64,000 nucleotides of DNA from Bacteroides cellulosilyticus (lineage in GTDB: Bacteria > Bacteroidota > Bacteroidia > Bacteroidales > Bacteroidaceae), in assembly GCF_020091405.1 (NCBI RefSeq), contig NZ_CP081903.1, positions 1,860,001 to 1,924,000 of the forward strand, written 5' to 3'. The notes under the pieces are model-generated. The model did not search any database. It was not told the origin of the DNA and saw only the letters and a list, made by a program, of their open reading frames with translations. Positions within the stretch are counted from its first letter, which is position 1; each line of letters starts with the position of its first letter. The translations under genes and the position numbers were made by a program. Below, in pieces: positions 1-64,000 of this stretch.

Positions 1-1907
1 AATGATCCGGCGTATGCATAGTCGCGTTCACGCGGCTGGCTCGGTGTCTGGTTCAGGTAGAGCACAATGGCGATACCCGTCATGAAGAACAGGAAGAACA
101 CTACCCAGAACTGCTGAATACCTTTCTGGCCGCGGTATGCCTGCCATAAAAGACCGATGATGCCGAGCAATAAAGGCAGACAGTAGAAGACGTTGTGTCC
201 CTTGTTGTTTTGCAGTTCCTGCGGCAACAGACTCTGGTCGCCCACCAGGAAGTTGTCAATGAACGGGATACCTGTAATCCAGTTACCATGTTCTATTTCT
301 CCGCTGCCTTGCAGGTCGTTCTGGCGTCCGGCGAAGTTCCACATGAAGTAGCGCCAATACATCCAGTTGAGCTGGTAGGTGAAGAAGAACTTGATGTTTT
401 CCCATTGTGTAGGCATGTTCACCATAACCATTGTCCCGCACTGATCGTAGGGGATGTCTTCGCCCTTAATATCTACCCAGGCTTGATATTCCCTGGCGTG
501 CTGACTGCTGTACATGCGTGGGAAAAGCATATTCTGTGCGTATTCGTATTCGATACGTCCGGGGATTTCGATGTAGCTGTCCTTTTCATCGGGAGTGGCT
601 TTCTCCTTACGGATAAATTTGGTTCCGTTGTACGAGATACGTGGTTCGCAATAGCCATTTTTTACATCAAGGGCTACTTTGGAAGAAAATGCCTGTCCGT
701 AGAACAGCGGGCGGGTTCCGTATTGTTCACGACCCAGATATTCACCCAGCGTGAAGATGTCTTCGGGTGAGTTCTGATCCATGGGTGTGTTGGCCGTAGA
801 GCGGATCACGATAATGGCATAAGAAGAATATCCGATGACAATCATCATGGTACACAACAGCGATGTGTTGAGCGTACGTGCGGAAACACGGTATTTCTCT
901 TTCATGCTTGCCTGCATCTTCGGGCTGAGGTAGAAGAACAGGAAAGCGATAACAATAATACCTATAATTACAGCGCTCGTTCCGTGTCCGTAGAAGGGAA
1001 TGCCCAGCAAGGCAATCGTCAGTACGAAGGAGATGGACATCCGCATTTTGTTCTTTTCCGTGTAGCTTTCGTATACCCCCCAGATGATGGAGGCTGCCAA
1101 TACAATGATGTATACCATTACACCGCTGTTGAAAGACATTCCCAGTGTATTCACGAAGAACAGTTCGAACCAGCCGCCTACTTTTACAATACCCGGTACC
1201 ATGCCATAAAGTACGGCGGCAACCAGAATACCCGAAGCGAGCAATGCCAGTAATGAGCCCTTAGCATTTGCGTTGGGCACTTTCTTGTAATAGTAGACCA
1301 GTACGATAGCGGGCAAACAGAGCAAGTTCAGCAAGTGTACACCGATACTAAGTCCCGTCAGGTAAGCGATGAGGATAAGCCAGCGGTCACTGTGAGGTTC
1401 GTTCGCCACATCCTCCCATTTCAGTATCAGCCAGAATACAACGGCTGTGAAGAGAGAAGAGAATGCGTAAACTTCACCTTCAACGGCACTGAACCAGAAG
1501 GTGTCACTGAATGTATATGCCAGCGCACCCACCAGACCGCTACCCATGATGGTAATCAGTTGTCCGCGGGTAATATTATTTTCATCTGTAACAACAAGTT
1601 TGCGCACAAGGTGCGTGATGCTCCAGAACAGGAACAGGATACAAGCGCCACTCATCAGTGCACTCATATAGTTTACCATTTTGGCAACGGTGCTCGGGTC
1701 GGAGGCAAATTGTGAGAACAGGTTGGCTACCAGCATGAAGAAAGGTGCTCCGGGCGGGTGTCCTACTTCCAGTTTGTAGCCGGTAGTGATGAACTCCGGG
1801 CAGTCCCAAAAGCTTGCAGTCGGCTCAATAGTCATGCAATAGACCGTAGCTGCAATGATGAAAGTAATCCAACCCACAAGGTTGTTTACGGTTCTGTACT
1901 GTTTCAT
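1..1907 (-). CDS. DUF2723 multi-pass membrane protein (partial, 3' end outside window)
   Basis: Open from an ATG at 1907 to the left edge without a stop, giving about 635 residues of a family that usually runs to around 1,000 or more. The N-terminus reads MKQYRTVNNLVGW and is followed by a hydrophobic segment and the motifs ASFWDCPEFI and VGHPPGAP, which are hallmarks of DUF2723. The last visible residues include RERDYAYAGS, also typical. These proteins resemble membrane protein O-mannosyltransferase/GT-C enzymes, so an envelope glycosyltransferase role is likely, but donor and acceptor are unknown. The gene has its own promoter-like -7 box at 1965-1973 and follows znuC in the same direction after a 175-bp gap. 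Confidence 0.9.
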   Translation of the reverse strand, partial: MKQYRTVNNLVGWITFIIAATVYCMTIEPTASFWDCPEFITTGYKLEVGHPPGAPFFMLVANLFSQFASDPSTVAKMVNYMSALMSGACILFLFWSITHLVRKLVVTDENNITRGQLITIMGSGLVGALAYTFSDTFWFSAVEGEVYAFSSLFTAVVFWLILKWEDVANEPHSDRWLILIAYLTGLSIGVHLLNLLCLPAIVLVYYYKKVPNANAKGSLLALLASGILVAAVLYGMVPGIVKVGGWFELFFVNTLGMSFNSGVMVYIIVLAASIIWGVYESYTEKNKMRMSISFVLTIALLGIPFYGHGTSAVIIGIIVIAFLFFYLSPKMQASMKEKYRVSARTLNTSLLCTMMIVIGYSSYAIIVIRSTANTPMDQNSPEDIFTLGEYLGREQYGTRPLFYGQAFSSKVALDVKNGYCEPRISYNGTKFIRKEKATPDEKDSYIEIPGRIEYEYAQNMLFPRMYSSQHAREYQAWVDIKGEDIPYDQCGTMVMVNMPTQWENIKFFFTYQLNWMYWRYFMWNFAGRQNDLQGSGEIEHGNWITGIPFIDNFLVGDQSLLPQELQNNKGHNVFYCLPLLLGIIGLLWQAYRGQKGIQQFWVVFFLFFMTGIAIVLYLNQTPSQPRERDYAYAGS

Positions 1908-1964
1908 TCGGAAAGAATTCGTTATGTTTTTAAGTTATAGCTCTGTATTTTGGTATATACGGCC

Positions 1965-1973
1965 GCAAATATA
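1965..1973 (-). promoter_or_regulatory. Bacteroides -7 box for the DUF2723 gene
   Basis: Read on the minus strand this is TATATTTGC, an exact fit to TAnnTTTGY, 57 bp before the start codon. An ATTTAG sequence at about the right distance upstream could serve as the weak -33 element. Promoter assignment is from consensus only. Confidence 0.55.
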
Positions 1974-2082
1974 GTGATTTAACTGCTAAATGCGTGGAGG
2001 TAAGGCATATTTATTAGGATAGGTTAAAAGATATACATTGATTTTTTGTAGAGAAAAGTTTCAAATATTATAGCTCTGATGT

Positions 2083-2928
2083 TTATTGTTCGCAATTGCA
2101 GCATCCACATTCGTCTCCATGTTTATGCTCTGCCAGTATACGATGGGGTAGTGCTCCGTGTCCCAATAACTCTATCGGGCAATTGAAATTCCGTTCCAGC
2201 CACTCTTCGCTTACGCCCGTGTCGGGATGATAATCCAGTGTTTCATTCACGCAGGCAATGGACTTCACTTGTTGCAGTACTGTGCCGATGTCATGGCTGA
2301 CAAGAATGATGGCGCAGTCGTGGTTAATCTCTGCCAATAGTTCGTAAAGGCGGGCTTCGAAACGTTTGTCAATATATGTACTGGGTTCGTCGAGAACAAC
2401 GAGTTGAGGATCGGAGATGATGGCACGTCCCAGCAAAGCACGTTGCAATTGCCCACCGCTTAGTGCACCGATGGCACGTTCTTCCAATCCTTCCAATCCC
2501 ATGCGGGCAATCACTTGGCGGGCTTTCTTCCGATGTGATGCGGTGAAGCGTGAAATAAGTGACTTCTGTGAGCTGAGACCAGAAAGGATTACTTCTTCCA
2601 CTGTGATGGGGAATTTGCGATCTATGCTGTTGTACTGTGGCAGATATCCCATCTTTAGTGATAAGCGGTTAGTGGTTAGTGATAAGTACTGTGCTGTGCT
2701 TTCTTGTTTGTCACTAACCGCTAGCCGTTTATCACTATATAATATTTCTCCTCCCGTAGGTTTCAACAGACCGAGTATACATTTGATGAGAGTTGTTTTT
2801 CCGCCGCCATTAGGGCCGATGATGCCCAGAAAGTCCCGGTCGTAAACGGTGAGGTTTACGTTGCGTAATACCGTGCGGCTGTCATAGCCGGCACTGAGAT
2901 TCTTTATTTCAATAAGAGGCGTACCCAT
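2083..2928 (-). CDS. znuC: Metal (Zn/Mn) ABC transporter ATP-binding protein with an in-frame palindrome insertion
   Basis: 281-residue ABC ATPase that energises metal uptake. Visible motifs are Walker A GPNGGGKTT (residues 38-46), the Q-loop in LPQYN (about 98), signature SGGQ, Walker B LVVLDEPS and the switch histidine in VSHD. It follows znuA by 23 bp. Two oddities stand out. Residues about 65-91, between Walker A and the Q-loop, are encoded by an 80-bp palindromic repeat (2657-2736) that keeps the frame and replaces the usual short loop with SDKRLAVSDKQ and so on. The C-terminus ends in a His/Cys-rich tail (HKHGDECGCCNCEQ) that looks metal-binding. No permease (znuB) gene is adjacent, so the membrane subunit must be encoded elsewhere. 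Family assignment is firm; the exact metal is inferred from znuA. Confidence 0.92.
   Translation of the reverse strand: MGTPLIEIKNLSAGYDSRTVLRNVNLTVYDRDFLGIIGPNGGGKTTLIKCILGLLKPTGGEILYSDKRLAVSDKQESTAQYLSLTTNRLSLKMGYLPQYNSIDRKFPITVEEVILSGLSSQKSLISRFTASHRKKARQVIARMGLEGLEERAIGALSGGQLQRALLGRAIISDPQLVVLDEPSTYIDKRFEARLYELLAEINHDCAIILVSHDIGTVLQQVKSIACVNETLDYHPDTGVSEEWLERNFNCPIELLGHGALPHRILAEHKHGDECGCCNCEQ
2657..2736. repeat. Palindromic element R1 inside znuC
   Basis: The left arm starts AGTGATAAGCGGTTAGTGG and the right arm, reverse-complemented, starts AGTGATAAACGGCTAGCGG. About 28 bp pair with four differences, all of which are G-T wobbles when the plus strand folds. Each arm is built from the related words GTGATAA and GGTTAGTGATAA. 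The loop contains TGCTGTGC, a relative of the GGCTGCGC word in other elements of this window. It lies wholly within coding sequence and contains no stop in the znuC frame. Confidence 0.85.
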
Positions 2929-2951
2929 TTGTTTACTGCTTGACGATGTCT

Positions 2952-3884
2952 TTAGTTCTTAACGACCAATTCCTTGGCAATGTTCAACATTTCTTCTTCC
3001 CAATCGTAAGAAAGCGGGTTGATAGGGATTACCTTCGTTCCCGTCTGTTTGGCAATAATCTCTGCATTGCGGCGGTCAAATTCAGGTTGCACGAAGATAA
3101 CACGGACTTTCTCCTTTTTACAAGTGTCTATCAGATTCTTGAGGTGGGAGGGAGAAGGCTCTTTACCATTTTCTTCGATGGAAATCTGATGCAAGCCGTA
3201 GTCGCGGGCAAAGTAAGATAATGCCGGATGATAAATCATGAAAGCACGGTCCGCATTGGGGGTCGACAGCATGTGACAAATAAGGCTATCGGTATGTTCA
3301 ATCTGGTTGCAGAGACTTTTGTAACGCTCCATATAGACTTCTTCATTGCCTTTGTCGATGGCGCACAGTGCATTTACGATATTTCCGGCAATAATCTGTG
3401 CATTATAGGCAGAACTCCAAACGTGCGGTTCCACACCAAAAAGATGCTGATGCTCATCGTCTTGGATGGAATCGTGGGCGTGAGGTTCACCGGCATCGTG
3501 ATGATGATGGGCGTGTGAGGAATCATAAATCAGGTCGATGCCGCGGGAAGTATCGAAGAATTGCAGGTGCGGAGCGTTATCCGTCAGCTTGTCCATCCAG
3601 GTTTGTTCAAAACCGATGTAGCCGATCCGGAAGTAGGCTTTGCTTTTGGCAAGATCTACGAGTTGCTGGGGGGTAGGATCGTAGGTTTCCGGACTACTCC
3701 CTTTGGGAACCATGCTGATAACGTTGAAGTTATCGCCTGCAATGGCTTCGGTGAAATAGCGTAATGGCTCAATAGTGACGGTGATGACGGGTTTATCGCC
3801 TTCACTCTTATTATTCTGGACGCTGCTGTTCTTGCAGGATGCGGCGAGCAAAGCAGCGAGGATGTACAGGAATGTTCGTTTCAT
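2952..3884 (-). CDS. znuA: Metal-binding lipoprotein of a zinc/manganese ABC transporter
   Basis: 310-residue cluster A-I solute-binding protein. It begins with a lipoprotein signal (LLAASC, lipobox cysteine about residue 17), so it is probably membrane-anchored in the periplasm. A histidine-rich loop (SSHAHHHHDAGEPHAH, then DDEHQH) lies before the conserved FGVEPHVW motif; such loops are typical of zinc-specific ZnuA. Other conserved segments are VPKGSSPETYDPTP, the MIYHPALSYFARDYGL region and IFVQPEFD. It sits 34 bp downstream of mnmD and 23 bp upstream of znuC, in what looks like one transcript. Zinc is more likely than manganese because of the loop, but this is inferred. Confidence 0.92.
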   Translation of the reverse strand: MKRTFLYILAALLAASCKNSSVQNNKSEGDKPVITVTIEPLRYFTEAIAGDNFNVISMVPKGSSPETYDPTPQQLVDLAKSKAYFRIGYIGFEQTWMDKLTDNAPHLQFFDTSRGIDLIYDSSHAHHHHDAGEPHAHDSIQDDEHQHLFGVEPHVWSSAYNAQIIAGNIVNALCAIDKGNEEVYMERYKSLCNQIEHTDSLICHMLSTPNADRAFMIYHPALSYFARDYGLHQISIEENGKEPSPSHLKNLIDTCKKEKVRVIFVQPEFDRRNAEIIAKQTGTKVIPINPLSYDWEEEMLNIAKELVVKN

Positions 3885-3918
3885 TATTATATTTATGGTT
3901 TTTATAATTGATTACTCT

Positions 3919-4647
3919 TTATGGTTTCTCTTTCGTTGCCCTCAGTATCTCCCGCTTTCCCCCCGGAGGTCCCGGAAGGCGCTCCACACGGAAGCCCACA
4001 GCTTGCAACATACGGCGGATGACACCTTTGGCGCAATACGTCGTCAATATTCCCCCTGTATTCATATAAACGTAAAGAGAGCGAAATAATTGCTCGTTCC
4101 ACATTTCTGGTTGCTTTTCAGGGGCGAAAGCATCGAAGTAAACGAGATCAGGAAAAGTATTAGGTATTAAGTGTGAAGTATTAGGTATTAGGTGTGAGGT
4201 ATTGGTATTTTGTTCACTTCGAATACTTAATACTTCATACTTCATACTTATATTCGCATCTGTCTTTATCTTCCGCAGAGTGAAGTGCGGGGATATTTTT
4301 ACGTCTTCTTCCCACGGGGCGGTGTGCAGCTGCTTGAACAGCGGGTTATTACTATATCCTAGTGCATCGACTTCTTCCCAGGCGAGGGGATAGAGCTCGA
4401 TACCGGTATAATGTACGGGACGCGCGTCCTGTTCGGCAGCTTCCAGTGTGAGCAAGGCATTCAGTCCGGTGCCGAAGCCTATCTCAAGAACGTGCGGTTG
4501 CGGTGCGGCAGAGGCTTTCAGGCCCATGTCGATAAAGATATGCTGCGACTCTGTACGCGCCCCTTTCACCGAATGATAATGTTCATCCAGTTCGGGCACA
4601 AACAGTGTTGCGCTTCCATCTTCCGTACGTTCTATAATTCGTTTCAT
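3919..4647 (-). CDS. mnmD: MnmD-like tRNA (5-methylaminomethyl-2-thiouridine) methyltransferase with an in-frame palindrome insertion
   Basis: 242-residue stand-alone homologue of the methyltransferase half of MnmC, which methylates the wobble uridine side chain of tRNAs reading split-box codons. The SAM site is VLEIGFGTGLNALLTL, and the family motif YFDAFAPEKQPEMW is followed by GGILTTYCAKGVIRRML. Residues about 133-165, between HFTLRKIKTD and the YFDAF motif, are encoded by a palindromic repeat at 4155-4251 that yields NTSHLIPNTSHLIPNT. Family members normally have a short linker there. Three bases separate it from the DedA-like gene upstream. Assignment is strong; whether the insertion affects activity is unknown. 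Confidence 0.9.
   Translation of the reverse strand: MKRIIERTEDGSATLFVPELDEHYHSVKGARTESQHIFIDMGLKASAAPQPHVLEIGFGTGLNALLTLEAAEQDARPVHYTGIELYPLAWEEVDALGYSNNPLFKQLHTAPWEEDVKISPHFTLRKIKTDANISMKYEVLSIRSEQNTNTSHLIPNTSHLIPNTFPDLVYFDAFAPEKQPEMWNEQLFRSLYVYMNTGGILTTYCAKGVIRRMLQAVGFRVERLPGPPGGKREILRATKEKP
4155..4251. repeat. Palindromic element R2 inside mnmD
   Basis: The left arm consists of repeated words (AAGTATTAGGTATTAAGTGT, then a near copy) and the right arm is their imperfect reverse complement (TACTTAATACTTCATACTTC). Most arm mismatches are G-T wobbles on the plus strand. The element is in frame with mnmD and adds roughly 32 residues, including a tandem NTSHLIP peptide. Confidence 0.82.
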
Positions 4648-4650
4648 AAC

Positions 4651-5124
4651 TTAAAACATAGATATTACTCCCTGCAATGCCAGCAGCATCACGGCATACC
4701 GTATCAGCTTTCCGGCAAACATGGACGAAGTAGTCAGCCATACATTGCTGCGCATGAAACCCAGTGCAATGGCAATTACTTCGCCCACAAAGGGCAGGAA
4801 TGCGAAAAAGCCCATCAATGCTCCTTTACCTTGAAGGAAAGTCTGCATCTTGTCTACTTTTTCTTTTTTTACTTTGAAATATTTCTCTATCCAGACTACG
4901 TTACCCAGACGCCCCATGTAGTAGCACGTCATACCGCCAATCGTATTACCCAACGTGGCGAAGAATACACACATCACCGGACTGAGCCCTACCTTTACCA
5001 GTGCTATCATCACCAGTTCCGAACTGAACGGAACGATGCTTCCTGCCAGTAAGGCGGAGATAAATAAACCGAGATAGCCCCAGTCTATCAAGAGTTGAAC
5101 CAGTGAGTCTACAAAAGCATCCAT
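4651..5124 (-). CDS. DedA/YqaA-like SNARE-associated (VTT) membrane protein
   Basis: 157-residue integral membrane protein. It opens with DSLVQLLIDWGYLGLFISALLAGSI, then has SSELVMIALV, ATLGNTIGGMTCYYMGRLG and FAFLPFVGEVIAIALGFMRS, the glycine- and proline-containing re-entrant pattern of the VTT domain. The length matches the short YqaA branch. DedA-superfamily proteins act as lipid scramblases or transporters of undecaprenyl phosphate or phospholipid, but the substrate here cannot be read from sequence. The start codon overlaps the end of the upstream membrane-protein gene by 16 bp, and mnmD follows after 3 bp, so translation is probably coupled. Confidence 0.85.
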   Translation of the reverse strand: MDAFVDSLVQLLIDWGYLGLFISALLAGSIVPFSSELVMIALVKVGLSPVMCVFFATLGNTIGGMTCYYMGRLGNVVWIEKYFKVKKEKVDKMQTFLQGKGALMGFFAFLPFVGEVIAIALGFMRSNVWLTTSSMFAGKLIRYAVMLLALQGVISMF

Positions 5125-6110
5125 ACGTTAAATCCGAATAAGAGTATAAGCCCGGCAAGGGCACAAATGAAAAACACATTAGAAGCCCGACTGTTCGTCA
5201 GTACCACGAAATGTCCTGTCAGGATGCTGACGCCTATCAGTAGCAAGGGCAGGAGGTGAAACGTTTGTGCCGGTTGCAACAGGATATAAACGAAGATGCA
5301 GAACGTCAGGAAAATAAGGAAATGCAGGTAGCTGCGGGTACGTATCTTATCTTCGTAACCTGCCACCAGGCAGTGAACGGAGCTTACTATGAACAACAGG
5401 AACAAATAGCCCAATGTAGCGATTTCCCATAATGGGAAGTTCCATAAAGTAATGGGATGGAACGTCACCAGTTCGATGAACGGCTGATAGAATAATTCTA
5501 TTTCACCATAGAAGTAGGCATGTCCAAACAAGAACCAATAAGGTAGCGTCCAACCGATCAGACCTCCGAAAAAGCTCTTAGGAGTGAGTGCCTGGAAACT
5601 GTATGCACCGATCCAGAAAAGGGGAATGAACAATGTCAGTTGCGGGAAGAACAGACTGCCCGCCCCGATAAACAGGAACGAGTAGAACATGGTGCCCGCC
5701 GGACGTGGATGTTGATAGCCTTTGAACAGGAAGAACAAGGATATCAGAAACGCTGTCGAGGCAACGTCTCCGGCATATAACTGGTGCATGGCAGGACAGA
5801 CAGATATCAACAGGAAGTAAATGGCTGTCTGCACGGATGCCCGCATACGGATAATGGCGAAGGTGTTGTTCAGTTCTATCAGGAAGTAACCGATTATACC
5901 GTAAAGCAGAAAGCTTAGGGGCGCACTTGCCCATGTCGGAATCCAATCGTTGTAGATAGTTTCCCACAATGGGTAATTGCTTTTCATCACTGGAATCTCG
6001 GGTAATAAGATGGAAGTCAGTACCCAGCAGAACAGTGATAGAAAGATAGCAGCGGGGAGGGTGAAGCGTCCCGCTGTAATCCGGTTCTGTAATCGTTTAC
6101 TTCGTATCAT
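5109..6110 (-). CDS. Polytopic membrane protein of unknown function
   Basis: 333 residues with about ten hydrophobic segments (for example FTLPAAIFLSLFCWVLTSIL, SVQTAIYFLLISVCPAMHQL, FLIFLTFCIFVYILLQ and FICALAGLILLFGFNVWML). No catalytic motif is obvious. The pattern resembles the conserved Bacteroidales membrane proteins often found beside purD and DedA-like genes, but I cannot name a function. Its 3' end overlaps the DedA-like gene by 16 bp. Upstream, an 81-bp palindromic element separates it from purD. Confidence 0.8.
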   Translation of the reverse strand: MIRSKRLQNRITAGRFTLPAAIFLSLFCWVLTSILLPEIPVMKSNYPLWETIYNDWIPTWASAPLSFLLYGIIGYFLIELNNTFAIIRMRASVQTAIYFLLISVCPAMHQLYAGDVASTAFLISLFFLFKGYQHPRPAGTMFYSFLFIGAGSLFFPQLTLFIPLFWIGAYSFQALTPKSFFGGLIGWTLPYWFLFGHAYFYGEIELFYQPFIELVTFHPITLWNFPLWEIATLGYLFLLFIVSSVHCLVAGYEDKIRTRSYLHFLIFLTFCIFVYILLQPAQTFHLLPLLLIGVSILTGHFVVLTNSRASNVFFICALAGLILLFGFNVWMLL

Positions 6111-6113
6111 ATA

Positions 6114-6194
6114 AATGAAGAATTGAGAATGAAGAATGAAGAATTAGGCTGCGCGATATGCCGCAGGGAGATTCTTCATTCATCATTCTTCATT
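6114..6194. repeat. Palindromic element R3 between purD and a membrane-protein gene
   Basis: Arms built from tandem GAAGAAT/GAATGAA words: the first 24 bases of the left arm match the reverse complement of the right arm at 21 positions. The centre starts GGCTGCGC (6147-6154), the word also found beside the loops of R6 and R8. It begins 3 bases upstream of the downstream gene's start codon and ends 4 bases after the purD stop codon. Confidence 0.82.
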
Positions 6195-6198
6195 AAAT

Positions 6199-7473
6199 TT
6201 AGAGATCGAACCCGATGTCGCGGCGGAAATACTTCTTGTCGAAGTGGATCATATCCGCTACTTTATAACTTTTGGCAAGGGCTTCCTCCTTGGTTTCACC
6301 ATATGAACATACGGCAATCACGCGTCCGCCGTTCGTTACCACTTGTCCGTCTTTCATTGCGGTTCCGGCATGGAAGAGGATGCTGTCCGTAGCTGCGGCA
6401 GCTTCAAATCCGGTCATCACTTTGCCTTTTTCGTAAGCTTCGGGATAACCGCCGCTGACGAGCATGACGCAGGCGGCTGTGCGCGGGTCCATCACCAGAG
6501 TCTTGGTGTCGAGGTTCACATCGCGTACACCTTCCAGAAGTTCTACAAAGTCGCTTTGTACACGCAACATGACGCTTTCTGTCTCCGGATCGCCCATACG
6601 GACGTTATATTCTATCACCATTGGTTCGCCTTTCACACGGATCAGGCCGAGGAAGATGAAGCCTTTGTAAAGGATGTTTTCTTCCTGCAGTCCGTTGATG
6701 GTGGGCTCGATGATGCGGGTGCGTACTTTTTCCATGAACTCTTCGTCAGCAAAAGGAACGGGGGTAACGCTTCCCATGCCACCGGTGTTCAGGCCTTTGT
6801 CGCCTTCGCCGATGCGCTTGTAGTCCTTGGCTACGGGCAGCACTTTGTAGTGCTTGCTGTCCGTCAGCACAAACACGGAGCACTCGATACCGCTGAGGAA
6901 TTCTTCGATAACAACTGTGGCGCTGGCCTGACCAAACATACCGCCGAGCATTTCTTCCAGTTCCCGCTTGGCTTCTTCCAGTGTAGGGAGAATGAGCACA
7001 CCCTTTCCGGCACAGAGGCCGTCGGCTTTCAGCACGTAGGGGGCTTCGAGGCTTTCGAGGAAGGCGAGGCCTTCTTCGAGGTTATCGGCAGTGATGCTCT
7101 TGTAGCGGGCGGTGGGGATGTTGTGGCGTTCCATGAAGCCTTTGGCAAACTCCTTGCTGCCTTCCAGTTGGGCACCTTTGGCGGTGGGGCCGATGATGGC
7201 GATATGTTGTGTGGTGGCGTCTTCGGTGAAGCTGTCGTAGATGCCTTCTACCAACGGGTCTTCGGGGCCTACCACAATCATGTCTATGTTCTGTTCCAGG
7301 GCGAAGGCTTTCAGGGTGGGGAAGTCGGTTGCCTTGATGGCTACGTTCTCGCCTACCGCACTGGTGCCGGCGTTACCGGGGGCGATAAAAAGTTTCTCTA
7401 CTTTCGGGCTTTGGGCAATCTTCCATGCCAGGGCGTGCTCGCGACCGCCGCTTCCTAATAATAATACTTTCAT
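6199..7473 (-). CDS. purD: Phosphoribosylamine--glycine ligase
   Basis: 424 residues, the usual length. It catalyses ATP-dependent joining of glycine to 5-phosphoribosylamine, the second step of de novo purine synthesis, in the cytoplasm. Seen: [18 protein letters not shown] at the N-terminus, [24 protein letters not shown]-grasp segments [14 protein letters not shown] and [12 protein letters not shown], and the metal-binding end [16 protein letters not shown]. It follows the dipeptidyl-peptidase gene by 33 bp, so it probably shares its transcript with that peptidase and the downstream membrane, tRNA-modification and zinc genes. Confidence 0.97.
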
Positions 7474-7506
7474 CTTTATATCTATATGTTTTAGTTATTC
7501 TTTCTA

Positions 7507-9705
7507 TTATAAGTTATCTTCAAAGTACCGGGTTATCTTCTCATGCAGATGCACGCGGTCACGTCCTATGACGTTGTGCTTATGGCCGGGATAGATGAAC
7601 AGGTCGGGATACGTGCGGGCATCCACGCAGGCCTTTATGAACGAGAGCGTGTGTTGCGGCACGCAGGTGTCGTCATGATCATCATGGATCAATAGCAGGT
7701 GTCCTTTCAGGTTGCCGGCAAGGTTCTTCAGGTTACCATTCTTGTAACCTTCGGGATTGCTCTGCGGCGTGTCCATATATCGTTCTCCGTACATGATTTC
7801 ATAATAGCTCCAGTCGATGACCGGGCCGCCTGCAACGCCTACCTTGAATATCTCCGGGTAGCGGAGCATCAGTGCCGTAGTCATGTGTCCGCCGAAGCTC
7901 CAGCCGTGTACGCCGATGCGGTTGGCATCCACGTAAGGCAAGGCTTTTAGGAATTCGGCGCCTTTCACCTGGTCCTTTCCCTCTTCGATACCGAGGTTGC
8001 GGAAGGTGACGTTCTCAAATTCCAGTCCGCGGTTTTCACTGCCGCGATTGTCGAGGGTGAACATGATGTAGCCTTTGCCTGCCATGTAGATATCCCATCC
8101 GCGGGCTTTGTTCTGCCATCCGCCGGTAACCATCTGTGCGTGCGGGCCTCCGTAGACGTAGATGATGGCGGGGTATTTCTTTGCCGGGTCGAAGTCGGCG
8201 GGTTTCACGAGGCGGTAATAAAGGTCGGTCACGCCATCGGCTGCCTTGATGGTGCCTACTTCGATGCTGGGCATGGTGAAGCCTTCGAACGGGTCTTTGG
8301 CTGCCAGCAGGTTGATGCTTTTGCCGTTTTGGGTGGACATGAGGTTAATGCTGCGCGGCACTTCGGGGCTGGACCAGTTGTCGATGAGGTAGCTGCCGGT
8401 TGCACTCAGTATTCCGCGGTGTATACCCTTGCCGTTGTCCAGCGGGGTAATCTTTCCGTTGTTCACGTTCACTTTATATAGGTTGCTTTGCAGGGGCGAC
8501 TCTTTGGTGGCGGTGAAGATGATTTCTTTCTTCTTCTCATCGAAGCCGAGCACGTCTTGTACAAGCCAGTTGCCGGAAGTGAGTTGTTTCATCCAGGTAC
8601 GTTCTGTACAGGTGCTTCCTGCCGTAGTGTTTTTTTTGTAAACGTCTGATTTGACATCTATATCGAACAAGTACAGGTGATTGTACCCGTCCCGCTGGCT
8701 TTGGTAAATGAACTTGCCGTTATCCCAGGGCAAGAAGATAATGGGATGCTGAGGCTCCACATACTTGGGATGTTCTTCTTCGTAACAGCAACATATCCGT
8801 TCGCCTGTCTCAGCATTGTACTGCCAAAGTTCGGCATGGTTCTGGTCGCGGTTCAGCTCAATGAGGTAGAGGCTTTTGGCGTCCGGTGCCCAACTGATAT
8901 TGGTGAAGTAACGATCCGTGGGGTCGCCCGCGTTCAGATAGATGGTCTTCTGCGTTTCGGGGTTGTAGATGCCTATGGTTACCTTGTGGCTCGTCATGCC
9001 TGCCATCGGGTAGCGGACGTTGTTCAGTTCGCCTACCCGTGCGGTGATGTCTACCAATGGATATTGCGTCACCATACTTTCGTCCATGCGGTAGAAAGCG
9101 AGCAGGTCACCTTTTGGGCTCCAGTAAGTTCCTTTGCTGATGCCGAACTCGTTGCGGTGTACGCTTTGTCCGCATACGATGCCGTCGGGTTCGCTGGTTA
9201 CGGCAGTGCCGTTCACGAAAAGATTATTCTGGATGGTGTAGGCCACATTGCCACTTGCGATATGGTAATCCTTGTTGGCGCTCTCTTTTGGGAAGTCCCG
9301 TTGGCTGATAATCTTGTCCGCTTCCCAGTCGTAGACAGCGTAGCTTCCGGGCAGGCTGATGAGTATCTGCGTTTTGTTTGCCCAAGGCAGGTTCACTTGA
9401 TTCAGATGTCTCAGTTTGTCCAGCTTTTCCTGTTCCAGAGCCCGGTTGATTTTCTCGCGCGTCACGAGCAGAGTTTCTTTTCCGGTTTTGGGGTTTATTG
9501 CCAGTAAGGAGTCTATTCCGGGCTTGATGCACGTGTCTCCCCACCATTGCACTCCATAGAGGTTTTCAGCAAAGCGATAGGTTTCTCCGCTGGGAAGCAA
9601 ATCTTCCAGCGTCGGTTTCTTTGAATCTTGTGCCATAATGTTTGTTGCAAAGAGAGTGGGTAATGCCAGTAGCACTATTCCCATCCATTTACCGATTATT
9701 TTCAT
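7507..9705 (-). CDS. Dipeptidyl-peptidase IV, S9 family
   Basis: 732-residue secreted serine peptidase that releases X-Pro/X-Ala dipeptides from peptide N-termini. Starting at the ATG at 9705 gives a clear type I signal peptide (MKIIGKWMGIVLLALPTLF...NIMAQ); an ATG 12 bp upstream only adds MTIH. A beta-propeller (DPPIV_N, about residues 90-450) precedes the alpha/beta-hydrolase domain. The nucleophile is Ser603 in GWSFGG; the catalytic Asp is in HDDHDDTCVP and the His in PGHKHNV. The glutamate-containing DRYFTNISW and EN(R)GLEFEN regions fit the family. It heads a probable long minus-strand operon with purD; its upstream neighbour is a dead ORF6N gene ending 15 bp before its start. Confidence 0.94.
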   Translation of the reverse strand: MKIIGKWMGIVLLALPTLFATNIMAQDSKKPTLEDLLPSGETYRFAENLYGVQWWGDTCIKPGIDSLLAINPKTGKETLLVTREKINRALEQEKLDKLRHLNQVNLPWANKTQILISLPGSYAVYDWEADKIISQRDFPKESANKDYHIASGNVAYTIQNNLFVNGTAVTSEPDGIVCGQSVHRNEFGISKGTYWSPKGDLLAFYRMDESMVTQYPLVDITARVGELNNVRYPMAGMTSHKVTIGIYNPETQKTIYLNAGDPTDRYFTNISWAPDAKSLYLIELNRDQNHAELWQYNAETGERICCCYEEEHPKYVEPQHPIIFLPWDNGKFIYQSQRDGYNHLYLFDIDVKSDVYKKNTTAGSTCTERTWMKQLTSGNWLVQDVLGFDEKKKEIIFTATKESPLQSNLYKVNVNNGKITPLDNGKGIHRGILSATGSYLIDNWSSPEVPRSINLMSTQNGKSINLLAAKDPFEGFTMPSIEVGTIKAADGVTDLYYRLVKPADFDPAKKYPAIIYVYGGPHAQMVTGGWQNKARGWDIYMAGKGYIMFTLDNRGSENRGLEFENVTFRNLGIEEGKDQVKGAEFLKALPYVDANRIGVHGWSFGGHMTTALMLRYPEIFKVGVAGGPVIDWSYYEIMYGERYMDTPQSNPEGYKNGNLKNLAGNLKGHLLLIHDDHDDTCVPQHTLSFIKACVDARTYPDLFIYPGHKHNVIGRDRVHLHEKITRYFEDNL

Positions 9706-9720
9706 GTGTATAGTCATTTA

Positions 9721-10123
9721 TTATTCATTCTCTTTTCTGAATCCTTTTACTTCTACCCTGCCCCAAGGAGAGCTTTTCACTTGTACCGCAGCACTCAATT
9801 TTGCGAAAGCAGAGAAAAGATCATCGAATTGTTTCTCGTAACTGTCTCTGTCGGAAGTGATGTCTTCTTCCAGGTATTCAATACGTTTTCTTAGTTCTTC
9901 AAGCTCTTGCTTCGGAGCATGAGAGAGAAGATATTGCCGCATGTGGACGAAGGCACGCATGATGTTGATGTTGACTTCGATGGCTTTGGGACTCCGGAGG
10001 ATGCCGGAAAACATGGCGACGCCTCGTTTCTATCTCATACATCTCCGCTAAATCAAAATCCAGCATCACCTTCTGTCCTCTGATTTCGTATATCTTATTC
10101 TCTATGATGACTAAATCGTTCAT
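9721..10123 (-). pseudogene. ORF6N-domain protein, internally deleted and frameshifted
   Basis: The first 34 codons (MNDLVIIENKIYEIRGQKVM...MYEIETR) are the start of an ORF6N DNA-binding domain. The frame then changes abruptly. In another frame the family's middle resumes at GVAMFSGILRSPKAIEVNIN and runs through a coiled-coil C-terminus (LEELRKRIEYLEED) to a stop at 9721. The missing part is the core of the domain, roughly 50-60 residues in intact relatives, so this looks like an out-of-frame internal deletion joining codons near 10020, not a single-base error. Intact members are phage- or plasmid-associated transcriptional regulators. The downstream reading frame could be translated alone from an internal ATG, but it would lack the DNA-binding core. 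Confidence 0.85.
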
Positions 10124-10391
10124 TTAAGTATATGTTTTTAAGGTGCCAATTTGGAACCTTATATTGTCTTTAAACAGGCTATCTTCTACTTCCTGACCTG
10201 AACCCCTGATTTGGAGTTTCAAGTTGATACTCGTAACTTATCTCTTTTATGTCTTGTCAACTTGAGGTGACAAATTGCAACCTCAAACTGTTTTTCAGTA
10301 AGTTACCTTCTGTCTCTTGATGTAGAAGTCAATATTTAGAACCATATTTCCTATTAACCTGTCGCAAATTGCGATAAGTTCCATACTTCTT
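10124..10391. promoter_or_regulatory. Intergenic region with three related CAAATTG-centred palindromes
   Basis: Three inverted repeats lie between rlmL and the ORF6N remnant. One is at 10140-10160 (arms AAGGT/ACCTT around CCAATTTGG), one at 10262-10286 (arms TTGAGGT/ACCTCAA around CAAATTG), and one at 10362-10374 (TCGCAAATTGCGA). All share an AAATT or AATTT centre with flanking GC steps. They look like operator sites, possibly for ORF6N regulators; no gene is seen here. Confidence 0.5.
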
Positions 10392-11888
10392 TTATTCCTC
10401 TTCCCTTTTTCTCGGCTTGAACTCTCTCTTCGGCTTAAACTCACCGCTTCCTCCCGGACGGCGTTCCCTGTCAAACGGTTTCCGTTCTCTGTCTCCATCC
10501 TTGCGGAATTCTCTCGGCTTGAACTCACCTCTGGGCTTATCTTCTCTCGAACCGAACTCACGGGGTTTGCTGTCTCTTGGTCTGAACTCCCTCGGTCTGT
10601 CATCTCTCGATTTGAACTCACCCGGTTTGCGCGGTTCTCTCGGTTTGAAATCCCGTCCTTCTCTCGGTTTAAATTCTCTCGATTCTCTTGACTTGAAGCC
10701 GGATTCTTTTCTGTCTTCTCCTTCTTCGTCCTCACCTTCCTGTTTCTTGAATTCCTTATATTTACCGTCGAAAATCTCGTATTTACGGAATTCACATTCC
10801 AGTGCACCGTTGAACAGAGGTATTTTGGCAGTCGGTTTCAGTCCTATCTGGTCGAAGCACTCTTCACGATAAGAGAGCACCCATGCCGTGTTTCCGGTGA
10901 AAGCGTGTTTCAGACGCTCGCCTATCATCTGGTATAGTCCTAGCAGATTATTGGTAGAAATACGTTCCCCATAAGGCGGGTTGGTGATAATCATGGACTT
11001 TTCCGCCGGCTGTTCAAACTGCTGGAAGGGCTGCAACTTCAAGACAATGTCTTTCGATACACCTGCTGCCTTGATGTTGTGCGTTGCTATTTCGTTGGCC
11101 TGCGGATTATTGTCGTATCCGTATATCTTATGTGTAAACTCACATTCCTGACTGTCGTCGTTGTAAATCGTATCGAATAAATCCTGGTCGAAATCATTCC
11201 ACTTCTCAAAAGCAAATTCCTTACGGAATACTCCCGGAGCAATGTTACGTGCAATCAGTGCCGCCTCAATGGGGATGGTACCCGAACCACACATCGGATC
11301 AATCAAATCACATTCTCCTTTCCAGCCCGTCATGAGGATCATTCCGGCAGCCAGAACTTCGTTCAACGGAGCCTCTACCGCTTCCTGGCGATAACCGCGG
11401 CGGTGTAGTGACTCACCCGATGAGTCGAGCGAAAGCGTACACGTGGTTTGTGCAATGTGTATATTCAGCAGTACATCCGGGCGGTTGATTCGTACGGACG
11501 GACGTTTGTTGAATTTCTCGCGGAAATAATCTACAATGGCATCTTTTACTTTATAAGATACAAACTTAGAGTGACGGAATTCTTCGCTGAACACAACGGC
11601 ATCTACAGCAAATGTTTTCTCCACATTCAGGATGTTTTCCCAGCTGATAGCTTTGATTTGTTCATAGACTTCATCAGCATCTTTGGCAGTGAAGTTCTTG
11701 ATCGGTTTCAGGATACGGATTGCTGTGCGCAAGCAGAAGTTTGCCTTGTACATCATTTCCTTGTCTCCACTGAAAGACACCATGCGTCGGCCTATTTCTA
11801 TGTCGTTTGCCCCTAATGCAGTCAGTTCTTGTGCTAATACTTCTTCCAGACCTTGAAAGGTCTTGGCAATCATTTGAAAGGATTCCAT
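10392..11888 (-). CDS. rlmL: THUMP-domain class I SAM-dependent rRNA methyltransferase (RlmL-type) with a repetitive charged tail
   Basis: 498 residues from the ATG at 11888 (MESFQMIAKTFQGLEE); a longer frame exists upstream but encodes an Arg/Asn-rich stretch unlike the family. Domains: THUMP (about 45-160), then a Rossmann methyltransferase with DPMCGSGTIPIEAA (SAM site) and NPPYGER, the catalytic motif for base N-methylation. It should make m2G in 23S rRNA, like the RlmL half of E. coli RlmKL. The last about 110 residues are low-complexity repeats of EFKPRE/REFKSRD type, strongly charged and probably disordered; such tails are common in Bacteroidetes RNA-binding proteins. A 22-nt tandem array lies in its leader, after cysE. 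Confidence 0.9.
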   Translation of the reverse strand: MESFQMIAKTFQGLEEVLAQELTALGANDIEIGRRMVSFSGDKEMMYKANFCLRTAIRILKPIKNFTAKDADEVYEQIKAISWENILNVEKTFAVDAVVFSEEFRHSKFVSYKVKDAIVDYFREKFNKRPSVRINRPDVLLNIHIAQTTCTLSLDSSGESLHRRGYRQEAVEAPLNEVLAAGMILMTGWKGECDLIDPMCGSGTIPIEAALIARNIAPGVFRKEFAFEKWNDFDQDLFDTIYNDDSQECEFTHKIYGYDNNPQANEIATHNIKAAGVSKDIVLKLQPFQQFEQPAEKSMIITNPPYGERISTNNLLGLYQMIGERLKHAFTGNTAWVLSYREECFDQIGLKPTAKIPLFNGALECEFRKYEIFDGKYKEFKKQEGEDEEGEDRKESGFKSRESREFKPREGRDFKPREPRKPGEFKSRDDRPREFRPRDSKPREFGSREDKPRGEFKPREFRKDGDRERKPFDRERRPGGSGEFKPKREFKPRKREEE

Positions 11889-12000
11889 CTGTTTATTATT
11901 GATTTTACGATTTACAATTTTACGGTTGAAGCTGCTGTAACTTCTTCTGTATCTATTGTTTCTATTGATGATTACTATTCTCTTAATATCCCTTTTACGG

Positions 12001-12110
12001 AACACTTGTACTTCTCGGATGTAACGCTTGTGTCTCTCTTCCGAAACACTTGTGTTGCTCAGCCGGAACGCTTGTGTCCCTCAACTGGGGCGCTTGCTTG
12101 CTGACTGCCG
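12001..12110. repeat. 22-nt tandem array A, five units
   Basis: Cores of the form AACRCTTGTGT begin at 12001, 12023, 12045, 12067 and (degenerate) 12089, an exact 22-base step. The roughly 11 bases between cores vary. It sits directly after the cysE stop codon (12112-12114, minus strand) and before rlmL. The core is the reverse complement of that in array C at 36876-36963. Confidence 0.85.
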
Positions 12111-12111
12111 G

Positions 12112-13011
12112 TTACTTTTTGGCTTTAGTCTGTACAATTCTTGCTCCAGCCGGAACGTCTTCCGTCACCCAGATATTACCGCCTACCGTGGCGCCCTGTC
12201 CGATAGTGATACGTCCTAAAATGGTGGCATTGGAATAGACGATGACATTGTCTTCCAGTATCGGGTGGCGTGGGATGCCCTTGATCGGTTTACCGTCCGC
12301 ATCCAATGGAAAGCTCTTGGCACCCAGAGTTACACCTTGATACAACTTCACGTTATTTCCGATGACGCACGTCTCCCCAATTACAACACCCGTTCCGTGG
12401 TCTATGGTGAAGTGGCTGCCGATGGCGGCACCCGGGTGAATATCGATTCCTGTTTCGCTGTGGGCCATTTCAGTGATGATACGCGGAATAAGGGGCACAT
12501 CGAGTTTCAGTAACTCATGCGCAATGCGGTAATTGCTGATGGCACGTATGGCGGGATAACAACTGATTACTTCTCCGAAACTGTGTGCTGCCGGATCTCC
12601 ATTGTAGGCGGCTGCCACATCAGTGGCTAACACGCGGCGCATTCCCGGCAAATTGCTGATGAATTTAGCGGCAATCAGTGCCGCTTCTTCACGCTGAAGT
12701 TCAGTGCAGCAGGTACATTCTCCGTTTCCGGTGAAGCAAAGACCTGCAAGTACCTGACCGGTCAGCAAGTCGAACAAGCGTTCGATGTTTACGCCGATGT
12801 GGTATTTGATGGTGCGGCTGTTGACTGTGGAATTACCAAAATAACCGGGGAAGAGGATGGCACGCGATAGCTCTACAATATCTTGCAGTGCCCTAGCCGA
12901 AGGCAATGGAGTGCCGTCCGTGTGCTGATGAAACAGTCCTTTGTAAGATGAGCTTTCCGATAGTTCATCGACTGCCTGTGTCAAAATGTGAGTAAAGTTC
13001 AATGGACTCAT
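12112..13011 (-). CDS. cysE: Serine O-acetyltransferase
   Basis: 299 residues from the ATG at 13011 (MSPLNFTHIL); an upstream in-frame ATG would fall before the predicted transcription start. It acetylates L-serine with acetyl-CoA to supply CysK. A helical N-terminal domain is followed by the left-handed beta-helix with hexapeptide turns: GIDIHPGAAIGSHFTIDHGTG, VVIGETCVIGNNVKLYQGVT, then ATILGRITIGQGATVGGNIW. The active-site histidines lie in IDIHPGA and TIDHGTG. It is about 100 residues longer than the minimal Bacillus form, like the plant/Bacteroides longer class. It is divergent from cysK, 164 bp apart. Confidence 0.94.
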   Translation of the reverse strand: MSPLNFTHILTQAVDELSESSSYKGLFHQHTDGTPLPSARALQDIVELSRAILFPGYFGNSTVNSRTIKYHIGVNIERLFDLLTGQVLAGLCFTGNGECTCCTELQREEAALIAAKFISNLPGMRRVLATDVAAAYNGDPAAHSFGEVISCYPAIRAISNYRIAHELLKLDVPLIPRIITEMAHSETGIDIHPGAAIGSHFTIDHGTGVVIGETCVIGNNVKLYQGVTLGAKSFPLDADGKPIKGIPRHPILEDNVIVYSNATILGRITIGQGATVGGNIWVTEDVPAGARIVQTKAKK

Positions 13012-13040
13012 TGGGATATCCTTTTTATAATAAGGTGGGT

Positions 13041-13049
13041 ACAAAGGTA
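13041..13049 (-). promoter_or_regulatory. -7 box for cysE
   Basis: Minus-strand TACCTTTGT, an exact TAnnTTTGY match 30 bp before the chosen start, which implies a short leader and supports the 13011 start. Confidence 0.6.
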
Positions 13050-13127
13050 ACTATTCTCAGCGAAAATCCCTCATTTATAGTATGAAAATCCCACAAATAT
13101 GGTATTTCCTATGAACCGTTAACTCTC

Positions 13128-13136
13128 TATCTTTGT
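13128..13136 (+). promoter_or_regulatory. -7 box for cysK
   Basis: TATCTTTGT, an exact consensus match 40 bp before the cysK start codon. Together with the cysE box it makes a back-to-back promoter pair in the 164-bp spacer. Confidence 0.6.
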
Positions 13137-13175
13137 CATTTAGAAAGAAGAGTATAATTTAAAACCCAATATGTT

Positions 13176-14123
13176 ATGAAAAAGATAGCAAAACAGCTCA
13201 CGGATCTGGTGGGCAACACTCCCCTGATGGAGCTGAGTAATTACAATAAATCAAAGGGGCTGAAAGCCCGTCTGATCGTGAAACTGGAGTCATTTAATCC
13301 TGCCGGAAGCGTGAAAGATCGCGTGGCACTGGCAATGATTGAAGATGCCGAGACTTCCGGTTTGCTGAAACCCGGAGCGACTATCATAGAACCTACCAGT
13401 GGAAACACCGGAATAGGACTTGCATTTGTAGCCGCTTCAAAAGGTTATAAGTTGATTCTCACCATGCCCGATACCATGAGCGTTGAGCGTCGCAACTTAC
13501 TGAAAGCCTTGGGTGCCGAATTGGTACTTACGCCCGGTGCCAATGGTATGAAAGGAGCTATTGCCCGTGCTGAAGAACTGAAAGCAGCTACACCCGGTGC
13601 GGTGATTCTTCAGCAGTTTGACAACCCCGCAAATCCTGCCATGCACGAACGTACTACAGGACAGGAGATCTGGCGGGATACGGAAGGTCATGTTGATATT
13701 TTTGTTGCCGGTGTAGGGACTGGCGGAACGGTAAGTGGAGTAGGCGCTGCCCTGAAAAAGCATAATCCGGCTGTAAAGGTGGTAGCGGTAGAGCCGACCG
13801 ATTCTCCTGTACTTTCGGGAGGTGCTCCGGGAACACATAAGATACAAGGTATCGGTGCCGGTTTTGTTCCCAAGAACTACAATCCGGCAGTAGTGGATGA
13901 AATATTGCAGGTAACAAATGACGATGCTATCCGTACAGGACGCGAGTTGGCGCAGAAAGAAGGCTTGCTGGTAGGTATATCTTCCGGGGCGGCAGTCAGT
14001 GCAGCCACTCGTCTGGCACTTCTTCCGGAGAATGAGGGGAAAACAATTGTTGCATTATTGCCGGATACAGGCGAACGGTATCTCTCAACGTTGCTATATG
14101 CATTTGATGAATACCCGCTGTAG
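13176..14123 (+). CDS. cysK: Cysteine synthase A (O-acetylserine sulfhydrylase)
   Basis: 315 residues, normal length. This PLP enzyme converts O-acetylserine and sulfide to cysteine in the cytoplasm. Seen: [10 protein letters not shown] at the start, the PLP lysine K47 in [11 protein letters not shown], the substrate loop TSGNTG (residues 74-79), the phosphate-binding glycine loop [10 protein letters not shown], and GISSGAA near the C-terminus. Together with the divergent cysE it forms the last two steps of cysteine synthesis and could form the cysteine synthase complex. Start ATG at 13176 fits the promoter position. Confidence 0.97.
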
Positions 14124-14471
14124 AATATAACTTAATTTAAGGTTCGCAGGCAGAAATATGTTCATTCCTGTGCAGTTGAGCTATATTCCCATTAGGACTG
14201 AACTGGTGTCCCACTACGGCTAATCTTAGTGGGACACCAAGTACACTATCACACAGGAAGTTATGTTCTTCAGTTTACTCCTATATAATGCATATCGGTA
14301 TAGAAATGAGGTAAATGATTTTAGCCTATGTATTCAATCTCTTAGACGCAGATGACACGGATTTAAAGGCTGCGCTGTCACATCAATAAATAAAAAATCT
14401 GCGTCATCCGTGTCATCCGCGTCTAAAAAATAAATCATCACTTCATTCAAAACCGTATAGAAATAAACATA
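14124..14471. other. Intergenic region with two hairpins and no gene
   Basis: 348 bp between the convergent cysK and LruC-type genes. It holds a perfect 13-bp inverted repeat (14204-14216 with 14227-14239, TGGTGTCCCACTA) without a U-tract, and the palindromic element R6. No coding potential is seen. Confidence 0.7.
14342..14426. repeat. Palindromic element R6
   Basis: Left arm TTAGACGCAGATGACACGGA pairs with the right arm (14406-14426) with one difference in 21. GGCTGCGC occurs at 14368-14375 just inside the left arm. It lies between the convergent cysK and LruC-type genes, where it might also terminate transcription. Confidence 0.85.
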
Positions 14472-16508
14472 TCATTCCTTGTGATTGTACCAGTCTTCAT
14501 ATCCGGTTTCTCCTTTTACCCATTTGGTGAATCCCGGATATTCTCCTTCCGAACCGATTGTTTTTGTTTCTGTTACCGGAACGAAGTTGTGTATCGGGAT
14601 ATCCATAGCAAACGGATATTTCCCGTCACGATGGATGTAGTAGGCGTCGTCATGTGTGTAGTTCAGACTCTTGTCGGCATAGTCTGTGGGCATTTGCTTA
14701 GGCAGATGCACTTCCTGACGGTTGTTTGCTCCCGGCTTGTAGTGTACTATGATATACGGATTATAGGCTTTGAGGTCCTGTTTGTTCAGGCTGCCGCTAA
14801 AAGTGCGGGTTACTATGAATTTTTGCTTTTGTACCTCTTTGGCATTCGGGAACACTACAATGGACTGTATTTCTGGTTCATATACAGCGCCCTCAGGTAA
14901 TGCTAATTGTCCAACCTGGGCGGCATTAATTTGATATGCAAAGGCATTCAGGAATTGGGCGCCATCCCATACAGGAGTAAATGTATCTTTTATTTCTGTC
15001 ACGACGTTGTTTTTGTCGAAGGTCACAGTACGGGAATATTCAATAATTACATCATTCATGTCATAATCTCCGCCGCTGGGCCAGATGTCTTCAAAAAGTA
15101 AGGTTCCTGCGTGAAGTTCGGTAACTGGCTTATCGTCAACAGGCGGAATCACAGGGCGTTCGGGATCGTAGATAGATCCTTTGGGATCTGCTTCAATGTA
15201 GAATAGCATATCTTCGTAACTCTTATCTGTTCCGTCCTCTATACCGTATATTACGCGCTCGGTTTCGGAGTCCGTAATGGCGACAAAACTGGATTTTCCA
15301 TTGCTGTTCCATGCCTGATTAGAGTAAATATACCCCAGATTGCCCATGTATCCCGGTGTCAGGTTCACATCGTTCGGGGTATGATCTTTGCCATAACCGT
15401 TGCCATAGCCATTGGATATCAGGAAATATCCGATTGTATAACCGGCTGGAAACTTATCCGTAATTGTTCCGTCTTCTTTTTCAAACAGTAACTTTACTTT
15501 GTTTCCTAATGCCAGAGGTGCGTCCAGTCTTCTGTAGAGCCACTGTGGGCTGGTGTTTGCGGCTGGCGAAGCATATTTTTCATTCTCATTGTTCAGCATG
15601 ACGAAAGGTACATTTCCTGCAGTTGATGCGTTCGGAAAAATGATGAACTTCTTGACAGCGTCCGGGGATATGGGTACTTCTCCCTGTGGGTAATAATAAT
15701 ATCCGATGGTATTCTGATTCCAGGCATTTTCTTCCATGAAAGTGAAATAGATAGCTGCTTCTGTAATGGTAGAAGTCGTTCCATTTTCATTCTTGGCATA
15801 TTGTGCAATGGTAGTATTTATGTGTGTCACATCTGTAATGAATTTACTATTATCCATTGTGGTGTTATTGGGACGTTCATCTTGTCCGTTCCAGAAGGTG
15901 CGTTGTATTTTCTTAATCCAGCTTGCATCCAGCCCGGCGTTCAGTAAATAATCCGTTGGAGCTGTAATGCAACTATGTTCACCCCATTGGCAAAGCGAAT
16001 ACATCTTTTGTCCTTGATCTACCACGTAGACAGGACCCTTACCTGAACTTACCGAACGGGTTCCAAGTGCTGTGATTCCTCGGGTTTCCGTGTAAGTATA
16101 GTTGACGCTTCCATTCTCCACTTTTAGGGTTTCACAGATGGGGAGCCCCCAGTTGTTGGGGCAGAGATACAAGGTTGTGGCATCTTTAGGTAAAGTCATT
16201 TTGCAGCTTTGACGTCCGGATTTATCTGCATAAATTTTGAATTTAGCTTCAATATCACGCTTCGTATAAGAGCCGTTCTCCGATACTTCATACGGAAACT
16301 CAGTGTAGATTTCAATCAATGCATAGGCTCCCAGCGAGCCGAGGTCTACATTCAGGTCTACATCCGCACGTGTAGTGAAATCAAAGTACTCTTCTGCTGT
16401 TTTTGTACTGTTCTTCCCGCTGTTAGGGTTGTACACATCATCTACGCAACTTGTCATCCACAGGGTTGCACTAAAAAGGACAAAGGTTTTAAAAGTGGTT
16501 TTTCTCAT
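14472..16508 (-). CDS. LruC/DUF4842-type surface lipoprotein
   Basis: 678 residues from the ATG at 16508 (MRKTTFKTFVLFSAT), which gives a lipoprotein signal with lipobox WMTSC. Earlier frame-compatible starts lack a signal sequence. The C-terminal half contains LFEDIWPSGGDYDMNDVIIEY, the Asp/Asn-rich motif typical of LruC domains (DUF4842 with a DUF4114-like segment upstream), likely calcium-binding. In Bacteroides these proteins are surface-exposed lipoproteins of unknown role. It is a single-gene unit with a possible -7 box at 16540-16548. Confidence 0.8.
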   Translation of the reverse strand: MRKTTFKTFVLFSATLWMTSCVDDVYNPNSGKNSTKTAEEYFDFTTRADVDLNVDLGSLGAYALIEIYTEFPYEVSENGSYTKRDIEAKFKIYADKSGRQSCKMTLPKDATTLYLCPNNWGLPICETLKVENGSVNYTYTETRGITALGTRSVSSGKGPVYVVDQGQKMYSLCQWGEHSCITAPTDYLLNAGLDASWIKKIQRTFWNGQDERPNNTTMDNSKFITDVTHINTTIAQYAKNENGTTSTITEAAIYFTFMEENAWNQNTIGYYYYPQGEVPISPDAVKKFIIFPNASTAGNVPFVMLNNENEKYASPAANTSPQWLYRRLDAPLALGNKVKLLFEKEDGTITDKFPAGYTIGYFLISNGYGNGYGKDHTPNDVNLTPGYMGNLGYIYSNQAWNSNGKSSFVAITDSETERVIYGIEDGTDKSYEDMLFYIEADPKGSIYDPERPVIPPVDDKPVTELHAGTLLFEDIWPSGGDYDMNDVIIEYSRTVTFDKNNVVTEIKDTFTPVWDGAQFLNAFAYQINAAQVGQLALPEGAVYEPEIQSIVVFPNAKEVQKQKFIVTRTFSGSLNKQDLKAYNPYIIVHYKPGANNRQEVHLPKQMPTDYADKSLNYTHDDAYYIHRDGKYPFAMDIPIHNFVPVTETKTIGSEGEYPGFTKWVKGETGYEDWYNHKE

Positions 16509-16539
16509 AATACATAATGTATAGTTGTTATTAGACGCC

Positions 16540-16548
16540 CCAAATCTA
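16540..16548 (-). promoter_or_regulatory. Possible -7 box for the LruC-type gene
   Basis: Minus-strand TAGATTTGG fits TAnnTTTGY except for the last base. It is 32 bp before the start codon. Weak support. Confidence 0.4.
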
Positions 16549-16735
16549 AGTACAATATAGATTAGCATTATTAGTAAATGAGTAGAATCTGCAAGTTTTT
16601 CTCCGCAACCGTTTGCGATAATCCTCTCATTTACATAGATATAGTGAGAGGGACATAATTAGAGTTGCATTTGATGATATATTACTGAGGGGAGGTGTGG
16701 TTTCTTTGTTTTTTTAGGGCTACACCCTTTTAGCG

Positions 16736-16801
16736 AAAGGGTGTAGCTATTTGTAGTAAAGGGTGTAGCTATCCGGGGGAAAGGGTGTAGCCATCCTGAA
16801 A
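16736..16801. repeat. 22-nt tandem array B, three units plus an inverted copy
   Basis: AAAGGGTGTAGC begins at 16736, 16758 and 16780, an exact 22-base step, with variable bases between. An inverted copy (GCTACACCCTTTT) lies at 16719-16731 and could pair with the first unit. It ends 12 bp from the stop codon of the minus-strand PNPOx-family gene. Confidence 0.85.
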
Positions 16802-16812
16802 TGGCTTTATAA

Positions 16813-17298
16813 CTACTCTGAGGTGACCTCGCTGGGTCGTAGTCCGAAGGATCTGCAAGTCATTTTGTCTATTTTTACTTCCCAAACCTTTACGTTGCGC
16901 ACGGCAGGTTCGCTGTATTTGAATTCATCGCTTGTATATTGCCGCATGATTATATCAAGCACTTCTCTTTTTTCGTCCATATCTTCGATGAAACGGACGT
17001 TTCCGTGGCACATCACGCTGCGCGACTTCATGCTGTAGCTGCATGCCACCTGCCGGTGCATATACACCAGTTCGTGTCCTTCGCAGAAAGTGATACAGAC
17101 TTGCGGATGCCGTTTCACCATTGCCACTTTGCCGCCTTCGGGGCCGGAGTGCAGGTAGATTACTCCATCCCGGTAAGCGAAGTTCATGGGAATTACGTAG
17201 GGATTCCCCTTTAGGTCGGTGATGCCAACCATGCAGTAGGGGCATTTGCGAATGATTGCTTCAATTTCCGTCAGTTCGGTGATTGCAATTGTCTTCAT
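16813..17298 (-). CDS. Pyridoxamine 5'-phosphate oxidase-family flavoprotein, NimA-like
   Basis: 161 residues from the ATG at 17298; the alternative TTG 30 bp upstream adds no domain sequence. Conserved stretches include CPYCMVGITDLKGNPYVIP, GVIYLHSGPEGGKV, ITFCEGHELVY and VMCHGNVRFIED. This is the split-barrel flavin fold of PNPOx-like proteins, in the branch that includes the 5-nitroimidazole reductases (Nim) and many uncharacterised relatives. Resistance function should not be assumed from fold alone. It overlaps the upstream membrane-protein gene by 38 bp, so the two are co-transcribed and probably coupled. Confidence 0.8.
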   Translation of the reverse strand: MKTIAITELTEIEAIIRKCPYCMVGITDLKGNPYVIPMNFAYRDGVIYLHSGPEGGKVAMVKRHPQVCITFCEGHELVYMHRQVACSYSMKSRSVMCHGNVRFIEDMDEKREVLDIIMRQYTSDEFKYSEPAVRNVKVWEVKIDKMTCRSFGLRPSEVTSE

Positions 17299-17968
17299 AG
17301 GGCTGAATGGGTGTTTTATTCGGTGCAAAGGTAATCATTTTATTGACAAACCCCAGCCGTCTGTTGAAGAAGCGTGCGAAAAGTCCTACGATCAATGCGG
17401 CAATGATTGTACCTTCGCGTACACCTTCTATGGTGCCTGCTAATAGGAGCGATGCGGCACAAGCCAGGAGTGCCAACGTTGTATCAAAGCCGATTTTTGT
17501 GATTCCGAACTCTTTCCCTGTGCGCAGAGTGATGGCTTTCACAAAGGCTTCTCCGGATAGCATTACTACATTGGCAATTACCTCCATACTTACTCCCAGG
17601 CCAAGTATCGCACAGCCAGCTATCAGTGATAGAATCTGCGAGGCATAGCCCGCAGGAGTGAATCCTTCCAGCAAAGCCATCGAGCAATCTATGAAGAAAC
17701 TGAAGAGTATTGCTACGGGAATTTGTAGAAACTGCTCTTTTCTGAAGTTCCTTTTCAGAAGCCATATTTGTCCGGCTATCAGCACGGCATTCAGCAGAAG
17801 CGTGAATTGTCCCAGTGTGACGGGAAATTTTAAACTCAGTGTGTAAGGAAGGCTCGATATAGGCGAGGAACCCAGATTTGCTTTAATAATTAAACTAATA
17901 CCGAACGCATTTACAAATAAGCCCGCGATGAAAAACAGATACCGGGTTGTTAATTCTCTTTTTGCCAT
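17261..17968 (-). CDS. YczE/YitT-like membrane protein
   Basis: 235 residues with about six membrane helices. It has the family opening FFIAGLFVNAFGISLIIKANLGSSPISSLPYTLSLKF, then CAILGLGVSMEVIANVVMLSGEAFVKAI and the conserved KIGFDTTLALLACAASLLLAGTIEGVREGTIIAALIVG. These proteins resemble YczE/YyaS/YitT-type transporters; no substrate is known. Its promoter lies at 18145-18153, and a palindromic element (R5) sits in the roughly 170-nt leader. It is divergent from an AraC-type regulator that may control it. Confidence 0.8.
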   Translation of the reverse strand: MAKRELTTRYLFFIAGLFVNAFGISLIIKANLGSSPISSLPYTLSLKFPVTLGQFTLLLNAVLIAGQIWLLKRNFRKEQFLQIPVAILFSFFIDCSMALLEGFTPAGYASQILSLIAGCAILGLGVSMEVIANVVMLSGEAFVKAITLRTGKEFGITKIGFDTTLALLACAASLLLAGTIEGVREGTIIAALIVGLFARFFNRRLGFVNKMITFAPNKTPIQPYEDNCNHRTDGN

Positions 17969-18013
17969 ATTACAATCTTTTTTCTTAAGTTCACAACAGA
18001 CGGGTTATAAATC

Positions 18014-18085
18014 AGCTACAGACTACGAGCTACAAGTGCCTTTCGGAATATAGCGCAGCTACTTGTAGCTTGTAGCCGGTAGCTC
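18014..18085. repeat. Palindromic element R5 in the leader of the YczE-like gene
   Basis: Left arm CAGCTACAGACTACGAGCTA and right-arm complement GAGCTACCGGCTACAAGCTA; 21 of 25 positions pair. The centre (GTGCCTTTCGGAA...ATAGCGCAGCT) is the inverse of the centre of R8 at 41950, so R5 and R8 are one family in opposite orientations. GCGCAGCT is a one-base variant of the shared word. Confidence 0.85.
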
Positions 18086-18144
18086 GTAACTAATACTTAT
18101 ATATCCAATCTTTGATGAGCAAATAATCGAAATTATTAACCACT

Positions 18145-18153
18145 GCAAAGTTA
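18145..18153 (-). promoter_or_regulatory. -7 box for the YczE-like/PNPOx pair
   Basis: Minus-strand TAACTTTGC, an exact consensus match about 177 bp before the start codon, leaving R5 inside the transcript leader. Confidence 0.55.
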
Positions 18154-18217
18154 CGGCTTCTATTGCCTGTCTCACGGTTCAAAAATCGAAGCGAATTGTT
18201 CAAAAAGTGGGATTGTT

Positions 18218-18249
18218 TTGTTCATAAGCTCCTTTAAGAGTATATTTGT
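18218..18249 (+). promoter_or_regulatory. Promoter of the AraC-type regulator
   Basis: TTG of TTTTG at 18218-18220 and TATATTTGT at 18241-18249 are 20 bases apart, a full match to the Bacteroides -33/-7 arrangement, 19 bp before the start codon. Confidence 0.7.
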
Positions 18250-18268
18250 GCTTCAAAAATAGAACTTT

Positions 18269-19081
18269 ATGAGTGAGGAATACCTGTTTCATACCCGCCG
18301 GAAATCCGATTTGTTTTCTTATCCTTATCGGATGGAGAGAGGGGAATTGCTGTTTTGCCTGCAAGGAGGAGTACAGCTTTACATTAACCAGCAGAAGTAT
18401 GCTTTAGCTACCGGAAGTGTAATACTTGTTTTCCCCGAACAGATTACGTTTTATAAAGATGCTACAGATGATCTTGAACTGGCTGTTTTTGCTTTTTCCG
18501 CCCAGTTCCGGCATGAGATTTTCTATTCGTTGCCTTCGGATAAGGTATCCTTCATGCGTGAGCACAATTATAGTTCATTCCGGGGTGAAGAGTGGGATGG
18601 GATATGCAATCATTATCTTAAACTGCTGCAACAGAAGTCTGTGGACAGCGATAATATATATCAGCGTGAGTTGGTGATTTACTGTTGCCGGATGCTGTTT
18701 TATGAGATCTGTAATCAGTCGGAGCGTCTTTACCGGCAAACGAAGCCGAATCATTTGCGTTGGCGGTTGAAGGACCGCTTTATTGCGTTGGTGATAGAGT
18801 CGTTCAGGGAGCAGCGTTCGGTAGATTATTATGCGGATAAACTTTGTGTCACTACGCGGCATCTGAGTAAGACGATTCAACAAACGGTGGGATGCACAGC
18901 GAAAGAATGGATAGACGATTACGTGATACTTGAGCTTAAAGTGACACTTCACTCTACAGCACTTTCCATACAGGAGATAGCTAATCAGTTTAATTTCCCT
19001 GATCAGTCCTATCTGGGGAGATACTTCAAGCATCACACAGGAATGTCGCCCACGGCTTACAGGGAGAATTATGGTGTATAG
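18269..19081 (+). CDS. AraC-family transcriptional regulator
   Basis: 270 residues. The N-terminal about 150 residues form a cupin-like sensor (LFCLQGGVQLYINQQKYAL, SVILVFPEQITFYKD). The C-terminal about 100 carry two helix-turn-helix units: YYADKLCVTTRHLSKTIQ and then SIQEIANQFNFPDQSYLGRY followed by FKHHTGMSPTAYRE, the AraC signature. Effector unknown. It is divergent from the YczE-like/PNPOx pair with 300 bp between start codons, and regulators so placed often control the facing genes. A palindrome shared with convergent rnr follows its stop codon. Confidence 0.93.
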   Translation: MSEEYLFHTRRKSDLFSYPYRMERGELLFCLQGGVQLYINQQKYALATGSVILVFPEQITFYKDATDDLELAVFAFSAQFRHEIFYSLPSDKVSFMREHNYSSFRGEEWDGICNHYLKLLQQKSVDSDNIYQRELVIYCCRMLFYEICNQSERLYRQTKPNHLRWRLKDRFIALVIESFREQRSVDYYADKLCVTTRHLSKTIQQTVGCTAKEWIDDYVILELKVTLHSTALSIQEIANQFNFPDQSYLGRYFKHHTGMSPTAYRENYGV

Positions 19082-19095
19082 GAGAACGAAAATTT

Positions 19096-19177
19096 AGGCG
19101 CGGATTACGCGGAATTACACGGATTTCTTTCATTAATCAACAACCCTTGATCCGTGTATTCAGCGTAATCCGCGCCT
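19096..19177. repeat. Palindromic element R7 between convergent genes
   Basis: Left arm AGGCGCGGATTACGCGGAAT and right arm (19150-19177) pair over 28 bp with one mismatch and one bulge. It fills the 97-bp gap between the AraC-type and rnr stop codons and may terminate both transcripts; TTTTA follows on the plus strand. The loop lacks GGCTGCGC. Confidence 0.85.
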
Positions 19178-19178
19178 T

Positions 19179-21323
19179 TTATTCTACCAGCGCAAAGTCC
19201 AACTGTTTCTTTTCCAGATTGGCCCGTGCCACCTTAATCGTAATTGCATCGCCCAAACTGTAGGTACGGTGCTTACGGCGTCCGCGTAGGCAGTAGTTCT
19301 TCTCATCGAACTCGTAATAGTCATCGCCAAGATCGCGGATAGGTATCATGCCTTCGCATTTGTTTTCGTTCAGTTCAACGTACAGTCCCCATTCCGTAAC
19401 ACCGGAAATTACACCATCGAACACTTGTCCCAGACGCTCCGTCATAAATTCTACTTGCTTGTATTTGATGGAAGCACGTTCAGCGTTGGCTGCAATTTGT
19501 TCCATATTGCTGGAGTGGTCGCAGAGGTCTTCATATTTAGTCTCGGAAACACTGCGTCCGCCATTCAGATATTTCGTCAGCAAGCGGTGTACCATCATGT
19601 CCGGGAAACGGCGGATGGGTGAGGTGAAATGCGTATAGTATTCGAATGCCAATCCATAATGTCCAATGTTGTGCGTGGAATAACGCGCTTTTTGCATGGC
19701 ACGGATGGATACGGTTTCAATAAGGTTTTCCTCCTTCTTGCCCTGAATGTCATCCAACAAGTGGTTGATGGATTTGGAAACATCTGTCTTGGTCCCACCG
19801 GTACGTATCTTGTAGCCGAAGCGGGCGATGAATTGTGCCAGGTTATCCAGTTTCTCCGGGTCCGGGAGGTCGTGGATACGGTAAGGGAATACCTTGGCCT
19901 TCTTGTTTTTCGGCACGCGGCCGATTTTTTCTGCTACGGTGCGGTTGGCGAGCAACATGAATTCTTCCACCAACTTGTTGGCGTCTTTGGAAACTTTGAA
20001 GTAGACGCTGATAGGTTTCCCTTTTTCGTCTATCTCAAACTTCACTTCGTAACGGTCGAAGTTGATGGCTCCGGCTACGAAACGCTTTTGACGCAGCGCC
20101 TTGGCAATGGTGTCCAGCATGAGGATTTCTTCTTTGAAGTCTCCTTCTTTCGTCTCGATTACTTGCTGTGCTTCTTCGTAAGTAAAGCGGCGGTCGGACT
20201 TGATTACCGTATGTACTACGCGCGAGTCTTTCACATCTCCCTTTTCGTTGATGTCGAAGATAACGGAGTATGCCAGCTTTTCTTCGTCGGGACGCAGGGA
20301 GCAGATGAAGTTGCAAAGACGTTCGGGAAGCATCGGGATGGTACGGTCTACAAGATACACGGATGTAGCGCGTTTTTCGGCTTCCTTGTCGATGATGCTG
20401 CCTTCGGTTACGTAGTGGGTGACGTCTGCAATGTGTACGCCCACTTCCCACAAGCCGTCTTTCAGTTTGCGGATGGAGAGAGCATCATCAAAGTCTTTGG
20501 CATCCTTTGGGTCGATGGTGAAGGTGGTTACATTTCGGAAGTCCTCGCGTTTGGCAATTTCTTCATCGGATATTTCGGCGGGGATTTTATCCGCAGCTTT
20601 TTCTACAGAAGAGGGGTAGACGTAGGGCAGGCCGAACTCAGCAAGGATGGCGTGCATCTCTGTGGTGTTGTCGCCCGCTTTGCCCAGGATGTCGATGACT
20701 TGTCCGATGGGGTTTTTCGCCTTGTCGGGCCATTCCACTACTTTCACGATAGCTTTGTCTCCCGTCTTTCCGCCTTTCAGCTTTTCTTTGGGGATGAAGA
20801 TGTCATTGGCAAGTGTACGGTTTTCCGTCACCAGGAAGGCATATGAACTGCCTACTTCCAGTGTACCTACGAAGGTGTCGTTGGCACGCTCCAGCACTTC
20901 TATCACTTCTCCTTCGGCTTCGCACCCACGGCGTTTGGCGTAGAAGGAGATACGGACTTTATCATTGTTCATGGCGTGTGCCGAATTACGTTCGGCCACG
21001 AATATCGGGTCGCCTCCACCTTCGGGAATGAAAGAATTTTTTCCATTGCTTTTACGCTGGAAAGTACCTGTCATTTCCACACCATGATTGTTCAGCTTAT
21101 ATTTGCTTTTCTCTATTTCGGTGATGTAATCATCCAGTAGCATGTCGCTTAGGATGTCTCTACACAGCATCTTCAGGGGATGTGTGGTGAGATGAAGTTG
21201 TTCGAATATGTATTTCAGGGACAATACCTCATCGGGTTTCGAATGGAAAAAATCCATAAGGGCAGAAATGAGTTCTTTCTTCTTCATTCGCTTGCCGGCT
21301 TTTTTTTCTTTGTTTTTGGCCAT
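19179..21323 (-). CDS. rnr: Ribonuclease R
   Basis: 714 residues, usual RNase R length. It is a processive 3'-5' exoribonuclease that degrades structured RNA and acts in RNA quality control. N-terminal helix-turn-helix/cold-shock regions (GTFQRKSNGKNSF) precede the RNB catalytic domain with DPKDAKDFDDALSI (metal-binding aspartates) and DVTHYVTEGS. RNB-domain conserved HNIGHYGLAFEYYTHFTSPIRR and PDMMVHRLL follow. A C-terminal S1 domain includes FDGVISGVTEWGLYVELNE. The basic N-terminus (MAKNKEKKAGKRMKKKE) is typical. Confidence 0.96.
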   Translation of the reverse strand: MAKNKEKKAGKRMKKKELISALMDFFHSKPDEVLSLKYIFEQLHLTTHPLKMLCRDILSDMLLDDYITEIEKSKYKLNNHGVEMTGTFQRKSNGKNSFIPEGGGDPIFVAERNSAHAMNNDKVRISFYAKRRGCEAEGEVIEVLERANDTFVGTLEVGSSYAFLVTENRTLANDIFIPKEKLKGGKTGDKAIVKVVEWPDKAKNPIGQVIDILGKAGDNTTEMHAILAEFGLPYVYPSSVEKAADKIPAEISDEEIAKREDFRNVTTFTIDPKDAKDFDDALSIRKLKDGLWEVGVHIADVTHYVTEGSIIDKEAEKRATSVYLVDRTIPMLPERLCNFICSLRPDEEKLAYSVIFDINEKGDVKDSRVVHTVIKSDRRFTYEEAQQVIETKEGDFKEEILMLDTIAKALRQKRFVAGAINFDRYEVKFEIDEKGKPISVYFKVSKDANKLVEEFMLLANRTVAEKIGRVPKNKKAKVFPYRIHDLPDPEKLDNLAQFIARFGYKIRTGGTKTDVSKSINHLLDDIQGKKEENLIETVSIRAMQKARYSTHNIGHYGLAFEYYTHFTSPIRRFPDMMVHRLLTKYLNGGRSVSETKYEDLCDHSSNMEQIAANAERASIKYKQVEFMTERLGQVFDGVISGVTEWGLYVELNENKCEGMIPIRDLGDDYYEFDEKNYCLRGRRKHRTYSLGDAITIKVARANLEKKQLDFALVE

Positions 21324-21518
21324 AATATATTGGTTATTGAATGGATTGCATTATGATAGATACAAAGAAAACAATTTTTTTGCGAATTTGCTTTGTTTCT
21401 GTCTTGAAAAGAATGGGGATATATGCAAAAAAGATGTATATACCCCAGCGTGGAGATAAAGTGGGGCTTAGAAAATAAACAAATAATAAATGAGAAATGC
21501 AAAATGGCTTTTATTTTA

Positions 21519-21527
21519 TATCTTTGC
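21519..21527 (+). promoter_or_regulatory. -7 box for the CDF-epimerase-PAP2 operon
   Basis: TATCTTTGC, an exact consensus match 30 bp before the first start codon of the three-gene operon. Confidence 0.6.
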
Positions 21528-21556
21528 GCCATTATTGTTTTAATAATCAGTATAGA

Positions 21557-22462
21557 ATGAACGTAGAAGTTGCTTCTCTGTCTCGGGAGAAGGAAATATA
21601 CAAAGTAACGATTATCGGTAGTATTGCTAATTTTGCGCTACTTGCCTTTAAGTTTGTGGCAGGTATTCTAGGCCATAGTGCTGCTATGTTGGCAGATGCG
21701 GTTCATTCTTTATCTGATTTTGTGACGGATGTCATTGTTCTCGTGTTTGTCCGTATTTCCAATAAACCTCAGGATAAAGATCATGATTATGGACATGGGA
21801 AGTATGAAACGTTAGCTACTGCTATTATTGGAATTTTATTATTATTGGTGGGGTTCGGAATTTTGTGGAGCGGTGCTTCTTCTATTTGGGCTTTTATGAA
21901 AGGAGAACAGCTGGAAGCACCTGGAATGGTGGCCCTGATAGCAGCTCTTGTTTCTATCTTGCTGAAGGAGATACTATATCAATATACAGTTATTAAGGGA
22001 AAGAGTCTGAATTCACAGGCAGTAGTAGCCAATGCCTGGCACCATCGGAGCGACGCTTTTTCGTCTATAGGAACGGCTGTAGGCATTGGAGGCGCAATCT
22101 TGTTGGGCGAACATTGGCGGGTACTCGATCCGATAGCTGCTGTGATTGTCAGTTTCTTTATAATGAAGGTAGCTATTCAACTGTTGATTCCTTGTGTTGA
22201 CGAGTTGCTTGAAAAGTCTTTGCCGGATGAAGTGGAGAAAGATATTGAGCAAGCATTGCTCTCTTTTCCCGGAGTTAGTGAGCCGCATCATCTCCGCACG
22301 AGGCGTATCGGTAGTTATTGTGCGATTGAGGTACATGTGCGCATGGACGGAGGGATTACGTTGGAAGAAGCTCATACTACGGCTACGGCTATTGAACATA
22401 AATTAAAAACGATGCTTGGCGAAGGTACGCTGATTAATATTCATGTAGAACCCAAGAAGTAA
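21557..22462 (+). CDS. Cation diffusion facilitator (CDF) metal exporter
   Basis: 301 residues from the ATG at 21557 (MNVEVASLSREKEIYK); an upstream in-frame ATG would precede the promoter. Six predicted helices and the CDF motifs AMLADAVHSLSDFVTDVIVL (metal site in helix II) and WHHRSDAFSSIGTAVGIGGAI (helix V) are followed by a cytoplasmic ferredoxin-like domain (SFPGVSEPHHLRTRRIGSYC). It should export Zn2+, Fe2+ or similar cations by proton antiport; the metal cannot be read from sequence. The stop codon overlaps the next start (TAATG), indicating coupling to the epimerase gene. Confidence 0.92.
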   Translation: MNVEVASLSREKEIYKVTIIGSIANFALLAFKFVAGILGHSAAMLADAVHSLSDFVTDVIVLVFVRISNKPQDKDHDYGHGKYETLATAIIGILLLLVGFGILWSGASSIWAFMKGEQLEAPGMVALIAALVSILLKEILYQYTVIKGKSLNSQAVVANAWHHRSDAFSSIGTAVGIGGAILLGEHWRVLDPIAAVIVSFFIMKVAIQLLIPCVDELLEKSLPDEVEKDIEQALLSFPGVSEPHHLRTRRIGSYCAIEVHVRMDGGITLEEAHTTATAIEHKLKTMLGEGTLINIHVEPKK

Positions 22463-23469
22463 TGGAAAGTATATTAATAACAGGAGCCAGTGGATTTATC
22501 GGAAGTTTCATCGTGGAAGAAGCGTTGAAGCGGAAGTTCGGTGTGTGGGCGGGTATCCGTTCGAGCAGCAGCCGGGAATATCTGCGAAACCGTAAGATAC
22601 ACATTCTGGAACTGGATTTTGCACACCCCAATGAATTGCGTGCGCAGCTTTCCGGCCATAAGGGAACATATAATAAGTTCGATTATATCATCCATTGTGC
22701 CGGTGTCACCAAATGTGCCGACAAACGGGAGTTTGACCGGGTGAATTATTTGCAGACGAAATACTTTGTCGATACTCTTCGTGAACTGAATATGATACCA
22801 AAGCAATTTATCTATATCAGTACGCTGAGTGTGTTTGGCCCTGTTCATGAGAGAACTTATCAGCCGATTACGGAAGAAGACTCCCCTATGCCCAATACTG
22901 CTTACGGGTTGAGTAAACTTAAAGCGGAGCTTTACTTGCAAAGCATACCCGCTTTCCCTTATGTCATCTATCGCCCCACGGGAGTGTACGGTCCGCGTGA
23001 AAAAGATTACTACCTGATGGCTAAGTCCATCAAGCAGCACACGGACTTTGCTGTTGGCTTTCGCCGGCAGGATCTGACGTTTGTTTATGTGAAAGATATT
23101 GTGCAGGCTGTATTCCTCGGTATTGAAAAACAGGCATGCCGACGTGCCTATTTCCTGGCAGACGGACAGGTGTACCGTAGCCGCGCTTTTTCCGACCTGA
23201 TCCGAAAAGAATTGGGTAATCCGTTTGTAATTCGGATAGTATGCCCATTAATTATATTGAAAGTTGTATCTTTGCTCGCTGAATTCTGGGCGGTGCGTAG
23301 CAAGAAGCCCAGCACTCTCAATTCTGATAAGTATAACATAATGAAACAACGCAATTGGCAATGTGACATCAGCCCGGCTGTAAGAGAGTTGGGATTTGCA
23401 CCTCAGTACAATCTGGAACAAGGTGTAAGGGAGACTATTGCCTGGTATAAGAACGAGGGATGGCTTTAG
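22462..23469 (+). CDS. NAD-dependent epimerase/dehydratase (extended SDR)
   Basis: 335 residues. Rossmann motif ITGASGFIGSF at residues 5-15, catalytic Ser region YISTLSVFG, and YGLSKLKAE containing the Tyr-x3-Lys pair. A hydrophobic C-terminal segment (VCPLIILKVVSLLAEFW) could be membrane-associated, which is more like lipid- or sterol-type SDRs than soluble sugar epimerases. Substrate is unknown. It overlaps the CDF gene by one base and the PAP2 gene by ten, so the SDR and the PAP2 protein are probably made together and may act in one lipid or envelope pathway (inference). Confidence 0.85.
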   Translation: MESILITGASGFIGSFIVEEALKRKFGVWAGIRSSSSREYLRNRKIHILELDFAHPNELRAQLSGHKGTYNKFDYIIHCAGVTKCADKREFDRVNYLQTKYFVDTLRELNMIPKQFIYISTLSVFGPVHERTYQPITEEDSPMPNTAYGLSKLKAELYLQSIPAFPYVIYRPTGVYGPREKDYYLMAKSIKQHTDFAVGFRRQDLTFVYVKDIVQAVFLGIEKQACRRAYFLADGQVYRSRAFSDLIRKELGNPFVIRIVCPLIILKVVSLLAEFWAVRSKKPSTLNSDKYNIMKQRNWQCDISPAVRELGFAPQYNLEQGVRETIAWYKNEGWL

Positions 23470-24425
23470 ATTTATTTAAAAAGGTAGAAACCCGGAAGGG
23501 GTTATTTGCAGTTGAGAAGATAACACTTATATATAATTTGTTGACTTCGATTTTGATCTTGTTTCTTTTTCAGGAAATGGATCATCCGGTGCAGATGTTG
23601 ATTGACCGTGCAATGATTGCGGGCATGACGTTTTTATTGATGTATCTTTACCGGCTGGCACCCTGTAAGTTTTCCGCCTTTGTGCGTATTGCTATCCAGA
23701 TGTCCTTGCTTTCCTATTGGTATCCCGATACGTTTGAGTTCAACCGGATATTTCCGAATCTGGACCATGTGTTTGCTTCGGTGGAGCAGTGGATGTTCGG
23801 TGGTCAGCCGGCGGTATGGTTCTGCCTCCGTTTCCCGCATATGTGGGTGAGTGAGCCGTTCAATATGGGATACTTCTTCTACTATCCGATGATTTTGATT
23901 GTGGTAGTGTGGTACTTTATTTATCGTTTTGAACTTTTCGAGAAGTTATCGTTCGTGCTGGTCACTTCTTTCTTTATCTATTATCTGATTTATATCTTTG
24001 TTCCGGTGGCAGGTCCACAGTTCTATTTCCCGGCTATTGGTGATGATAATGTGGCGCAGGGTGTGTTTCCTTCTATCGGAGATTACTTCAATCATAACCA
24101 GGAACTACTGCCTGGGCCGGGATACGATCATGGATTCTTTTACAATCTGGTAGAGGGTTCACAGCAGATCGGTGAACGCCCTACAGCTGCTTTCCCCAGT
24201 TCGCATGTGGGAATTTCCACTATCCTAATGATTATGGCGTGGCGTGGTAGCCGCAGGTTGTTTGCTTGTCTGTTTCCCTTCTATGTACTGCTTTGCTGTG
24301 CCACGGTGTACATTCAGGCGCACTATTTGATTGATTCGATTGTAGGCTTTGTTTCAGCTTTTGGTCTGTATGTGGTGGTGACGTGGATGTTTAAGCGGTG
24401 GTTTGCACAGCCGATGTTCAAGTAA
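23460..24425 (+). CDS. PAP2-superfamily membrane phosphatase or lipid phosphotransferase
   Basis: 321 residues with at least six hydrophobic segments. The PAP2 active-site pieces are AFPSSHVGIST and the later AHYLIDSIVGFV with its catalytic histidine. The VPVAGPQFYF segment and overall layout resemble the aureobasidin-resistance/inositol-phosphoceramide-synthase-like PAP2 branch more than simple phosphatidate phosphatases. That makes a headgroup-transferring or dephosphorylating role on membrane lipids plausible, perhaps sphingolipids, which Bacteroides makes. The start codon lies inside the end of the SDR gene (10-bp overlap). Family sure, substrate not. Confidence 0.85.
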   Translation: MALDLFKKVETRKGLFAVEKITLIYNLLTSILILFLFQEMDHPVQMLIDRAMIAGMTFLLMYLYRLAPCKFSAFVRIAIQMSLLSYWYPDTFEFNRIFPNLDHVFASVEQWMFGGQPAVWFCLRFPHMWVSEPFNMGYFFYYPMILIVVVWYFIYRFELFEKLSFVLVTSFFIYYLIYIFVPVAGPQFYFPAIGDDNVAQGVFPSIGDYFNHNQELLPGPGYDHGFFYNLVEGSQQIGERPTAAFPSSHVGISTILMIMAWRGSRRLFACLFPFYVLLCCATVYIQAHYLIDSIVGFVSAFGLYVVVTWMFKRWFAQPMFK

Positions 24426-24780
24426 AGTAGTATCTATATATTTCCCACGCGTCCCATCTATACATTCAATAATCAGTTGCTTAATTCGCGTTATATTCAA
24501 CCTGCATTCTGCGTTTGAAAATCAACGCTAAATGACTCATGAAAAAGTAATATTGAAAAATAAAGAGTTTAGCACCGGGAAGTGGTTTGTTTCACTTGAT
24601 GAACAAGAGAAATGTTGAGGATAAATCAATCCACCTATACTTTTCAACTAAATTGTGAAAGAATTACTTTTTCTAGTATAAGTCAAGTAACATTCACAGT
24701 TAGAAAGTGCTGAATAATAAAAAAGAGGTTTTCTCAAAATGGCTTGAGAAAACCTCTTCTTATTAAAGAGAATTAGTCTT
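24426..24780. other. AT-rich intergenic region between convergent genes
   Basis: 355 bp between PAP2 and the BspA-like gene. No coding frame is convincing. It contains a possible long-range pair (AAAAAGTAAT near 24543 with ATTACTTTTT near 24664) and the terminator at its right end. Confidence 0.6.
24713..24758 (-). terminator. Rho-independent terminator of the surface-protein operon
   Basis: A perfect 15-bp stem (24723-24737 with 24744-24758, AAGAGGTTTTCTCAA) with a 6-base loop. On the minus strand it is followed by TTTTTTATTATT, so it terminates the BspA-like gene, whose stop codon is 23 bp upstream. Confidence 0.88.
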
Positions 24781-27700
24781 TTACTTTGTTACGAGCACTT
24801 TCTTTCCTTCGAGGAAATAGACTCCTTCAACAAGACCATTTACTTGATTTTCTCCTTCAATTGCATCTACAGTACGAACGAGCATTCCAGTTGTGTTGTA
24901 GATGTTGATTGTCCGGTCTTTATCTGTGTGGATATAGATAATTCCATGTTTACTATATACCTTCAGCGATTCTGCATCTTTCTGTATCATGTCGCCTAAA
25001 CCAGTTATGTCACCGTTTCCGCCGATGCTGTACATGCGTGGAGCAGATGCGCCACTGAATTCCAGCTTATTTACTACATAGGCTTCAAAAGGACGTATAC
25101 TACGGCTATCGCGCTCAAACATGCTTCCTAATGTTTCATTGGTGTATTGCCAGTCTGAGTTCAGTGCATATACCTCTATATCCTGGGGTACGGTAGTGAA
25201 CGTAGGTACCAAGTCAAATGATGGTCCTTCTGATTTCTCAAGCGTGGTAGGGGTTGCAGGAATATCTACCCCAGCAGTAGAGGCAGCAATAAACTCTACT
25301 TCTCCGGATACGTTGTAGTCCTCGTCATATGTACTGTTATTAGGAACAGCTATGATATAAGGTTTGTGAGCTACGATACCTGTGGCACTACTGAAACCTT
25401 TATCAAGATTTAGCTCGCGGAGCCAGAACGGAGTTGCGTTGGTCATGTCTGTGCCGAATGGAGCCAGCTTACGTGAGCCGAACATTACAGAAGTAACATC
25501 GAAGGGTAATGCAATGCTTTCCCAGCCTTTTGATTCTCCACGTCCAGTCTGAAGACTGAATGTTTTACGGAAGACAATCTTCTTGGCTTTGAATGCGGTT
25601 TCACAATTGTAGGTATATTTGTCTGCAATATCAATGCTATCGGCTACTCCATCACGAATAATGTTATACCACTTGGTAGGTACTTCCGTTTTAGCAGTTA
25701 CATACATCAGGCAGTTTTTAGCTGGAGAGAGACAGTCTTCTGTTATTTTCGTATCGCTATTCCAGTGGATAGCCAGTAGTTCGGATGTACCGCTGAAAGC
25801 GCCGGGTTGAACGGTTTTGATACTTCTTCCCACAGTAATGGAACGTACATTGGTACAATTGCCGAAAGCTTGTTTTCCTATAAATTCTACGTTATCTTTC
25901 AGTTCAATACGAGTCAGTTTAGGACTGTCGTAGAAAGCACGTTCGCCTACTTCCTTGAGCCCGGTTCCAAAGGTAATGCTTTCGATCTTGTTGGAAGAGC
26001 TCCAGTTATAATCATCGTAACTGAATGCTGCGTTTCCGATATAAGCCAAGCTATTGGGGAATATTAATGACTTAATCGTGTTGGCACCGTTGAAGGCGTA
26101 GCTACAAATAGAATCCAGTCCTTCTGCAAATGAAACTTTAGAAAGTGTAGTACAGCTTTGGAAAGCGTATTTGCCAATTTTACGGGTTGGAATATGAATT
26201 TCCGCCAATTTGTTACAAGAAGCGAAAGCGTATTGACCGATAGAGTCACTTGTAGCCAATGTGACTTTTTGCAAGTTGTTACAAGAATTGAAGGCATAAG
26301 GAGCAATAACCTTGGTACCACCTTCTTGCATGATCACTGTTGACAAAGCATTGTTTTGTGCAAAGGCACTTTCTCCAATCCGGGTAGAACCAGCACCGAT
26401 AGTTACAGTAGTGAGCTCGTTGCAATAACCGAAAGCATTTTCTCCGATAGTAGTAACACTGGCTGGAATAGTCACGGCTTTTAGTTTGGTACCATAGAAA
26501 GCTCTTTCTTTAATGGTAGTCAACGTTGCCGGGAATGTGATTTCACTGATATTTGTATTGTTGAAAGCTTGAATACCAATGCTCTTCACCTTTGTACCCA
26601 ATACAAACTTAGTTACGTCAGAACGATTATTGAAAGCATAGTCGGGAATATTTTCCATGTTTAGTGTAAACTGTCCGATAGAGGTTTGGTAGAAAGCATC
26701 CGGATGGATTACTGTAACCTTTTCAGGAATGGTTAAATCTTTCAGAGCTGTACAATATGCAAAACTGTAAGCATCCAGATTCGTTACATTTTCTCCGATA
26801 GTCACATTTGTCAGATTAGAACATCCCCAGAAAGTATTCTGTGGCACTTTGGTAAGACCTGATCCAAGTTTAGCACTCTTCAGTTGGCTAAATCCGGAGA
26901 ACATTGCTTCGGGAAGCTGGGTCATTCCATTTCCGATGGTAACTGAAGTTAGCTTCTCATTTAATCCTCGAAATGTTTCGTTCAAAGACACAACTTTGTC
27001 AGGAATAACTAGACTGGAGATGCCTGTTCCTTCGAACAAATTACTTCCTAATATACGTGTATTGGCAGGTAGTGTTATCGTTTTCAGATTGCGGCAATTC
27101 TGGAAAGCGTACCCGGCAATACTATCGATGGCAGCTCCCAAAACAATAGTACTTAATGTGTCACAACCAGCAAAGGCATATTCTCCTATACTCTTTACAT
27201 TGGCTGGTATAGTGATGCTCTCCAGTTTCTTTTTACCTGCATTATAGAAAGCGTAAGCACTGATTTCTGTTAGTTCAGCATTCAACAGGACTTTACGGAG
27301 CGAGTCACAACCATTGAATGCACGGGCACCTATCTTGCGAATGCTGTTAGGCAGACCGATGGAGTCAAGAGCTGTACAGTTATTGAAAGTATTGGACGGA
27401 ATCTCTGTCAAGACAGTGTTGAATTTGACTTTCTTCAGTTGGGTGCAAGTATTGAAGACCTCTTCTCCGATAGTAGTGACCTTTGCAGGAAATGTAAATG
27501 AGCGTAAAGCGGTTGAGCTGAAAGCTGATCTTCCAATCTTAGTAACGTTTTCGCCTAATACGATTTCTTGCAGTTTACTCTTATTACTCAATAAGTTGTC
27601 GGGAATTTCTGTAACAGATACGCCGAAGCTAATCTTTCGCATGTTTGCAAAACTGGAAGCGATATTGATAATTTCGGGAATGGTATTGTCTACCGTCACT

Positions 27701-30700
27701 TCACGTATACTGTCGCATTCTCCAAATGCATTATTTGCTATTTGGGTAATTTGCTTACCGAGAATAATGGAGCGCAAGCTATCGCAATTATAGAATGCCA
27801 TTTCAGGAATCTGGGTTAGCTTGCTGGGAAGCGTAAGTGTACGCAGACCGGCACCGTTAAAAGCAGAAGTTCCCAGGTTAGTTATAGTTTCTGGGAAGCT
27901 GAATGATGCCAGAGAGGTACATCCGCTAAAAGCGTTGTTACCGATTGTTTTTACCTTCTTTCCTAAGATTACTTTCGTGAGTTTTGCCTGCCCGCTGAAT
28001 GCACTGTTGATTTCTTCGATTCCATCACCGAAAGTTACTGAGGTAATGTTAGGTGTGTCGCGGAAAGCTCCGGAGTAATCGGACACAATAGTCTTGAGGC
28101 TATCGCCAAGCACTACGGTTGTTAGATTAGGACAGGAGGCAAATGTACGTTCACGCAGTTCTTTTACTTTATTAGGTATTGTGATATTAGTCAATCCTGC
28201 TCCACTAAAAGCATACCCTCCCAATGTTTGCAGACTATCTGGCAGCGTGATATTTGTCAACGCTGCACATCCGGCAAAAGCATAATCTCCGATAGTTCTT
28301 GCTGTATTGGGGATGTTGATACTTTTTAATGCGGTGCATCCGTTGAATGCACTATTTCCAATGACTGTTATACTATCTCCTAAAACTACTGTGGTAAGAT
28401 TAGCCTGTCCTCCAAACGCATTGTTGATCTCTTTCATTCCTTTTCCAAACTTGACCGTAGTAATGTTGGGGGTTTCATAGAATGTTGCGGAATAATCAGC
28501 AACAATGCTTTCAAGACTATCGCCAAGCACAACTGTTTTTAGGTTAGGACAGGAAGCGAAGGTACGTTCCCTTAAGGTCTTTAGTTTGTTTGGTATCGTA
28601 ATGCTTTCCAATCCAGCTCCAATGAATGAGTATGCACCCAATGCCCGTAGGCTGTCAGGTAATTTAATATCTTTCAGCCCCGCACATCCGTTGAAAGCAT
28701 AATCTTCTATGGTAGTTGCGGTATTAGGAATATTAATGCTGCTTAATTGAGCGCATCCGGCAAATGCACTACCTCCAATGGTTTTCACACTATCACCCAA
28801 TATCACTGTAGTAAGATTAGTTTTTCCATTGAACAGGGCAGGAATTGTGGTAAGTTTCGGACTGAAATATACCTTTTCTATATTAGGACAGTTCTCAAAA
28901 ACATTGTTATATGAATGTATGCTATTCACGCCTTTTCCCATGTTGACAATTCGGAGTTTCTCGCAATTGGCAAAAATTCTGTTGTCTAGGTATGCCAATG
29001 AATCGGGGAAAGCGATGCTATCCAGACTATTACAACCTATGAAAGCTTCTGGGTTAATTGCCTTTAAATTTTTAGGAAAGATAATCTCCTTTAAATTCGC
29101 ACATCCGGCAAATGTACTATTGCCAATTGTTTTTAAAGAATCCGGCAAAGTGATATGCTCTAATGCTGCACATCCGTTGAAAGTGCCATTCAATTCTCTA
29201 AATCCTTTTCCTAAAGTGATATTTGCCAATTTGGCCTTTCCGCTGAATTGAGCATTAAGAGTGGTTAATCCATCACCAATAATCAGCGTTGTAATGTTGT
29301 TACATCCTTCGAATGCCGCTTCCTGATAGTAACCGCCGATATTGGTCACTCCATTTCCTATCTTTACCGTTTCCAGTGCCATACATCCATTGAAGGTATA
29401 TCGCTGAATGCTTTCCACTTTATCGGGGATTGCGATTTCTGTCAGGCTGCTGCAGTTCGTAAAAGCTTGTTCTCCGATGTTTTTCAAGCTGTCATTCAGA
29501 ATTATGCCGTTCAGTTTACTACAATTATAGAATGCTGCCGCACCGATGGTACGGGTACTGTCGGGGAAGTTTATTGTAGTAAGGCTGGTACATCCATTGA
29601 AGGTGTTATCGCCGATCGTTCTTAATTCGTCCGGTAATGTAATCGTTTCCAATGCTGTACATTCGTTGAAGGTTCCGTGCAGTTCTTTGAAACCTTTTCC
29701 TAAAGTGATATTTGCCAGTTTGGTCTTTCCGCTGAATTGAGTGTTAAGAGTGGTCAACCCATCACCGATAATCAGCGTTGTAATGTTGTTACATCCTTCG
29801 AATGCCGCTTCCTGATAGTAACCGCCGATATTGGTCACTCCATTTCCTATCTTTACCGTTTCCAGTGCCGTACATCCATTGAAGGTATATCGCTGAATGC
29901 TTTCCACTTTATCGGGGATTGCGATTTCTGTCAGGCTGCTGCAGTTCGTAAAAGCTTGTTCTCCGATGTTTTTCAAGCTGTCATTCAGAATTATGCCGTT
30001 CAGTTTACTACAATTATAGAATGCCGTCGTACCGATGGTACGGGTACTGTCGGGGAAGTTTATTGTAGTAAGGCCGGTACATCCATTGAAAGTGTTATCG
30101 CCGATCGTTCTTAATTCGTCCGGTAATGTAATCGTTTCTAATGCCGTACATCCGTTGAAGGTTCCGTGCAGTTCCTGAAGATTCTTGCCCAAAGTGACGG
30201 AAGTAAGTTTCGTTTTTCCTGTGAATTGGTTGTTTAGTTTTGTTATCCCGTCACCAATGACTAAAGTTGTAAGATTATCACATCCCTCGAAGACCGGAGT
30301 TTGATAATATCCACCAAGCGATGTTACTCCATTTCCTATTTTCACGGTTTCCAGTCCTGAACATCCTGTGAAGGCATATCCATCTATATTCTGCAGAAGT
30401 TCCGGAATTACAACTTCTTTCAGGTTTGTACATCCTTGGAATGAACTACCTTCAAGAGTACGGAGTGCGGAAGGCAATGCGATGCTTTCTAATGCGGGAC
30501 AGTTTAGGAAAGCCTGGCTTCCGATGAAATTCACGCTTTCCGGTATGACGACTTGTTTCAAAGAAGGACTTTCCGCAAATGCAGAACTTTCTATTCGGGT
30601 GATACCGGTCGGCAGGATAATTGTCTCCAGAGTAGTGCTACTGTGAAAGAAAGAGTTTCCTACTGTATTGTTTTCTAAAGTAGCTTCGCTTAAGTCCAGT

Positions 30701-31644
30701 GTCTTTAGTGCCGTTGCCTTGATTTTCAGAAAGTCTATATCCGTTTTATTGATTGAACCGGAAAGTTTTACGGAAATGATATTTGGGAGCTCTGCTTCCG
30801 GAATAAGCGTATTAATCGTACCGGGAGTTGTTACGTTGTATTGGTGGCTGAATGCTCCGCTATAGGCTCTCAATGTTATTTCTTTGGTTCCATAATTTGT
30901 AGAAACAATAGCCTTTCCTTCAATATTGCCTTCAGTTGTGGAGGTCAAAGTCACAGGTATGGTGATTTTTTGCAAAGAGCTGATTGTTTGAGTGTAATCG
31001 CCTATGCTGAAAGGAGCTTCCGTTGTGATGCTGTTGATGGTGACAGCTTCTGTTCCAATGTTTGTCAGATGTACTTCTTTTGTTATAGGGGTGTTTACAG
31101 TCACATTGCCGAAGTATATCTGGGAGTCGCATATAGGGCGTCCCACTCCTGCCACGACAAAGGCATCCGGAGTGATGAAAATGTTCCTGACTTGAGCTTC
31201 ATCAAATCCGGCAGTGGTACCTCCATTTTTTTGGTATGACCATTTAATGGTGTGTACACCAGGGGCTAATTGATGAGTTACTTCTGAAAAATTGGCCATA
31301 TCGGTTCCACCGATAGATTGAATTTCTCGACCATCTACATAGAAGTAAAGCCTGTCGGAATATTCACTGTTTACATACCATTCAAAAGATATTGTGGCAT
31401 CAAATGTCAATTCAAACGTGGTACTAAACCATCCTTCCGAGTTATCATCCTTATTTGTACTTTGTACTTTTCCCCCACCTGCGCTCCATGCATTCGTTGT
31501 CGAATGTTGGAATGTTAATGGAAAAGAGCCTTCTTTCAGTGCATTTTCTGCAAATGTATCCGTCTCCTGTATTGCGGACATGCCTGCGTAGGCACTTACG
31601 CCTACGAGACACATTATTAATATATAACTTGCTATTTTTTTCAT
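24781..31644 (-). CDS. Giant BspA-like leucine-rich-repeat surface protein
   Basis: 2,287 residues. A signal peptide (MKKIASYILIMCLVGVSAYA) is followed by a lectin-like region and an immunoglobulin-like segment of the DUF1573/ASPM type (about 190-265). Then come some 1,500 residues of LRR_5 (BspA) repeats with units like FNGCTALETITLPDELRTIG. The C-terminus has a non-repeat domain and a short beta domain ending NTTGMLVRTVDAIEGENQVNGLVEGVYFL..VTK, like a T9SS type A sorting domain. Parts of the repeat region are recent duplications (489-bp and 417-bp periods). BspA proteins bind host matrix or other cells; the ligand here is unknown. It is the last gene of the operon. Confidence 0.9.
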   Translation of the reverse strand: MKKIASYILIMCLVGVSAYAGMSAIQETDTFAENALKEGSFPLTFQHSTTNAWSAGGGKVQSTNKDDNSEGWFSTTFELTFDATISFEWYVNSEYSDRLYFYVDGREIQSIGGTDMANFSEVTHQLAPGVHTIKWSYQKNGGTTAGFDEAQVRNIFITPDAFVVAGVGRPICDSQIYFGNVTVNTPITKEVHLTNIGTEAVTINSITTEAPFSIGDYTQTISSLQKITIPVTLTSTTEGNIEGKAIVSTNYGTKEITLRAYSGAFSHQYNVTTPGTINTLIPEAELPNIISVKLSGSINKTDIDFLKIKATALKTLDLSEATLENNTVGNSFFHSSTTLETIILPTGITRIESSAFAESPSLKQVVIPESVNFIGSQAFLNCPALESIALPSALRTLEGSSFQGCTNLKEVVIPELLQNIDGYAFTGCSGLETVKIGNGVTSLGGYYQTPVFEGCDNLTTLVIGDGITKLNNQFTGKTKLTSVTLGKNLQELHGTFNGCTALETITLPDELRTIGDNTFNGCTGLTTINFPDSTRTIGTTAFYNCSKLNGIILNDSLKNIGEQAFTNCSSLTEIAIPDKVESIQRYTFNGCTALETVKIGNGVTNIGGYYQEAAFEGCNNITTLIIGDGLTTLNTQFSGKTKLANITLGKGFKELHGTFNECTALETITLPDELRTIGDNTFNGCTSLTTINFPDSTRTIGAAAFYNCSKLNGIILNDSLKNIGEQAFTNCSSLTEIAIPDKVESIQRYTFNGCMALETVKIGNGVTNIGGYYQEAAFEGCNNITTLIIGDGLTTLNAQFSGKAKLANITLGKGFRELNGTFNGCAALEHITLPDSLKTIGNSTFAGCANLKEIIFPKNLKAINPEAFIGCNSLDSIAFPDSLAYLDNRIFANCEKLRIVNMGKGVNSIHSYNNVFENCPNIEKVYFSPKLTTIPALFNGKTNLTTVILGDSVKTIGGSAFAGCAQLSSINIPNTATTIEDYAFNGCAGLKDIKLPDSLRALGAYSFIGAGLESITIPNKLKTLRERTFASCPNLKTVVLGDSLESIVADYSATFYETPNITTVKFGKGMKEINNAFGGQANLTTVVLGDSITVIGNSAFNGCTALKSINIPNTARTIGDYAFAGCAALTNITLPDSLQTLGGYAFSGAGLTNITIPNKVKELRERTFASCPNLTTVVLGDSLKTIVSDYSGAFRDTPNITSVTFGDGIEEINSAFSGQAKLTKVILGKKVKTIGNNAFSGCTSLASFSFPETITNLGTSAFNGAGLRTLTLPSKLTQIPEMAFYNCDSLRSIILGKQITQIANNAFGECDSIREVTVDNTIPEIINIASSFANMRKISFGVSVTEIPDNLLSNKSKLQEIVLGENVTKIGRSAFSSTALRSFTFPAKVTTIGEEVFNTCTQLKKVKFNTVLTEIPSNTFNNCTALDSIGLPNSIRKIGARAFNGCDSLRKVLLNAELTEISAYAFYNAGKKKLESITIPANVKSIGEYAFAGCDTLSTIVLGAAIDSIAGYAFQNCRNLKTITLPANTRILGSNLFEGTGISSLVIPDKVVSLNETFRGLNEKLTSVTIGNGMTQLPEAMFSGFSQLKSAKLGSGLTKVPQNTFWGCSNLTNVTIGENVTNLDAYSFAYCTALKDLTIPEKVTVIHPDAFYQTSIGQFTLNMENIPDYAFNNRSDVTKFVLGTKVKSIGIQAFNNTNISEITFPATLTTIKERAFYGTKLKAVTIPASVTTIGENAFGYCNELTTVTIGAGSTRIGESAFAQNNALSTVIMQEGGTKVIAPYAFNSCNNLQKVTLATSDSIGQYAFASCNKLAEIHIPTRKIGKYAFQSCTTLSKVSFAEGLDSICSYAFNGANTIKSLIFPNSLAYIGNAAFSYDDYNWSSSNKIESITFGTGLKEVGERAFYDSPKLTRIELKDNVEFIGKQAFGNCTNVRSITVGRSIKTVQPGAFSGTSELLAIHWNSDTKITEDCLSPAKNCLMYVTAKTEVPTKWYNIIRDGVADSIDIADKYTYNCETAFKAKKIVFRKTFSLQTGRGESKGWESIALPFDVTSVMFGSRKLAPFGTDMTNATPFWLRELNLDKGFSSATGIVAHKPYIIAVPNNSTYDEDYNVSGEVEFIAASTAGVDIPATPTTLEKSEGPSFDLVPTFTTVPQDIEVYALNSDWQYTNETLGSMFERDSRSIRPFEAYVVNKLEFSGASAPRMYSIGGNGDITGLGDMIQKDAESLKVYSKHGIIYIHTDKDRTINIYNTTGMLVRTVDAIEGENQVNGLVEGVYFLEGKKVLVTK
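29281..30258 (-). repeat. Recent 489-bp tandem duplication in the BspA-like gene
   Basis: The block starting AATCAGCGTTGTAATGTTG at 29281 recurs at 29770 and, more diverged, at 30259, an exact 489-bp (163-codon) period. The first two copies differ at only a few bases per hundred. A second family with a 417-bp (139-codon) step is visible at 28104/28521. Confidence 0.85.
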
Positions 31645-31662
31645 GATCGTTATCTATTTTAA

Positions 31663-34600
31663 TTAATTACCGGGGTTTTCCATATCATCATCGCCCGGTA
31701 CCGGGTTGATAGGAGTGGTGAACGTATAGGTACTGGTAACTACTGTACCCTTACTATTCGTGGCAAATGCCCGGATATAATAAGTCGTATTCTCTTGCAA
31801 TTCGGTCATTTCGAATGTCAACAGATTATTGGTTGGGTCCTTCCATTCCTTAACATTGTCTGCTGCACCCGGGGTATTGTTTGTTTTACTCCAATAGAAG
31901 CCGGCTTTGGTTATGGTGAGATTACCGTTGCTATTGATGCGCGCGGTAGCTTTAGCGCTGTTCAGCGTGATTTCGTTTACAGACAAATCACCTATACTTG
32001 GTTCGTAGGTCGCTGTAGTGGTAAAAGAAGTCATACTGTTGTAGGCCAATCCGGCTTCGTTCTTAGAATATGCTCTTACATAATAGGTTACGCCCGGTTG
32101 CAATCCTGTCAGAGAGTGTGAGAAAGTGTTGCCATCGGTTGTTATGTCTTTATGAGAGTCGGCGATCGTTGGTTCTGGATTTGTACTGCTCCAACAGAAA
32201 CCTTTTTGACTGATCTTACCATTATTTGTGTTATAAATCGTTGTAGACAATGTGGCACTTGTAGTGGTGATAGCAGAGACATCTGTAGAATACATTTCCG
32301 GTGTGGTTATATTGGTAGTAGTGAATGTTTGCGAATCACTGAATCCTGTTCCTACACCGTTCGTGGCGTATGCCCATACATAATAAGTTTTTCCGAACGT
32401 CAAACCGGTGATAGTTAGATTGAATTGATCGCCTGTCACCTTTTGTGATGCGTCTGCCTTTAGATCAGGTGCCTTGCCGGTTGTGTTCCAGCAGAAACCT
32501 TTCTCCGTAATGGCAGAATTACCATTGTCATTAATGGAACTGAAAACGTATGCAGAGTTAATGGTCGTTGAATTTACGATAGGCATGGATAATGTGGGAA
32601 CATTCAATGCAGTCGTCGTGAATTCGGAAGATGATGTATAACTGATACCAGCTTCATTTTCTGCAAATGCACGTACATAATAGCGTGTCCCATTGGTCAA
32701 CCCGGTCAATTTATAAGTAAATGTCATACCTTTGTCTTCTATCAACTGTTTGGAATCGGTAATGGTAGGATTACTGTTGGTAGTACTCCAGCAGAAACCT
32801 TTCTTTGAGATTGTTCCGTTATTGGCACTGCTAATGGTAGAAGTAAAGGTGGCTTCGCTGATACCTACATTGCTTATATTCACGTAATATTCCATCGACG
32901 GTTCTTGTATGCTTACGGTTGTAAATGTGTTAGCTTGGCTATATCCTGTTCCCACACTATTCTTCGCATAAGCCCATACATAATAGGTTTTACCAAACTC
33001 CAGTTCGTTAAGAACGAATGTGAACTGATCTCCTTCAACTTTCTTAGAAGTCTTCAGATCAGGTGTACCGGTAGTATTCCAGCAGAATCCTTTTTCGGAT
33101 ACAGTTGCATTACCGTTACTTTCTATAGAACTGACAACTTTAGCCGAGGTCGTTGTGATATCACTGACGTTAGGCATGGATAAATTGGGGACACTTAATG
33201 CTGTAGTCACAAACTCTTGAGTTCCTGTATAGCTGATACCAGCTTCATTTTTCGCAAATGCGCGTACATAATAGCGTGTACCATTGGTCAGTCCGGATAA
33301 TTTATAAGCAAACGTGGTGTTTTTATCATCTATCAATTGCTTGGAATCTTCATACGTAGGATTACTGTTGGTGGTGCTCCAACAGAAGCCTTTTTCTTTG
33401 ATTGTTCCGTTATTAGTACTGGTGATTGTAGCTGTGAAAGTAGCTCCATCAGTGGTTATATTGCTTATTGCCACATGATTCAGTGCCGGGATTAGGATAT
33501 TAGTAGTTGTGAAGCTGACACTTGTACTATATCCTGTCCCTACGCCATTGGTGGCGTAAGCTCTTACATAATAGGTTGTTCCATACTTCAGTTCGTTTAC
33601 CTGAAGTGAGAATGTATTTCCTTCTATAGGCTGTGGATTATCTTCAATAGTCGGTTTGTTGTTAGTACTGCTGTAACAGAAACCTTTGGCTTTTATATCA
33701 GAATTGTTATTGCTGACGATAGAACTATTGAATAATGCGCTTGATATGGTGATATTGGCTTCGGGTATTGTCGGCGTTGCTAATTCAGGAACATCAAGAA
33801 CTTGTGTCTCGAAAGATTTGACTTCCGAGTATGCGATACCTTTTTCATTTTTCACATAAGCCACTACCCAGTAAGGAGTCTGATTCGATTTTAGATTACT
33901 TAAAACTAAGGTGAAGTTTTCTCCTTCAATAGCGTGCGACTCACAACCTGCGGCGCCTATTTCCGGTTTCTGACTCGAACTGCTCCAACAGAAACCACGT
34001 TCATTGATGGTACCGTTACCGTTGCTTCCTACCGATGCGGCAAGCTGAGCGGTGGTAGTTGTGATGTTGTAAACATCTGCAAGGGTTACTGTAGCTTCGG
34101 TTACGCTGGTGGTGGTAATGGTTATTTTGTTTCCGTATCCGGTACCTTTTTCATTGATGGCATAACTGCGTACATAGTAAGTAGTTCCTTCTTTCAGTTT
34201 GGTGATTTCCGAGGCAAATATTTTACTGTCGTTAAGGGCTACTTCAACGTTACCTTCACATGCTCCTAACATAGGTGATGCATTAGTACTGCTCCAGCAG
34301 AATCCACGGGTGGTAACTTTGGCTGTTCCTTCATCGGTAATTTCAGCACTTACTACAGCGTAGTCACCTCGAACATCAGCATCTTCATAGGTGCGTACAG
34401 TAGGTTTCTCTGCATTGGCTGTTTTAAGTACGGTTTTGGGGCCGTAGCCTACACTACCGGCATCATTCATAGCATAAGCACGGACACTATACTCTGTAGA
34501 AGCTTCCAGACCATCGATTGTAGTACTGAATTTTTTCTCAGCCTGGTTTATATCCGGCATTTCATCCTCGGGGATATTGGCCATCAGGTCTGCCAGTGTG

Positions 34601-35154
34601 GGGTCTTTATCGGCTCCTTTGGCATAGCAGAAACCACAAAGAGTGATAGATTCCGCGCCAATGGATACTATAGAACTTTGTATTGACAGACTTTGATTGT
34701 CAGCTTCGGTAAGCATACTTACTTCAGATAGTTCAGGGGCATTGTTTGCTGTGGTGGAGAATTGTAGTATGTCTGCACTGATCACAGTGGTATTACCACA
34801 AGTGATGTAGATGCAGTAGAAGTAGTTGGTACCCGGTTCCAGACCTTCCAACTCCACCCGGCAGGTACCTGATGTGTTTTCAACGGGTACTTTTTTTACG
34901 TTACTGTCAGTAAATACTTTCTTTTCAAGCAACGCTTTAGTTTTGGAGTAGGCAAATCCGCATTCGGTTATGTCCAACTCATTTTTTCCGATATTTCCCT
35001 GTAAGGTGGCTTCTTTACGCGTGATGGTGCTTTGCGCTACGACTTCCAGAGTCATTTCCGGAGCTACCCACGTAGGTTCTGTGTCTTTCTCGCAACTGCC
35101 AATGGTGAATAGCAGACAGCCGAGAAAAGCTGTGAGTTTTATAATTTGTTTCAT
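31663..35154 (-). CDS. Fibronectin-III-like repeat lipoprotein
   Basis: 1,163 residues with a lipoprotein signal (LGCLLFTIGSC) and 11 repeats of about 95 residues. Each has a GFCWSSTN-type strand (variants GFAYSK to GFYWSK) and a TTYYVRAYATNGVGTGY-type strand, an FN3-like fold common in Bacteroides surface lipoproteins. A 591-bp (two-module) duplication is visible: ATTACTGTTGG at 32770 and 33361. The C-terminus is Pro/Asp-rich and short. It lies 18 bp upstream of the BspA-like gene and 21 bp downstream of the PEGA gene. A scaffold or adhesin-carrier role is inferred from context only. Confidence 0.85.
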   Translation of the reverse strand: MKQIIKLTAFLGCLLFTIGSCEKDTEPTWVAPEMTLEVVAQSTITRKEATLQGNIGKNELDITECGFAYSKTKALLEKKVFTDSNVKKVPVENTSGTCRVELEGLEPGTNYFYCIYITCGNTTVISADILQFSTTANNAPELSEVSMLTEADNQSLSIQSSIVSIGAESITLCGFCYAKGADKDPTLADLMANIPEDEMPDINQAEKKFSTTIDGLEASTEYSVRAYAMNDAGSVGYGPKTVLKTANAEKPTVRTYEDADVRGDYAVVSAEITDEGTAKVTTRGFCWSSTNASPMLGACEGNVEVALNDSKIFASEITKLKEGTTYYVRSYAINEKGTGYGNKITITTTSVTEATVTLADVYNITTTTAQLAASVGSNGNGTINERGFCWSSSSQKPEIGAAGCESHAIEGENFTLVLSNLKSNQTPYWVVAYVKNEKGIAYSEVKSFETQVLDVPELATPTIPEANITISSALFNSSIVSNNNSDIKAKGFCYSSTNNKPTIEDNPQPIEGNTFSLQVNELKYGTTYYVRAYATNGVGTGYSTSVSFTTTNILIPALNHVAISNITTDGATFTATITSTNNGTIKEKGFCWSTTNSNPTYEDSKQLIDDKNTTFAYKLSGLTNGTRYYVRAFAKNEAGISYTGTQEFVTTALSVPNLSMPNVSDITTTSAKVVSSIESNGNATVSEKGFCWNTTGTPDLKTSKKVEGDQFTFVLNELEFGKTYYVWAYAKNSVGTGYSQANTFTTVSIQEPSMEYYVNISNVGISEATFTSTISSANNGTISKKGFCWSTTNSNPTITDSKQLIEDKGMTFTYKLTGLTNGTRYYVRAFAENEAGISYTSSSEFTTTALNVPTLSMPIVNSTTINSAYVFSSINDNGNSAITEKGFCWNTTGKAPDLKADASQKVTGDQFNLTITGLTFGKTYYVWAYATNGVGTGFSDSQTFTTTNITTPEMYSTDVSAITTTSATLSTTIYNTNNGKISQKGFCWSSTNPEPTIADSHKDITTDGNTFSHSLTGLQPGVTYYVRAYSKNEAGLAYNSMTSFTTTATYEPSIGDLSVNEITLNSAKATARINSNGNLTITKAGFYWSKTNNTPGAADNVKEWKDPTNNLLTFEMTELQENTTYYIRAFATNSKGTVVTSTYTFTTPINPVPGDDDMENPGN

Positions 35155-35175
35155 GATGGTTGAATGTTTGATTCG

Positions 35176-36528
35176 TTAGAAAATGAGGCCCAAACCGGCA
35201 GTAATCTGGTGATACTTAAAATTAATAGTGTTGAAACCAACGGAAAGGGCAATGCCCTTCAGACGGAGAATAGCACCCAGTTCTGCTGCTACCCCTGTCG
35301 GGCTATGGTCGGTATTCTTATACCAGCTCTCACTGTCGTCCGTGTCGGCAAGCCAAGCTAACGTGCGGCTACCATAACCGGCACCTACATATCCGTAGAG
35401 GGGTTTGCTTAGTTGGCGCAAGTATCCTGCTGTTATGGTCATCACTGACTTCTCTACTCTGCCCGGTTTGTAGATGATGGGATCTCCGGTAGAAGTACGT
35501 TGGCTGTCGTCACATTCTCCTACTGTCTTTACAGAGTTGAAATCGCTGCGGAAAGCTGCATAAAAGCCATTTTTGCGAGTAAAGCCCAGCATACCTCCGA
35601 AGGAAGTCTGGCCACCACCGCCGAATCCGGCTTGTGCCATTAGGATCATCTTACGCGGCTCTTTGGGTTTGATGGTCGATTCCATGTGGAAAGTAGGGCG
35701 TACGGTTTCTCCTGCTGTAACATTCAATACAGAGTCTATAGGAAAATAATTTTGCTTCTCAATGCGTATTTTGTAGTTCTTGATGGCCATACGGTCACTA
35801 CGATAAGGAGTTTTACCCACTAGTACACTGTCCAGGTATACATCGGCATCTTGTTCCGGCAAAGAGAATATCTCCATGTAACCAAATTTAGGTTTCAATG
35901 CTACACTCTTGCTCACCGGTTCATTACCCAACTGGATAATACCTGCATCGGGTTGATACATGGGGGCCTCTACCCGGTAGGTATGTTCGCCCTTGGGCAT
36001 GGTTGCATTGAAAAGTCCGTTTTCTACGGGCACTAGTTCATCATCGATGTAGATGTTGGCTGTTGCGGGTTCCGGACGGAATACAAGGAATTGCATGTTA
36101 TTTTCTACCACAGGTTTGTCCTCTCTGTCTCCGGTATTGAGTACCATTTCATAAACAGTGGCTTTTTCAATAATTTCCGGGTAGAAGTAGTTCCTCATAA
36201 TGCCCAACTGATCGTGCAGGATAGAAATACGCCGTGCGCCGCGAGGGACATAAAGCCATATCTCTCCGGTTTTGTTTTCACGTGCGGTAATACCCAGGGC
36301 ATCGGGCTCGAACATGAAGTCCTTTACGTTGGTTACAATGCGTATAAGAGCGCATATCTCTCCATTCTGGTCACGCTTGGGAGCGGTGACGCGAGCTGTT
36401 AGGTCGCTTTCCATGCGTTGGAAAGAGGCCACACTGATTTTGCTTTGTTGTGCATGTAATTCTGCATCCATGATATTGGGCAGAATGAGTAGCAGCAGCA
36501 TTAGATACTTGAATTGTTTGTGTACCAT
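35176..36528 (-). CDS. PEGA-domain protein with C-terminal beta-barrel-like region
   Basis: 450 residues with a signal peptide (YLMLLLLILPNIMDAELHAQ). The N-terminal domain (VTAPKRDQNGEICALIRIVTN) is followed by two PEGA-like modules (about 150-280) with ANIYIDDELVPVENGLF and ADVYLDSVLVGKTPY. The last about 150 residues are short amphipathic strands (GFGGGGQTSFGGMLGF, LYGYVGAGYGSR, TAGLGLIF) ending in an aromatic residue, as in outer-membrane barrels. It probably anchors the operon's products at the outer membrane (inference). It is the first gene after the -7 box at 36687-36695. Confidence 0.83.
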   Translation of the reverse strand: MVHKQFKYLMLLLLILPNIMDAELHAQQSKISVASFQRMESDLTARVTAPKRDQNGEICALIRIVTNVKDFMFEPDALGITARENKTGEIWLYVPRGARRISILHDQLGIMRNYFYPEIIEKATVYEMVLNTGDREDKPVVENNMQFLVFRPEPATANIYIDDELVPVENGLFNATMPKGEHTYRVEAPMYQPDAGIIQLGNEPVSKSVALKPKFGYMEIFSLPEQDADVYLDSVLVGKTPYRSDRMAIKNYKIRIEKQNYFPIDSVLNVTAGETVRPTFHMESTIKPKEPRKMILMAQAGFGGGGQTSFGGMLGFTRKNGFYAAFRSDFNSVKTVGECDDSQRTSTGDPIIYKPGRVEKSVMTITAGYLRQLSKPLYGYVGAGYGSRTLAWLADTDDSESWYKNTDHSPTGVAAELGAILRLKGIALSVGFNTINFKYHQITAGLGLIF

Positions 36529-36686
36529 GACTGTGAATGTTATTATGAGTTATTTGTTGTTTCGCTAAAAGGTAAATAGTAGATAGTACTAACAACATAT
36601 ACTCATGACCGTGCATGTGTACATACATAATGTGTAATGTTGACCCATAAATTAAGTGTGTAAAATGTTGTTTAATATTCTTCGAC

Positions 36687-36695
36687 ACAAATATA
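36687..36695 (-). promoter_or_regulatory. -7 box of the PEGA-FN3-BspA operon
   Basis: Minus-strand TATATTTGT, an exact consensus match, giving a leader of roughly 150 nt. TTG of TTGGG lies upstream but farther than the ideal spacing. Confidence 0.55.
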
Positions 36696-36875
36696 TATAT
36701 AATTTTTGTCTGATTATTCTTTTTGAGTCCCAATAATTAAAAGATGTTAGTAAAATGTTTTTTTTGTAACGGAAAACCGTGACAAGTTTCTCAATGTCTT
36801 ACTATTTTATTGCTTTTTGGTGGGGAGATGAATCTGTAGAAAGGATCTGTACACTATCGATCTTATGTACGAGAA

Positions 36876-36963
36876 ACACAAGTGTTACGTGGAAGAAATG
36901 CATGTGTTGTGCGTGCAAGACACAAACGTCCTGCATGCGCAACACAAGTGTTGTATATCAAAG
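36876..36963. repeat. 22-nt tandem array C, four units
   Basis: ACACAAGTGTT-type cores start at 36876, 36898 (diverged), 36920 and 36942, an exact 22-base step. The core is the reverse complement of array A at 12001-12110. It begins 18 bp downstream of the LPP20-like stop codon. Confidence 0.85.
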
Positions 36964-36981
36964 GGATATGATATTGAAGAA

Positions 36982-38817
36982 TCAGAAGTGACTCAAATCT
37001 ATCAGCCCGAAGTCAGGGTCCTTTTCCGGCTGCCAGGTACGCACATGAATCACCGGTTCCTTTGGATTGTTCAAGTCTACCATCAGGAACAGATATCCCG
37101 TGTCACCGTAGCTGGACGAGAAGTAATCCTGCTTGATCTGAATGCCGTAGATTTCACCTCCTACGCCCGACTTACGAACCTGGTTATCAGCAAATCGCAG
37201 ATTGATAAATTCCGAGCTGCGGAAGATGTGCTGCAACTTCTTCATATATTCCGACTTTGTCTGGCGGGTGTACTTCACAGCTTGTTTGCTCATGGCCTGT
37301 CCCTCGTTGCTGACGGTGTGTTTCAGCACCGAACCGGTAATGATCAGGGCATCGTCGGAGAAAATGCTGTTGATGTAATCGTAGCGTTTCAGAGCATAAG
37401 CTGTCTTGTAGCTTTCGAGGAAGTTGATAAGTACGTTGCGCACAGTATCGTTCCAAGACGTTTGATTCATGATATCGTCTACGGCAGGTTTGTTGAGGCC
37501 GAAGGAGAGACAGTCTATCTTGCCTTCCTTGTTCAGAGTGAACACGACGTCTTCTACAAACGTGCGCTGGTTGCTCTTGAATTTGAAACTCAGAGGCAGG
37601 CTGCGACAGGTTACTTCACCATTGCATTCCAGGAATTTGAATTGCGGTTCGCTGACGATTTTGGCCTGGCCGTATTTGATAAGGCTGTTGAACATATCGT
37701 ACCCGTTTTTGGTACACAGGTCCTGAATGCCATCGTAGTTGCGGGTACGGATGGAACTTTCCACCTTCTTCATGGTGTCTTCGTAAGCTGCCGATTGCAT
37801 GGTTGAAAGGAACCGTATGCCATTGTTCGTGGTGGTGGCGCTGTCGGTACCGGCCAGTTGCACGTCTTCGGCTTTCTCAACGCCGGGTTTCGGCTCGTCC
37901 CCTTCCAGTTTCAAGGCGCAGTTGCGCATGGCTATGGGGTTGACGGTTCCCATCACTTCGGACAGTTCGTTGTCGATATTTGCTTCACCTTCAAACATAT
38001 ACTCGGTGCGGAGTTGCAGATTACGGGCGTTGGCAAGTACGGGAAGTTCCACGATGCCTGTGCCGTCTTTGGCTGAGAAGATATTGGACCAGTCGCGACC
38101 GTCGAAATACGTGTAATCGTAGTTGCGGGCGGGCTGTCCTTTGTAGAGTACTTTGAGGTTGATTGTTTTCAGATCGCCGTCCAGATGGGTGCTTTCCATG
38201 CTTACTTTCAGATTGGAGAAGATGTCGTTCATCTGTTTGGGAATCCAGGTGGTGAGTAAGAGATCTTTGCCTTCCTCATCTTTCATGGTGAGGAAGTTGC
38301 CGTCGGGATAGCTTTGGAGCAGGACGAGTGCCCAGTAATAGTAGCGCAGGGCGTCGGCTACTTGCGCTTTTTTCTCGGCGCGGATGGCTTCCTGGGCGAA
38401 GTCGAGTATCTTTGTCTTGCGCCCGTCGAAGATGCGTTGTATTTCGGCTACTTTGATATAGCGCATGACAACGGCTTCCGGTTCGTTTTGTATCACGATG
38501 CGGCGGGTGTTGTTCAGCGTGGCACGCGAGTAGGTGTTGATGACAGATTTGAACGTTTCGTCCACAGTTGCCTTGTCACCATCCGTTCCGCCTTCGGTCA
38601 GTTGCTCGAACTTGGAAGATACGTTGGTGGAGATCTGGCTGATGAGTGCTGCAAGTGCTTCATTATCGGCTTTCTTCAGGCTAGCGGCGTTTCCCGTACC
38701 CCAGATGTAGTCTTTGCTGGTTTGTATTTCTTCAATTGATTGTCCTTTAGCGGCAAGGGCAATAAATAAGAATGTAACGATGATAAATGCGCTCCTTTTC
38801 ATGTTGTTGCTTTTCAT
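36982..38817 (-). CDS. LPP20-like secreted protein
   Basis: 611 residues. Met6 (38802) gives a cleaner signal peptide (MKRSAFIIVTFLFIALAAKG) and a longer leader from the -7 box at 38834-38842; Met1 at 38817 is also possible. The LPP20-like N-terminal domain includes KDYIWGTGNAASLKKADNEAL and repeated Gln/Ser-rich helices (LISQISTNVSSKFEQL). The C-terminal half contains ADNQVRKSGVGGEIYGIQIKQDYFSS and ends PDFGLIDLSHF. Function unknown. It precedes the PEGA operon, and such neighbours recur in Bacteroides surface loci; their joint role is inferred. Confidence 0.75.
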   Translation of the reverse strand: MKSNNMKRSAFIIVTFLFIALAAKGQSIEEIQTSKDYIWGTGNAASLKKADNEALAALISQISTNVSSKFEQLTEGGTDGDKATVDETFKSVINTYSRATLNNTRRIVIQNEPEAVVMRYIKVAEIQRIFDGRKTKILDFAQEAIRAEKKAQVADALRYYYWALVLLQSYPDGNFLTMKDEEGKDLLLTTWIPKQMNDIFSNLKVSMESTHLDGDLKTINLKVLYKGQPARNYDYTYFDGRDWSNIFSAKDGTGIVELPVLANARNLQLRTEYMFEGEANIDNELSEVMGTVNPIAMRNCALKLEGDEPKPGVEKAEDVQLAGTDSATTTNNGIRFLSTMQSAAYEDTMKKVESSIRTRNYDGIQDLCTKNGYDMFNSLIKYGQAKIVSEPQFKFLECNGEVTCRSLPLSFKFKSNQRTFVEDVVFTLNKEGKIDCLSFGLNKPAVDDIMNQTSWNDTVRNVLINFLESYKTAYALKRYDYINSIFSDDALIITGSVLKHTVSNEGQAMSKQAVKYTRQTKSEYMKKLQHIFRSSEFINLRFADNQVRKSGVGGEIYGIQIKQDYFSSSYGDTGYLFLMVDLNNPKEPVIHVRTWQPEKDPDFGLIDLSHF

Positions 38818-38833
38818 GTTGTTTCAATTCTTT

Positions 38834-38842
38834 GCAAAAGTA
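38834..38842 (-). promoter_or_regulatory. -7 box for the LPP20-like gene
   Basis: Minus-strand TACTTTTGC, an exact consensus match, only 17 bp from Met1 but 32 bp from Met6, which favours the later start. Confidence 0.5.
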
Positions 38843-38921
38843 GAAACTTTTTCTATAATATAACTCAGTTAGTCAGTTATTTTTTGTATTGATTGCGGGA
38901 CATTTCTTTCGTAGAAAGTAT

Positions 38922-38930
38922 TATCTTTGC
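38922..38930 (+). promoter_or_regulatory. -7 box for a small lipoprotein remnant
   Basis: TATCTTTGC, exact consensus, 24 bp before ATG 38954. No good -33 element at the ideal distance. Confidence 0.45.
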
Positions 38931-38953
38931 ACTCCATGACAAACAAACATTGA

Positions 38954-39137
38954 ATGATGATGACAATTTTACGTTTTCTTTATCCTAACCCTGCTTCTGT
39001 GTCTGACAGCTTGCTCAAGCCCCGCCGATAAGATGTCGCTGAATTATGAACAATCTCTTTGCCATGCCGGTTCATTGGTATATGCCGGTGCGGTGTATAG
39101 TGCCCATGTCGCCGGTGTGGTGGGTGTGCTTATCTGA
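38954..39137 (+). pseudogene. Small lipoprotein with a frameshift at its start
   Basis: From 38964 the frame reads QFYVFFILTLLLCLTACSSP, a lipoprotein signal with lipobox LTAC, and continues to a stop at 39137 (about 58 residues, ending VAGVVGVLI). It is preceded by a stop (TGA), while ATG triplets at 38954-38962 are in another frame, off by one base. A one-base error or mutation in ATGATGATGA would restore a normal start after a good promoter. It may therefore be a sequencing slip, a recent frameshift, or a gene using a non-standard start. The protein resembles no family I know. Confidence 0.5.
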
Positions 39138-39208
39138 AAGTTTTAAAAAATGAAGACAAAAGTGAAGGCGCTCAGGATTCTGCAAATAGTCTTGTAGAGT
39201 GAGTCTGA

Positions 39209-39296
39209 TTCAGTCGTTACTTCATTATGGCTCGGTCGTTACCTCATTGCCATTCAGTCGTTACTTCATCCCTATTCAGTCGTTACCTTTTTATAC
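39209..39296. repeat. 22-nt tandem array D, four units
   Basis: TTCAGTCGTTACTTCAT-type units start at 39209, 39231, 39253 and 39275, an exact 22-base step, 71 bp after the small lipoprotein's stop. About 17 bases are conserved per unit and 5 vary. Confidence 0.88.
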
Positions 39297-39798
39297 CCCC
39301 TCTCAGAAGATGTTATGAGGCCGTTTTTCTTGTCCTTTGATTCATTTCCCGGAGAAAAGATTTTGCGTAAAAAAAAGTTATATTTGAACGCTGTGGGTGA
39401 ATGTTGGATGTTTTTATATTTTATATTTGATAGTTGGATAGCGCTGAAATGATATTTCTCCGCCATTGTAGAGACCTTGAAAAACTAATATCCTTGTTTC
39501 TAGTGATTTACCTTTTTCTATTGTAGAGATGGAGCCACTTGCTATAATCTTGTTGAAATTTCCTTTTCTGTTCTTTGTAGAGAAAGCGTTTTTGTAATAT
39601 ATTGTTTTCTAGTTGATTAGGTAAATACGCGGTAGAGGGCCTTTTCTTGTATTCATTGCTTTTCCACCCTAACTTTGCAACATCGAATTTAAGACAAACA
39701 AAAGGCATAACTGTTGAGGCCTCACAGTAATAACCTTTAGTTTTTCTGACTGAGATGAAATAACATGAATCTATTTACAATTTAAAATTATTATTATT
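39297..39798. other. AT-rich region upstream of the HU-HIG gene
   Basis: About 500 bp with no convincing gene. It contains three TTGTAGAGA-type words (near 39467, 39520 and 39577) and the HU-HIG promoter at 39647-39678. Confidence 0.6.
39647..39678 (+). promoter_or_regulatory. Promoter of the HU-HIG gene
   Basis: TTG at 39647-39649 and TAACTTTGC at 39670-39678, 20 bases apart, match the Bacteroides -33/-7 pair and imply a leader of about 110 nt. Confidence 0.75.
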
Positions 39799-40281
39799 AT
39801 GGCATTTTTTAAGAAGAATCAACAGAAAATCAACAATTTGTGGTATCCACATGCTATTACCGTAGGTAAACCGGTTGATACCGATCAGGTTGCTGCTCGT
39901 TTATCACAACTTTCCACTGTAACTCCGGGTGATTCCTATGCAGTGATGAAAAATCTGGGAGGTGTATTGGGCGACTATATGGCTCAAGGACGTACCGTAA
40001 AAATAGATGGCGTAGGTACATTCTATTATACGGCTGCTACTAATAAAAATGGGGTTGAGTCGGCCGACAAGGTGAGCGCCTCTCAGATTACCGGTGTTCG
40101 TGTTCGTTTTATTCCTGAAGTACGCCGCAATAGCAGCAAGAAGGTGACTACCCGTTCCATGGTAGATACCAATATCTTTTGGGAAGAGTGGGGTGGCAAC
40201 TCTACTAACGGCTCAGCCGGCGGTTCGGGAAATCAAGGCGGTTCCGGTGGTGGCAATCTAGATGAGAATCCGCTGGGCTAA
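39799..40281 (+). CDS. HU-HIG family DNA-binding protein
   Basis: 160 residues. The HU-like fold of the Bacteroidetes HIG branch is seen in KNQQKINNLWYPHAITVGKP and VKIDGVGTFYYTAAT. A Gly/Ser/Asn-rich tail (about residues 134-160, ending NLDENPLG) is probably disordered. These nucleoid-associated proteins often occur in several copies per Bacteroides genome; target specificity is unknown. Monocistronic, with a strong promoter and terminator. Confidence 0.9.
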   Translation: MAFFKKNQQKINNLWYPHAITVGKPVDTDQVAARLSQLSTVTPGDSYAVMKNLGGVLGDYMAQGRTVKIDGVGTFYYTAATNKNGVESADKVSASQITGVRVRFIPEVRRNSSKKVTTRSMVDTNIFWEEWGGNSTNGSAGGSGNQGGSGGGNLDENPLG

Positions 40282-40289
40282 GCGTTTCT

Positions 40290-40320
40290 GAGGCTTGCAT
40301 TTGAAGCCTTTATTATTTTT
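40290..40320 (+). terminator. Terminator of the HU-HIG gene
   Basis: AGGCTT (40291-40296) pairs with AAGCCT (40304-40309), followed by TTATTATTTTT, 9 bp after the stop codon. The stem is short. Confidence 0.65.
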
Positions 40321-40407
40321 CTTTCAGGCATGGACAACATGGGTCTTCGCTGACAATAAAAAGAAGTCAGTGTATTTATCCATACAGTCCGTGCCTGAAA
40401 TGTATCA

Positions 40408-41394
40408 TTACACAGGGAATAGAGTCCCCTCTATACTATCGAATATGCGGAACAATTCCTCTTTCGTCTCCGCCCGCAGCATAGCAATACGCGTTTCCCG
40501 GAAGTTAGGTATTCCTTTAAATAGCGGGCTTGCTGCCAAATGGCGACGTACATGCAGGATTCCTCTTCTTTCATCCAGCAGATTGACGCTGTCTTCCACT
40601 TCCTGGCGCAGCACACCCAGTTTCCACCCGGCACTTAGTGGTGGCAACTCCTCACCTGTTTCCAGATAATGCCTCACCTCCTTGAATATCCACGGGCGGC
40701 CAAAGCTGGCACGGCCTATCATGATGGCATCCACTCCATAAAGATCGAAACACTCCTTTGCCCTTTGGGGAGTGGTGACGTCGCCGTTACCAATGATGGG
40801 GATATGCATACGCGGATTTTTCTTTACTTCACCGATAAGTGTCCAGTCAGCCTCACCGGTGTACATTTGTGCACGGGTACGACCATGTATGGTGAGTGCG
40901 GCAATGCCGCAATCCTGTAATTGCTCTGCCAGTTCCACGATAATCTTGTTGTTCGCATCCCAGCCCAGGCGGGTTTTTACGGTAACCGGTATCTTTACGG
41001 CATCTACCACGGCACGGGTAATTTCCAGCATCTTGGGAATATTCTGCAACATACCTGCACCGGCTCCCTTTCCCGCTACACGCTTCACGGGGCAGCCGAA
41101 GTTAATATCGAGAATATCCGGACGCGCCTCTTCTACGATGCGGGCGGCTTCCACCATGGTTTCGGTATCTTTGCCGTATATCTGTATGGCTACCGGCCGT
41201 TCCTCATCACTGATGTTCAGCTTCTGTTCGGTCTTGCTGACGGAGCGTATCAGGGCATCGGCAGATACGAATTCCGTGTACACCATGTCGGCACCGAACT
41301 TCTTGCACATCAACCGGAATGCAGGGTCGGTGACATCCTCCATCGGAGCTAAAAATATGGGGCGTTCGCCCAGGTCTATGTGGCCTATCTTCAT
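40408..41394 (-). CDS. dusB: tRNA-dihydrouridine synthase
   Basis: 328 residues. FMN-dependent enzyme reducing uridines in the tRNA D-loop. Seen: IFLAPMEDVTDPAFRLMCK (FMN-binding start), INFGCPVKRVAGKGAGAGML with the catalytic cysteine, VKTRLGWD, LTIHGRTRAQMYTG, GNGDVTTPQRAKEC and GVDAIMIGRASFGRPWIF. The length and C-terminal helical domain fit DusB-like enzymes. It is divergent from the DUF2059 gene. Confidence 0.95.
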   Translation of the reverse strand: MKIGHIDLGERPIFLAPMEDVTDPAFRLMCKKFGADMVYTEFVSADALIRSVSKTEQKLNISDEERPVAIQIYGKDTETMVEAARIVEEARPDILDINFGCPVKRVAGKGAGAGMLQNIPKMLEITRAVVDAVKIPVTVKTRLGWDANNKIIVELAEQLQDCGIAALTIHGRTRAQMYTGEADWTLIGEVKKNPRMHIPIIGNGDVTTPQRAKECFDLYGVDAIMIGRASFGRPWIFKEVRHYLETGEELPPLSAGWKLGVLRQEVEDSVNLLDERRGILHVRRHLAASPLFKGIPNFRETRIAMLRAETKEELFRIFDSIEGTLFPV

Positions 41395-41424
41395 GAATCG
41401 ATTGAACTAAATGATTATTTCGCT

Positions 41425-41433
41425 GCAAAAATA
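41425..41433 (-). promoter_or_regulatory. -7 box for dusB
   Basis: Minus-strand TATTTTTGC, an exact consensus match 31 bp before the dusB start codon. Confidence 0.5.
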
Positions 41434-41445
41434 CGGAAAAAAGCC

Positions 41446-41454
41446 TACCTTTGT
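41446..41454 (+). promoter_or_regulatory. -7 box for the DUF2059 gene
   Basis: TACCTTTGT, an exact consensus match 31 bp before the start codon; it overlaps the dusB promoter region back to back. Confidence 0.55.
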
Positions 41455-41484
41455 ATCATTCATTTATTTAACTAATATGGAATT

Positions 41485-41943
41485 ATGAAAAAAGGTTTGG
41501 TTTTAGTTGTGATGTGTGTAGCAATGTTGTTTGCTGCCGCACCTTCGGCTTCGGCACAAGCACCGAGTGATGAGTACAAGGCTACATTGGAAAAAATGCT
41601 GGAACTATCCGGCTCTATGGCGTCGGCAAAAGCTATGGTGCCACAGATGATTTCTATGTTGAAACAACAGTCATCGGCATCGGCTTCTTTCTGGGACGGT
41701 TTTCAGAAGAAATGGGAAGGAAAGTTTGGCAGTAAGCTGGCAGAACTTTACGCTCCCGTTTATCAGAAATATCTGACACTGGATGATTTGAAGAAAATTG
41801 TTGCTTTCTATGAATCGCCTGTCGGAAAGAAACTGGGTGCTTCTACTCCTGCCATGATGGCTGAGGGCATGCAAATAGGACAAAAGCTGGGAATGGAGAT
41901 TGCCACCGAACTTCAACAGGAATTGCAGGCACAGGGAAAGTAA
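41485..41943 (+). CDS. Secreted DUF2059 protein
   Basis: 152 residues with signal peptide MKKGLVLVVMCVAMLFAAAP cleaved near SASAQ. The domain (YKATLEKMLELSGSMASAKAM through YQKYLTLDDLKKIVAFYESPVGKKL) is the alpha-helical DUF2059, widespread in periplasmic proteins without known biochemistry. A palindrome (R8) lies between it and the U32 gene, and the two may still be co-transcribed. Confidence 0.9.
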   Translation: MKKGLVLVVMCVAMLFAAAPSASAQAPSDEYKATLEKMLELSGSMASAKAMVPQMISMLKQQSSASASFWDGFQKKWEGKFGSKLAELYAPVYQKYLTLDDLKKIVAFYESPVGKKLGASTPAMMAEGMQIGQKLGMEIATELQQELQAQGK

Positions 41944-41949
41944 GTTAAA

Positions 41950-42029
41950 AGCTACGAGCTACGAGTTACAGGCTACAAGTGGCTGCGCTATGTTCCGAAA
42001 GGCACTCGTGGCTTGTAACTCGTAGCTCA
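41950..42029. repeat. Palindromic element R8
   Basis: Left arm GAGCTACGAGTTACAGGCTA pairs with the right arm (ending CGTAGCTC at 42028) with four differences in about 27. GGCTGCGC lies at 41981-41988. The centre matches R5 (18014-18085) in reverse orientation. A long reading frame into the U32 gene passes through it but starts before the real ATG. Confidence 0.88.
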
Positions 42030-42044
42030 CAAATATATGATTTT

Positions 42045-43328
42045 ATGGATTTAAAGGACTTTGAAATCATGGCCCCTGTCGGCTCGCGCGAATCACTTGC
42101 GGCAGCCATCCAGGCAGGTGCCGATTCCATCTATTTCGGTATTGAAAACCTGAATATGCGGGCCCGTTCGGCTAATACCTTCACTATTGAAGACCTTCGG
42201 GAAATAGCGCAGACGTGCGATGAGCACGGCATGAAGAGTTATCTTACCGTTAACACTATTATTTACGATCAGGACTTGGCATTGATGCGCACTATCGTAG
42301 ATGCGGCCAAGTCGGCGGGTATCTCTGCGGTGATTGCGGCGGACGTAGCTGTGATGAGCTATGCGCGGCAGATCGGTCAGGAGGTACACCTCAGTACACA
42401 ACTGAATATCTCGAATGTGGAGGCCCTGCGCTTCTACGCACAATTTGCCGATGTTGTGGTGCTGGCACGCGAGTTGAATCTGGAACAGGTAGCGGAGATT
42501 TACCGTCATATCTGTGAGGAGAATATCTGTGGTCCCGGCGGAAAGCCTATTCGTATCGAAATGTTCTGTCACGGTGCTCTCTGCATGGCAGTGTCGGGAA
42601 AATGCTATCTTTCTCTGCACGAGATGAACCACTCTGCCAACCGGGGTGCCTGCATGCAGGTGTGCCGTCGCTCTTACACGGTGCGTGATAAGGAGACGGA
42701 TGTGGAACTGGATGTGGACAACCAATATATCATGTCTCCCAAAGACCTGAAGACCATCCACTTTATGAATAAGATGCTGGATGCAGGCGTGCGCGTGTTC
42801 AAGATAGAAGGACGTGCCCGTGGTCCGGAGTATGTCCGAACGGTAGTGGAATGTTACAAAGAAGCCATCCGTTCTTACCTGGACGACACATTTACAGATG
42901 AAAAGATAGCTGCATGGGATGAACGTCTGAAGACTGTATTCAATCGTGGTTTCTGGGATGGGTATTACCTTGGACAACGTCTGGGAGAATGGACGAAGAA
43001 CTACGGATCGGCCGCTACGGAACGGAAGATATATGTAGGTAAGGGCATCAGATACTTCTCTAATATCGGTGTTGCCGAGTTCCTGGTAGAAGCTGCCGAA
43101 CTGAATGTGGGAGACAAGTTGCTGATTACAGGTCCCACTACAGGAGCAGTATTCACTACGCTTGATGAAGCCCGTGTAGACCTGAAACCGGTGCAAACCG
43201 TGAAGAAAGGACAGCATTTCTCGATGAAAGCGGACAAAATACGTCCTAGTGACAAACTTTATAAGCTGGTTTCTACAGAAGAACTGAAGAAGTTCAAGGG
43301 ACTGGATATTGAGAAAACACGTGGATGA
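42045..43328 (+). CDS. trhP: Peptidase U32 family protein, TrhP/YegQ-like
   Basis: 427 residues from the ATG at 42045; upstream codons belong to palindrome R8. U32 core: MAPVGSRESLAAAIQAGADSIYFG, VHLSTQLNISN, EMFCHGALCMAVSGKCYLS, NRGACMQVCRRSY and FKIEGRARGPEYVRTVVECYKEAI, with the iron-sulfur-type cysteines in the GALCMAVSGKC and GACMQVCR motifs. A C-terminal U32 domain (GDKLLITGPTTGAV) follows. Members of this length are linked to tRNA U34 5-hydroxylation (TrhP); despite the name they are not convincing proteases. The symbol is by family similarity. Confidence 0.82.
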   Translation: MDLKDFEIMAPVGSRESLAAAIQAGADSIYFGIENLNMRARSANTFTIEDLREIAQTCDEHGMKSYLTVNTIIYDQDLALMRTIVDAAKSAGISAVIAADVAVMSYARQIGQEVHLSTQLNISNVEALRFYAQFADVVVLARELNLEQVAEIYRHICEENICGPGGKPIRIEMFCHGALCMAVSGKCYLSLHEMNHSANRGACMQVCRRSYTVRDKETDVELDVDNQYIMSPKDLKTIHFMNKMLDAGVRVFKIEGRARGPEYVRTVVECYKEAIRSYLDDTFTDEKIAAWDERLKTVFNRGFWDGYYLGQRLGEWTKNYGSAATERKIYVGKGIRYFSNIGVAEFLVEAAELNVGDKLLITGPTTGAVFTTLDEARVDLKPVQTVKKGQHFSMKADKIRPSDKLYKLVSTEELKKFKGLDIEKTRG

Positions 43329-43355
43329 TACACTTTTGATACAGTTATATTGAAT

Positions 43356-43757
43356 ATGGAAAAGTATATCTATGAGTTAGAGATGAAGGTGCGCGATTAC
43401 GAGTGTGATCTGCAAGGCATTGTGAATAATGCAAATTACCAGCACTATCTGGAGCATACCCGTCATGAGTTTCTGCTATCTACCGGTGTCAGTTTTGCGG
43501 GATTGCACGAACAGGGAGTCGACCCCGTAGTGGCACGTATCAACATGGCGTTTAAAACTCCTCTGAAGAGCGGTGATGAGTTTATTTCCAAACTCTACAT
43601 GAAAAAAGAAGGCATCAAGTATGTTTTTTATCAGGATATTTTTCGGAAGAGTGATGATAAAGTAGTCATAAAAGCAACAGTCGAAACGGTGTGTCTGGTG
43701 AATGGACGACTGAGTGACAGTAAGCTTTTTGATGAGATATTTGAGGCATACCTCTAA
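43356..43757 (+). CDS. YbgC/4-hydroxybenzoyl-CoA thioesterase-family protein
   Basis: 133 residues, ATG at 43356. Hotdog-fold acyl-CoA thioesterase: RDYECDLQGIVNNANYQHYLEHTRHEFL has the Asp and Asn/His residues typical of the family, and INMAFKTPLKSGDEF follows. It hydrolyses acyl-CoA or acyl-carrier thioesters; substrate unknown. It is 27 bp after the U32 gene and probably co-transcribed. Confidence 0.9.
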   Translation: MEKYIYELEMKVRDYECDLQGIVNNANYQHYLEHTRHEFLLSTGVSFAGLHEQGVDPVVARINMAFKTPLKSGDEFISKLYMKKEGIKYVFYQDIFRKSDDKVVIKATVETVCLVNGRLSDSKLFDEIFEAYL

Positions 43758-43761
43758 AATA

Positions 43762-43850
43762 TCACCACAGAGTAACACTGAGTCTCACAGAGGTAATTAT
43801 TCACATTAAAAAAATAAAACTCTGTGAGACTCAGTGTTACTCTGTGGTGA
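43762..43850. repeat. Palindromic element R9, perfect 31-bp inverted repeat
   Basis: 43762-43792 (TCACCACAGAGTAACACTGA...) is exactly reverse-complementary to 43820-43850, with a 27-base AT-rich loop. It sits between the thioesterase stop and the dprA start. No GGCTGCGC. Confidence 0.92.
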
Positions 43851-43865
43851 GTTTAAAATATAACC

Positions 43866-44984
43866 ATGAACAACGACGAACGAATTTGCAGTATAGCCCT
43901 CACGCTTTGCCCCGGTATAGGACATATCGGGGCAAAACGTTTAATAGACGGTATTGGAAGTGCCGCCGGAGTCTTTTCTCAGCGTAAAGAACTGCCAGAA
44001 TTGCTCCCTGGTGTGAACCCTACTATAGTCACTGCCCTTGATAATCCTGCCGCTTTCCTGCGTGCCGAACACGAAATGGAGTTCGTGGAGAAGAATCGCC
44101 TCACTTGTCTGACTCTCAAAGATGAAGCTTATCCGTCCCGTTTGCGCGAGTGTGAAGACGCTCCGGTCGTCCTCTTCTTCAAAGGACATACCGATTTCAA
44201 TCGTCTTCGCGTCATCAATATGGTCGGTACTCGTAATGCCACAGAGTATGGCAAGCAATTCTGTGTAGATTTCCTGCGTGATCTTTCCTCTCATTATCCT
44301 GATGTGCTGGTAGTCAGCGGTCTGGCTTATGGCATCGATATCCATGCCCATCGCGCTGCTTTGGCAAACAACCTTTCCACCGTGGCTGTCCTTGCTCACG
44401 GACTGGACCGTATCTATCCTTATGTTCACCGTAAAACTGCCATTGATATGTTGGATAACGGTGGACTCCTTACCGAATACCTCACCGAAACTAATCCCGA
44501 CCGGCATAACTTTGTCAGTCGTAACCGTATTGTGGCAGGTATGACTGACGCAACCATCGTTGTAGAGTCTGCCTCCAAAGGTGGTTCGCTGATTACGGCA
44601 GACCTTGCTGTAGACTATCATCGCGATTGTTTCGCTGTTCCCGGTCGTGCCACCGATCCCTTGTCTATGGGCTGTAACCAACTGATACGTGATAATAAAG
44701 CAGCTCTCATCCAGTCTGCCGATGATTTTATGCGAGCGATGGGTTGGACTGCCGAAGAGGAAACAGCCAAACATGAGGGCATCCAACGCAGTCTCTTTCT
44801 TGAACTGACAGAGGAAGAAGAACTTGTGGTCGGCATCCTTACACGTCTGGGCGACCTGCATATCAACGTATTGGTAGTGGAATCCAATATTCCGGTGAAT
44901 CGTATGACAGCTCTGCTTTTTGAACTGGAAATGAAGGGCGTGGTGCGGGCATTGGTGGGTGGGGTCTATCATTTATTAACATAA
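43866..44984 (+). CDS. dprA: DNA-processing protein DprA
   Basis: 372 residues. It loads RecA onto incoming single-stranded DNA in transformation. N-terminal helical (SAM-like) domain (ICSIALTLCPGIGHIGAKRL), then the Rossmann DprA core with VGTRNATEYGK, VVSGLAYGIDIHAHRAAL, AVLAHGLDRIYPYVHR, FVSRNRIVAGMTDATIVVES and AVPGRATDPLSMGCNQLIR. A C-terminal winged-helix end (EEEELVVGILTRLGDLHINVLVV) is present. Normal length, intact. Confidence 0.96.
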   Translation: MNNDERICSIALTLCPGIGHIGAKRLIDGIGSAAGVFSQRKELPELLPGVNPTIVTALDNPAAFLRAEHEMEFVEKNRLTCLTLKDEAYPSRLRECEDAPVVLFFKGHTDFNRLRVINMVGTRNATEYGKQFCVDFLRDLSSHYPDVLVVSGLAYGIDIHAHRAALANNLSTVAVLAHGLDRIYPYVHRKTAIDMLDNGGLLTEYLTETNPDRHNFVSRNRIVAGMTDATIVVESASKGGSLITADLAVDYHRDCFAVPGRATDPLSMGCNQLIRDNKAALIQSADDFMRAMGWTAEEETAKHEGIQRSLFLELTEEEELVVGILTRLGDLHINVLVVESNIPVNRMTALLFELEMKGVVRALVGGVYHLLT

Positions 44985-45011
44985 GCCACCCCTTAGAATG
45001 ATATTTTTTCA

Positions 45012-45020
45012 TATCTTTGT
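45012..45020 (+). promoter_or_regulatory. -7 box for the HTCS gene
   Basis: TATCTTTGT, an exact consensus match 22 bp before the start codon at 45043. Confidence 0.6.
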
Positions 45021-45042
45021 TCCCACAACCAGTCATAACGCT

Positions 45043-48000
45043 ATGAAGTACCTGTCCTTTTTTATACTTCTGTTTATTGGAGAACTGTCCGTAAGCGCAC
45101 AGCACATGTTCTCCAGACAATTTCCATTCTTCAACCAACTCTCTTCCAATGAGATTTTCAGTATTCATCAGGATAGGGAAGGATACTTCTGGATAGGTAC
45201 CACGAATGGCCTGGCACGTTATGACGGCTATCAGTTAAATACATTCCGTACAGACTATAAAAATCAGAATCTGCTGACTGACAATGGAATTACTGCTATT
45301 AATGACAATGATCTGTATGTATGGATCGGTACGTGGAAAGGGCTGAACCTGTATAATAAGCAGACCTGTCGGATTACTCCTTTCTCAGATGCACGGCTTC
45401 TGGATAAGGTGGTGGATGCCATAACAGTGGACAAGGATGGGAATGTTTGGGTAAGCGCCGGTGGAGTGATATACCGATGCGATTCTACCGCGCATATTAT
45501 AAAGGAGTATGAAGTTGGAAATATTCAGGAGGGATATGCTATCAGCAATATCTACGCAGACCAGCAAAAGCAACTTTGGGCAGTGGGATCACGGGGTATA
45601 TTCAGATATGAGCCCGAAACCGATTCTTTTTTCCGTTATCCGCCACTGGGTAACGGACATACCGCATATATTATGCATCAGGATAGTTCCGGTAACTACT
45701 GGATCGGCACATGGGGGGAAGGTTTGTGGCAATTCTTTCCCAATGCACAGAAAGGAGGACACTATAAGAAACATAATATAGCTGCTTCGAACAATAAAGA
45801 AACCGGCGTTGAATCCATTCTTTTCAGTATAGAGCAGGATGATACGTTTGGCTATCTCTGGTTGCTTTCGTACGCTGGGCTCCATGCGTTTAAATACACA
45901 GATGCGGGAATACTGGAAAAGGTGGATATAAATCATCTGGTTGATACGCACATGATGTATACCCGGATATGCAAGGACAGGGAGGGCAATCTGTGGTTGC
46001 CTTCGTATGATATGGCGTACACTATCTTTTTTGATAATTCGAACATTGACAATTATCTTCTTCCGCAATTGAAGGAAGAGATGGGATGGGATGCCAATGT
46101 CTTGAACCTTTGCCAGGGAAGTGACAGCACCATGTGGTTCAGGCAGGATAGGTACGAATTGTGTATGTACGATTTCTCACGGGATATGTTTGCCGGTACA
46201 GGCATAGGTGAGGTTAATGCCATTATCAGATCTCTTCATAAACCCGGTGTCTGGGTCAACCTGAGTCAGACTCCGCACGTGATGAGGCTGACGCAACGGA
46301 ACATGAAGGTGAGGGTAGAAGAAGACATTAATATAGGCGGAGTTACAGGATTGGTTGAGGATAAGGATGGTAATCTGTGGATATCCAAGTGGACGGATAT
46401 AAATGTGAAACGTCCTGATAAAGATGACTTGGTAGTCTCGGGTAGTGACGTTCCGGTAATGACTTCCCTGTTCAATGATGTAAAGGGAGAAATTTTAGGG
46501 TTGTCTCACGAGAGCAAAATCTATCGGCTGAGTTGTGCCGACGGGCGGATTACCTGTGAACTGAAAGACAGTATTTCTTCTCTTTTGGAAAAGGAAGAAG
46601 TGAACAGTGTCTGCATTGACCGGAAAGGACGGCTGTGGCTGAACACTACTTTGGGAAGAATACTGCGGTCTGACGAAACGATGCATAAGTTTGAAAATGT
46701 ATCACTGGATAATGAGATAGATGACTGTACTGTATTAGGATTACTTTCCGATAAGAACAGTGTGTGGATTATCACCAATAAGAAAGTACTTCAATATAAT
46801 ATTGATTCGCAGACTTTTCAGCACTATTCTACTGTTGATGATAACATTATGGTAGATGTTTTCAGGTATAAGGCTATCAGCCTGGACGGTTGGGGCGGAC
46901 TCTATGTAGGCGGACATCGCGGATTCATACATATTCGTCCCGGTAATGCATCGGCGGTGAACAGGGTTCCTACGAGCTTGCATATCACAGATGTCAAAGT
47001 TGAAGACAAAAGTATCTTCTTCGGCAATGCGGAAGCCTCGGGAGAGAATACGATACATAAGATTTTCCTTGGTCCGGATGACCGGAATATTGAGATTTTC
47101 TTTTCTTCGCTTTTGTATTCGCTGAATGCGGGATGTCGCATAGCGTATCAGTTGGAGGGGGTGGATCATTATTGGATCTATTCGGATACCAACAGAAATT
47201 CCGCCTTCTATAACCACCTGCCGAAGGGAACGTATAAACTCCGTTTGAAGTTGGAATATGAGCGGGGCAAGTGGACTGAAGGCGAAGTATTGCTGACCAT
47301 TGTGAAAGAGCCTGCCTTCTATGAAACCTGGTTTGCATATCTTGTTTATGTCATTCTCATCGGATTGTGCTTCTATGTGGTAATCCGGCTTTATATGCGT
47401 CGCATTAAACTGAAGAGTGAAGTGAGATTGCAGGAAGAACTGACGCGTACCAAGCTGACTTACTTCACCAATGTTTCCCATGAGTTGCTGACACCGCTTA
47501 CCGTCATATCCTGCATATCGGATTATCTGGATCAGAAGGTTCCTGCCGTGCGACAGCAGTCCGTCATGCTCAAGGCTAATGCGGAGAAGTTGAAGCGACT
47601 GATACAGCAAGTGCTTGATTTCCGCAAGATGGATGTGGGGAAACTGAAACTGAACGTTTCGGAAGGAGATATCCGTGAGTTTGTCCTGAACATCTGCCAG
47701 GTAAACTTCCAACCGCTTGCATTGAAGAAGAACATCACGCTGGATACTCGTTTTGAAGCGGAGGAAGCACATGGTTATGTGGATTTTGATAAGCTGGATA
47801 AGATATTGCATAATTTGCTGTCCAATGCCATGAAGTATACTCCTGAGAACAGGCGTATCACTGTTGATGTACGAGTAGTGAATGAAGCGGAACATCGGAT
47901 ATTGGTGTTGAAAGTGGAAGATGAGGGCATTGGTATTTCTGAGAAAGAACTGGAACAGATATTCATCCGTTTCTATAACAGTAAGAAGAACCGGGGAATC

Positions 48001-48984
48001 GAGTCGAACGGAATCGGTCTCTCGCTAACGAAAGATTTGATAACCTTGCATCATGGCCTTATCACCGTGGAAAGCGTTTTAGGACAAGGCTCTTGTTTCA
48101 CTGTAAAGCTGCCTGTTGACAAAGAAAGTTACTCTCCGGATGAATTGCTTGATGAGACAATGGTGTTGCAGACCGGTACGGATGATGTGCCCATGGAAGA
48201 TTATGCCTCGTCTGATGAGGTGGATAAACCGGCTATATTGTTGATTGACGACAATACGGAATTGCTGTTCGTTATGAAAGAGATGTTCAGGGAACGATAT
48301 ACTGTACTGACAGCCGCAGACGGGCAACAAGCCTGGGATAAGTTGAAGAATAATGAGGTGGATGTCGTCATTTGTGATGTCATGTTGCCCGATGCCAATG
48401 GTTGGGAACTTTGTGCACGTATGAAGGGTGATTTGCGTTTCAACCATATACCTGTCATCATACTTACGGCTAAGAATGGTATTGAGGACCGTGTTGCCAG
48501 CTATGAAGCGGGCGCCGACGGATATATAGCCAAGCCTTTTGAGTTGAAGATACTTTTTGCCCGGGTGGATAACCTTATCCGATCTTCGAAGATGCGTCAG
48601 GCGGCTTTCCGTAAGGAAGAGAACCTGAATCTGGAAAGTCTGGCCTATCCCTCGGCGGATAAGCAGTTCCTGCAATCCATCATCAGTAGCATCGAACAAC
48701 ACCTGGAAGAGTCTGAATTCGATCTGGAACAGTTGGCTGCGGAGAAGAATATGTCTAAGTCTACCCTTTACCGTAAGATAAAATCGATGACGGGAATGAC
48801 TCCTTTGGACTTTATACGGAATATTAAGATGAAGCGTGCCTGCATGATGTTGTTCAGCCGCTCGCATACTATATCCGAGGTGGCGTATGCTGTAGGATTC
48901 AACAGCCCCAAATACTTCACCCGGTGCTTCAAGGATGAATTCGGTGTGACGCCGAGTGAATATCTTCAGAAAAACACCCCTTAA
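45043..48984 (+). CDS. Hybrid two-component system sensor-regulator (HTCS)
   Basis: 1,313 residues from the ATG at 45043 (MKYLSFFILLFIGELSVSAQ, signal peptide). One protein joins sensor and regulator. A periplasmic two-propeller domain with Reg_prop repeats (EGYFWIGTTNGLARYDG and others) spans about 30-670, then a Y_Y_Y domain, and a transmembrane segment at about 763-785. HisKA phospho-acceptor His813 is in NVSHELLTPL, followed by HATPase_c (about 920-1030). The receiver domain has phospho-Asp1112 in VVICDVMLPD, and the AraC-type HTH is at about 1215-1313. HTCS proteins bind an oligosaccharide in the periplasm and switch on the adjacent PUL. Its operator is probably the 21-bp repeat near the next genes. 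Confidence 0.96.
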   Translation: MKYLSFFILLFIGELSVSAQHMFSRQFPFFNQLSSNEIFSIHQDREGYFWIGTTNGLARYDGYQLNTFRTDYKNQNLLTDNGITAINDNDLYVWIGTWKGLNLYNKQTCRITPFSDARLLDKVVDAITVDKDGNVWVSAGGVIYRCDSTAHIIKEYEVGNIQEGYAISNIYADQQKQLWAVGSRGIFRYEPETDSFFRYPPLGNGHTAYIMHQDSSGNYWIGTWGEGLWQFFPNAQKGGHYKKHNIAASNNKETGVESILFSIEQDDTFGYLWLLSYAGLHAFKYTDAGILEKVDINHLVDTHMMYTRICKDREGNLWLPSYDMAYTIFFDNSNIDNYLLPQLKEEMGWDANVLNLCQGSDSTMWFRQDRYELCMYDFSRDMFAGTGIGEVNAIIRSLHKPGVWVNLSQTPHVMRLTQRNMKVRVEEDINIGGVTGLVEDKDGNLWISKWTDINVKRPDKDDLVVSGSDVPVMTSLFNDVKGEILGLSHESKIYRLSCADGRITCELKDSISSLLEKEEVNSVCIDRKGRLWLNTTLGRILRSDETMHKFENVSLDNEIDDCTVLGLLSDKNSVWIITNKKVLQYNIDSQTFQHYSTVDDNIMVDVFRYKAISLDGWGGLYVGGHRGFIHIRPGNASAVNRVPTSLHITDVKVEDKSIFFGNAEASGENTIHKIFLGPDDRNIEIFFSSLLYSLNAGCRIAYQLEGVDHYWIYSDTNRNSAFYNHLPKGTYKLRLKLEYERGKWTEGEVLLTIVKEPAFYETWFAYLVYVILIGLCFYVVIRLYMRRIKLKSEVRLQEELTRTKLTYFTNVSHELLTPLTVISCISDYLDQKVPAVRQQSVMLKANAEKLKRLIQQVLDFRKMDVGKLKLNVSEGDIREFVLNICQVNFQPLALKKNITLDTRFEAEEAHGYVDFDKLDKILHNLLSNAMKYTPENRRITVDVRVVNEAEHRILVLKVEDEGIGISEKELEQIFIRFYNSKKNRGIESNGIGLSLTKDLITLHHGLITVESVLGQGSCFTVKLPVDKESYSPDELLDETMVLQTGTDDVPMEDYASSDEVDKPAILLIDDNTELLFVMKEMFRERYTVLTAADGQQAWDKLKNNEVDVVICDVMLPDANGWELCARMKGDLRFNHIPVIILTAKNGIEDRVASYEAGADGYIAKPFELKILFARVDNLIRSSKMRQAAFRKEENLNLESLAYPSADKQFLQSIISSIEQHLEESEFDLEQLAAEKNMSKSTLYRKIKSMTGMTPLDFIRNIKMKRACMMLFSRSHTISEVAYAVGFNSPKYFTRCFKDEFGVTPSEYLQKNTP

Positions 48985-49009
48985 TTTTTAGTATATAAAT
49001 GCTACATAC

Positions 49010-49092
49010 AGGGGTAAAATCCTGTTATCAAGGGGTAAATTCGGGTCATGACAGAATCTCTCCCCTTCTATAAATGATTTCTGTACCTTCTT
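49010..49092 (+). promoter_or_regulatory. Candidate HTCS operator and promoter E
   Basis: AGGGGTAAA-type repeats at 49010 and 49031 (21-bp step), then CCCCTTCTATAA, and a relaxed -7 box TACCTTCTT at 49084-49092. The second repeat is 120 bp before the start codon. Bases align closely with 51980-52067. Confidence 0.65.
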
Positions 49093-49150
49093 TTTCATAA
49101 GATATGAGTTGATTTGTTGTCAGATACCCAAACTTAAATCAAACATAGTT

Positions 49151-51973
49151 ATGAAGAACCTCAGTATCCGTCATGGAAAATCATCCGGAAACAAATCAGT
49201 ACTATTACTTACTGTATTAGCATTAGGCGCCGGATTCTCTTCTTTGTCTGCCCAGACAAATGCCGCAAGTGATCAGATAACGGCACAACCTGCTGCTGAC
49301 CGCATTGTACCTTTCCGCCTCAGTGAACAAGGAGTAGTCCGCCCTGTGGAATGGGGATTGGATACGGCTTGGGAAGATGAGGGAAATATCCGCCGTGGCC
49401 AGGGATTTATGGAAACAGTAGATATAGTGCGCGTTTCTTTTCGCCCCACTGATCCCATTGTGGATGGAGATTTGGGAGCTGATCAGAAAGAACATATACA
49501 AACACGACTTGGTTTACTGGACTTTGTCTCTCCTAAACCCAAGTTAGCTATAAATAGCGATCACCCTAAGATTGACGATTCTTATAAAGGTAACGCCCAG
49601 GCTTGGGCTCAGATGATGGATTTGCATACTCGTTATTTTCAGGATGCAGGATACGAGGTGATTTCAGTGGCTCCATTTAATGAACCGGATTATACCTATA
49701 CAGGACAAGGCACTAAAGCGGATTTCTATAAGATTGCTGTGGAGTTGAGAGCGAATCCCCGTTTCGAGAATATTCGGATTTGTGGGGGAAATACTCTGAA
49801 TTGTGATGAAGCACTGCCGTGGTATAACTACCTCAAAGAGCAACTTGATGAGGGAAATACCCATCAGCTTGCCGGTGAATTCAATGGTTACGCTGATTTC
49901 TACGAGACGGTTCGCAAGGATGGAAAAATGGCCATGAATGATGAGATGCACAACGTGATGGAGGCGATGGTGGGTCTGGAGTATGGGTTGCAGACCGGTA
50001 TCTGGTGGGGAAGTGCGGAGTATGCCCGTGGTGAATTCTGCAAGATTAGCCGGGGTGGAGAACGGCTGGCATATGCTGAACATCGTCCTAATTGGACGGC
50101 AGCTTCTGTCTATCGGTCTAAGGATGGCAGTAAGGTTCAGGCTTTTGGAGGCGTTTCGGAACGTCAGGCTAAAACGACAACCTATCGTTTTGTATCCAAA
50201 GAGAAGGATGTATTCTATGACGGATATGGTCCGCAGCGTGAGTTCTATTTGGAAATGCCCGGAGGAATTTCTTATCAGGACAAAGAACAGCAGAATGCCG
50301 AACGGGTGGTCAATATTACTTGGGGAGAAGATATTCAGCCGGTGATAGACGGACAGTATGTACTGATAAACCGGAGTACTCAGCGGGCAGTTGAAATAAC
50401 CCAGGGCAACACGGCGGAGGGCACCAACGTGAAGACCGGAAAGTTTGACGCTTCCAAGGCTTATCAGCGTTGGTATGTCCGTCCGGTTTCCAGCCGTATC
50501 GGTGGAGATTTCAGCTATTTCTGTATTACGTCTCCCATAAATGGGATGTCATTCGACATCTGGAATTGGTCGTTGGAGGACGGTGGGAATATCGCCATCT
50601 ATGGTGCCAGTAATGGCAGCAATCAGCAGTGGGCATTGGAGTATGCCGGAGATGGATGGTTTTATATCCGTAGTCGCCACAGTGCTTTGTATTTGGAAGA
50701 AGGAGAGGACGCTTTCAATGTGCAGCAAGGTACGAAAAAAGGAAGTAATGATGAACGGCTGCAATGGCGTCTGGTACCTGCCCCGGCTTCTAAAATTGAA
50801 ATCAAATCTTTAGCTACTCCAACCGGACTGACGACGGAAAGGCAATCTGCATCTGTTTTGTTGAAGTGGAACAAACAATCCGATGCTACAGAATACACTG
50901 TGCTACGTTCCGAAACATCCGGTGGAGCTTACGAGATCATTGCGCGTAATGTAAAAGAAACCAGTTTTGTAGATCATAAGGCCTTAGCGGGGAAGAGCTA
51001 TTATTACACGGTGAAAGCCAATGATAATTGTCTGAACAGTTCGCCGAAGTCACAGGAAGTAACTGCCACTATTACTGATGTGCATGCCTTAGTAGCACAT
51101 TATGCTTTTGATGGAGATTTACTGGACGAGACGGAAAATTTGAATCATGGTGCATCCCTGAAAAAAGCAACGTTTACTGATGGAAAAATAAACAAAGCTG
51201 TACAACTTAACGGCTCAACGGAATTTCTGCAATTACCCACGGATATTGCCAATCATCAGAATCTGACAGTTTCTACTTGGGTGAAGTGGGATGGTGGTGC
51301 AGACTGGCAACGTGTCTTCGACTTTGGTAGTGGTGAAGATCAATATATGTTCCTTACTTATAGTTCCAATATACAGTCTCTTCGTTTTGCAATGAAAAAC
51401 GGTGCGGAAGAACAGGCTCTGGAAACCGTTTTACCTTCCCCCATACGCATTGACAATTGGGTACATTTGGCATTAACTATCGGAGAAGCGGAGGTACGGA
51501 TTTATGTGAATGGAGAACTGGCTGTTTCATCCGGGGATATTACTATCCGTCCGATGGATATCCGTCCCTGTCTGAACTATATCGGTCGTAGTCAGTTTGT
51601 ATCCGATCCGATGTTTAAAGGAAGTATCGATGATTTCAGAGTTTATAATTATGAGTTATCAGCAGAGGATATAAAGAAAGTAGCCCAGGGGGAATCGGTA
51701 GGTATCATTACTTTGCAGATTTCCGATGATGAATTGTTTATCGGCCCTTTGCCTGCCGATCAGAAACTACAGGTTACTTATACACCTGCCCAGCCATCGG
51801 GTAGAGTATCTCTCAGTATTTATAATATGCAGGGAGTTCCGGTACTTTCTCATGAGGCGGCTGGTTCCGGTGTTACTACGTTGGATGTATCCGGACTCCC
51901 TACCGGTCTATATCTGTTGAGGCTTGTTGATAACAACCGGTCAGTTACACGTAAGTTTGCAGTGAGGCATTAA
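49151..51973 (+). CDS. Multidomain secreted glycoside hydrolase, clan GH-A-like, with RICIN, FN3, LamG and sorting domain
   Basis: 940 residues from the ATG at 49151, with signal peptide. The catalytic domain (about 45-390) has the family-typical WGLDTAWED start, a likely acid/base Glu178 in FNEPDYTYTG, and a candidate nucleophile Glu265 in NDEMHNVMEAM; fold and motifs are GH30-like but I cannot assign a CAZy family. Then come a ricin-type beta-trefoil (QPVIDGQYVLINRSTQRAVEI, about 395-540), an FN3 domain, a LamG/concanavalin-like domain (LVAHYAFDGDLLDETENLNHG) and a T9SS type A-like tail (SLSIYNMQGVPVLSHEA...TGLYLLRLVDN). Substrate unknown; a galactan or similar is inferred. Confidence 0.75.
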   Translation: MKNLSIRHGKSSGNKSVLLLTVLALGAGFSSLSAQTNAASDQITAQPAADRIVPFRLSEQGVVRPVEWGLDTAWEDEGNIRRGQGFMETVDIVRVSFRPTDPIVDGDLGADQKEHIQTRLGLLDFVSPKPKLAINSDHPKIDDSYKGNAQAWAQMMDLHTRYFQDAGYEVISVAPFNEPDYTYTGQGTKADFYKIAVELRANPRFENIRICGGNTLNCDEALPWYNYLKEQLDEGNTHQLAGEFNGYADFYETVRKDGKMAMNDEMHNVMEAMVGLEYGLQTGIWWGSAEYARGEFCKISRGGERLAYAEHRPNWTAASVYRSKDGSKVQAFGGVSERQAKTTTYRFVSKEKDVFYDGYGPQREFYLEMPGGISYQDKEQQNAERVVNITWGEDIQPVIDGQYVLINRSTQRAVEITQGNTAEGTNVKTGKFDASKAYQRWYVRPVSSRIGGDFSYFCITSPINGMSFDIWNWSLEDGGNIAIYGASNGSNQQWALEYAGDGWFYIRSRHSALYLEEGEDAFNVQQGTKKGSNDERLQWRLVPAPASKIEIKSLATPTGLTTERQSASVLLKWNKQSDATEYTVLRSETSGGAYEIIARNVKETSFVDHKALAGKSYYYTVKANDNCLNSSPKSQEVTATITDVHALVAHYAFDGDLLDETENLNHGASLKKATFTDGKINKAVQLNGSTEFLQLPTDIANHQNLTVSTWVKWDGGADWQRVFDFGSGEDQYMFLTYSSNIQSLRFAMKNGAEEQALETVLPSPIRIDNWVHLALTIGEAEVRIYVNGELAVSSGDITIRPMDIRPCLNYIGRSQFVSDPMFKGSIDDFRVYNYELSAEDIKKVAQGESVGIITLQISDDELFIGPLPADQKLQVTYTPAQPSGRVSLSIYNMQGVPVLSHEAAGSGVTTLDVSGLPTGLYLLRLVDNNRSVTRKFAVRH

Positions 51974-51979
51974 ATAAGT

Positions 51980-52067
51980 AGGGTATAAAATCCTTTCATC
52001 AGGGTATAAAAACGTTTCATGAAAGGATTTTGCCCCTTCGATAACCTGTTTTTGTGCCTATCTTCTA
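51980..52067 (+). promoter_or_regulatory. Candidate HTCS operator and promoter F
   Basis: AGGGTATAAAA repeats at 51980 and 52001 (21-bp step), then CCCCTTCGATAA and TATCTTCTA (52059-52067). The second repeat is 122 bp before the GH2 start. Same order and spacing as site E. Confidence 0.65.
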
Positions 52068-52122
52068 ATTAAATATCACTTGCTTTGCCCTTGGATAATT
52101 AAACTTAGATCATATTAGTATT

Positions 52123-54555
52123 ATGAGAACAGTAAGCAAATTACTTCTTTCTTGTGTGATGTTATTCACATTATTGCCGGACGCTGCGCTTCATGCATCC
52201 GACCGGAAGACTCTTTTTGACAGTAACTGGAAATTTCATTTAGGCATCGTAGCCAATGCCGAACAACCGGAATATAATGATAGTCGTTGGAGAGTTCTTG
52301 ATCTTCCCCATGACTGGAGCGTTGAACCATTGTCTTTTCAAAAACAAGGCATTACTACCGGCCCTTTCTCTCGCATGAGCGAAGGTGACATCGATACGGG
52401 ACAGACCGTTGGCGGTGAAGGCTGGTACAGAAAAGAACTCACTCTTGCAGGAAGCGATGCTGATAAACGTATTGTCCTCTATTTTGAAGGAGTATACAAT
52501 CAGTCCGAGCTATGGATCAATGGTAAGAAAGCCAACTACAATGTTTATGGATATACCTCTTATCGTGTAGACATCACTCCTTATCTGAATGCTCCCGGTA
52601 CTCCGAACGTGATTGCCATGAAAGTGGTGAACGCCGGACGCAATAGTCGCTGGTATGCCGGTTCGGGCATCTTCCGCCATGTATGGTTGATAAAAACAAA
52701 TAAACTCTATCTGGATAAATGGGATACTTTCGTCAATGCTTCCGAACTGCAGAAAAAGGAAGCTGTGATTAAATTATCTACTATTGTACATAACGAGGGC
52801 CTGCAAAATCAATCAGGTAAAATAGGTATTAAAATATATTCGCCTGCCGGAAACGAAGTGTTTTCTACTTCACAGGACGTGATGCTCTCTGAAGGAACTC
52901 CGGTGGCCACATCTTTCTCTCTTAAAAAGCCCGAGTTATGGTCAATAGATACCCCTGTGCTCTATACAGCGGAAGTATCCCTCTCTTCAGACGGAAAGGA
53001 ATATGATAAGATATCTGTTCCTTTTGGTATCCGCACCCTTTCTTTCTCTGCTGAGAAAGGTTTCCTGCTGAATGGTAAGCCGATGAAGCTGAAAGGCGGT
53101 TGTATACATCATGATAACGGACTTTTGGGAGCCGCTGCTATTGATCGTGCTGAAGAGCGGAAAGTGGAACTGATGAAAGCTAACGGTTACAATGCCGTCA
53201 GATGTGCCCACAATCAAGTATCTGAGCATTTTCTGGATGCTTGCGACAGATTAGGTATGCTGGTGATTCATGAGACCTTTGACCAATGGCAGAAAGCTAA
53301 ACGCGAGCAGGACTATCATCAGTTCTTCGATGAGTGGAGCGACTGGGATTTGGCTGCATCTGTCCGTCGTGACCGGAATCATCCCTCTATCATTATGTGG
53401 AGTATCGGTAACGAGGTAGAGCAACGTGCTGATGAACCTGAGGGAGACTTGATTTCCAAAAGACTGGTGAATACCGTCCGCAAGTACGATACATCCCGTT
53501 TCACAACCATCGGTTCCAATGACTTCTGGGACAGACGCCAGTTTAGTTGGGACAAAGATTCCTACCGGATATTCAGGAATTTGGATGTGGCAGGCTACAA
53601 TTATATCTGGTGGAAATATGAGAGCGATCATGCTGCCTATCCCGATCGTGTGATCTATGGTAGTGAGTCTTATCCGAAAGAAGCTGCCCAGAACTGGAAT
53701 TTGGTAGAAAAGCATCCTTATGTAATAGGTGATTTCGTGTGGACCGCTATTGACTATCTGGGTGAAGCCGGATTGGCTCATGCCTTGTATCTGAAAGAGG
53801 GCGAGCATGATACGCAGTTTATGGGTTGGCCTTGGTATAATGGTTGGTGCGGTGATATTGACCTTTGTGGCGACAAGAAGCCTCAATCTTATTATCGTGA
53901 TGTGTTGTGGCGCGAGCGTCCCATTACTATGGCAGTCCATGCCCCTGTTCCCGAAGGCAAGAAAGAAGTGGTGAACGGTTGGGGCTGGCCCAATGAGTTG
54001 GTGAGTTGGAATTGGACGGGCTGCGAAGGAAAAGTGATGAAAGTAAACGTATACAGCCGTTCTCCGAAAGTGAAACTCTATCTGAACGACAAGCTTATCG
54101 GAGAAAAAGAAACGGGTAAAGAGAACTACACAGCTACCTTCGATGTACCCTATGAACCGGGAACTTTGAAAGCAGTGAACTCAAAAGGTAAGGAGGAATT
54201 CGTATTAAAGACTACCGGAGACCCTGCGGCTATCCGTTTGATTGCCGACCGCAGTAAAATAAAGGCTTGCAAGAATGATCTTTCCTACGTCAAGATTGAG
54301 CTGGTGGACAAGAATGGAAACGTAGTTCCCGAAGCTTCTCTGCCTGTCAAAATCGAATGTACGGGTAAAGGAACCGTCATAGCAGGTGGAAATGCTGCCT
54401 ATGCCGATATGGAAAGTTTCCGTTCACTTACTCCAAATACATTCAGGGGAAGGGCCATTGCCATCGTTCAGCCTGATGGAGAAAAGGGAGACATACAGGT
54501 AAAGGTCTCTGCAAAAGGGTTGGAAGATGCTTCCATAGTAATAACAACCTACTAA
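52123..54555 (+). CDS. GH2 beta-galactosidase-like enzyme
   Basis: 810 residues with signal peptide. Sugar-binding jelly-roll (about 30-215), immunoglobulin-like (about 215-310) and TIM-barrel domains are followed by DUF4982 and a further C-terminal domain. Catalytic residues: acid/base Glu431 in SIGNEVEQR and nucleophile Glu515 in YGSESYP. CIHHDNGLLG, RCAHNQVSEHFLDACDRLGM and DFVWTAIDYLGEAG support the family. Beta-galactosidase or a related GH2 specificity; the PUL context suggests galactose removal from an arabinogalactan-like glycan. Confidence 0.92.
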   Translation: MRTVSKLLLSCVMLFTLLPDAALHASDRKTLFDSNWKFHLGIVANAEQPEYNDSRWRVLDLPHDWSVEPLSFQKQGITTGPFSRMSEGDIDTGQTVGGEGWYRKELTLAGSDADKRIVLYFEGVYNQSELWINGKKANYNVYGYTSYRVDITPYLNAPGTPNVIAMKVVNAGRNSRWYAGSGIFRHVWLIKTNKLYLDKWDTFVNASELQKKEAVIKLSTIVHNEGLQNQSGKIGIKIYSPAGNEVFSTSQDVMLSEGTPVATSFSLKKPELWSIDTPVLYTAEVSLSSDGKEYDKISVPFGIRTLSFSAEKGFLLNGKPMKLKGGCIHHDNGLLGAAAIDRAEERKVELMKANGYNAVRCAHNQVSEHFLDACDRLGMLVIHETFDQWQKAKREQDYHQFFDEWSDWDLAASVRRDRNHPSIIMWSIGNEVEQRADEPEGDLISKRLVNTVRKYDTSRFTTIGSNDFWDRRQFSWDKDSYRIFRNLDVAGYNYIWWKYESDHAAYPDRVIYGSESYPKEAAQNWNLVEKHPYVIGDFVWTAIDYLGEAGLAHALYLKEGEHDTQFMGWPWYNGWCGDIDLCGDKKPQSYYRDVLWRERPITMAVHAPVPEGKKEVVNGWGWPNELVSWNWTGCEGKVMKVNVYSRSPKVKLYLNDKLIGEKETGKENYTATFDVPYEPGTLKAVNSKGKEEFVLKTTGDPAAIRLIADRSKIKACKNDLSYVKIELVDKNGNVVPEASLPVKIECTGKGTVIAGGNAAYADMESFRSLTPNTFRGRAIAIVQPDGEKGDIQVKVSAKGLEDASIVITTY

Positions 54556-54590
54556 AAAGCGATAGTAAGATAAGTTTTGCGAAGAAACTG

Positions 54591-54654
54591 GCATAAACCT
54601 GTATAAGTACTTAGGTATACATTTTCTTGTATATTATCTTTGCAGGGTTTATGC
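54591..54654 (+). promoter_or_regulatory. susC promoter flanked by a 9-bp inverted repeat
   Basis: A -33-like TTAG (54611-54614) and TATCTTTGC (54635-54643), about 20 bases apart, are flanked by GCATAAACC (54591-54599) and its reverse complement GGTTTATGC (54646-54654). The gene starts 122 bp after the -7 box. Confidence 0.55.
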
Positions 54655-54764
54655 GATTTTTTTCTGTCGCAGATATTATTATATATAAGCGCTGTGAAAC
54701 AAGATAAATATCGGAAAAGATAATAAAAGAAGCTAACTTAATTTTTAAACTTTAATCTAGTAAG

Positions 54765-57700
54765 ATGATGAAATCAGTATTAGTAAGAAACAATCGGAGA
54801 GTCCTTGCCGGCCTGCTCGTTTGCACTGGTTTTATTTGCAATTATCCCTCTTCTGCCTTTGCGGAATCGGATAATTCTTCAGTGCAAATAACGACTCAAA
54901 GTACAACACCGCAGAAACGTACTTTGGTAGGAACTGTAGTTGACTCCTCTACCGGAGAGACTTTGATTGGTGTAAATGTGAAAGTGCAAGGTGAAGATGG
55001 AGGTACCATTACCGACATTGATGGTAAGTTTCAGATTTCCGTAACGAGTAAGACGGAACTGGTATTTTCTTATATCGGTTACAAAACGCAGACACTGATG
55101 GTAGGTGACTTGGGTGTAATGACCGTGAAGCTTGCATCGGACAATGAAATGTTGGATGAAGTAGTGATTGTAGGTCAGGGTACACAGAAAAAAGTATCTG
55201 TAACAGGTGCTATTGCTACCGTGAAAGGATCTACATTAAAGGCACCTTCTTCTTCATTGACCAGTTCACTTGCCGGAAAACTTGCCGGTGTGGTATCCAT
55301 GGTGAACAGTGGTGAACCGGGTTCTACTTCAGAATTTTATATCCGTGGTATCAATACGTTCGGTGGTGTGGCTACTCCGTTGATTTTGTTGGATGGCATC
55401 GAAATTTCATCTGCCGATCTGAACCGTATCCCGGCAGAATCCATCGAAAGCTTTTCTTTATTGAAAGACGCTTCGGCAACTGCTATCTACGGTAACCGCG
55501 GTGCAAACGGTGTAATGCTGGTAACTACGAAGAAGGGGCAGGAGAATACGAAAGCTACTATCAATGTTTCATTGGAAGCTTCTTACTTCCGTCCGACAAA
55601 TGTGCCGAAATTTGCTGATGGCGCTACCTATATGCGGGCTTACAATGAAGCGGAACAGGCCAGAAGTTTGACCCCGATCACCTCTCCCAAGTATAGTGAA
55701 GACCAGATTCTGAATACGGAATTGGGCACTAACCCTTATGCATATCCCGATGTAGACTGGTTCGATCAGATATTCCGTTCGGGTAATTATAACCAACGTG
55801 CTAATGTGAATGTATCGGGTGGTGGTTCGCGTGTAACTTACTATATGAGCCTCCAGGCTAACCATGATACAGGTCTCCTCGATGCACCGGATTACTTCTA
55901 TAATCCCAATATCAACCAGTGGCAATATAATTTTCAGAACAACATTTCCTATAAACTGACCAATACCACTACCATTGATTTGCGCATGATGGCACAGATC
56001 GGTAATATGCAAGGTCCTAACTATAATATAGGCAATGACTTGTACAAGAGGGTTATGCGTACCAATCCGGTGGAATTTCCCGCTTATTTTCCACAGCAGG
56101 ATGGGGATGACGGTTTCATTCGCTTTGGTGGTGCAGAGATTAAACCGGGCGTATTGGGAATAAATCCGTATGAATATATGATGAGTTCTTTCAAGGAAGT
56201 AAACTTCAATACCCTGAATACTTCATTGGCTTTGAATCAGGACTTGAGTGTTATTACCAAAGGATTGAGCCTGAAAGCACTGGTGAATTTTAAAAACTGG
56301 TCGGAAACTTCATATACCCGTAGTATCAAGTCTAATATATATAAGGTGAAAGATGGTTCCTATAATCCTGAAACCGGCGAATATGATTATCAGTTGTTGC
56401 AGACCGGAGATCAGTTCCTGAGCCAATCCGGCATTGGTCGTAATTCGGACCAGACTTTCTACTTCGATGCCCGTCTGGACTGGAAACGTAGTTTCGGTGA
56501 TCACAACCTGACAGCAATGGCAATGTATATGATGCGTGAATATCGTAGCGATGTATTGCCGAACCGTAATCAAGGTTATTCCGGTCGTGTGACTTACGAT
56601 TATGCCAGTAAATATCTGGTTGAGTTCAACTTTGGCTATAATGGTTCCGAACGCTTGGCTGCCGGTCATCGTTTTGAGTTCTTCCCGGCTGTGTCAGCAG
56701 GTTGGGTAGCAAGTTCTGAAAACTTCTGGGAGCCGATAAGCAAGTATATCAATCACTTCAAGATCAGAGGTTCTTACGGTTTGGTAGGTAGTGATGCCTT
56801 TGCCAGTGGAGCTCCACACTTCCTCTATCAGAATAATATTGGTATTGGCTCAGCACACAACTTCTGGACCGGACTTCCTACGAGTGAAATCAGCAAGAAA
56901 GGTCCCGGATTCTATGTATTAGCGGTGCAGGACGCAGGTTGGGAACATGTGAAGAAGTTCGATATCGGTTTCGACATGATGTTGTTTAACCAGCTGAACA
57001 TTACATTCGACTATTTCCATGACAAACGTGAACGCATCCTGATGTCACGTGCTTCCTGGCCTTCTATGTTGGGATATTGGGGATCAAAACCCTGGAGTAA
57101 TATTGGTGAAGTAGAAAACCAAGGTTTCGAGTTAAGCCTGAACTGGACGAAACAGTTTGGAAAAGACCTGACGTTAGATCTTCGCGGTAACTTTACCTAC
57201 AATCAGAATGAATATAAATATGTGGATGAACCCAGTTATCCGTATGTTTGGCAAACCAATACCGGCAAACCGTTGAACACTGTTAAAGGTTATATTGCCG
57301 AGGGATTGTTCACAAGCGAAGAAGAAATTGCCAACTCACCGGACCAATCACAACTGGGTGCCAACATCATGCCGGGTGATATCAAATACCGTGATATAAA
57401 CGGTGACGGACAAATTACTACTGAAGACCAGGTGATGATTTCATCTTATGACTGGCATCCCCGTATCCAGTATGGTTTCGGTTTGAATATTGTCTACAAG
57501 AACTTTGACTTAGGTGTGTTCTTCAATGGTTCGGCTAAACGTAAGATAATGATCAACAGTGGAATCGCTCCCTTCCTTTCTGGCGGTGGAGATGGTGAAG
57601 AAGGTGAAACACTGGCCCGAAATCTGATGCAGTGGATTGCAGACGACCATTGGTCAGTAGACAATCCGAATCCGAATGCAGCATATCCCCGTTTGGGTTT

Positions 57701-57935
57701 GACCAAAGCCGATGTTACCAATAACATTCAGCCCAGTACATTCTGGCTGCGCAACGGAAACTTCCTCCGCTTCAAGACGTTGGAAATTGGCTATCGACTG
57801 CCTTATTGCCGTATCTATCTCAGTGGCGATAACCTGGCGGTATTCAGCCCATTCAAATTATGGGATCCTGAATTGGCATGGAATGCTTATCCGTTGTCAC
57901 GCACGTTCAATCTGGGCGTTCAATTTACATTCTAA
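54765..57935 (+). CDS. SusC/RagA-family TonB-dependent transporter
   Basis: 1,056 residues. Signal peptide, then a carboxypeptidase-regulatory-like N-terminal domain (LVGTVVDSSTGETLIGVNVKV, GKFQISV), a TonB box-like VDEVVIVGQG segment (LDEVVIVGQGTQKK), plug motifs (LAGKLAGV, STSEFYIRGINTFGGVATPL, LKDASATAIYGNRGANGVMLVTTK) and a 22-stranded barrel ending NLGVQFTF. It imports oligosaccharides across the outer membrane, paired with SusD. A second ATG three bases later is equally possible. susD follows after 26 bp. Confidence 0.97.
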   Translation: MMKSVLVRNNRRVLAGLLVCTGFICNYPSSAFAESDNSSVQITTQSTTPQKRTLVGTVVDSSTGETLIGVNVKVQGEDGGTITDIDGKFQISVTSKTELVFSYIGYKTQTLMVGDLGVMTVKLASDNEMLDEVVIVGQGTQKKVSVTGAIATVKGSTLKAPSSSLTSSLAGKLAGVVSMVNSGEPGSTSEFYIRGINTFGGVATPLILLDGIEISSADLNRIPAESIESFSLLKDASATAIYGNRGANGVMLVTTKKGQENTKATINVSLEASYFRPTNVPKFADGATYMRAYNEAEQARSLTPITSPKYSEDQILNTELGTNPYAYPDVDWFDQIFRSGNYNQRANVNVSGGGSRVTYYMSLQANHDTGLLDAPDYFYNPNINQWQYNFQNNISYKLTNTTTIDLRMMAQIGNMQGPNYNIGNDLYKRVMRTNPVEFPAYFPQQDGDDGFIRFGGAEIKPGVLGINPYEYMMSSFKEVNFNTLNTSLALNQDLSVITKGLSLKALVNFKNWSETSYTRSIKSNIYKVKDGSYNPETGEYDYQLLQTGDQFLSQSGIGRNSDQTFYFDARLDWKRSFGDHNLTAMAMYMMREYRSDVLPNRNQGYSGRVTYDYASKYLVEFNFGYNGSERLAAGHRFEFFPAVSAGWVASSENFWEPISKYINHFKIRGSYGLVGSDAFASGAPHFLYQNNIGIGSAHNFWTGLPTSEISKKGPGFYVLAVQDAGWEHVKKFDIGFDMMLFNQLNITFDYFHDKRERILMSRASWPSMLGYWGSKPWSNIGEVENQGFELSLNWTKQFGKDLTLDLRGNFTYNQNEYKYVDEPSYPYVWQTNTGKPLNTVKGYIAEGLFTSEEEIANSPDQSQLGANIMPGDIKYRDINGDGQITTEDQVMISSYDWHPRIQYGFGLNIVYKNFDLGVFFNGSAKRKIMINSGIAPFLSGGGDGEEGETLARNLMQWIADDHWSVDNPNPNAAYPRLGLTKADVTNNIQPSTFWLRNGNFLRFKTLEIGYRLPYCRIYLSGDNLAVFSPFKLWDPELAWNAYPLSRTFNLGVQFTF

Positions 57936-57961
57936 GAAACAATCTAATACATTATTGAAGT

Positions 57962-59977
57962 ATGAAACTAACATATAAAATATCCCGAATGGCGCAGGTA
58001 TTGATAGCTTCCTGCTGCCTGGTATCATGCAATTATCTAGATGTCATTCCGCCTGCACAGGCTGATTTTAAAGACACCATGAAAGATGAAGAAGCTACAT
58101 TGTCTTTCTTGTATACTTGCTATGGCGGTACTCCGCGTTCTACTCCTTATCATTATCATGCTTTTGAGCAGTCTGCTGATGAGATTATTCAGCCTTATGC
58201 TTACTCCAACTGGCAGCAACAAGTGGCGTGGGGAACTATTTCTCCGGCATATTCCAACGGTTGGGGAGGGGATGATATGAATATCTGGATTCCCAGTTAT
58301 AACTGGTTAGGGTATGTACACCATTTCCTGAGCCTGATTGATGACTTGCAACCAGTGGGAGTTACGGCAGAAGATAAAGAAGAGTACAAAGGTGAATGTT
58401 ATTTCCTGGAGGCTTATTATCATTTCCGTGTGCTTCAAGCTTTCGGTCCCTGTCCTATTATTCCTGAGAAAGTAGACCCGAATGTTACCAGTTCAGACCT
58501 TCCAGGACGTTCACACTTCGATTACTGTGTGAATTTTATCGTGGGCAAGCTGGATGATGCAGCCCGTGCACTTCCTGCAACACGTCCTAACAATGAATTG
58601 GGTCGTGCCACTTCTACTATGGCTAAGGCCTTGAAAGCCCGTATATTATTGTATGCCGCTTCTCCGTTGTGGAACGGTTCGTTCCCCAATCCGGAATGGA
58701 AGAATAAGAATTATGAGACAGACGGTTATGGTAACGAACTGGTAAGTTCCAGTTACGACCGCGAGAAATGGACACGTGCCCTTACTGCTTGTCAGGAAGC
58801 CTTGACTGCTGCTAAGGAAGCCGGTTATCAACTCTTTGACATTGAAACGGCAAACAAGAAAGCTGACCGTGACGGAATAGCTCTTCCTTTCATCCCGGGA
58901 CGTGAAGAAGACACTGAGGAAAACCGTGAGTTCAAAGAACGTGTACGCATGTTCCAATATATGGTTACTGCCAATGAAGGCGATAATAACAAGGAACTGA
59001 TTTGGGCACAACGTATTGAACTGGACGCTCAGAATGGCGGAGAAGGTACGGATTGTCGTTTGCCGAACAAAGTAGTGAAGAGAAGTAATGGAGTTTATGT
59101 AGGAGGTTGGGCAGCTATGGCACCGACGTTGTATTCTGTACAGCACTTCTATACTGAGAACGGTAAGTTGCCGGCACAGGACCCCAATTTCTATCCTGAG
59201 GAAGAATGGTATACCCGTTTCTATGAAGGCGCTCAAAGCCCTGCTCTGGCAACCAATAATCTGGACGGTGAAGATGTGAAGAATGACATTATCAAGATGC
59301 ACGCTAAGCGTGAAGCCCGTTTCTATGCGTGGATTGTATTTGACGGTACTCAATACAGCTCGAAGATTAATAATGGCAATCCGTTGTGGATTAACCTGAA
59401 AAATACCAATACAAACGGATATAACACAAGTAATACCCGTAACTGTGCGGGAACCGGTTATCTGTCGAAGAAGTTCATTGATCCTAATATTTACTTTGGT
59501 GCCGATGGTACCCGTCAGCACACAGCTCCCCGGCGTCCGTTGATTCGTATGGCCGAACTTTACCTGAATCTGGCAGAATGCTATGCAGCGTTGGATAATG
59601 AGGGTGAAGCCCTTGCTAATCTGAATGAGATTCGTCGCCGTGCCGGTATTTCCGAACTGACTGGAAGTGATGTAACAGGCAGCATGACTCTGACTGACTG
59701 GGTGCGCAATGAACGGTTCGTTGAACTCTTCGAAGAGGGACATCGCTACTATGATCTGCGTCGTTGGGCAATTGCTCCTCAGATGTTGAAAGCCGGTATG
59801 CGCTACGGTCTGGATGGTCTTCGTGTGAATCCGAGTTTTGAGGACTTCAACAAACCGACCCTGGTTAACCAACCGTTCAAGTGGGATGACAAATTGTATT
59901 TGATGCCCGTTTGGTCAAGAAGTGACATGGATGAGCTTTACAGTAACCCTCAGTTAGTACAGGCACCCGGATATTAA
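57962..59977 (+). CDS. SusD/RagB-family glycan-binding lipoprotein
   Basis: 671 residues. Lipoprotein signal (SCCLVSCNYL). SusD-type TPR helical fold with the conserved segments GECYFLEAYYHFRVLQAFGPCPII, PRRPLIRMAELYLNLAECYAALDNEGEAL and ERFVELFEEGHRYYDLRRWA. It captures oligosaccharides as a lid on the adjacent SusC. Confidence 0.97.
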   Translation: MKLTYKISRMAQVLIASCCLVSCNYLDVIPPAQADFKDTMKDEEATLSFLYTCYGGTPRSTPYHYHAFEQSADEIIQPYAYSNWQQQVAWGTISPAYSNGWGGDDMNIWIPSYNWLGYVHHFLSLIDDLQPVGVTAEDKEEYKGECYFLEAYYHFRVLQAFGPCPIIPEKVDPNVTSSDLPGRSHFDYCVNFIVGKLDDAARALPATRPNNELGRATSTMAKALKARILLYAASPLWNGSFPNPEWKNKNYETDGYGNELVSSSYDREKWTRALTACQEALTAAKEAGYQLFDIETANKKADRDGIALPFIPGREEDTEENREFKERVRMFQYMVTANEGDNNKELIWAQRIELDAQNGGEGTDCRLPNKVVKRSNGVYVGGWAAMAPTLYSVQHFYTENGKLPAQDPNFYPEEEWYTRFYEGAQSPALATNNLDGEDVKNDIIKMHAKREARFYAWIVFDGTQYSSKINNGNPLWINLKNTNTNGYNTSNTRNCAGTGYLSKKFIDPNIYFGADGTRQHTAPRRPLIRMAELYLNLAECYAALDNEGEALANLNEIRRRAGISELTGSDVTGSMTLTDWVRNERFVELFEEGHRYYDLRRWAIAPQMLKAGMRYGLDGLRVNPSFEDFNKPTLVNQPFKWDDKLYLMPVWSRSDMDELYSNPQLVQAPGY

Positions 59978-60000
59978 TCAATCTCTAATAACAAAGCTTT

Positions 60001-61347
60001 ATGAAAATAAGAACAATATTGTTGATGGGTGGCCTGGTGCTACTGGGTGCCTGCAGCGAATCAAAATATGATTTGGACCAACTGGTACCGGAAGAGTACC
60101 ATAAAATACTGTATGTGAATAATAGCGGTAAGCAGGATCTTACGTTGTATGATACGGATGAAGATAATAAGTATACTCTTTCCGTAGTTAAGTCCGGAAG
60201 TGATCCCAGTCTGACTGCCAGTGTCAAAGTCAGTGTGCTGACGCAAGCGGAACTTGACAAGGAATATAGCGAACCGGAAGGAACGAACTATAAGCTGATA
60301 GGTGAGAACTGTTATTCACTGGATGCAACCACGTTGGACTTTTCGTCTGCCGACCGGTATAAGCTGGTAAATATCTTCCTGAAACCTCAGAGTGTAAAAG
60401 CAGCTATGGAGACTGATCCGGAAGCCGTATGGGTATTACCTTTACAAGTAACCAGTGAAACAGACTCTATCAATGCCGAGAAGAATGAATTGTTCCTGAA
60501 ACTGACAGGGGTGATTACACCTGCCATTGGTTTTGCCAATTCGGATGTAGAAGTGAAACAATTGGAGTATGGTTCTGTCTCTACATTTACGGAGAAAGTA
60601 AAATTCGGTCTTGATACAGATAATAAATGGGATTTGGAATGTCGATTTGTAGTTGATGAGGAATATATTGCAGAGTACAATGCAGATAATGGAACGAACT
60701 TCAAGGCTCTGCCTGAAGGAACTTATACTGTTCCGGAGATGATAACCCTTCCCAATGGCACTACGAATATGGAACTGGAAGTTACCATTAAAGGCGACCA
60801 GTTGGCAACGGGAGACTATATGCTGCCCGTTAAGATTGTGGAAGTTTCTCAGTTTGAGATATCTGAAGCAAAGGCTGTAGCTCCGCTGGCATTCCGCATC
60901 ATGGGCCATAAGCTGAGTCGCACCGGATGGACGGCAGAAGCCGACACGGAAGAGTTGACGGGTGAAGGTGCCGGAAATGGTGTGGCCGGATGTGTGCTGG
61001 ATGATAATCTTTCCACTTTCTGGCATTCTACCTGGCAGACCGGTAACAGAATTCCTCTCCCGTATGAGCTGATTATCGATACTAAGAAGGAATATACTTT
61101 CACTCAGCTTGCCTTGATGCAAAGACAGCATGATAGTAACAGAGATACGAAGGCCGGTGAATTCTATATTAGTTCTGATAAGGAGAACTGGACAAAGGTA
61201 GGAGCATTCAATATGCAACAGATACTCGAAGCTCAGACTTTTGCTGTGACTCCGACAAAGGGACGCTACATTAAGATAAAGATGACGGATAGCTTTAGAG
61301 ACGGATATTGCTCTTTGTCAGAAGTCTATGCGTATGGCTTGGAATAA
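60001..61347 (+). CDS. Surface glycan-binding lipoprotein (DUF1735 repeats plus F5/8 type C domain)
   Basis: 448 residues. Lipoprotein signal (LVLLGACSES). Two DUF1735-like domains (about 25-160, with LYVNNSGKQDLTLYDTD, and about 165-305, with EYNADNGTNFKALPEGTY), then a discoidin/F5/8 type C domain (about 315-448; VAGCVLDDNLSTFWHSTWQ, RYIKIKMTDS). This is a typical surface glycan-binding protein encoded after susD. It is 23 bp after susD in the same operon, and a terminator follows. Confidence 0.88.
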   Translation: MKIRTILLMGGLVLLGACSESKYDLDQLVPEEYHKILYVNNSGKQDLTLYDTDEDNKYTLSVVKSGSDPSLTASVKVSVLTQAELDKEYSEPEGTNYKLIGENCYSLDATTLDFSSADRYKLVNIFLKPQSVKAAMETDPEAVWVLPLQVTSETDSINAEKNELFLKLTGVITPAIGFANSDVEVKQLEYGSVSTFTEKVKFGLDTDNKWDLECRFVVDEEYIAEYNADNGTNFKALPEGTYTVPEMITLPNGTTNMELEVTIKGDQLATGDYMLPVKIVEVSQFEISEAKAVAPLAFRIMGHKLSRTGWTAEADTEELTGEGAGNGVAGCVLDDNLSTFWHSTWQTGNRIPLPYELIIDTKKEYTFTQLALMQRQHDSNRDTKAGEFYISSDKENWTKVGAFNMQQILEAQTFAVTPTKGRYIKIKMTDSFRDGYCSLSEVYAYGLE

Positions 61348-61380
61348 GCAGATTGCAATAACTGATTTATAACAATAGTG

Positions 61381-61438
61381 AAAGAGAGATAGGGACTCTT
61401 TTCCCTCGAAAGAGAGAAAGACGAACTATCTCTTTTTT
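61381..61438 (+). terminator. Terminator after the susC-susD-SGBP operon
   Basis: AAAGAGAGATAG (61381-61392) pairs with CTATCTCTTTTT (61426-61437), with T-rich bases following. It lies 33 bp after the SGBP stop and 20 bp before the GH30 start, so it may be partial. Confidence 0.65.
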
Positions 61439-61458
61439 ATTCAGTAAAATAGAAAAGG

Positions 61459-63027
61459 ATGAGATACAAAGTGTTATTACTGGTCTTTACAGTAGTATGT
61501 GCTTCGTGTGCACAGCGTGCGGACATAAATTACAGAATTGTTACCGAACAACCCTTGCAGGTGATGGAACATTTCGGTGCTTCGGATGCCTGGAGTATGC
61601 ATGTTTTGGGAAAATGGCCCGAAGAGAAACAAAAACAGATAGCCGACTGGTTGTTCAGTACTGAAAACGACGCGAACGGGAAGCCCAAAGGTATCGGTCT
61701 TTCCCTGTGGCGGTTCAATCTGGGTGCAGGGAGCACGGAGCAGGGCGACGCCAGCCAGATTGGTTCTCCCTGGATGCGTACCGAATGTTTCTTGCAGCCG
61801 GACGGGAGTTATAACTGGGATAAACAGGAAGGTCAACGCAACTTCCTTCGGTTGGCGAAGGAACGCGGAGTCAGTAAATTCCTCGCTTTTCTGAATTCCC
61901 CTCCCGTTTATTTCACTCAAAACGGACTTGCCACTAATACCGGACGCGATGGTACACTCAATCTGAAGAATGAACACTATGAAGACTTTGCCCGTTTCCT
62001 GGCAAACGTGATAAAGGGAGTTGAAAAGAAAGATGGCATCAAGTTCGATTATCTTTCTCCCTTCAATGAACCGGATGGACACTGGAACTGGATCGGTCCC
62101 AAGCAGGAAGGCACTCCGGCTACAAAGAAAGAGATAGCCCGGGCCGTACGCCTTATCAGTAAAGAGTTTGTAAAGGAAGGTATTCATACGGGAATCACCA
62201 TTTGTGAAGCATCAGATTACCGCTGCATGTTCGCTACCCATATGACCGACCATGAACGCGGATATGAGATACAATCTTTCTTCTGCCCTGATAGCGTGGA
62301 TACTTATCTGGGCAATACCCCGAATGTGCTCCCTCTTATTTCAGGACATAGCTACTGGACTACTACCCCACTGAACATGCTGCGTGATTATCGCCTCCGG
62401 TTGCGGAATACGTTGGATACATACGGTGTGGACTTCTGGCAGTCCGAAACCTGTATCATGGGTAATGACGAGGAAATCGGTGGCGGACATGGATTTGACC
62501 GAACCATGAAGACCGCACTTTATGTGGCGCGTATCATTCACCACGACATCGTTTATGCAGGTGCTCGTAGTTGGCAATGGTGGCGTGCCATTGGCGGTGA
62601 TTACAAAGACGGACTGATCCGTGAGTATACAGACTCCGATTTACAAGACGGCAGGGTGGAAGACTCCAAGCTGATGTGGATATTGGGGAACTACAGCCGC
62701 TTCATACGTCCGGGCGCTGTACGTATGTCTGTTGAAACTACTGATAAAGAAGGAAAAGCTATCCGGGATGGCGATACCGATCAGCAGGGATTAATGTGTT
62801 CTGCCTATCGGAATGCCAACGGGCAATGGGCAATGGTGGTCATCAACTATGCCGACCGGGAACAGGAATTCACTGTCGATGTAAACGATCCGAAGGTGCA
62901 GTCATGGCAAGGTTATCGTACGTCGGATGTAGCCGGAGAAGACCTTTTGCCTGTTGGAAAGCTGAAGAATAAAAAGGTAGCGGTGATCCCCGCCCGTTCG
63001 GTAACAACATTTGTTTCCGGAAACTGA
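61459..63027 (+). CDS. GH30 glycoside hydrolase, probable endo-beta-1,6-galactanase type
   Basis: 522 residues. Lipoprotein signal (VVCASCAQRA). GH30 TIM-barrel: FGASDAWSMHVLG and GIGLSLWRFNLGAGSTEQGD; acid/base Glu204 in SPFNEPDGHW; nucleophile Glu330 in WQSETCIMG. The C-terminal beta-domain ends NKKVAVIPARSVTTFV. GH30 enzymes include beta-xylosidases, glucocerebrosidases and beta-1,6-galactanases; the latter fits the GH2/GH51 neighbours, but specificity is inferred, not read. Confidence 0.85.
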   Translation: MRYKVLLLVFTVVCASCAQRADINYRIVTEQPLQVMEHFGASDAWSMHVLGKWPEEKQKQIADWLFSTENDANGKPKGIGLSLWRFNLGAGSTEQGDASQIGSPWMRTECFLQPDGSYNWDKQEGQRNFLRLAKERGVSKFLAFLNSPPVYFTQNGLATNTGRDGTLNLKNEHYEDFARFLANVIKGVEKKDGIKFDYLSPFNEPDGHWNWIGPKQEGTPATKKEIARAVRLISKEFVKEGIHTGITICEASDYRCMFATHMTDHERGYEIQSFFCPDSVDTYLGNTPNVLPLISGHSYWTTTPLNMLRDYRLRLRNTLDTYGVDFWQSETCIMGNDEEIGGGHGFDRTMKTALYVARIIHHDIVYAGARSWQWWRAIGGDYKDGLIREYTDSDLQDGRVEDSKLMWILGNYSRFIRPGAVRMSVETTDKEGKAIRDGDTDQQGLMCSAYRNANGQWAMVVINYADREQEFTVDVNDPKVQSWQGYRTSDVAGEDLLPVGKLKNKKVAVIPARSVTTFVSGN

Positions 63028-63140
63028 TGCATAATAAAACTTTAGTTATCAGTTCCGAAATTAGCTGAGAATTGCGATTATGAATTGAAATGTCCACCTA
63101 TTTGATGTTTTTATATACCCTGTTCTTGGAAGATATAGTT

Positions 63141-63149
63141 TATTTTTGC
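63141..63149 (+). promoter_or_regulatory. -7 box for the GH51 gene
   Basis: TATTTTTGC, an exact consensus match 44 bp before the start codon. The GH51 gene may thus have a separate promoter. Confidence 0.5.
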
Positions 63150-63192
63150 ATGTGGAACATTATATATCTAATACCGATAAATAAACAGGCTT

Positions 63193-64000
63193 ATGAAAAA
63201 GATTTTTTTACCCTTCGCCGCGGTTGCTCTTTTGTTGAGTTCCTGCAAGGACGCTACGCCGAAGGAAGAACTTGTAATCAACCTACAAGAGAAAGGTGCT
63301 GAAGTTGCGCCATCCATGTATGGTATCTTCTTCGAAGAGATTAACCATGCGGGCGACGGTGGCTTGTATGCCGAACTGGTGAAGAACCGTAGTTTCGAGG
63401 AACTGGAAATGCCCGAAGGTTACTATGCCGAGGGTGATGTGCTGCATCCGAAGAAAGTGTGTAACCACATTTCGGGTGAAGTGAGAGAAGGAAGTTTCCG
63501 CTGGACTACCGAACCGGTGCCAGGCTGGACTCTGAACACAAAGGATGCTGCGGAAATGAAACTGACCAAGGAACAACCCAAGTTCTCCACGGCTCCGAAC
63601 AATCTGAAGGTAACCATTAAAAATGCTTCAACTCCTGTTCGCCTGGTAAACGAAGGATACTGGGGGATGAATCTGGTGAAAGACAACTCTTATCAGTTGC
63701 GTACCATTATCCGCCCTGCTTCCGATTACAAGGGAAAAGTGACTGCCCTGTTACTGTCCGAGCAAGGTGAAGTGCTGGCTTCCGCTCCTGTTGATATAAC
63801 TGCTGCCGGACAATGGAACGACCTGAACCTGGCAATGCAACCTACGGCAACTTCTGCCAAAGGAAAGCTTGCTTTGGAATTTGACGCTCCGGGTACAGTC
63901 TATGTAGATTATGTTTCCCTCTTCCCCGAAAAAACTTTCCGCGACCGTCCGAATGGACTGCGGAAAGATGTAGCTGAAATCTTGGAAGGATTGCACCCCG
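63193..64000 (+). CDS. GH51 alpha-L-arabinofuranosidase (partial, 3' end outside window)
   Basis: About 269 codons from the ATG at 63193 to the right edge, open throughout. Lipoprotein signal (LLLSSCKDA) then the GH51 start APSMYGIFFEEINHAGDGGL YAELVKNRSFEE, followed by a CBM4_9-like domain (about 80-235) and the next barrel segment (PNGLRKDVAEILEGLHP). The catalytic glutamates lie beyond the window. It removes terminal arabinofuranose from arabinan or arabinogalactan side chains, consistent with the PUL. Confidence 0.9.
   Translation, partial: MKKIFLPFAAVALLLSSCKDATPKEELVINLQEKGAEVAPSMYGIFFEEINHAGDGGLYAELVKNRSFEELEMPEGYYAEGDVLHPKKVCNHISGEVREGSFRWTTEPVPGWTLNTKDAAEMKLTKEQPKFSTAPNNLKVTIKNASTPVRLVNEGYWGMNLVKDNSYQLRTIIRPASDYKGKVTALLLSEQGEVLASAPVDITAAGQWNDLNLAMQPTATSAKGKLALEFDAPGTVYVDYVSLFPEKTFRDRPNGLRKDVAEILEGLHP

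Follow-up and report, generated by a model that had tools for sequence, protein, structure and literature searches.

Palindromic elements within reading frames are best known from Rickettsia, and short intergenic palindromes in many copies are known as REP/BIME/REPIN, which are accompanied by the RAYT transposase. In the excerpted accounts, the Rickettsia repeats (RPE) are palindromes of 105-146 bp that form several families and lie both between genes and in frame in genes; for guanylate kinase, the one carrier protein tested, the gene was translated and the enzyme was active with a changed affinity (PMC2229807, PMC10969869). Excerpts of further papers describe tandem repeats of the TAACTGA heptamer in Beggiatoaceae, Cyanobacteria and Bacteroidetes, mostly intergenic with some in reading frames (PMC4679880), template switching at inverted repeats (quasipalindrome mutation), which yields arm homogenisation and spacer inversion (PMC8604942), and inverted repeats within translated mitochondrial genes of Nematomorpha (PMC6649704). 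Among the papers listed by a literature search, none was, judging from titles and the starts of abstracts, on a class of tandem-arm palindromes in Bacteroides.

Palindromes within znuC and mnmD

The window, a stretch of 64,000 nucleotides from Bacteroides cellulosilyticus (contig NZ_CP081903.1, positions 1,860,001 to 1,924,000), harbours two palindromes, R1 and R2, in the following context:

2083-2928, minus strand: znuC, metal ABC transporter ATPase of 281 aa, carrying R1 in frame
2656-2737: R1, palindrome built of tandem heptads (AGTGRTT family) with 30-bp arms and a 22-nt loop
2686-2707: loop of R1
2952-3884, minus strand: znuA (PF01297), between znuC and mnmD
3919-4647, minus strand: mnmD, MnmC2-type tRNA methyltransferase of 242 aa, carrying R2 in frame
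about 4155-4250: R2, palindrome built of tandem heptads (AAGTATT/AAGTATG family; unit about AGTATTA)

Of the two gene names given in the earlier note, that of mnmD stands, with its product scoring above the NCBIfam MnmC2 cut-off, whereas the znuC product, an ABC ATPase (PF00005) whose gene adjoins the ZnuA gene (PF01297), falls below the NCBIfam ZnuC cut-off and is therefore named by context. Each gene has a single match in its own genome (at E<=1e-60 for znuC and E<=1e-30 for mnmD). Both are under purifying selection: outside the inserts, dN/dS is 0.015-0.033 for znuC against four named relatives (five were tried, with UBA939 yielding no value) and 0.037-0.10 for mnmD against five.

Both palindromes lie wholly in coding sequence, in frame and free of stop codons, just as the earlier note had read them. 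The arms of R1 (2656-2685 and 2708-2737; 30 nt) are 87% complementary and those of R2 (4161-4197 and 4214-4250; 37 nt) 81%. In RNA folding both beat all of 200 dinucleotide shuffles (z of −11.1 on the plus and −6.5 on the minus strand for R1; −8.4 and −6.5 for R2), and their stem scores were unmatched in 100 letter shuffles. The 27-32 added residues claimed for them come close to the span of the palindromes (about 27-30 codons each), but compared with a typical loop the net lengthening is about 15-19 residues, since the loop with R1 has 36 residues versus a median of about 21 (72 genomes) and that with R2 has 43 versus about 24 (56 genomes), with the loop boundaries being chosen in this analysis.

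The loops were sought in 77 of the 119 genus genomes, and extraction by sequence anchors gave no loop, or a stretch without the gene, for 5 (znuC) and 21 (mnmD); in a set of named genomes (the best 80 of 408), no loop was obtained from 12 of 81 for either gene. Most of the resulting 72 znuC and 56 mnmD orthologues lack the palindrome or have a different one, and the same residues without palindromy were not seen, which bears out the claim of inserted elements rather than ancestral loops; the expected clean empty-site junctions, however, were not found in either gene, where close sisters show a scar, a short loop or another element.

A class of tandem-arm palindromes

R1 and R2 are members of a Bacteroides class of tandem-arm palindromes; to call the two unrelated was too strong, because R1 (AGTGRTT) and R2 (AGTATTA) are both heptad-armed and of one class. 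A census over 1.044 of the 6.94 Mb of the own genome (window included) found 43 palindromes with periodic arms, 29 of them with period 7, while a shuffled control (one 200 kb sequence) gave no stem of that strength. When ORFs were called mechanically (>=90 codons), R1 and R2 were the only two of the 43 within called ORFs, thus in-frame insertion is rare in this genome. The other 41 are found between co-directional genes (28; 13 ++ and 15 −−), convergent genes (7) and divergent genes (6), the last being at odds with intrinsic terminators, which would follow genes and be missing from divergent spacers. The search for further arm copies that had been proposed was productive: the heptads of R1 and R2 together recur at more than 20 separate places, and for R2 there are 16 more own-genome places matching at E<0.001 (both strands of a place counted as one). 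Three intergenic members lie in the window:

18014-18084: heptad palindrome of the GCTACAA family with the core-like loop ATAGCGCAGCT; the same element is present in G057
41956-42028: heptad palindrome of the GCTACAA family with the core GGCTGCGCTATG
43762-43850: 10-mer palindrome; the site is empty in G057 and the loop is inverted in G042

A 12-nt loop core, GGCTGCGCTRTG, is common to many of the 7-mer palindromes across arm families at unrelated loci. The core pattern had 12 matches, 11 of them within the loop region of a tandem-arm palindrome, versus none for the reversed pattern; moreover, CTGCGC/GCGCAG was present in or beside the loop in 18 of the 29 period-7 palindromes versus 3 of the other 55 stems. 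Outside the own genome, the core was found in a palindrome at only 6 of 29 inspected genus loci, which were drawn from genomes other than the core-richest. The core sequence is frequent in G115, G038, G043, G057 and G097. As compared by eye, the loop of R1 is apparently a decayed form of the G117 loop GCTGCGCTGTGCCCTCTTGC (loop identity 0.73). The R1 family also occupies the znuC site of G117, G043 and G035, and the copy in G057 is shortened; a search of phage and plasmid collections with the G117 copy gave no match (the BLAST low-complexity filter may hide one). With a peptide probe for in-frame copies of the AGTGATT family (26 genomes), 64 places were listed, 50 of which are crossed by stop codons. 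One of the 14 stop-free places is R1, and the others (for example, G005:C14:69398, within a 172-codon frame) may include further in-frame copies.

Two known kinds of element were rejected. Rfam gave no match above the gathering score in four sources (124 kb in total, with the window covered in full), which argues against a known RNA, and Y1_Tnp (PF01797, TnpA_REP) had no match in the own genome, while the same search was positive in 5 of 14 genomes, which argues against REPIN/RAYT.

Turnover between relatives and the origin of the elements

At one loop position of mnmD, palindromes from five arm families (assigned by eye) were found, with a clear stem (score >=12) in 12 of the 56 genomes; four close sisters alone hold three arm families and one scar. 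At least 12 changes among seven states were counted on a tree of 45 of the 56 genomes, the 11 that were dropped for too little ZnuC including four of the six AGAGTTG-family genomes. Between the own genome and B. cellulosilyticus L266, mnmD differs at 9 nt over 197 codons outside the loop, and the two genes hold palindromes of different arm families.

Intergenic sites also show turnover. For 31 own elements tested against G057, with a period test looser than in the own-genome census, synteny was usable in 23 (8 were without): 16 had the same element, 4 another palindrome, 2 an empty or short site and 1 other sequence. At several sister sites another palindrome is held instead; for example, the GCTACAA family at 41956-42028 is kept in G042, while G057 has a 9-mer and G117 an 11-mer palindrome there. 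Two clean pairs of filled and empty sites were checked for direct repeats such as the target-site duplication of a MITE: in the 10-mer family, the 8-bp TAAAATAT flanks 43762-43850 on both sides as compared with the empty G057 site, and at the heptad pair G117 1203308 none was visible. Of 18 elements for which relatives were compared, 3 had the loop inverted between kept arms (two clear, one weaker), as would be expected from recombination or template switching between the arms. Arm homogenisation between sisters was weak. Among 622 pairs (23 rows), 4 two-sided versus 51 one-sided changes were counted, with a single row, G117 2008637, which is really another family, giving 2 and 11 of these, respectively; two-sided changes being rare, pairing between the arms is not strongly maintained on short time scales.

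The reading that we consider probable, with a good deal of doubt left, is that these are non-autonomous palindromic repeats, copied in from other loci, tolerated in protein loops and replaced between sister species. An element would comprise about 70-150 bp of tandem units (mostly 7 bp), a loop often with GGCTGCGCTRTG, and the reverse-complement units. New sites would receive copies from other loci through a putative route of copying or insertion, and copies would survive almost solely between genes, and rarely in tolerant protein loops where frame and stops permit. Resident arms would recombine or template-switch with each other, which inverts the loop; arms would also gain or lose units and erode, and other members of the class would take over within the divergence time of sister species. 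The inserts in znuC and mnmD would be translated as a flexible loop, in which mismatches weakening the mRNA hairpin would build up.

It is conceivable, if rather unlikely, that the palindromes are instead born locally, with replication slippage of short units, template switching that adds their reverse complement on the spot, and no movement between loci. Tandem units and loop inversions are the products expected from slippage and inverted-repeat template switching as excerpted from PMC8604942 and PMC8794818, and the element type switches at a single site while its flanks hardly change; however, such local birth predicts neither the same heptads at over 20 places nor a 12-nt core common to several arm families at unrelated loci. 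We find it quite doubtful that the hairpins are self-rewriting, in that a dedicated putative enzyme would read the GGCTGCGCTRTG core plus hairpin and write new tandem-unit arms, such that hairpins at fixed sites, including those in reading frames, would be swapped wholesale for unrelated ones within the divergence of sister species or strains; if so, the swaps would supply new peptide loops to conserved proteins.

Mismatch asymmetry and comparison with known systems

That the arm mismatches are nearly all G-T on the plus strand was seen again, in 4 of 4 for R1 and 3 of 4 for the best 29-bp arms of R2; the structural constraint on spread formerly drawn from it was not supported. On the mRNA strand, 24 hand-chosen coding palindromes of the genus (leaving out G055, score 8, and including seven that score <12: znuC of G078 and G057, and mnmD of G110, G082, G042, G090 and G022) had 31 A.C versus 10 G.U mismatches after removal of shared ones, with one element (G082) supplying 7 of the 31, whereas the 28 own-genome copies between co-directional genes had 30 G.U and 29 A.C. 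The coding excess of A.C was significant on mismatch counts (P value=0.0015; binomial test) and versus intergenic copies (P value=0.012; Fisher test) but not by element (12 versus 4 elements; P value=0.077; sign test). Being present in coding and not in intergenic copies, the asymmetry agrees better with a weakening of the mRNA hairpin than with a spread constraint, and it suggests a link to the translation of the genes that carry the copies, with selection as the presumed cause. Plus-strand GC skew is positive within the window, which had suggested a leading-strand mutation effect. With 47 G-T versus 44 A-C on the plus strand in periodic copies outside ORFs, a strand property of the element was rejected, and the leading-strand effect was not supported.

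The A.C preference of the coding copies also speaks against functional hairpins, to which we give little credence, in which the cell would need the stem for operon mRNA processing or stability or for termination, and lost stems would be replaced under selection. Many intergenic copies do lie within only a few bases of a stop or start codon, and several sister sites have another palindrome substituted, but the gene contexts are mixed, empty sites occur and Rfam gave no match in the four sources searched. Finally, that ancestral variable loops turned palindromic by chance or codon bias is scarcely credible and was rejected, for although even palindrome-free loops of both genes differ in length and sequence within the genus, most orthologues lack the palindrome or have another, several unrelated ones occupy one position, matching elements exist elsewhere in the genome, and neither the stem scores nor the folds were reached in shuffles.

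Under the favoured reading of copied-in repeats, a search for the putative enzyme could start from the core, from empty sites and from inverted loops, and it becomes testable how the elements move or get rewritten and how new peptide enters conserved proteins. For annotators, loops of the znuC and mnmD type would be recent insertions and not conserved domains.

Among known systems, the short intergenic palindromes in many copies resemble REP/BIME/REPIN, whereas their arms are tandem heptads. The 7-bp tandem units (29 of 43 palindromes) are shared with heptamers of the TAACTGA/STRR type, yet, unlike the direct arrays excerpted for TAACTGA, two arrays stand head to head on either side of a loop, which makes a hairpin. 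Loop inversions are shared with quasipalindrome mutation as excerpted, while arm homogenisation is weak; template switching is also a mutation process and not an element, and alone it leaves the common core and the copy number unexplained. In the Nematomorpha genes, by the excerpted account (PMC6649704), both arms encode conserved protein residues, whereas the Bacteroides insert is an added loop. As with RPE, the palindromes are found both between genes (41) and in ORFs (2). Unlike RPE as described, their arms are tandem units of 7-11 bp, often with a common loop core, their families swap at one position between sister species, their loops invert, and 41 of the 43 copies lie outside ORFs. The Bacteroides elements are therefore best read as like RPE in kind and different in anatomy, set apart by description, which would make them a second in-frame palindrome class, with an anatomy unlike that of Rickettsia, in a common gut genus.

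Position, anatomy and census of the palindromes

The palindromes R1 and R2 are located where the earlier note had placed them, and both keep the frame of the minus-strand genes that carry them; the observation is real.

Window 2656-2737, within znuC (minus strand): R1, with a 22-nt loop and 30-nt arms of 87% complementarity
Window ~4155-4250, within mnmD (minus strand): R2, with 37-nt arms of 81% complementarity

The RNA folds of both, on either strand, were better than 200 of 200 dinucleotide shuffles. Each is composed of 7-base units (AGTGRTT-like in R1, AAGTATT/AAGTATG-like in R2), arranged as a direct array in one arm and as its reverse complement in the opposite arm.

With R1 and R2 as queries, 55 loci were found in the own genome, many of them representing one place repeatedly; 17 distinct palindromes were resolved, among which only R1 and R2 are located within a long open frame. 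In 1.044 Mb of this genome (three sampled stretches, one containing the window), a stem finder identified 84 stems 20 bp or longer, and none in one shuffled 200 kb. The arms of 43 stems were significantly periodic, with periods of 7 (29 palindromes), 11 (7), 10 (4), 8 (2) and 9 (1). Only R1 and R2 among these 43 lie inside a called ORF, with ORFs covering 86-90% of the sequence. The remaining 41 are located between two plus-strand genes (13), between two minus-strand genes (15), or between convergent (7) or divergent (6) genes, many of them a few bases from a start or stop codon. By simple scaling, the class (palindromes whose arms are tandem short units around a loop) would number a few hundred copies per genome.

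The other 41 of the 84 stems showed no clear period, and three of these are within ORFs. Individual palindromes include an intergenic one at window 14337-14431 (weakly 9-mer arms, GGCTGCGCTGTCAC in the loop), of which the genus genome G057 has an identical copy at the same place, and a 9-mer palindrome of GCGGATTACGCGG type at window 19096-19177, retained in G057 and G042. In G117, a 204-bp composite palindrome (C2:1280948-1281151, L128) has 57-nt arms and outer ends GCGCAGC/GCTGCGC, and an 11-mer palindrome (C2:1298557-1298637, L129) has the unit CTCCGTA. G005 seems rich in AGTGATT arrays, with 35 matches to an AGTGATT-type peptide probe on several contigs, most of them crossed by stop codons; the match at C14:69398, free of stops in a frame of 172 codons, is possibly a further in-frame copy.

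Families at the same site

The two loci were viewed in 77 of 119 genus genomes, and the loop was extracted from 72 for znuC and 56 for mnmD. Stem scores of at least 12 were found in 5 of the 72 znuC loops and 12 of the 56 mnmD loops, and the mnmD position holds five arm families.

Arm families at the mnmD position, assigned by eye
AAGTATT: own genome
AGTGATT: G117, G043, G035, G031; short in G042, worn in G022
AGAGTTG/AGAATGG: G106, G085, G062, G012, G092; weak in G110
AATGGAT: G001; weak in G090
AATGAAG: G086; weak in G082

An apparent single arm of an AATGAAG element remains at this position in G057 and G047. When 45 of the 56 genomes were placed on a tree built from sequence outside the loops, the seven mnmD loop states required at least 12 changes (minimum possible 6; shuffled mean 15.5), and three families plus a scar occur within one well-supported clade (own, G042, G086 and G057). 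In a set of named records (best 80 of 408, plus the window; each gene's loop was readable in 69 of these 81), 8 of 69 mnmD and 5 of 69 znuC loops, window counted, reached a stem score of at least 12, the mnmD stems including those of B. oleiciplenus, B. clarus, B. faecis, B. finegoldii and B. timonensis. Outside the loop, the 197 codons of the own mnmD differ by nine nucleotides from B. cellulosilyticus L266 and eight from B. timonensis L265, and despite this near-identity of the surrounding gene the loop families differ.

Between genes, unrelated palindromes can likewise occupy one spacer in sister genomes. For example, the spacer at own contig position 2008637 harbours AATGAAG units, AGTGATT units in G117 and another sequence in G042; that at 1901956 (window 41956) harbours GCTACAA units, a 9-mer in G057 and an 11-mer in G117. 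When 31 of the own periodic palindromes were compared with G057, eight were without usable synteny; at the other 23 sites, G057 has the same element (16), another palindrome (4, one with flanks just 70-76% identical), or an empty or short site (2, one being the scarred R2 site), and R1, shortened in G057, was too changed to score. Reciprocally, the 16 syntenic G057 elements correspond to the same element (12), another palindrome (3, one being of the same family but under the similarity cut-off) or an empty or short site (1) in the own genome. A clean empty site for the element at window 43762-43850 reads CTCTAAAATATAACC in G057, and the own genome has TAAAATAT flanking the element on both sides. 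A heptad element of G117 sits at a point that in G057 is a TAATG stop-start overlap, with no duplication visible.

Shared loop core, loop inversion and arm mismatches

Loops of different arm families have GGCTGCGCTRTG in common. This core occurs 12 times in the own genome, versus 0 for the reversed pattern, and 11 of the 12 are in the loop region of a palindrome, surrounded by 7-mer arms in 10 (GCTACAA and AATGAAG families) and an apparent 9-mer repeat in one. In the census, CTGCGC or GCGCAG is found in or beside the loop of 18 of the 29 period-7 palindromes, versus 3 of the other 55 stems. The core is present in 59 of the 119 genus genomes (44 copies in G115, 26 in G038, 25 in G043, 17 each in G057 and G097; reversed-core control, 0 to 3 per genome) and in 33 of 149 genomes drawn from the order, at one to three copies each, the own genome excepted. 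With one locus inspected per genome, it lay within a palindrome in 6 of 29 other genus genomes (G115, G038, G043 and G097 not among them) and in 0 of 28 outside the genus.

Loops and arms were aligned in 23 comparisons of 18 own elements (one without a loop; the row for G117 at 2008637 is really another family). In three of the 18, the loop is inverted with the arms retained: identity to the inverted versus forward loop is clear at 2170426 (0.93 versus 0.66, the inverted loops being one base apart) and 1903762 (0.96 versus 0.56), and less clear at 2139610 (0.78 versus 0.57). Spacer inversion is among the products of template switching between inverted repeats stated in PMC8604942; the loop would equally be inverted by homologous recombination of one arm with the other. 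In the 622 arm pairs of the 23 comparisons, 4 differences were two-sided versus 51 one-sided; arm homogenisation is thus weak on the time scale of sister genomes. Among the four long znuC elements, which are mutually more distant, 4 of 32 pair positions hold differing Watson-Crick pairs with both sides changed, two of them showing an A.C state in other genomes.

The earlier note had also reported arm mismatches as nearly all G-T on the plus strand, which holds for all four in R1 and three of four within the best 29 pairs of R2, and had read them as a structural constraint on spread. On the mRNA strand, the 24 coding palindromes counted (7 in znuC, 17 in mnmD) harbour 45 A.C and 10 G.U mismatches, or 31 and 10 after shared mismatches were dropped (binomial P=0.0015); per element, A.C is the commoner in 12 and G.U in 4 (sign test P=0.077). 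In contrast, the 28 own-genome copies between co-directional genes harbour 29 A.C and 30 G.U (Fisher's test versus coding, P=0.012). Since the ratio is 31:10 in coding copies and 29:30 between genes, the asymmetry is seen in the former and not in the latter, and a constraint on spread is not supported by the wobble pattern. In the simplest interpretation, coding copies favour, or more readily tolerate, mutations that open the hairpin in the mRNA; codon constraints could contribute.

Carrier genes and relation to known repeats

The R2 carrier encodes an MnmC2-type tRNA methyltransferase (above the NCBIfam cut-off), and the R1 carrier an ABC ATPase adjoining ZnuA. Without the inserts, dN/dS was 0.037-0.10 for mnmD (versus five relatives) and 0.015-0.033 for znuC (versus four; UBA939 gave no value), thus both genes are in use. 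In AlphaFold2 models built on 35-sequence alignments, the inserts fall between core strands with low confidence: mean pLDDT is 70 for MnmD residues 141-150 and 55 for 151-160 (overall 89), with a predicted helix at 131-147, and <50 for ZnuC residues 67-88 (model mean 74, the C-terminus likewise <50).

MnmD of G085, G012 and G080 has a second variable insertion point (alignment columns ~104-124), some 25-30 residues ahead of the first; DEQVTVNGEQQ is an example of its peptides. Between the own genome and L265/L266, dS is 0.04-0.06 in mnmD and 0.22-0.27 in znuC, 1 kb apart. This difference suggests that a recombination breakpoint lies between the two genes. The translated mnmD match of an uncultured Bacteroides record (L297:3501-4154) has an internal stop codon.

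No match to Y1 transposase (PF01797) was found in the own genome, nor to the one element of the class searched against phages and plasmids. Beyond the in-frame insertions of the earlier note, the replacement of families at the same site, the loop inversion and the shared core are of more interest. The open literature searched, which lacks most subscription papers, yielded no description of the Bacteroides class. Heptamer direct repeats are reported from other bacteria, some Bacteroidetes among them (PMC4679880), and the Rickettsia palindromic elements (PMC2229807, PMC10969869) are nearest in kind.
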